Of a stretch of 21,480 bases of DNA, positions 1-21,480 are shown in pieces (position 1 is the first letter of the stretch; the number at the start of each line of letters is the position of its first letter). The notes under the pieces were generated by a model that was given only the letters and a program-made list of their open reading frames with translations, was not told the DNA's origin and did no database searches. This DNA comes from a virus: the IMG/VR virus record IMGVR_UViG_3300030329_005579, positions 2,620 through 24,099 of that record; one strand, written 5' to 3'. Position numbers and translations under genes: made by a program.

Positions 1-198
1 CTTCGCATTCTTAAAAAACGTCTTGAGAGAAGGGCATTTTTTTTCATACTCTTCATGCGTTTTGCATTTAGGGAATAGCTTAAACTTCTTACCGGTGCGC
101 TTTCTCGTATCAATCCTGTAAACATCGTACTGAGAATGTTCTAAAAAGGCTTCTGCAACGTTGCAGCCGGCGGTTCCTAGTCCTATGATCGTTTCCAT
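1..198 (-). CDS. Partial nucleotide-binding protein, FtsZ/tubulin- or Rossmann-like N-terminus
   Basis: An open frame of 66 codons runs from an ATG at 198 out of the left edge, so only the N-terminus is visible. It is preceded by AAAAAGGA about 4 bases before the ATG, a good ribosome binding site lying in the short gap after the polymerase stop. The protein opens METIIGLGTAGCNVAEAF, a beta strand followed by a glycine-rich GxGxxGxN turn and a helix. A second strand ending YRIDT (residues 38-45) follows. This order matches the start of FtsZ/tubulin-fold proteins (strand, GxGGxGxN, helix, strand ending in NTD) and also of Rossmann dinucleotide-binding proteins. The diagnostic FtsZ GGGTGTG loop would lie beyond the window. 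Codons 54-58 hold a Lys/Cys-containing stretch (YEKKC) of no clear meaning. The gene is real; its function is only suggested. Confidence 0.75.
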   Translation of the reverse strand, partial: METIIGLGTAGCNVAEAFLEHSQYDVYRIDTRKRTGKKFKLFPKCKTHEEYEKKCPSLKTFFKNAK

Positions 199-208
199 AA
201 AATCCTTT

Positions 209-1402
209 TTAATTAGTCCGAGGTGTAAATTTAACCATATTGCCGAAGTCTTTTCCAACATTTATATTGGTTTTAAATTTGCCAAATTCTGTCTCTGAAA
301 ACATCTCTATGATTTCATTAAACAATTCTCTTTCCTCACGAGAAAAATCCAATACCAAAGAATCGTGTATGGAGAAAGAAATGTACGTCATTCTGCCTTT
401 CAGTAAGTTCCATATATCAATCATACGTCTCAAAAATAGATCACTTGTGGTGCTTTGGATCAAATAATTTAAAGCATGCTTTGCATCAGCTTTAATTCGC
501 CTGTCGTAATATGTTTCAACATATTCACCATCCCAGTATTTATCCAATATTTTGTCCCTGTCAAAAAGTTCCTCAAGTTTCTGATTTTTGGCCTCCGGAT
601 TATAAAGCCAAGCAAAGACTTTTTGTTTTATTATATCACGCTCAAATTCGCCGTTAAAGACGTTTTTACCAATCCATTGATGGATATCTCCTTTTGGCTG
701 TGAAACGCCCGCTAAGGCTAGAAAAGTACGTACTTCTGCAGCATTAAAATCCAGCTCCACAAAATAGTCGTTGTTGGGCTTCAAAATAGATCTATAATTC
801 TTGTCAAGCGTAAGAATTGGAAAGCTCTTCTTTCTAGTCGTCAGTCGACCGGTCTTCGATTTGAACCCATCGTACTGTATGTAAGGATCTATTTGGTTTA
901 TCCTCTTGTAAAATAATCTTGCTTTCTCTGAGGATATATTTAAACTAGATGTGTCGACGTTTAATTTTCTGTATTTTATATCCTCGATAACTTTCGAAAG
1001 TCCCAACAAGAAATGATAGTTTGCAGGCTTCTCACCTTCCGACAAGACGTGCTTTGTAATCTCGTTCTTAATGTCACAATATTCTAATATGAAGCGTTGT
1101 GGCACCAAGTCATAAAAACAGTTATCGTAAAGAGAAAGTTTTGCTTCCCCAAACGCAACCAAGAAAGCCTTCAGTCTGCCTAGTATTTTGTCTAGCCTGG
1201 CTTTAAGATGTTCCGGACAAGCGTCAACTAAACTTCTTCCTTTGCAATAGAGATTAGCATACGTTACGTCTTCACGGTCTCTTAAAATAGATGAGTATTT
1301 CCAAGTACTTGAAAGTCCCTGTGGGAATTCATCGTAGTACAGCTTTTCATTTGCATATATACCGACGCACTCGCTTTTGTCGTCGATCATTTGAAATAAC
1401 AA
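209..1402 (-). CDS. Short family A DNA polymerase (polymerase module only)
   Basis: This 397-residue protein carries the core motifs of family A (Pol I-like) DNA polymerases. TGRL is at 184-187. Motif A has Asp218 in LDFNAAEVR, with Glu223 at the position of E. coli Glu710. The O-helix pattern R255-K259-F263-Y267 matches Arg754/Lys758/Phe762/Tyr766. An N312/Q316 pair is in ALNYLIQ, and motif C is His346-Asp347-Ser348. The usual HDE is therefore HDS, an odd change beside a catalytic Asp. Residues 1-150 are too short for, and show no motif of, a 3'-5' exonuclease, so proofreading would need another protein. The start is probably TTG at 1402, because GAGGTG sits 4 to 6 bases upstream of it; the first ATG (1390) is too far from that site. 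The gene lies downstream of virion genes, an unusual place for a replication gene. Family assignment is firm; the role as main replicase is inferred. Confidence 0.9.
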   Translation of the reverse strand: MLFQMIDDKSECVGIYANEKLYYDEFPQGLSSTWKYSSILRDREDVTYANLYCKGRSLVDACPEHLKARLDKILGRLKAFLVAFGEAKLSLYDNCFYDLVPQRFILEYCDIKNEITKHVLSEGEKPANYHFLLGLSKVIEDIKYRKLNVDTSSLNISSEKARLFYKRINQIDPYIQYDGFKSKTGRLTTRKKSFPILTLDKNYRSILKPNNDYFVELDFNAAEVRTFLALAGVSQPKGDIHQWIGKNVFNGEFERDIIKQKVFAWLYNPEAKNQKLEELFDRDKILDKYWDGEYVETYYDRRIKADAKHALNYLIQSTTSDLFLRRMIDIWNLLKGRMTYISFSIHDSLVLDFSREERELFNEIIEMFSETEFGKFKTNINVGKDFGNMVKFTPRTN

Positions 1403-1443
1403 AACACACCTCTGATTGTAAGATAGACACAGAGCCTAAAGAA

Positions 1444-2892
1444 TCAAGTAAAATGTTCTGCCATTTTTTTAAAAGTACCTCGACCAGGGAGAGTTTTCCA
1501 CTTTCTGTCCCTATTTGGCCCAGTGAGCATATAGTGTATTCTTTTGATTATTTCATCGTTAACAAAATTTGCTGCGGCCTGCGTGCCTTCAGTTGAGCAT
1601 ATGCTTAGCAATTGCCTGGCTATTGACTGATATCTGTTTTTAGCTATGAACACCCTATCTTCGTTTATTCGCAAGTCCAAGTAAAATCTTGCCCAAAAAG
1701 TGTCCGGATAAAGATCATTAAATTGTTGCCGAGTTAATTTTTGTCTGAACGCTCCCTGTGTGTGGACCTGCATATCATGAATCAGGCGTTTTTGTTGAAA
1801 TGTATATAAATTAACAAATGTATTGTACATATTATGGATAACATTTTTTATGTGCTCAATGTCTCTGTCGCAAGCTTTGTCGTAATAGGTCGTAAAAAAT
1901 TCCTGCTGGTCCATAGCGTGTCCGTGGGCCATGGAAGGTTCGCCGTCAATTTTTATGGAAGAAGCACGAAGGGCCCAATTTTTGATTTCGTGTACATGAT
2001 CTGGACCTTCGGAGGTCATAGTTGTAACGCCATTTCCAAATTGATCCACTCTGTATTTATGTACGTGACCAAGTGCGCCTGGTCCGGTTTCTCCTGTGGT
2101 GGCCCCGTTTTTAGAAAAAAATATATTCCTGCGAGCCATATAATTTTTCATCGCGGCGGAACCAACGTTGGCAACCAAAGTCCATGGTGCATAATAATCA
2201 ACATAAAAACCAAATTTTCTTGATTCGTTGGCATAAAACTTAAATACAGGATCAAACGTATATCTTTCCATCGTCTGATTTAAATCGTCTGGATCATCGT
2301 TTGCAAATTTTATCACAAGGCCGCTGGCATCATAAGGTACAATCGATTTCCTCATATAAGAAGATTTAGTTAAAGACACCACTTCAGGATAATAATCACT
2401 CAAACTAAAATTGACAAAATACTTTATGAAATGCTCCGGAGAGTCAATGCGTTTATGTCTCTCGTAGAAATTGATGTAAGATATGAAAGCATCAAATATA
2501 AAATCAATATCCACAGAATGCATTTCTGTTGTATCGGCGTATCCGCTAACAGGTTTAAGGTTCAAAAAGAAACTCCTCCTTTTAACGCCAGATTTCGAAA
2601 GGAATTCACTTGGGAGCCTTTCCCCTGCTTTAATTTTAGTTTCTTGTATATGAGCGTCGAAATCTCTGTAGGCATCAGCCACAAAATTAAAAACATGTAC
2701 GCCAGGCTCTAATAATTCAAAATTGTCTGAATTGTTTTTTGGAATTATGGAGTTAAACCCCTTGTCCACTTTTCCATACATAATCATGTCAGGGGAGCGA
2801 AAATCAATCATATTATAAACGGATCCAATCGAATTTCTGTATTCAGAATTCAATGAAGACTGGTGTTCGCTTATTTTTTTTGATTCGACCAT
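1444..2892 (-). CDS. Putative virion (baseplate/tail) protein with His-x-His motifs
   Basis: This 482-residue protein is not recognised by name. Its central part has GHVHKY at 275-280, then a short DQFGNG turn, HVHEI at 299-303 and AHGHA at 322-326: three His-x-His motifs within about 50 residues, in a Gly-rich segment. Such motifs bind metal in trimeric phage fibre tips, for example the T4 gp37 tip with bound iron, so a metal-stabilised fibre or spike segment is possible. N-terminal residues 60-180 are mixed alpha/beta, and 340-480 look mainly helical and basic. There is no signal peptide or membrane segment. It follows the large hub-like gene by 34 bases. The ATG has only a weak ribosome binding site (AGG about 14 bases upstream), so it may depend on coupling to the upstream gene. 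A structural role is inferred from position. Confidence 0.8.
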   Translation of the reverse strand: MVESKKISEHQSSLNSEYRNSIGSVYNMIDFRSPDMIMYGKVDKGFNSIIPKNNSDNFELLEPGVHVFNFVADAYRDFDAHIQETKIKAGERLPSEFLSKSGVKRRSFFLNLKPVSGYADTTEMHSVDIDFIFDAFISYINFYERHKRIDSPEHFIKYFVNFSLSDYYPEVVSLTKSSYMRKSIVPYDASGLVIKFANDDPDDLNQTMERYTFDPVFKFYANESRKFGFYVDYYAPWTLVANVGSAAMKNYMARRNIFFSKNGATTGETGPGALGHVHKYRVDQFGNGVTTMTSEGPDHVHEIKNWALRASSIKIDGEPSMAHGHAMDQQEFFTTYYDKACDRDIEHIKNVIHNMYNTFVNLYTFQQKRLIHDMQVHTQGAFRQKLTRQQFNDLYPDTFWARFYLDLRINEDRVFIAKNRYQSIARQLLSICSTEGTQAAANFVNDEIIKRIHYMLTGPNRDRKWKTLPGRGTFKKMAEHFT

Positions 2893-2926
2893 ATTCTAAA
2901 TACAAACCTGTGTGCAAAATTAAAGA

Positions 2927-5900
2927 TTATTTCGATTTTGGAGCGAAGGCAACCCATGAAGCTTGAATTTCCGTATCAAAAGATCTAGAGTCTATTGTTG
3001 ATGTTACTCCTACAATATCATAATAGCCGCCCAAACCTAAATCACGCTGCACAATGTCTTTATAATCACTGTTACTAAAACCTGTTAAGGTTGGATCAAT
3101 ATAAAGTTTCATGCCTTGTGTAAAGTGAGGGTTCCCAACAACACTCAGGCTAGCATCGTATTTCTCACGCAAAAGTCCGAAATCCGTGTCCCCGTTATCA
3201 ATAACGCGCGCTTCCTGCAAGAACTGTATATCTGTCTTTCTAAAGCCTATTGTTTTCAATATGCCCTTGTTTGCACCAATAAAAAAGTGTGGTATATTAT
3301 TTTTCAAATTTTTCTTATAAAGAAGGGCCTCCGAACCAATATAAGACGGAAGAGCCGATGAGCCAGCATCATAAAGTATGATATAGTGTTTCAAATCGCC
3401 TTTTGCTTGTGAAACGACGCTTGAGTTACCAATTAATTTTTTACTAAAAATAGGCTTCTTCGCATTTTTGCCCCCAAATTTCTTGTCAATATCTATCTGT
3501 AGTTTTTTATACGTAGAATTGTCTTTTTGTGGCTGTACCTTAAACTCTGGGTTTCTCATAGCACTAGCTGTTGTCGCTTTAATTTTGACATTCTTTAAAG
3601 GAGAAATCGCGCGGTTGTTGTCTTTACAGGTGTGTCCCAAAGCAGGAATTAACAATTCATGAACGGCATCGCGAATGTAGTGCAAAAGGTTATAAGTTGT
3701 CTTTTCTTCTGCAACTACATGTCTGGCCATAAAAGCTTTCCACTCTTCTAATAATATTGGAATGTGACAAATGTTTGTTAATCTTTCTTGACCGTCTAAG
3801 CCTTTGAACTTAATTGGTCCCATAAGAATTCCAACACTTTCCAATGCTTGTGGGTTGTTGTTCCATATATTTTGAACTGCGGCTTGTATAATGCTGCCAA
3901 ATCTAACCACATAAAATGAAAATTTGGATTTACCCTGGTGCTTATATAGGGTTTTTGGCTTGCCTTTTCGCCTCTGTTTGTCTAGCGCTTTCTTTGTTTG
4001 TGGTCCCGGGTTGGGAGCGTTTTGAACACCTAGAAATTTTTTACCCCTACGGAAAACTTGTTTAATTTTCAGTCCATTTGACGCTTTCTCATCTGTCATA
4101 AGCCGTGTATACGCATGATGTAACATTTCTCCTGGGTTTAATATAATATCTCCCTTGGAGTACCGTCCACTGCCAAGTTCTTTACGTAAGCTTTTACTCA
4201 ATCCCTTGTGAATTTTATTGCCGGAGCCCAAATATTCCTCGTCGATCGTCGCTTTCAATATATGAGTAGGTGTATTTTTCTCGTCTGGAGATCCATTATT
4301 CAGTTTGACCATTTTTCCATTCTCGTTAATCAAGTTTTCCCACATCTGCCCCCTTATTTCGTCTTTGCCGGCTTCAATCTGTGCCATAAGTTTCGACTTA
4401 AGGCGCCCCAAATTTAAAAGCTCTTGAGCCACATCTTTTTTATTAGTCTTGGGATCCCCTCGCAAGGCAGCTATAACTTGTCCTATAACTGAAGCTGATT
4501 TTATCTTCTTATCCAGGCCGTGTTCTGAAAAGATATTTGCATCAACGTCACGGATTTTTTGTTGTAGCCTTCCCATATATGAAAGATTCAAAGAGAGGGT
4601 TCCGTCATTACCAAAAGAAAAATCGTGCGTCATTAGCGTGAGATACAAAGTTAAATTTGTCGCATGAATAAATTTATTTAAATTTTGCATAACTTTTATA
4701 TCTTTCGAGGTGGACCCATATAAGTCCGGATTGATCGCCCAGCCAACGTTAATTTTGATCTGAAAATAGTCTCCGTTGTAATCACTGAGTGCCAAGTCGT
4801 TGAATTTATTTGCTAGCTCTTGTCCGCTTTCATTCTTTCCGAGGTATTTTTTAGAAAAATCTTTCGGATTCATCCCCAGAGCTGGCATTATAGATGACGT
4901 GTATAGCTTATTTTTAGTTCGCAAATCGGATCCTTTAATTGGATTATATTCGGCGGTACGGCGCAAAAAGTCAACATAAGAAAATTCTTTACCGTTTGTC
5001 GCTTTTCTCTTTTTCAAAAAAGAATTGATGCTATCAAAATATAAGCCAATTTTACACGTTAAGTATCTTTTGACGGTTGCAGGATTTTGGCCAGTTCTAG
5101 TAAAACTAACCCTGCTGATTCCGGCGTTTTCCCTCAAATAAACGCCTCCATCCGTTACTTCCGTTTTGTTAGAAAATTCAATCGGTATTTCAATTTCATT
5201 TCTATTATTATCGTATTGGACTTTATAGATCCGAATCTTAGGTATCAGTTTAGATACATCAGAATTTGTGATTTCCATGAAGCTTTTGAGTTGTTCTCCG
5301 TCTGGGTCTTGGCTAAATAACCTATTCATAAAAAAATGTGAATTTGCTGTATTTGGGCACATAAGAGGATATTGATCTGCCTTATAGTGTTGTTGATTAA
5401 GTTTGACTCCCGGATCTAGCAGGCTTTTTGTGGAACTAGCAAGATCAAAAGCAATATCTTTTACGCCAAAGGGAGCCAAGTTTGAAGTGTTTTCTAGTCC
5501 TGCAACGCCACGCTTTGTTGAATAAGAATCTTCAAACAAGGGCAGTATACATTTTAAATTTTCTATTCGTTTTTCTTCTGCCGAGCCAGCCCTCTTGTTG
5601 ATTTTGCCAAGGTCATCAACGGGACCATCTTTGCATTTTTGTTTTAGTTTTTCAGTGAACCTTTGTTTAAATTTTTCTTTATTGCTCAGATCGCCTGAAA
5701 AAGCAAGAGTTTGACTGGAACTGTAAAGCGCTTTTAAAAAATCTGTCGTAGTTGTCTTAATTCTCTTGGAGATCGTTTCGTTTTCGCGCTGTCTCAATAA
5801 TATCAACAAACCAAATCTGGCATCGCCAGGAAAATCTCCTTGTAGTGGCACCTTGAGTCTATTAATTTGTGCAGGACCTGACGATTTAGTTAGCTCGTTG

Positions 5901-6601
5901 AAGGCTTGATCTGGTTCGGTACTCAGTGCTATTAATAATTCTGATAACAGAATTTTCTTTTGTGAATCAGTGGCATTTATTTTTCCAAGATCTGCTATAA
6001 AGCCGCCGATTCTAGTTGTCAGAAAATTATTGAAAGCTTCATTTATTTCTGTGCCCGAACTTAAAGCAGTTATTTGCTCATCCTTAACTTTTAATAGTTT
6101 GGCGCCTGCTCTTGCCAAGGCTTGAAGTTCGCTAAAGATTCCAGCAACTTGTGCGGCCGTAGAAAATTCATATTTTGGTTGGTTATTGGTTCCCGCTACG
6201 AAGCCCTTGTTGTTGGATTTGAAATGAGTAAGTAGACTCTTTGTTCTTTCGAAAAGAAGTTGCGTTTCGTTAGCATTTATGTACTCTTCTTTTGTGTCCA
6301 TGTCGCTGCCCAATTTGGCAGAAGCCAATCCTGCGGCCACAAGTCTTTCCAGGCTTGCATCAGTACCATCTCTTTTAGTATCTCCACCGAGTTGGCGCAT
6401 ACCAGTGGTGTCACCAACAAGATCACCAACAAGCTTAAAATAAGGAGCTAGCGTCGTACTAATTTCCACCAGCAAATCATCAAGAACTTTGTGCTGAGCA
6501 AACGCGCGCTGAGCGTCTCCCAGTTCACAAATTTTCTTAATATCCGCATCCTCGTTGGGAACAACATTAAGCCACATTTTGTCGATATCTGAATCTGCCA
6601 T
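2927..6601 (-). CDS. Very large putative baseplate hub/structural protein
   Basis: This 1224-residue protein is the longest in the window. Residues 1-400 are helical and low in recognisable motifs. At 444-461 is ITNSDVSKLIPKIRIYKV, followed to about 530 by a beta-rich stretch with a GQNPATVKRYLTCKIGLYF segment. I recall similar 'PKIRxYKV' segments in large uncharacterised virion proteins of myoviruses. A basic stretch at 850-895 (many Lys/Arg and Pro) may be a linker. The last 70 residues follow a pattern typical of hub-type beta domains of the gp27/late-control-D kind: a GNPHF turn (1156-1160), MKLYIDP, a Gly-rich loop, GGYYDIVGVTS and an Asp-Thr-rich last strand. No lysozyme motif is seen. 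It lies 11 bases after the gp53-like gene. The ribosome binding site is weak. Gene certain; hub role moderately supported; it may instead be a wedge component. Confidence 0.8.
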   Translation of the reverse strand: MADSDIDKMWLNVVPNEDADIKKICELGDAQRAFAQHKVLDDLLVEISTTLAPYFKLVGDLVGDTTGMRQLGGDTKRDGTDASLERLVAAGLASAKLGSDMDTKEEYINANETQLLFERTKSLLTHFKSNNKGFVAGTNNQPKYEFSTAAQVAGIFSELQALARAGAKLLKVKDEQITALSSGTEINEAFNNFLTTRIGGFIADLGKINATDSQKKILLSELLIALSTEPDQAFNELTKSSGPAQINRLKVPLQGDFPGDARFGLLILLRQRENETISKRIKTTTTDFLKALYSSSQTLAFSGDLSNKEKFKQRFTEKLKQKCKDGPVDDLGKINKRAGSAEEKRIENLKCILPLFEDSYSTKRGVAGLENTSNLAPFGVKDIAFDLASSTKSLLDPGVKLNQQHYKADQYPLMCPNTANSHFFMNRLFSQDPDGEQLKSFMEITNSDVSKLIPKIRIYKVQYDNNRNEIEIPIEFSNKTEVTDGGVYLRENAGISRVSFTRTGQNPATVKRYLTCKIGLYFDSINSFLKKRKATNGKEFSYVDFLRRTAEYNPIKGSDLRTKNKLYTSSIMPALGMNPKDFSKKYLGKNESGQELANKFNDLALSDYNGDYFQIKINVGWAINPDLYGSTSKDIKVMQNLNKFIHATNLTLYLTLMTHDFSFGNDGTLSLNLSYMGRLQQKIRDVDANIFSEHGLDKKIKSASVIGQVIAALRGDPKTNKKDVAQELLNLGRLKSKLMAQIEAGKDEIRGQMWENLINENGKMVKLNNGSPDEKNTPTHILKATIDEEYLGSGNKIHKGLSKSLRKELGSGRYSKGDIILNPGEMLHHAYTRLMTDEKASNGLKIKQVFRRGKKFLGVQNAPNPGPQTKKALDKQRRKGKPKTLYKHQGKSKFSFYVVRFGSIIQAAVQNIWNNNPQALESVGILMGPIKFKGLDGQERLTNICHIPILLEEWKAFMARHVVAEEKTTYNLLHYIRDAVHELLIPALGHTCKDNNRAISPLKNVKIKATTASAMRNPEFKVQPQKDNSTYKKLQIDIDKKFGGKNAKKPIFSKKLIGNSSVVSQAKGDLKHYIILYDAGSSALPSYIGSEALLYKKNLKNNIPHFFIGANKGILKTIGFRKTDIQFLQEARVIDNGDTDFGLLREKYDASLSVVGNPHFTQGMKLYIDPTLTGFSNSDYKDIVQRDLGLGGYYDIVGVTSTIDSRSFDTEIQASWVAFAPKSK

Positions 6602-6612
6602 ACTTTAAACCA

Positions 6613-6957
6613 TTAATAATCGTAGAACGTCAATATTTTTTCTATGGGTAGAGGAATTATTATCAGGTCACCCAACTTAACCTCGGTGTCCATCGGTTTT
6701 TTGTTAAACCATGCGATAACCCACCACAAATTTGGAGATCCATAATAATCATTCGCCAATTCTGTGTAGCTACTTCCAACACTCCAAACAACTTCTTCAA
6801 AATCTAATTCCCCCATTTCTTCATCTGTAGGATATCTTAAAATAGGAGTATTGTAATGTTCAATTTTATTAACATACCTTTTATCAAATAGAGACTTATA
6901 AAGCCTGCTTTCATTTTCTAAAATTCGTCTATTTCCATATCTATCAACTAAAGACAT
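6613..6957 (-). CDS. 53: gp53-like baseplate wedge protein (LysM-like)
   Basis: This 114-residue protein fits small gp53-type baseplate wedge proteins. The key block is at residues 62-107: SSYTELANDYYGSPNLWWV, then IAWFNKKP, a LGDLIIIPLP segment and a final hydrophobic strand. It is a LysM-like fold in which a protein-protein contact surface replaces sugar binding. In T4, gp53 joins neighbouring wedges around the hub. The block is nearly identical in layout to homologues across many myoviruses. AGGAG lies 9 bases before the ATG at 6957, close to the preceding stop. Its place between a tail protein and the hub-like protein fits a baseplate operon. The name is given by family resemblance only. 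Confidence 0.88.
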   Translation of the reverse strand: MSLVDRYGNRRILENESRLYKSLFDKRYVNKIEHYNTPILRYPTDEEMGELDFEEVVWSVGSSYTELANDYYGSPNLWWVIAWFNKKPMDTEVKLGDLIIIPLPIEKILTFYDY

Positions 6958-6969
6958 TCTTAAATACTC

Positions 6970-7794
6970 CTATTTTTTTCCCGCTTGGGGTTTGAGTGCG
7001 CCGGCTGCGCCGACTTGTGCAACTTTTGCTTTTGCCTCATCCGGCGTTTTTGCAACCGTTCCTTTGCTTCCATGCGATTTATTAAGCTTGTTTGCTCTCG
7101 CCAAATCAGATTTATTAACCCAAAATCCGTAAGGAAATGCAGCTTCTTCGTTTGCGCTTGTGCCGGCGGATGTCGTTCTAAAGTCACCTTTTGAATCGAA
7201 CCCCAAATCGTGCTCGTGCAAAACAATATATTGACAGCTCATATTGTATGTTTTTGGTATAAGCCCTTTATGCTTTTTAGGAAAAATTAGGCCAGGAGCT
7301 TGCGATGGGTGCATTGTATTATAAAAGCCGGCGTTGAGGTCGGGGGCAAAAGTAAACCCTTGTGTATGTCCCAAGAGGCCGCGGGGGTTAACCATATTTT
7401 TGATAAGATTTGCAAATCTTAAACGTAACAAGGGAGGGCTTTGTATTGTAGAAACATCTGCAACATTTTCATATACGGGATAAAGCATTTTGATCAAAGC
7501 CTCCAGTTTCATCATGTTCCCATACCCCTCGCGAGGACCGTTAGAAGGAACATCCCAGCCCAAAGTAATGACGCGGCGGGTATTTTGATAAGTTTCGATA
7601 GCATCTGGCTTTCCATATACGGATGTTGAGTTCCACGTCTGTGTATAATTGTCTTGAAAATTTGTCACGAACGCACTAAATTTAACTCTGTAAGCCCTAT
7701 TATTTTTCTTTTTCTTTAATCCAGCATATTCAAAAATAATATCCTCAAATTGTGCTGGATTATCATCATCTGTTCCTGTAATTCCTGCTCCCAT
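6970..7794 (-). CDS. Conserved tail/baseplate protein
   Basis: This 274-residue protein resembles a widespread but poorly described myovirus protein. Its core (35-198) holds KFSAFVTNFQDNYTQTWNST, VYGKPDAIETYQNTRR, LGWDVPS, SPPLLRLRFANLI and a GLLGHTQGFTFAPDL segment. It ends with YIVLHEHDLG (189-198). The Trp-Asn, Tyr-Gly and His-x-His pieces look like a beta-rich tail-tube or baseplate-tube junction domain. The last 40 residues (about 235-274) are rich in Lys, Ala and Gly and probably disordered. It starts 13 bases after the tape measure stop with AAGGAG 9 bases upstream of ATG 7794. A gp48/gp54-like role at the tube-baseplate junction would fit the neighbours but is inference. Confidence 0.85.
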   Translation of the reverse strand: MGAGITGTDDDNPAQFEDIIFEYAGLKKKKNNRAYRVKFSAFVTNFQDNYTQTWNSTSVYGKPDAIETYQNTRRVITLGWDVPSNGPREGYGNMMKLEALIKMLYPVYENVADVSTIQSPPLLRLRFANLIKNMVNPRGLLGHTQGFTFAPDLNAGFYNTMHPSQAPGLIFPKKHKGLIPKTYNMSCQYIVLHEHDLGFDSKGDFRTTSAGTSANEEAAFPYGFWVNKSDLARANKLNKSHGSKGTVAKTPDEAKAKVAQVGAAGALKPQAGKK

Positions 7795-7807
7795 ATCTTA
7801 TATCTCC

Positions 7808-10408
7808 TTATCGCGCATCTGAATGTCCAACGTCCATATTCATAACGTCTATTACTTTTGATGCCATTCGTTGTCCATCAACTTCTAAATGAACAACAAT
7901 TGGTCCACCGCTACCGGCAGGGCGCGGGGCCTGTACAACAACGGGTGCTCGACTAGCTGCCATAACTGATGTTTTTTGCACCAAAGAAAAGTTGGCCGCG
8001 GCTTGTGCTAAGCGCTCCATGCCGTTGACAGCGCCGGCTGTCTGAGAAGCTTGGACTCCCACGCTGAGTGCCCTTTGCATTCCTACAGATGTTTCTTGCA
8101 TAGCCTCTCTTTGGTCTGGCGGCGCGGCAAGACTTCTTCGAAGATTTTGTGCGCCTGTTGCAACACCAGCCAACTTTGTTGTATCCAGATCATTAATCGC
8201 ACTACTAAGACCGCCGACACCATAAGAAATGCTACCGACAGTTCGAGACATATCTTTTAACCTGTCAGATGTCACACTTCCTGCCACACTAGCGAAAACG
8301 CCCATACCAGCAGCAGCGCTAGATGCGGCGCCGCCAACACGGGACAAAGATAGAGCCGTTGAAGAAACAGCTCCATCTGCTCCGCGTGTTACACCAACCA
8401 GTTTACCCGTTTCGCTAGCGAATCGGCCGACACCAGTAGTGCCAAGAGACGAAGCGCTAGACATTTTATTGATGGCTCTTGCAGTGGAATCGATTGCTTG
8501 ATACAAAATTGGAGAGTTTGGCTTCGTAAAAAGATTGACGAGTTGTGTTGCCCCGTATATGATACCGCCGAAACTAAGCAAGCGCAATGGACCTGCAAGT
8601 CCGCCGATTGCACCACCTAGCAAATTAAATGCTCCTGCGGCGGCGGAAAGGGCTGGGATTGCCAGTTTTACGGTCATGATTAATTTTCCGTGCCTCTGTA
8701 TAAAGTTAACCACCCTGTCAATGAGCCTCCCGATAGATTCTCTATTTCTGTCAAACCAGTCAACCATCGGCATCAACGCTCTCGTTAGCGCCATTGCAAT
8801 TGTTCTCAATCTGTCCATTATTGTTAAATTGTCTCTGGCTCGTTGCTCATTTAACCTTTGGGCTTCAGCGGCTCTCATATCAGCCGCAGTTTTCTGCCCC
8901 AACTCTGCGCGTAACATTCGCATGGCTTGTTCTACATCTCTCACTCCCATGGCCTGAGCAATTGCCATCCTTTGGAAACGACCCATAGAGTCGACTTGTT
9001 GTCCGGACATTTGTACACTGCGGGCTAACATTTGTATACGCTGACCTTCCGTTGCTGCGACCATTTGAACACTGTTCAAATAATTTCCTCCCAATATTGC
9101 ATTTAATTTTCCGACTGCGTTTGCGGCGCCTTCGAAAGTATCGAATTTGCTTGCCACCTGAAGAAGAGAGCCCATCGCCACACCAGTATTCTTTGCTTGT
9201 TCTTGAAGGTGCTTAAACACATTTATCATATTAGGACCATGTGCAGAGAGCGATCCCGCAAATTGTACAAAATTTGACATTGCCGTTTGTTCGCTGACTC
9301 CAATCTGGCGGGCGAAAACGGTTATCTTGCTTTGCGCGTCCATGGCCTGTTGTATGCTCATTCCAAACGTTCTGGTGAGCATATCAATTGAAGAAGCCGT
9401 TGTTTTGACACTCACGCCCAACCTATCTTGCTGAATTGCAAAAGATTGTACCTGACCACTCGCCGCGGCTGTTATTTGACTGAATTTTGACATGGAATTG
9501 TATAAAATCGATGCATTTTGGTACCCTTCTTGCATAGTAGCGGCAAACTTAGTATTGCGAACGACCGTCTCATTAATAACTGTATTATAGGATCTGCTAG
9601 CCCCGGTGGCCTTCGCGAATTCACTTGCAGCCCTTTCTTGTTGTGCAATTAGGCCCAATAAGGAGTTTGTTAAACTGGAAAAAGAACCAACAGCTATATT
9701 GACTGCAGTCGCGTTATCGCGAATTGTCGCACCGATAATACTTAATTTTTGACTGAAAGTCGCGCCGGAAGAGGATCCAAATACTGCTCCAAACAGTGAA
9801 CGATCTGCGGCGTCGGCAGCAATCATACCACCGGATAAAGTGGATATCCAACTAGACGTCAAAGATTGAATGTTGCGCATTTCACCTTGGCGTTGACCAA
9901 GTATGCTGTTAATTCTTTGGTGTTCCGCAGCTTCAGTTCGCAATGAACTTATTATTGAATTAACGGAATCTAGCTCTGCCTGGAGGTTAGATAATTTCTG
10001 CCGGTCGACTGAAGTGCCTTGCGAGGCTATCTCTATCGATTGCTGAAGAGCGTCTCTAAATTGCGAATAAACTGATACTATGTTATTGATGGCGCTGAGC
10101 TTCTGTTGTGACAATTGAAGCTGATAATTTATTTTGCTAATATTCTCGTTATTAGCATTAGCTTCCGCGCGGGTTAAAGCTGCAAGATCTTGCTGAGCCT
10201 GATTGATTTTATCAATAGTTTTTTCAACTTCTTCTTTCGATGCTCGAAGATCTCGTATACCACCACGAAGGCCCGGGCCCACATTTCCAGCTGCAGCCAT
10301 GTCGGCTCGACGCTCTTGTTTCTCCCTCTCCAGGCGTTCAGAGCGTTCTTGTTGCATCTCTCCTATGAGAGCGGCAATTTGCTGTAATAACTGTTCGTTG
10401 CTAGCCAT
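7808..10408 (-). CDS. Tail tape measure protein
   Basis: This 866-residue protein has the make-up of a tape measure, which sets tail length and later leaves through the tube. Residues 1-40 and 55-170 are strongly charged, Gln/Glu-rich coiled coil. The 340-500 region carries the conserved tape-measure core, including FDTFEGAANAVGKLNAILGG (422-441) and SMGRFQRMAIAQAMG. Residues 575-625 are hydrophobic and Gly/Ala-rich, a candidate membrane-active segment for DNA injection. The remainder to 820 is low-complexity Ala/Ser/Gly, followed by a short beta-like end (836-858). The ribosome binding site AGGGA stands 7 bases before the ATG. With roughly 0.15 nm per helical residue, a tail near 130 nm would be expected if the whole chain spans it. 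It lies between the small tail gene and the tail/baseplate gene, the normal order. Confidence 0.93.
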   Translation of the reverse strand: MASNEQLLQQIAALIGEMQQERSERLEREKQERRADMAAAGNVGPGLRGGIRDLRASKEEVEKTIDKINQAQQDLAALTRAEANANNENISKINYQLQLSQQKLSAINNIVSVYSQFRDALQQSIEIASQGTSVDRQKLSNLQAELDSVNSIISSLRTEAAEHQRINSILGQRQGEMRNIQSLTSSWISTLSGGMIAADAADRSLFGAVFGSSSGATFSQKLSIIGATIRDNATAVNIAVGSFSSLTNSLLGLIAQQERAASEFAKATGASRSYNTVINETVVRNTKFAATMQEGYQNASILYNSMSKFSQITAAASGQVQSFAIQQDRLGVSVKTTASSIDMLTRTFGMSIQQAMDAQSKITVFARQIGVSEQTAMSNFVQFAGSLSAHGPNMINVFKHLQEQAKNTGVAMGSLLQVASKFDTFEGAANAVGKLNAILGGNYLNSVQMVAATEGQRIQMLARSVQMSGQQVDSMGRFQRMAIAQAMGVRDVEQAMRMLRAELGQKTAADMRAAEAQRLNEQRARDNLTIMDRLRTIAMALTRALMPMVDWFDRNRESIGRLIDRVVNFIQRHGKLIMTVKLAIPALSAAAGAFNLLGGAIGGLAGPLRLLSFGGIIYGATQLVNLFTKPNSPILYQAIDSTARAINKMSSASSLGTTGVGRFASETGKLVGVTRGADGAVSSTALSLSRVGGAASSAAAGMGVFASVAGSVTSDRLKDMSRTVGSISYGVGGLSSAINDLDTTKLAGVATGAQNLRRSLAAPPDQREAMQETSVGMQRALSVGVQASQTAGAVNGMERLAQAAANFSLVQKTSVMAASRAPVVVQAPRPAGSGGPIVVHLEVDGQRMASKVIDVMNMDVGHSDAR

Positions 10409-10418
10409 TTATGTGTCC

Positions 10419-10757
10419 CTATTTAAACGGCCATTGTAAGCCAGTTTCTCTTTCGAATTGACTTATTGCCCGATCCAATTCATATTGATTTTTAAAAGTT
10501 TGCGGATTATTAAGGCCATGGCGCATATAACTTTCAATATATTTTTTTTCTTTTGTCAAGACATTACCAAACGCGGCGACTTGCGCAGCCGTGCCTTTAA
10601 TGTGCACATCCGGGCCTCCCATACCAAACATTTTTGTGAGAACTATTTTGATAGAATCACCTAATACGTAAGGATTTGGAGCCTCGCCCCAATACAACTC
10701 ATTTAGCTGCTCTTTTTCTTTCTTTATATTTAAATTAACCTCTAATACATCAGACAT
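10419..10757 (-). CDS. Small protein upstream of tape measure
   Basis: This 112-residue soluble protein is not recognised by name. It begins with a charged N-terminus (NLNIKKEKEQLNELYWGEAP), has a central stretch with GPDVHIKGTAAQVAAFGNVL, and a C-terminal helix-rich part ending in Trp-Pro-Phe-Lys. There is no signal peptide or membrane segment. It sits alone between the terminator at 10809-10833 and the tape measure gene, with AGAGGG about 7 bases before ATG 10757. The position directly before the tape measure gene suggests an assembly factor or a small tail protein, but nothing in its sequence proves this. A CTANTTA-type motif precedes it. Confidence 0.8.
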   Translation of the reverse strand: MSDVLEVNLNIKKEKEQLNELYWGEAPNPYVLGDSIKIVLTKMFGMGGPDVHIKGTAAQVAAFGNVLTKEKKYIESYMRHGLNNPQTFKNQYELDRAISQFERETGLQWPFK

Positions 10758-10784
10758 GGCATAACCCTCTATAATATATACTAC

Positions 10785-10791
10785 TAAGTAG
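10785..10791 (-). promoter_or_regulatory. Motif CTANTTA before the small tail gene, inside a palindrome
   Basis: The coding strand reads CTACTTA here, 27 bases before ATG 10757 and just after the terminator. It sits inside a perfect palindrome, ACTACTAAGTAGT at 10780-10792, with 6-base arms round one central base. It is followed by AT-rich DNA (TATATATTATAG). Either a promoter element or a protein-binding operator is possible. Confidence 0.4.
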
Positions 10792-10808
10792 TTATTTACT
10801 CAAAATAA

Positions 10809-10833
10809 AAGCCGGCCAAAGAGGGGCCGGCTT
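10809..10833 (-). terminator. Intrinsic terminator after the gp26-like pair
   Basis: Perfect 9-bp stem AAGCCGGCC / GGCCGGCTT (10809-10817 with 10825-10833) with a 7-base loop, followed on the minus strand by TTTTATTTTG. The stem includes the stop codon of the preceding short ORF. It separates that unit from the tape measure unit. Confidence 0.88.
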
Positions 10834-11005
10834 ATTTGCTGCTTTTCTTATAAGCTTTCTCTATTTCTTCCCTTTCTATATCAAACTGATCCGAAAGACG
10901 AGTTAAAAACCACTTTCTTAATCTCACAGGAAGATTGTATGCTTCTATAAAGCTCCACCCGCCATGATATTTGAGCAAGAAAAACTGTTCATAGACAGCA
11001 GACAT
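10832..11005 (-). CDS. Short second ORF of the gp26-like pair; possible frameshift-extended tail-assembly domain
   Basis: From the ATG at 11005 this frame encodes 57 residues beginning MSAVYEQFFLLKYHGGWSF, followed by IEAYNLPVRLRKWFLTRL and a Lys/Glu-rich helical tail. The reading continues upstream without stop (GLSDDY before the Met) to the T7 run at 11024-11030, where it is the +1 (or -2) frame of the gp26-like gene. The Trp-Ser-Phe, Asn-Leu-Pro and Trp-Phe blocks recall short ORFs that follow gp26-type genes in T4-like phages. The ATG has only a poor ribosome binding site, and it lies 8 bases after the upstream TGA, so translation may be coupled or reached by frameshift. The encoded sequence looks like a real domain, not noise. 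Confidence 0.78.
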   Translation of the reverse strand: MSAVYEQFFLLKYHGGWSFIEAYNLPVRLRKWFLTRLSDQFDIEREEIEKAYKKSSK

Positions 11006-11012
11006 ATAATCA

Positions 11013-11909
11013 TCACTCAGGCCAAAAAAAGTCGGCCGTAAGCGGCACGTTAACCTCCTCTTCGTGCCCGCAGGACTTGCACGAAAACTCTTGCACCATA
11101 TCGACGTTCGGCGTAACCGCTGCATAACACAATCTGTAAAATTTAGAGTCAAAGGCCGGCATATTATCAATAAAGTTGCTAATTGCTGCCTTGTCAGTAA
11201 CTTTGTTGATAGCTATGATTGTCATCTTCATTTGGTCGGTCATCGAGACTTCTGCTGTGCCAAACCCATGCTTCTCTCTTTTCTTAACCATATAGGCCAT
11301 ATTTTTTTCGTCTTTCCCATTGAGAATACGGGCCTCTACAGTAACTTTAGTTTTCGGCAATGTGATCAAAAAAGTATTTTTTTCAGTGAATTCGATATTA
11401 TATTTCTTTAATTGTTCTTCTTCTGGATATACGTGATCTAATTTCGTCAAGTCAAATTTGTGTTTTTGCGTTGAACCACAAGCCACACAAGTTACGTTTG
11501 CTTCATATTCGGGGCCATAACCCGTAAGCCGGGCGCCTACCAGTAAGGCATTCTTATCTCCCACAAGAAGCTCGTCCAGTTTGATATTTTTGTCAACTAT
11601 CAAGTCTTGGATTAGTCGCTCGATTGCGATACCCTTTTTAAGAAGAGTTGGCGATGTCAATATATCCTCATGCTTGGCCGTCATATATTTAATCTCAATA
11701 ACATCTTTGCCCAGCAAGGGATGTCCAGGGGGGTAGAATTTCCCCCTCGAAGGTAGCTCTATAAACTCCGTTGGAGACACGAAAGAAAGTGGCGAACTTG
11801 TTTCAGTCGCCTGCTTCAAAGCGTGTCCAACTGCTTCTGCTGCAGCAGCAATATCTCCAGAAGAGTCCTGGGAAGCGCCCAGTCTCTCCTGATTATTTCT
11901 CTTAACCAT
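11013..11909 (-). CDS. gp26-like baseplate/tail-assembly protein with zinc-ribbon Cys pairs
   Basis: This 298-residue protein fits the T4 baseplate (gp26-type) family. Its best block, residues 52-100, holds LPSRGKFYPPGHPLLGKDV, then IEIKYMTAKHEDILTSPTLL and KKGIAIERLI. GDKNALLVGARLTGYG is at 118-132. Two Cys pairs, C141/C144 (CVAC) and C277/C280 (CKSC), are candidates for one zinc ribbon bringing the ends of the domain together. The first 40 residues are polar and Ala-rich, probably flexible. It begins at ATG 11909 with GAGGT 5 bases upstream and ends with FFWPE and TGA, right at a T7 run (11024-11030). In T4 gp26 helps assemble the central hub. Position before the tape measure also resembles tail-assembly chaperones such as lambda G/GT and Mu, which use frameshifting. 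It is longer than T4 gp26 (about 208 residues). Confidence 0.87.
   Translation of the reverse strand: MVKRNNQERLGASQDSSGDIAAAAEAVGHALKQATETSSPLSFVSPTEFIELPSRGKFYPPGHPLLGKDVIEIKYMTAKHEDILTSPTLLKKGIAIERLIQDLIVDKNIKLDELLVGDKNALLVGARLTGYGPEYEANVTCVACGSTQKHKFDLTKLDHVYPEEEQLKKYNIEFTEKNTFLITLPKTKVTVEARILNGKDEKNMAYMVKKREKHGFGTAEVSMTDQMKMTIIAINKVTDKAAISNFIDNMPAFDSKFYRLCYAAVTPNVDMVQEFSCKSCGHEEEVNVPLTADFFWPE
11024..11030 (-). other. T7 run, candidate programmed frameshift site
   Basis: On the coding strand the sequence is GAC TTT TTT TGG CCT GAG TGA in the gp26-like frame. Phe-tRNA on the second TTT can re-pair perfectly with TTT after moving +1 or -2. Either move enters the frame GGC CTG AGT GAT GAT that encodes the short ORF. 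A -1 move would end at once at TGA (TTG GCC TGA), so only +1 or -2 is useful. No strong downstream stem is evident by eye. Confidence 0.45.
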
Positions 11910-11931
11910 TACCCACCTCGTTATATTATGA

Positions 11932-11938
11932 TAAGTAT
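11932..11938 (-). promoter_or_regulatory. Weaker copy of the CTANTTA motif before the gp26-like gene
   Basis: The coding strand reads ATACTTA (one mismatch to CTANTTA) followed by TCATAATATAA, 22 bases before ATG 11909. It lies in the only non-coding gap between tail tube and gp26-like genes, with a 7-bp-arm palindrome 17 bases upstream. Promoter use is a guess based on the other copies. Confidence 0.3.
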
Positions 11939-11955
11939 ACTATACACGGTAAACT

Positions 11956-11970
11956 CATTTAAGTTAAATG
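11956..11970. repeat. Perfect palindrome CATTTAAGTTAAATG
   Basis: Inverted repeat with 7-base arms around one central base, in the tube/gp26-like gap. AT-rich and not followed by a T tract, so it is more like a protein-binding site than a terminator. Confidence 0.5.
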
Positions 11971-11993
11971 TTTTGTTGGTAAGCTGTAGAGTT

Positions 11994-12578
11994 TTATCTG
12001 CTAATGCGTAGAGTGTCGTGACCAGCTTTCGAGGGGTTGTCGTAAACTGCCCAGTCATATCGCAACGTCAAACTAATATTTGTAATATCTTCGTTATCGT
12101 ATGAAAGACTACCAAAGTTTACACTTTTGATCCACGAATTGTGAAGTGTCCACTGATCGATGGCCGCGGCCAATTCACCCTGTGGTCCAAGTTGTCGTAA
12201 AACAACTTCGCCAAGCTGGTCAACAGAAGCAGCCTTAGAAAAGGTTATTCCCGCAGCAGTCTGAGCTTGCATGTTTGGCTCGTTGGGAAAAGCATATCCG
12301 GCTTTTTTAATTCTACTTACCATCTCAAAAGTGGCGTCAGGAAAGAGAGGATCAACCAAAGTTACTTCAATCGAAGACCAGGTAAGCTTACCTGGGAAGA
12401 AGAACGTATGGTTAATATAGCTATGTGAAGCTTCCCCAATATCAAAACTGGGCTTCGAAGCCGTTTTAACAATCCATGAAGGGATGCTGTCGCCGGCTGC
12501 ACCGAAGGACATTACCCATTTATAATTTCTTTTTGGAGAAACATTCGGTGAACTCCAGTATGAAGGTGAACCAGCCAT
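11994..12578 (-). CDS. 19: Tail tube protein (gp19-like)
   Basis: This 194-residue protein matches gp19-type tail tube proteins in length and layout. It has a strand-rich start (KRNYKWVMSFGA), then IPSWIVKTASKPSFDIGEAS, a stretch with HTFFFPGKLTWSSIEVTLVD, and a C-terminal strand pair LRYDWAVYD ending in a polar tail. Tube subunits stack as hexamers inside the sheath to form the DNA channel. It follows the sheath gene by 81 bases, the classic sheath-tube order, and has GAGGAG 10 bases before ATG 12578. Length (T4 gp19 is 163) and motifs are near the family norm. Assignment by recognition is good. Confidence 0.92.
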   Translation of the reverse strand: MAGSPSYWSSPNVSPKRNYKWVMSFGAAGDSIPSWIVKTASKPSFDIGEASHSYINHTFFFPGKLTWSSIEVTLVDPLFPDATFEMVSRIKKAGYAFPNEPNMQAQTAAGITFSKAASVDQLGEVVLRQLGPQGELAAAIDQWTLHNSWIKSVNFGSLSYDNEDITNISLTLRYDWAVYDNPSKAGHDTLRISR

Positions 12579-12615
12579 TTTTTTAGTACTCCTCTATAGG
12601 TTTGATTTCGTAATA

Positions 12616-12622
12616 TAACTAG
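12616..12622 (-). promoter_or_regulatory. CTANTTA motif before the tail tube gene
   Basis: The coding strand reads CTAGTTA followed by TATTACG, 37 bases before the tube ATG, at the 3' foot of a weak hairpin. This is a perfect match to the shared 7-base core. Confidence 0.4.
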
Positions 12623-12623
12623 A

Positions 12624-12645
12624 AAGGCAAAAACATTTTTACCTT
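12624..12645 (-). terminator. Weak hairpin between sheath and tube
   Basis: Coding strand AAGGTAAAA-ATGT-TTTTGCCTT gives a 9-bp stem including one U-G pair and a 4-base loop. It is followed by TCTAGTTATATT, not a true T tract, so termination would be partial; it may instead shape the relative amounts of sheath and tube messages. Confidence 0.3.
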
Positions 12646-12659
12646 CCTTTTTTAATTTT

Positions 12660-15600
12660 TTAGTCTTCGAAAGAAGCGCCTGTATTCGTGATAAGGAAAT
12701 CCAAAGCAATAAACTCAATTGCTTTCGTCGGCTTCAAGAAAACCTTGGCGTAAAGAATGTTTCTATCAACCAAGTCATCAGACGTTGTAGTTTTATCTAA
12801 AACAACCCTGAAATCGGAAAGGCCGAAACGTGATTTGATTCCCTCAAGGAACGGATTAACTTGACTCAAGAATCTGTCCCAGGTCGCCTGCACATTAGGC
12901 TCGAAGAGAATTGTCGCAGCGATTCTGGAAATTTGCTTTTTGACAAAAATCAACAGTCTGCGCACATTAATTCTATCCAAAGCAGATTGCGTTATTTGAA
13001 GCGTCTTTTGTCCAAAAATCACAATACCTTCGGACGGGAAACTAGCAATCGGATTAATGTTAGCTTCGTAGAGATCGTCTCTATCATCAACAGTCAGTCG
13101 TTGTCGAACGTTAGTAACAGGAATTCCTGCCGATCCACCCGACAAACCGCCTCTGTTGAAGCCCGCTGGGGCGAACCAAAGCTCTGCGCTCTTTTGAGTG
13201 TTAGAGAACACGCCCAAGGCTACAACCGAAGGTGGCACCCAGACTAATTTTCCAGGGTGTGACTCGGAAGCCGTATCTCGAACTTGTACCCAGGGATAGA
13301 AAGCGCAACCATAACTAGAATTAAGCCCTCTATCTTTGAAGGAGCTTACTGCGGTGGATACTGTTCCAATTCTACTAGATTCCGAAGAAAGGCTCTCATA
13401 CCGCGGCGTGAAATCGTTTGCAATATCAATGATTGCAAGAGCATCGGCTCTGTCTTCACAAATATTGACCATGTGGTCCGTAAGGGAAGAATCAGTCACA
13501 CCAGGAACTGCGAGAAGGTCCATTTCAATGGCTTCAGCATCTGCAACGGCATCAATTGCTCTCTTGACAGAGTGGTATGCGTAGTTTTTCTTTTCATCTC
13601 TATTTTGATTATCTAGAATATGATTACCAAAAGGCTCTGCTTCTGTGATGTTTAAACCATTATGGCCACCATAAAGCACAGCGGTAAATCGGTTAAATCC
13701 ATTATCCAGCACCTGCTTATAGGTACCGGAAACGGCAGTATAAGAAGTGCCTGCCGCGCGGGAGCCGGATGTATAAATTGCAACATCCGGATTTCCGGTA
13801 GAAGTTATCATACTGCCACTTAGGTCATCCAAAGAGAATACCCAAGCATGTTCAGTTACGGTACCATTAGGATCGTGTCCGTTTGTGCACACGCCTTCTG
13901 GAAGGGCCCTGACTATATCTAGACAGCTTTCTTCAAATAAGGTTGAAGGAGATGGTTCTTCGAGCCTGTTAAAATCTGCTCCAAAGAAAGCATCTTTGGG
14001 ACGAACCAAGGAGCCGGAGCGAGATGAGGCGCGAAGTGGAACAGTCGGGAAAAGGAATGACCCAGTATAAGACTGGGCATTATTTACTGGAATGCTTCCG
14101 GTAGCAATTGGGTTTTGTCCTGCTGTAGCGGAACCAGTCCAACACATGATCCCTTTTTCACCGTGTGTTTTTGGTACGGTATCTGGCCCTGTTTCTAAAA
14201 ACAAATTTGCGCCCCATGCATCGCCAACGCCGGATTCAGTATAATGTTTAAGTTTTAGGTTTCTTCCTTCAATTTTGAAACCTTTATAGCGAAGATGTCC
14301 CCTGACGCCGAAAGGCAATAATTCAGGGTCGGCGCCGCCGTTTTTGATATCTTCATCTATTACAACTCTTATAATCTTGGAAACATTGTTATAGTCTCCT
14401 GTTTCTTTATAGAGCTTCTTAGTGTTATCCCAAGTCAATATTTTATCTCCGATCCTCTTTGCAATATAGTTTTCTGAATCGGGGTTTAAGTTAAGATTAG
14501 CAAATTTCTCTAGAATAATAGGTGCGTTGTCTTTATCGCGAATATCTCTTAAGACAACAGTAAACGAACCGTATTTTTCAAACTTGTTTCTCGGGGCCTT
14601 GATATCCATGATGGATACTTTCACATTGTTCTGTGCCCATTCGCCATCATCCAAAGAACAAAACCTAAAAAGATTTTTAACGTAAGTTGTACCATCTGGT
14701 GTAAAGCTTGCGTAATTTTCTCGCACATCTTGCGAAATAAACCATCCAGTTTTTGAAGGGCGCGTGGCTATGTTTTGATCTTGATGTTGATATGTATCGT
14801 TGCCCAAAGCCATAATGGTTCCAAAAACCGTTCCTGCTGATGATCCGCTGCCAATATATCTTTTAACTTGGCCTTCGAATGTCTCACCAAGCCAGTATTT
14901 AGAAGTTGTATTTGTAATAATCGGATTTGTCGCAGCGGGGCTGGTATTAAAAACCCTACGAATAAATTTTGAACTATCTCGATCAAAATTGAAAGAGTAT
15001 TTGGTTGTTACAGAGCTATCGCTCAATTCAACTGTCCACGTATTGCTCGCTGCGTTTTTGTATAATCCACCGAGCGATGCACTTGTTGTAGACCCAAGAC
15101 TTGGTATTGTGTCGTAAGTTGATCCAGTGGCGTCACCGTGACCAGCAACGACAGTACCGGTGAGGGCAATTGAGCCACTTTCAAGATACCAAACAGCAGC
15201 CAGTGTTCCAGTCGGATAATGACCGCCGTCTCCAAGAGAGGCCGAATCAATAAGAAACAGCGCATATGCTCCACCATTTGAAGCTTCAGCCTTATTAAAA
15301 TTAGCGTTACTCGTCGTCCAGCCGGCTTTTGCGCCGATGTCTGATGTTTTTTGAGGATGTTGTTCGCCCAAAAGTCTTACGAATGTGAGAGGGGAGTTAT
15401 TTTTTAACCAAGCCTGTGCAGCATATACAGCGTATGTCGGCCCCAAAGGAGCGTTGTTTCTCCACACATCGCCGTCAGATCCGCCTCCGGGATTTGGCGA
15501 ACCGAAAAGCTCAACAAAATCCGAAAAAGAATCAACTTTAACCGGGCGCATCCCGGGTCCTTTCTCAGAACGACCAATTACCACTGGTCCAATGTCTTCT

Positions 15601-15680
15601 GGTAGTGCGGTCAGCGCACTGTTATCAATCTCGTCTAAAAAAATTCCGGGAGATACAAATTTAAATTTTCTCTCAGCCAT
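12660..15680 (-). CDS. 18: Tail sheath protein (gp18-like), unusually long
   Basis: This protein of 1006 residues is a contractile sheath subunit. The N-terminus has the family pattern VSPGIFLDEID, then GPVVIGRSEKGPG and FSDFVELFGSP (within about 75 residues of the start). The C-terminal third carries VPGVTDSSLTDHMVNICEDR, NVRRLLIFVKKQISR, LFEPNVQATWDRF and DKTTTSDDLVDRNILYAKVF, the domain that forms the inner sheath ring. T4 gp18 is 659 residues, so the middle part (about 90-650) holds large surface insertions rich in Ser/Gly/Thr. Start choice: ATG 15680 has AAAGGAG 10 bases upstream, while the upstream in-frame ATG 15689 is only one base from that site; the longer form would add MFA. It precedes the tube gene. 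High certainty. Confidence 0.94.
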   Translation of the reverse strand: MAERKFKFVSPGIFLDEIDNSALTALPEDIGPVVIGRSEKGPGMRPVKVDSFSDFVELFGSPNPGGGSDGDVWRNNAPLGPTYAVYAAQAWLKNNSPLTFVRLLGEQHPQKTSDIGAKAGWTTSNANFNKAEASNGGAYALFLIDSASLGDGGHYPTGTLAAVWYLESGSIALTGTVVAGHGDATGSTYDTIPSLGSTTSASLGGLYKNAASNTWTVELSDSSVTTKYSFNFDRDSSKFIRRVFNTSPAATNPIITNTTSKYWLGETFEGQVKRYIGSGSSAGTVFGTIMALGNDTYQHQDQNIATRPSKTGWFISQDVRENYASFTPDGTTYVKNLFRFCSLDDGEWAQNNVKVSIMDIKAPRNKFEKYGSFTVVLRDIRDKDNAPIILEKFANLNLNPDSENYIAKRIGDKILTWDNTKKLYKETGDYNNVSKIIRVVIDEDIKNGGADPELLPFGVRGHLRYKGFKIEGRNLKLKHYTESGVGDAWGANLFLETGPDTVPKTHGEKGIMCWTGSATAGQNPIATGSIPVNNAQSYTGSFLFPTVPLRASSRSGSLVRPKDAFFGADFNRLEEPSPSTLFEESCLDIVRALPEGVCTNGHDPNGTVTEHAWVFSLDDLSGSMITSTGNPDVAIYTSGSRAAGTSYTAVSGTYKQVLDNGFNRFTAVLYGGHNGLNITEAEPFGNHILDNQNRDEKKNYAYHSVKRAIDAVADAEAIEMDLLAVPGVTDSSLTDHMVNICEDRADALAIIDIANDFTPRYESLSSESSRIGTVSTAVSSFKDRGLNSSYGCAFYPWVQVRDTASESHPGKLVWVPPSVVALGVFSNTQKSAELWFAPAGFNRGGLSGGSAGIPVTNVRQRLTVDDRDDLYEANINPIASFPSEGIVIFGQKTLQITQSALDRINVRRLLIFVKKQISRIAATILFEPNVQATWDRFLSQVNPFLEGIKSRFGLSDFRVVLDKTTTSDDLVDRNILYAKVFLKPTKAIEFIALDFLITNTGASFED

Positions 15681-15738
15681 GGCAAACATTCTCCTTTAAT
15701 ATAACGCAACTCTAGAGCTTGCAAGTGATCAAACTTTC

Positions 15739-15770
15739 TCTAATAAATAGTAAATCCAAACCCAAAACTC
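15739..15770 (-). promoter_or_regulatory. Candidate late promoter element before the sheath gene
   Basis: The coding strand has CTATTTA (15744-15750) preceded by a GGGTTTGGATTTA flank. This block of about 32 bases is very similar to one at 19733-19765: both read GAG, TTTGGG, GATT and ACTATTTAT in the same order and spacing, with one indel. The core lies 63 bases before ATG 15680. On the opposite strand it reads TAATAAATAG. Confidence 0.5.
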
Positions 15771-15784
15771 CATCTTAAAAACAA

Positions 15785-16663
15785 TTACTCTCTACGGAAT
15801 GGTTCACCGGGTGCTGCCAGATCCCATTCCTGTTCGTCGGCCACGACAACTTGCTCTCTCGGGAACTTAACTTCAACGAAATTTTGCCTCCTAACAAGTC
15901 TCGGAGTATCTTGGTTTTCTGCATCGCCAACTATGTATCCCAAGACCCTTAAATCAATTCCTGTCTCATATTTGCGTTCTTCTTCTCCCAAAGCAGATAT
16001 GTTATTGCCATGTGAAAATGAGTCTCCCACAAATGCCTCAAACGTGTGATTATCGTGCTTTATGTTAATATAGTTCAAAGCACCTGGGCGACTTAAAAAG
16101 GGTGTCATAATTTCATTCATTTGTTGTTGATATTCTGTTTTAATTTTAATACTATAAGATGCCTCGACATAAATTGGGAATGGAATCGTAATCGTTTCGT
16201 AAACAGCTTTTGGTTCCTTTTTTTTGGTTGCAAACATGACACCTTTCCTCTTAAACCTTGTATTTGTGTATTTTGTTGCTTTAGCAGAGTCGGCATTTAT
16301 AAAATTGGAACTTTTATACTGATTAATTTGTCTTGCAATTGTCAATGATCCGCCCTTCAAATCATTTTCTGGATATACATTTCCATGAATGCCGCCTTTT
16401 TTTGACAACGATTTGACGATTGCCGTCCTTTCGACGGTTATAACTGGGAAAGTCATAATGCCAGATTCTGTCCTTAAGTTAACGTCATTTTTAATTTGAT
16501 AAGCGCGCTCAGCCGTAACCCAAACAACAGGTACTTTTTTGTTACCCTTATTCGTTGTTGCGAATAGGTTTAAATCGTCGTTTAGCCAATTATAGACCGC
16601 ATAATCGATAGTTTCTAGTTTTGACTGAACAAATGGAATATCTTCTTTTATATCAGCTGGCAT
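15785..16663 (-). CDS. 15: gp15-like tail terminator / proximal sheath stabiliser
   Basis: This 292-residue protein is likely the tail terminator that caps the finished sheath and tube near the head. VVWVTAERAYQIKNDVNLRT is at 46-65 and IMTFPVITVERTAI at 69-82. Then PFPIYVEASYSIKIKTEYQQ spans 161-180, followed by QQMNEIMTPFL. These blocks match gp15-type proteins, and the length is close to T4 gp15 (272). The last 40 residues are charged and extended. ATG 16663 overlaps the 3' end of the neck-like gene by 11 bases, with GAGAGGG 8 bases upstream, so the two are probably coupled. The gene ends 105 bases before the sheath start, in agreement with the T4-type order of neck, terminator, sheath and tube. 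Confidence 0.72.
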   Translation of the reverse strand: MPADIKEDIPFVQSKLETIDYAVYNWLNDDLNLFATTNKGNKKVPVVWVTAERAYQIKNDVNLRTESGIMTFPVITVERTAIVKSLSKKGGIHGNVYPENDLKGGSLTIARQINQYKSSNFINADSAKATKYTNTRFKRKGVMFATKKKEPKAVYETITIPFPIYVEASYSIKIKTEYQQQMNEIMTPFLSRPGALNYINIKHDNHTFEAFVGDSFSHGNNISALGEEERKYETGIDLRVLGYIVGDAENQDTPRLVRRQNFVEVKFPREQVVVADEQEWDLAAPGEPFRRE

Positions 16664-17144
16664 CGAACAAACCCTCTCTTGCTTTTATACATCTTGCGGA
16701 AATCTCAATTCTTTTATCTGCCTGACCGAAGATTTCTCTTGGCTCAGAAAGCCCGACAATTTCATAATGTTGCTCTCCATATAAAACGAAATCACCTTCG
16801 CGAACATAAAGATTTTGGTTTTCCGTCAAACGACGTTTGTGAAAATGAACAGTTATGCTGACATTTTTGTCAAGACCGTATGTATCGACTGTTGTTTCAA
16901 GTCCTTGAAATTCAACCAAAGCGTAAACGCGGACAGGAGGCAGGAAGCTCTTTTCCATAGCCTCTCCATAGAGAGGGTGAAAATTTGTATAATCCAAGTC
17001 CACCGGATAGTAAAGTACCTGTTGTCCAATCACTCTTTCAATCAATTCGTCATTTACTTGTTTAACAAGATCACGCTCTTTCTTGTTAACAAAAAGAGGT
17101 GGTGGCGGATTTTTTGGTTGTTTCCATTTATTGTCTTGAGACAC
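16653..17144 (-). CDS. Head-tail connection (neck/head-closure-like) protein
   Basis: This 163-residue protein starts at GTG (17144), with GGAGG about 9 bases upstream; no ATG serves this frame. After a Pro-rich, basic first 20 residues it has QQVLYYPVDLDYTNFHPLYG (41-60), EAMEKSFLPPVRVYALV (61-77), VREGDFVLYGEQHYEIVG (114-131) and a final strand. These blocks resemble short proteins found between connector and tail terminator genes in environmental myoviruses, and in layout a head-closure or gp14-like neck protein. The Tyr-Gly-Glu and Arg-Glu-Gly-Asp pieces are the strongest recognition points. It is 14 bases downstream of the 433-residue gene and overlaps the next one. Exact role is inferred from position. 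Confidence 0.8.
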   Translation of the reverse strand: MSQDNKWKQPKNPPPPLFVNKKERDLVKQVNDELIERVIGQQVLYYPVDLDYTNFHPLYGEAMEKSFLPPVRVYALVEFQGLETTVDTYGLDKNVSITVHFHKRRLTENQNLYVREGDFVLYGEQHYEIVGLSEPREIFGQADKRIEISARCIKAREGLFDAS

Positions 17145-17158
17145 TTATCCATCCCTCC

Positions 17159-18460
17159 CTATCCATGATAAATACCCATCGGGATATTCTTATTAACCTC
17201 GTTTGCTTGTGTATTGATTGCTGCTTGGTCAGCCGTGATCTGCTTATAAGTAAGTTCATCAAGGGTTACCTTGAGTTCTTCCCTGAGAGCAGATTGTTCC
17301 TGTTGAGCTTGGCCCATTAAATCAGCAGCATTAAGAGATATATCGTTGCCTGGAATTGGAATGGAAGCAAATTTTCCTCTAACTTGAGCTAGCATTTCTT
17401 TTGTCAACGCCAAAGCAAATCTTCTAATCCACTGCTTTCCGATGGCGTTTATATTTTTATAAGGGATGTTGCCAAAAGGAAGCGTATTCATATTATTTAC
17501 GCCATCAACATTATTTTTGCCTCCGGAAGAAGCATCTTCATCCCACGGATCCGTCTGCACGGCAAATTCAAACCAAATCTTATCTGGTGATTGATCCGTT
17601 GGTTCGGGGAAAATCCTTATTTTGTTGTTTTTAATTTCATAGGAATAGTGAGAATTTCTAGTGTATATAGCATCTTCGTATGCCATAGCTTGCAATTTGT
17701 TTTGCCATGGCGGGACCACTTCAAAAGTGGAATCATCAGCATACATACCATACGTAGATAAGTTACCAACAGAGTTTAAGCCTCCGTAATAACCATAAAA
17801 TCGCCACATTGCGTGAGGTGTTTTAAAATAGACTCTTTTAACAAGAACTTTTTTATTACCCTCTAGGATACTACCAGCGCTTGTGCCATATGAAGAAGAC
17901 ACAATTTCTTGCAAATCATAATCTTGTTTGCCTTTCTCGGTATCTATAGAGGCAGATCTAATTGTTTCGCTGCCTCCAAATCCGGATTCAGTTGAAACAG
18001 CTTCGCCCACTCTTTTCCAATAAGTAAATTTGTATTTTGGATAGGACAGTTGTACCCTTCTTCCATCTAAACTAGAAGAAAGAGATGTACCGTCGACGCG
18101 GGCGAGGATACCATCATGGTCGAATGTGCCCGTCGTGGCGCCTAGCATGCTTGGTAAAGCATTTTTTGCCTGGTGTACGTTAACAATGTAAGAATACTCC
18201 AAGACTGCTTCTTCATATGCCGTATATACATTACCAGCGGTTAGCTCAATATCGAGGACATCTCCACCCAACTTTTTATACGTGTAAGCAACCTGATCAA
18301 TCGCGCCAAGTACAAAGTTTGAATCGTACAGAGGCGACGAAGTGTTCGAATATATTGCAAAAGCGTAGTTTGTTACGTCAGAGGCATCAGTATTAGAGCC
18401 AGTAGAGGGTAGTACAACCGCGCTGGGTTCTCTTTTTGGTGATAAAGTGGGAATGGCCAT
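17159..18460 (-). CDS. Putative neck/head-tail connector protein
   Basis: This 433-residue protein is the first gene of the connector group. After an N-terminal polar stretch (1-30) comes YKKLGGDVLDIELTAGNVYT (61-80), then AYEEAVLEYSYIVNVHQAKN (81-100) and LGATTGTFDHDG. I recall this block in proteins next to capsid genes of environmental myoviruses. The middle is beta-rich with many Tyr, Gly and Ser, and residues about 385-425 form a Gln/Glu-rich coiled coil. The next genes are head-closure-like and terminator-like. A gp13-like neck role is plausible but the length (T4 gp13 is 309) differs. The ribosome binding site AGGAG is about 9 bases before ATG 18460. Confidence 0.78.
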   Translation of the reverse strand: MAIPTLSPKREPSAVVLPSTGSNTDASDVTNYAFAIYSNTSSPLYDSNFVLGAIDQVAYTYKKLGGDVLDIELTAGNVYTAYEEAVLEYSYIVNVHQAKNALPSMLGATTGTFDHDGILARVDGTSLSSSLDGRRVQLSYPKYKFTYWKRVGEAVSTESGFGGSETIRSASIDTEKGKQDYDLQEIVSSSYGTSAGSILEGNKKVLVKRVYFKTPHAMWRFYGYYGGLNSVGNLSTYGMYADDSTFEVVPPWQNKLQAMAYEDAIYTRNSHYSYEIKNNKIRIFPEPTDQSPDKIWFEFAVQTDPWDEDASSGGKNNVDGVNNMNTLPFGNIPYKNINAIGKQWIRRFALALTKEMLAQVRGKFASIPIPGNDISLNAADLMGQAQQEQSALREELKVTLDELTYKQITADQAAINTQANEVNKNIPMGIYHG

Positions 18461-18483
18461 ACATGAGTTCTCCTATCAAAGAG

Positions 18484-18490
18484 TAATTAG
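18484..18490 (-). promoter_or_regulatory. CTANTTA motif before the neck-like gene
   Basis: The coding strand reads AACTAATTA here, 23 bases before ATG 18460 and just downstream of the terminator at 18536-18568. It is a perfect match to the seven-base core shared with other gaps. Confidence 0.4.
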
Positions 18491-18535
18491 TTGTAAGACT
18501 TCGTTTTACCCCGTCGACATTGTGTTATACAAAAC

Positions 18536-18568
18536 AAAACCCCGCCATGGATTCCATGACGGGGTTTT
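18536..18568 (-). terminator. Intrinsic terminator after the basic small protein
   Basis: Coding strand AAAACCCCGTCATGG-AAT-CCATGGCGGGGTTTT: 15-bp stem with a single U-G pair, 3-base loop, then GTTTTG. The opposite strand has a C-A mismatch but also a T tract, so the element could act both ways. Confidence 0.88.
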
Positions 18569-18588
18569 TTCTCACTAATTTTATTATC

Positions 18589-18786
18589 TTACTTTTTAGA
18601 AGAAGCCTTGGGTTTCGGCGCAGCTTTTGGCTTTGCTTCTGCTTTTGGCTCTACCTTAGCTTTTGGCTTCGACGAAGGTTTCGGCTTTGGTTTGTCTGGG
18701 ATTTCTTCCCAAACTCTCCTATACACCTTAACAACATCATTCGATTCTTCCTCTACCAAAATTCTTTCTTTTATTCTTCTAGCCAT
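18589..18786 (-). CDS. Small Lys/Pro/Ala-rich basic protein
   Basis: This 65-residue protein has a folded-looking head (1-30, with RRIKERILVEEESNDVVKVYRRVWEEIP) and a low-complexity tail (31-65) made of PKPKP, PKAKV, PKAEA and KPKAS units, almost only Lys, Pro, Ala, Ser and Glu. The tail resembles eukaryote-like histone H1 or bacterial histone-like tails and could bind DNA or the capsid surface. AGGAG about 7 bases before the ATG and the short 12-base gap from the LamG-like stop show that it is a real gene, not chance. It is followed directly by a terminator. Function unknown; a minor capsid component or DNA-binding protein are the main options. Confidence 0.82.
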   Translation of the reverse strand: MARRIKERILVEEESNDVVKVYRRVWEEIPDKPKPKPSSKPKAKVEPKAEAKPKAAPKPKASSKK

Positions 18787-18798
18787 TTTAAACTCCTT

Positions 18799-19611
18799 TT
18801 ACCTTTCCATACAGCAGCGAACATAATCTAAGTACATAACATCTTGATCAGTGCCAACCGCCGTAAATTCGACGGAAGGAAACAGAATCGTACCATCATT
18901 AGGAAGGTTGCTAGTGGAAGATACCTTTAAATCACCATTTACATAGAAATGTGCAGTTGTTCCGTCAAAGTAGTAGCTCAATGTTACCCAAGTTGCGTCT
19001 GCAATATCTACACCAGTATCAGTTTGGGTTTCGGTGTTACCCTTGGCACCGATGCTGGCAATGTTTGGCGAGGCGCCTGTTGCACAAATGAAACCTAGAC
19101 CGTCTTCCAAAGAATCGATCATAGTAACTTCTTCGCCGCCGTTGTTTGACGCGAGTCCAACAAAAAATCCGCCGCCTGAAATATCATCAAGCTGAATTCT
19201 AGTTTCAAACCAAACTTTTCTTGCGCTAGATGCATCAACAGCGAACCCAGCATTAAGAGCCTGAATTTGTACTTCTTCGCCAGCGCTGCTTCCCATGGTG
19301 AACTTCATAACTCCGCCAGTTTTTGTGCTGTCGAGAGCAGCCGCGTCACTGGTACCATCGATATTAATTGTCCACAAGTCCGAATCAATTGATGTCGCTT
19401 GTGCTGCGTCTTCATTCACCGCCACACCAGCCGATGAATTAACTTTCAAAAAGTCATCAAAAACACCAAAATATTTCGATGGTTGTAATTCAAATGCCGG
19501 CATTTCAAAGCCCTTAAGGCCCGACCTAGAACCAGTGGTATCTGGTGCTGTTGCATTCATCTGCTTTAAAACAGATTCTATTCTCTTTCTTCCTAATCTT
19601 CGATTTCCCAT
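18799..19611 (-). CDS. LamG/concanavalin-like jelly-roll protein, probable capsid decoration
   Basis: This 270-residue protein has a strongly basic start (GNRRLGRKR, 2-10) and a Pro-containing linker to about residue 45. Then comes a beta sandwich with the layout of LamG/concanavalin A-like domains. FFVGLASNNGG is at 149-159, DGLGFICATG at 170-179, and WVTLSYYFDGTTAHFYVNGD at 208-227. It ends with MYLDYVRCC. These correspond to the strand pairs around the carbohydrate-binding cleft of the fold. Ribosome binding site GGAG is 7 bases before ATG 19611. It lies directly after the capsid gene but behind a terminator, which suits a separately regulated capsid surface or decoration (Hoc-like) protein. 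A tail fibre or receptor-binding role is also possible. The fold is fairly sure; the site on the virion is inferred. Confidence 0.85.
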   Translation of the reverse strand: MGNRRLGRKRIESVLKQMNATAPDTTGSRSGLKGFEMPAFELQPSKYFGVFDDFLKVNSSAGVAVNEDAAQATSIDSDLWTINIDGTSDAAALDSTKTGGVMKFTMGSSAGEEVQIQALNAGFAVDASSARKVWFETRIQLDDISGGGFFVGLASNNGGEEVTMIDSLEDGLGFICATGASPNIASIGAKGNTETQTDTGVDIADATWVTLSYYFDGTTAHFYVNGDLKVSSTSNLPNDGTILFPSVEFTAVGTDQDVMYLDYVRCCMER

Positions 19612-19732
19612 TTTCTTTCTCCTTTTTTAAGTTATCGATAGCTTGATTTTAATCACGAAACATAGCCAGCCACGTTCGGCTATGAATCTTCGAGGGTCAG
19701 TGGCCTCGACCCAGGAGAATAATTTCAAGTTG
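19612..19732 (-). promoter_or_regulatory. Structured leader of the LamG-like gene
   Basis: About 120 bases lie between the candidate promoter and ATG 19611, with no ORF longer than four codons. Coding-strand hairpins include CATAGCC with GGCTATG (19661-19667 with 19678-19684, 10-base loop), and two that exclude each other: CGAGG/CCTCG (19691-19695 with 19704-19708) and GGGTC/GACCC (19694-19698 with 19708-19712). A near-palindrome AAGCTATCGATAACTT lies nearer the start. Such a leader could affect message stability or translation. Confidence 0.4.
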
Positions 19733-19765
19733 TATTATAAATAGTTAATCAAAATCCCAAATCTC
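19733..19765 (-). promoter_or_regulatory. Candidate late promoter element after the capsid terminator
   Basis: The coding strand has CTATTTA at 19738-19744, followed by TAATA and preceded by a TTTGGGATTTTGATTA flank, the best copy of the block also seen at 15739-15770. It lies between the capsid terminator and the LamG-like gene, where a new transcript must begin if the terminator is efficient. On the opposite strand it reads TATAAATAG, like a T4 late promoter facing the wrong way. Confidence 0.5.
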
Positions 19766-19825
19766 AAAAAATAGCCCCACAAAATTTTGACGAAAGTCGA
19801 TTTTCAAAAACGATTTTGTTTTACC

Positions 19826-19862
19826 AAAAAAAAACCCCGCTAAGAGTTAACTCAAAGCGGGG
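19826..19862 (-). terminator. Strong intrinsic terminator after the capsid gene
   Basis: Stem CCCCGCT/AGCGGGG (19835-19841 with 19856-19862), extended by an inner GAGTTAACTC palindrome, followed on the coding strand by a run of nine T. It lies 24 bases beyond the capsid stop and should end most capsid transcripts. Confidence 0.93.
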
Positions 19863-19886
19863 CTAATTCAAATCACCTAGTGATGG

Positions 19887-21480
19887 TTAGCTACTGCCTT
19901 CCTCACCAAGGATTCCGCGTACAACGACGAGACCGTACATATCAGGACGGACCATCTTTTTCGCATAGCGGGTCATGACACCCTTACGCGGCACGAAGTC
20001 TTCCGTACCAAAGATGGTAGGAGTGACTTGTAATGGCACATAAGGAGCGTACACATAGCCGCTCTCAAGGAAGCTTCCTCCCTTGCGTCCAATAAGAACA
20101 AGATTACGCGGGAAGTAAGGATCAACCCAAACGTCCCATTTCTTGCTCAGGCTACCAACGTTAACGGCTCCAACGGTACCTTTGTCGGCATCGTGGGTCA
20201 CGCTAGCACGGAAGCCAGAGGTGAACTCAAGGATATTAGCAACTTCAGGGGAGGTTACCAGGAAGGTAGCTCCGCCGCGAAGCGTTTTGCGGTGAATCTG
20301 AGCCGATACATCATTGATCGTCTCAACGAGCGTCTCATACCACTCGCTGACCGTACCAGTGAAGTCCGGAGCTGCGGAAGCTGCGCCAAGTTCGGCACCA
20401 GTGTCCTTCTTAACGAAGAGACCAGGCGAACGAGACCAGTAATACGTACCAGCTTTTGCACCTTGAACGAGGTCGTTAACGATCTCACGGTCGATCTCAA
20501 GAGCAATTTGCTCCGAAAGGATCGAGGTAAGTTCAACTTCCGCGTCGAGGTTGTGGTAAGCATTGAGGTCTTGGCCGAGTTCGGGCGTCCACTTAGCTTT
20601 GAGCTTTTTAGTGACAGCCGTGACAGATACACTGTCGACCTTGATGTCGATCTCAGGAATCTTGTCAACTGCGTTGCCATCAAAAACAGTGTTGGTATCA
20701 CTACCATCAGCTGCACCTTCAAGAGCCCACAGGGGTCCACCAACAACTGCGCCAAGGGCGTAGGCATTGTTGAACGTATCAGCGGTTGGCACCAACAAAG
20801 TAAGTCTATCCGTGGCTCCGTCACCCGGAGCTGCCATTGTACCAGAATCAATAAGAACCAAGTTAAGTTGGTCGGACGAGTTGATTTCTGTCAAACGACG
20901 TACCAGTTCAGCATTTTTACCAACTGCATAGCTGTTTGAGGAACCAGCGCGCTTCTCAATAGCAATAAGGTTATCCTTATTGATTCCACCAAGCGAAGCA
21001 GAGAACTGTTGCGTAACCGTACTATTACTTCTAATTTTAGTAACATACTTGGTTGTTTGCGCAAGCAAATCCGCGTCGTAGCGAAGCTCTTTCTTTTGTG
21101 CATCAGTAAGATCACTGATCAACGTCGACGCAACAACTGCAGTTGCGTTAAATTCCACAGTAGGGTGAGAACCTGTAGCACTGGCGTAACCACTTTGAAG
21201 ATTGTAGAATCCACCACCTTCTTCAGTGAGGTCACTAACACCACCGGTCAATTGCGATCCAACAACACCACCACCATACAGTGAGTTTTTAGCATTTTCA
21301 CCACCAGCGGGTCGCTGATCAGTGAAAGTGAAATCCATGAAAAAGATGAGTCCCGAGGGTAAGCTCATCGGTTGCACGGACACCAAATCATTGGCGATAA
21401 GACCACCAAAGACACGACGAACGATAGGGAATGCTACGGAAGCAAAACCTTCGACGTCTCCACCAGCCATAGAACTGGCT
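19887..21480 (-). CDS. 23: Major capsid protein (gp23-like), 5' end outside window
   Basis: The frame is open to the right edge, so the gene is cut: Ala-Ser-Ser precede the first visible Met (ATG 21470), and no ribosome binding site is seen there, so the true start is probably upstream. The visible 530 residues match gp23-type capsid proteins. Counting from that Met, VRRVFGGLIANDLVSVQPMS (17-36) and SGLIFFMDFTF (39-49) are the N-arm and first core strands. KKLKAKWTPELGQDLNAYHN (288-307) followed by LDAEVELTSILSEQIALEID (308-327) is the family signature. The P-domain and final strands end at VRPDMYGLVVVRGILG. Residues 60-270 include a long Gly/Ser/Thr-rich, insertion-like region. Two sampled 60-base lines of the gene have about 50 per cent G+C, against about 32 per cent in a sampled line of the gp15-like gene, as expected of a gene with strong codon selection or a different history. 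Confidence 0.95.
   Translation of the reverse strand, partial: ASSMAGGDVEGFASVAFPIVRRVFGGLIANDLVSVQPMSLPSGLIFFMDFTFTDQRPAGGENAKNSLYGGGVVGSQLTGGVSDLTEEGGGFYNLQSGYASATGSHPTVEFNATAVVASTLISDLTDAQKKELRYDADLLAQTTKYVTKIRSNSTVTQQFSASLGGINKDNLIAIEKRAGSSNSYAVGKNAELVRRLTEINSSDQLNLVLIDSGTMAAPGDGATDRLTLLVPTADTFNNAYALGAVVGGPLWALEGAADGSDTNTVFDGNAVDKIPEIDIKVDSVSVTAVTKKLKAKWTPELGQDLNAYHNLDAEVELTSILSEQIALEIDREIVNDLVQGAKAGTYYWSRSPGLFVKKDTGAELGAASAAPDFTGTVSEWYETLVETINDVSAQIHRKTLRGGATFLVTSPEVANILEFTSGFRASVTHDADKGTVGAVNVGSLSKKWDVWVDPYFPRNLVLIGRKGGSFLESGYVYAPYVPLQVTPTIFGTEDFVPRKGVMTRYAKKMVRPDMYGLVVVRGILGEEGSS

Follow-up and report, generated by a model that had tools for sequence, protein, structure and literature searches.

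The gp26-like gene of a marine T4-like phage very likely encodes two forms of a tail assembly chaperone, produced from one gene by a programmed +1 ribosomal frameshift. The evidence for this conclusion is comparative and includes no protein, ribosome-profiling, or reporter data. The stretch of DNA analyzed as a whole, hereafter the window, spans 21,480 nt (positions 2,620 to 24,099 of the IMG/VR record IMGVR_UViG_3300030329_005579) and contains a structural module encoded on the minus strand, as are all features described below: a capsid protein, sheath, tube, the gp26-like protein, a 112-aa ORF, and a putative tape measure protein.

The sheath gene occupies positions 12660-15689 and is followed by a gp19-like tail tube gene (11994..12578; PHROG 4542, E 6.8e-19) directly upstream of the gp26-like gene. 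The latter (11013..11909) encodes a 298-aa protein that matches Pfam PF12322 (T4_baseplate) with E 2.9e-13 and 50.5 bits, against a curated cut-off of 24.5, as well as PHROG 150 (E 3.9e-16). Its AF2 model has a pLDDT of 84, and its BFVD matches are phage baseplate hub and gp26-type proteins. The second gene downstream of the chaperone (7808..10408; 866 aa) is the putative tape measure gene, assigned only by position and length, as neither Pfam nor PHROG gave a confident family match. The gene pair thus lies between the tail tube and tape measure genes, which meets the criterion for a chaperone of the lambda G/GT type, and the order sheath–tube–gp26–domain–tape measure is also found in annotated phage relatives.

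The gp26-like gene ends in GAC TTT TTT TGG CCT GAG TGA, with a run of seven T (T7) at 11030-11024 and the zero-frame stop TGA, which ends the short form, at 11013..11015. The shift site, defined by the sequence and its conservation in relatives, is GAC_TTT_TTT_TGG, with the P-site TTT at 11027-11025 and the A-site TGG at 11024-11022. From the T7 run, the +1 frame is open (GGC CTG AGT GAT GAT TAT ATG...) to a TAA at 10834-10832, and it encodes the C-terminal domain of the predicted long form (10832..11023; 63 codons, GLSDDY...KKSSK, plus TAA). An in-frame ATG at 11003..11005, 7 nt past the TGA, would give a protein of 57 aa, but it is not conserved. Upstream of the site, the RNA is predicted to form a hairpin (CG.GCCG-CTTA-CGGC.CG; 11033..11049; −7.6 kcal/mol) that ends 5 nt before the P-site codon.

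Relatives were collected by protein searches from viral contigs, isolate phages, and four genome bins, and the junction was read in each; the gp26 alignment consists of rows taken from viral contigs. Among the +1 relatives, Flavobacterium phage immuto, Microcystis phage Mel-JY01, and Bacillus phage SP-15 are in culture. The survey comprises 182 loci in which the domain was detected by profile, XacN1 alone being assigned by its open frame; dereplication at 90% reduced these to 157. Among the dereplicated loci, the domain lies in the +1 frame in 142, in the −1 frame in 15, and in frame with gp26 in none. Site sequences were tabulated for a subset of 84 dereplicated loci, consisting of the first two scans and the isolates: TTT TTT TGG CCT (68), TTT TTT TGG TCT (6), TTT CTT TGG CCT (5), TTT TTT TAC CCT (2), TTC TTT TGG (2), and TTT TTT TGG CTT (1), so that YTT_TGG is kept in 82 of the 84. 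More distant +1 members mostly have TTT followed by C, as in Streptomyces phages (CTG_TTT_CGC), Bacillus phage SP-15 (TTT_TTT_CAC), Streptococcus phage GXN1 (TTC_TTT_CGT), and LR756508 (AAC_TTT_CTA); the site in Listeria phage LIS04 is TTT TTT AGT. At nearly all +1 sites, the P-site YTT is able to re-pair on TTY one base forward. One locus (L146; AAT TTT TTT TGG) is the only +1 member with an intact T_TTT_TTT before TGG, and there a −1 shift is also conceivable.

The direction of the shift follows from those sites that deviate from an uninterrupted run. At TTC TTT TGG, TTT CTT TGG, CTG TTT CGC, and AAC TTT CTA, re-pairing two bases back is impossible, and the domain is still in the +1 frame; in total, the T run is interrupted or short, or the site bars a −2 slip, in 17 of the 142 dereplicated +1 loci. 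We infer a +1 ribosomal frameshift because at least 17 +1 genes exclude both a −2 slip and homopolymer slippage. An earlier note, made from sequence alone, had described the T7 run, the TGG CCT GAG TGA ending, and the GLSDDY domain, and had read them as a +1 or −2 frameshift. Its coordinates and observation held, as did the frameshift reading, with the choice now settled as +1 by the relatives; its statement that either slip on T7 re-pairs perfectly is correct for the window alone.

Comparison also shows that the +1 frame is under selection from the junction onward. Each of 73 aligned relatives is free of stops in the +1 frame over 48 codons, whereas the other two frames have totals of 260 and 311. 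Over the initial eight codons past the shift, which lie upstream of or at the position of the window's ATG, third positions of the +1 frame take 54% of substitutions (73 aligned loci), with the caveat that the first four of these codons overlap gp26, which affects the count. Both frames are under selection. Of the 84 loci, 9 have no ATG, GTG, or TTG upstream of the core GGW/GGY motif in the +1 frame, and 41 lack an ATG in the interval from the shift site to that motif. Modeled separately from the gp26-like half of the fused protein, the domain is predicted by AF2 to form three helices (pLDDT 92), the first of which starts at residue 4.

Synonymous codon choice around the site provides a second line of evidence. 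In +1 genes, the codon before TTT is NNC in 91 cases and NNT in 2, whereas the rest of these genes has a T:C ratio of about 2:1 (Fisher p 3e-42). Among −1 genes, the preceding codon is NNT in 15/15, completing the heptamer T_TTT_TTY. The +1 genes avoid this heptamer and have the domain in +1, so the −1 shift on X_XXY_YYZ of the lambda type does not apply to them. The P-site Phe codon is TTT in 79/79 (78% elsewhere), and the Asp at −6 is GAC in 57/59 (32% elsewhere). The pattern holds across amino acid changes before the FF pair (Asp, Asn, Ser, Thr). The tests treat loci as independent after dereplication at 90% and ignore the remaining shared ancestry, so that p-values are too small; nonetheless, the constraint on the site and on the hairpin described next is shown by the comparison.

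Codon choice is likewise skewed between −24 and −9 (GAG, GTG, CCG, ACG, GCG), where the sequence folds into a hairpin, GAGGU.CCGC-loop-GCGG ACU, or into the same hairpin in a shifted register. In the window clade, the mean folding energy of positions −24 to −1 is −6.5 kcal/mol, versus −1.8 for synonymous recodings; the effect is weaker in other +1 loci (−3.7 vs. −2.1) and absent in −1 loci (−1.2 vs. −1.5), and the upstream hairpin was found in +1 genes only. A test for covariation in a fixed register gave pair counts that offered no improvement over a column shuffle (589 vs. 586.8 ± 1.4), whereas the folding energy beats that shuffle (−6.50 vs. −5.13), because the register of the hairpin differs between loci. 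No clear signal of a downstream stimulatory RNA structure emerged in the two downstream spans analyzed (mean z −0.29 and −0.86). We also considered an internal Shine-Dalgarno element like that of the release factor 2 gene and rejected it: a GGAGG is conserved, but it starts at −25 (52/84) or −31 (18/84), more than 15 nt away and at a distance of at least 20 nt from the P site, and it is the 5′ arm of the hairpin.

From these observations, we propose the following mechanism, in which the occurrence of the shift in vivo, its efficiency, and the effect of the hairpin are all inferred without expression data. Most ribosomes would terminate at the TGA and release the short, gp26-like form. When the peptidyl-tRNA sits on the last YTT with a slow-to-fill TGG in the A site, it may slip one base forward onto TTT, after which GGC CTG... 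would be read, generating a long form that carries a 63-residue helical C-terminal domain. Forward slipping is probably favored by the hairpin that closely precedes the P-site codon, and the choice of bases ahead of TTT TTT would serve to keep the −1 heptamer absent. By analogy with lambda G/GT, the short form may coat the tape measure protein and the added domain may recruit the tail tube protein.

Four other explanations of the junction were weighed. The strongest is that of two overlapping genes, in which ribosomes that have finished gp26 re-initiate at the ATG at 11005 and make the domain as a separate 57-aa protein. In its favor, that ATG lies 7 nt past the TGA in the window, and an ATG is similarly placed in many relatives; furthermore, a separate small gene is listed in the annotations of the Microcystis and Flavobacterium relatives, and the cyanophage gp51 is annotated as a gene of its own. 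Against it stand the nine loci without any start before the core motif and the 41 without an ATG after the site, as well as the onset of +1-frame conservation at the T run, upstream of any start; nor would a separate gene explain the synonymous constraint at the T run and its neighbors. We therefore consider it very unlikely as a replacement for the frameshift, although additional separate initiation remains possible in approximately half of the relatives, where an ATG lies near the domain start.

Transcriptional slippage, in which RNA polymerase drops one U within T7 so that some mRNAs encode the fusion, is likewise highly improbable. T7 is present in the window and most relatives, and the loss of one T would fuse the frames. 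However, dereplicated +1 loci with an interrupted or short run (17) keep the +1 frame, and polymerase slippage does not explain sites without a long T run; the scarcity of T immediately ahead of the run in +1 genes and the presence of the hairpin point to the ribosome. A −2 frameshift, as in phage Mu, has equally little to recommend it: a −2 slip on T7 also re-pairs and leads to the same downstream frame, but the P-site tRNA cannot pair two bases back at TTC TTT TGG, at TTT CTT TGG, or at sites with a single TTT. Finally, homopolymer runs are error-prone, but a sequencing error or a decayed single-frame gene is practically ruled out by the recurrence of the junction in over 140 loci, drawn from independent metagenomes and from genomes of isolates, with both frames under selection.

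The programmed +1 frameshift can be set against several known systems. Chaperones of the lambda G/GT type with a programmed frameshift (Xu, Hendrix and Duda 2004; reviewed in PMC5009743) likewise have their gene between those for tail tube and tape measure; the lambda shift is −1 on a canonical heptamer, whereas that of the window is +1 on YTT_TGG in proteins of the PF12322 family. The G-T frameshift was described as conserved in long-tailed phages ‘except T4’ (PMC5009743), and T4 and its relatives use two separate genes (26, short; 51, long), in contrast to the one gene and +1 shift of the window. T4 gp26 ends at the FF site, and gp51 consists of PF12322 and a C-terminal extension, collinear with the fused product. 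The gp26/gp51 proteins of cyanophages and a pelagiphage (P-HM1, S-PM2, P-SSM2, HTVC008M) are of the same family and occupy the same place as the pair in the window, but their domain lies in the −1 frame, with a canonical T_TTT_TTC or T_TTT_TTT at the end of gp26. In these phages (L130/L133 for P-HM1, L129 for S-PM2, L128 for P-SSM2, and L131 for HTVC008M), the gp51 domain is open through the −1 site; that of P-HM1 is annotated as a separate gene despite the open −1 frame. A second −1 group, comprising L025 (XacN1), L132 (LR756511), L134, L138-L140, L144, L148, L149, L152, and L167, has GGT TTT TTC TTC CC. or GCT TTT TTT ATT at the site, and its zero frame continues for several codons beyond the site before the stop.

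The earlier note had held that frameshifting is not usual for gp26-type genes, which is borne out only in part, as the cyanophage gp26/gp51 pair carries a canonical −1 site. It had also stated that the frameshift would be refuted by relatives in which a separate ORF has a strong ribosome binding site and the T run is not conserved; the relatives do not fit that description, since many lack any start codon and the site has been kept.

In a tree of gp26, 68 +1 rows including the window form one clade (96/97 support); the tree also has another +1 group, around SP-15, and a pair of −1 groups. The three states require only three changes on this tree, although some branches are long. A bolder reading, for which we see as much reason to doubt as to believe, is that the upstream hairpin, acting on the exit side of the ribosome, sets the direction of the slip, and that the family has moved between −1, +1, and, in T4, two genes, while making the same two proteins. 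The states in this reading, which we hold just as loosely, would be T_TTT_TTY without an upstream hairpin for −1 and C_TTT_TTT_TGG with a hairpin for +1.

The function of the two products is inferred from the T4 gp26/gp51 family, the profile comparisons, and the cyanophage gp51. T4 gp26 and gp51, both members of PF12322, are reportedly tail assembly chaperones (Vladimirov, Gautam and Davidson 2022, by title), and chaperone-like roles for them are also mentioned in PMC9024508. T4 gp26 ends in ...KEFFELL, and gp51 has some 45 residues more. A profile of the fused protein aligns with T4 gp26 only up to the FF site (E 1e-5) and with T4 gp51 collinearly to its end (E 5e-4, probability 32%), while the domain alone matches the gp51 C-terminus only weakly (hhalign probability 2%), and no match to the domain profile was found in the T4 genome. 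The domain profile of the window clade scores 17.7-26.5 bits on P-SSM2, S-PM2, P-HM1, and HTVC008M, right after gp26. A Foldseek search matched the domain to Gp51 of P-HM1 with a probability of 0.97, though with E 0.37, and a fold search against the PDB returned no match for the domain. The best explanation is that the gp26-like protein is the short tail assembly chaperone and the fusion its long form, equivalent to T4 gp51; as chaperones of the lambda type, the products would bind the tape measure and tail tube proteins and be missing from the virion. A link to DUF6760 and eCIS rests only on weak profile matches (E 0.07-0.17) in three divergent members, and DUF6760 was not mentioned in the literature searched.

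Frameshifted tail chaperones are known, and a +1 shift has been predicted between the two chaperone ORFs of the HF1-group haloviruses and HSTV-2 (PMC7230728, PMC5009743), at TTT-CGC in the HF1 group (PMC7230728). The HF2 sequence has the same +1 arrangement at TTT_CGC, the site of the Streptomyces relatives, but differs in that the HF2 protein is not PF12322 and the hosts are archaea. The autoregulatory +1 frameshift site of release factor 2 is CUU_UGA_C. The site in the window resembles it in that a P-site YUU re-pairs on UUU one base forward and the A-site codon starts with U and is followed by C; it differs in having a sense UGG rather than a stop in the A site, with the stop several codons later, and a hairpin in place of the Shine-Dalgarno element 3 nt upstream. 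Signals for −1 shifts in T4-like chaperones are mentioned in PMC12846349, and a 2022 study of these chaperones reportedly concludes, by its title, that another mechanism is used. The literature searched contains no +1 shift in the gp26 family, YTT_TGG site, upstream hairpin, or change of direction within that family. Likely to be new are the upstream hairpin, the conserved +1 site of RF2 type, and the switch of slip direction inside one family, although part of this may already be contained in Vladimirov 2022.

Many gp26-type phages, then, appear to frameshift, mostly by +1, although PMC5009743 treats T4 as an exception. In bacteria, +1 shifts are less common and less well understood than shifts in the other direction. 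With +1, −1, and two-gene solutions at the same protein position, the gp26 family lends itself to a natural comparison, and its upstream RNA signal can be tested. At a practical level, many annotated genomes lack the gp51 domain or give it a wrong start: the gene called in the immuto phages of Flavobacterium starts within the domain, and Streptomyces phage pSt2308 and Listeria phage LIS04 have no gene call for it.

Several features of the surrounding window complete the description. A hairpin resembling an intrinsic terminator (10809..10833; nine pairs, seven of them G-C, then a T-rich tail) lies directly 3′ of the fused gene, upstream of the tape measure gene; by eye, two relatives (L002 and L003) also seem to have such a hairpin after the fused chaperone gene. 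Between this hairpin and the putative tape measure gene is the 112-aa ORF (10419-10757), which is distinct from the frameshift domain and has no family match. Downstream of the tail genes, a 1224-aa ORF (2927-6601) has no Pfam or PHROG match. An ORF at 209-1402, whose listed start is TTG, adjoins the tail genes and has a by-eye likeness to family A DNA polymerase (LDFNAAEVR..., YLIQSTTSDL..., SIHDSLVLD).
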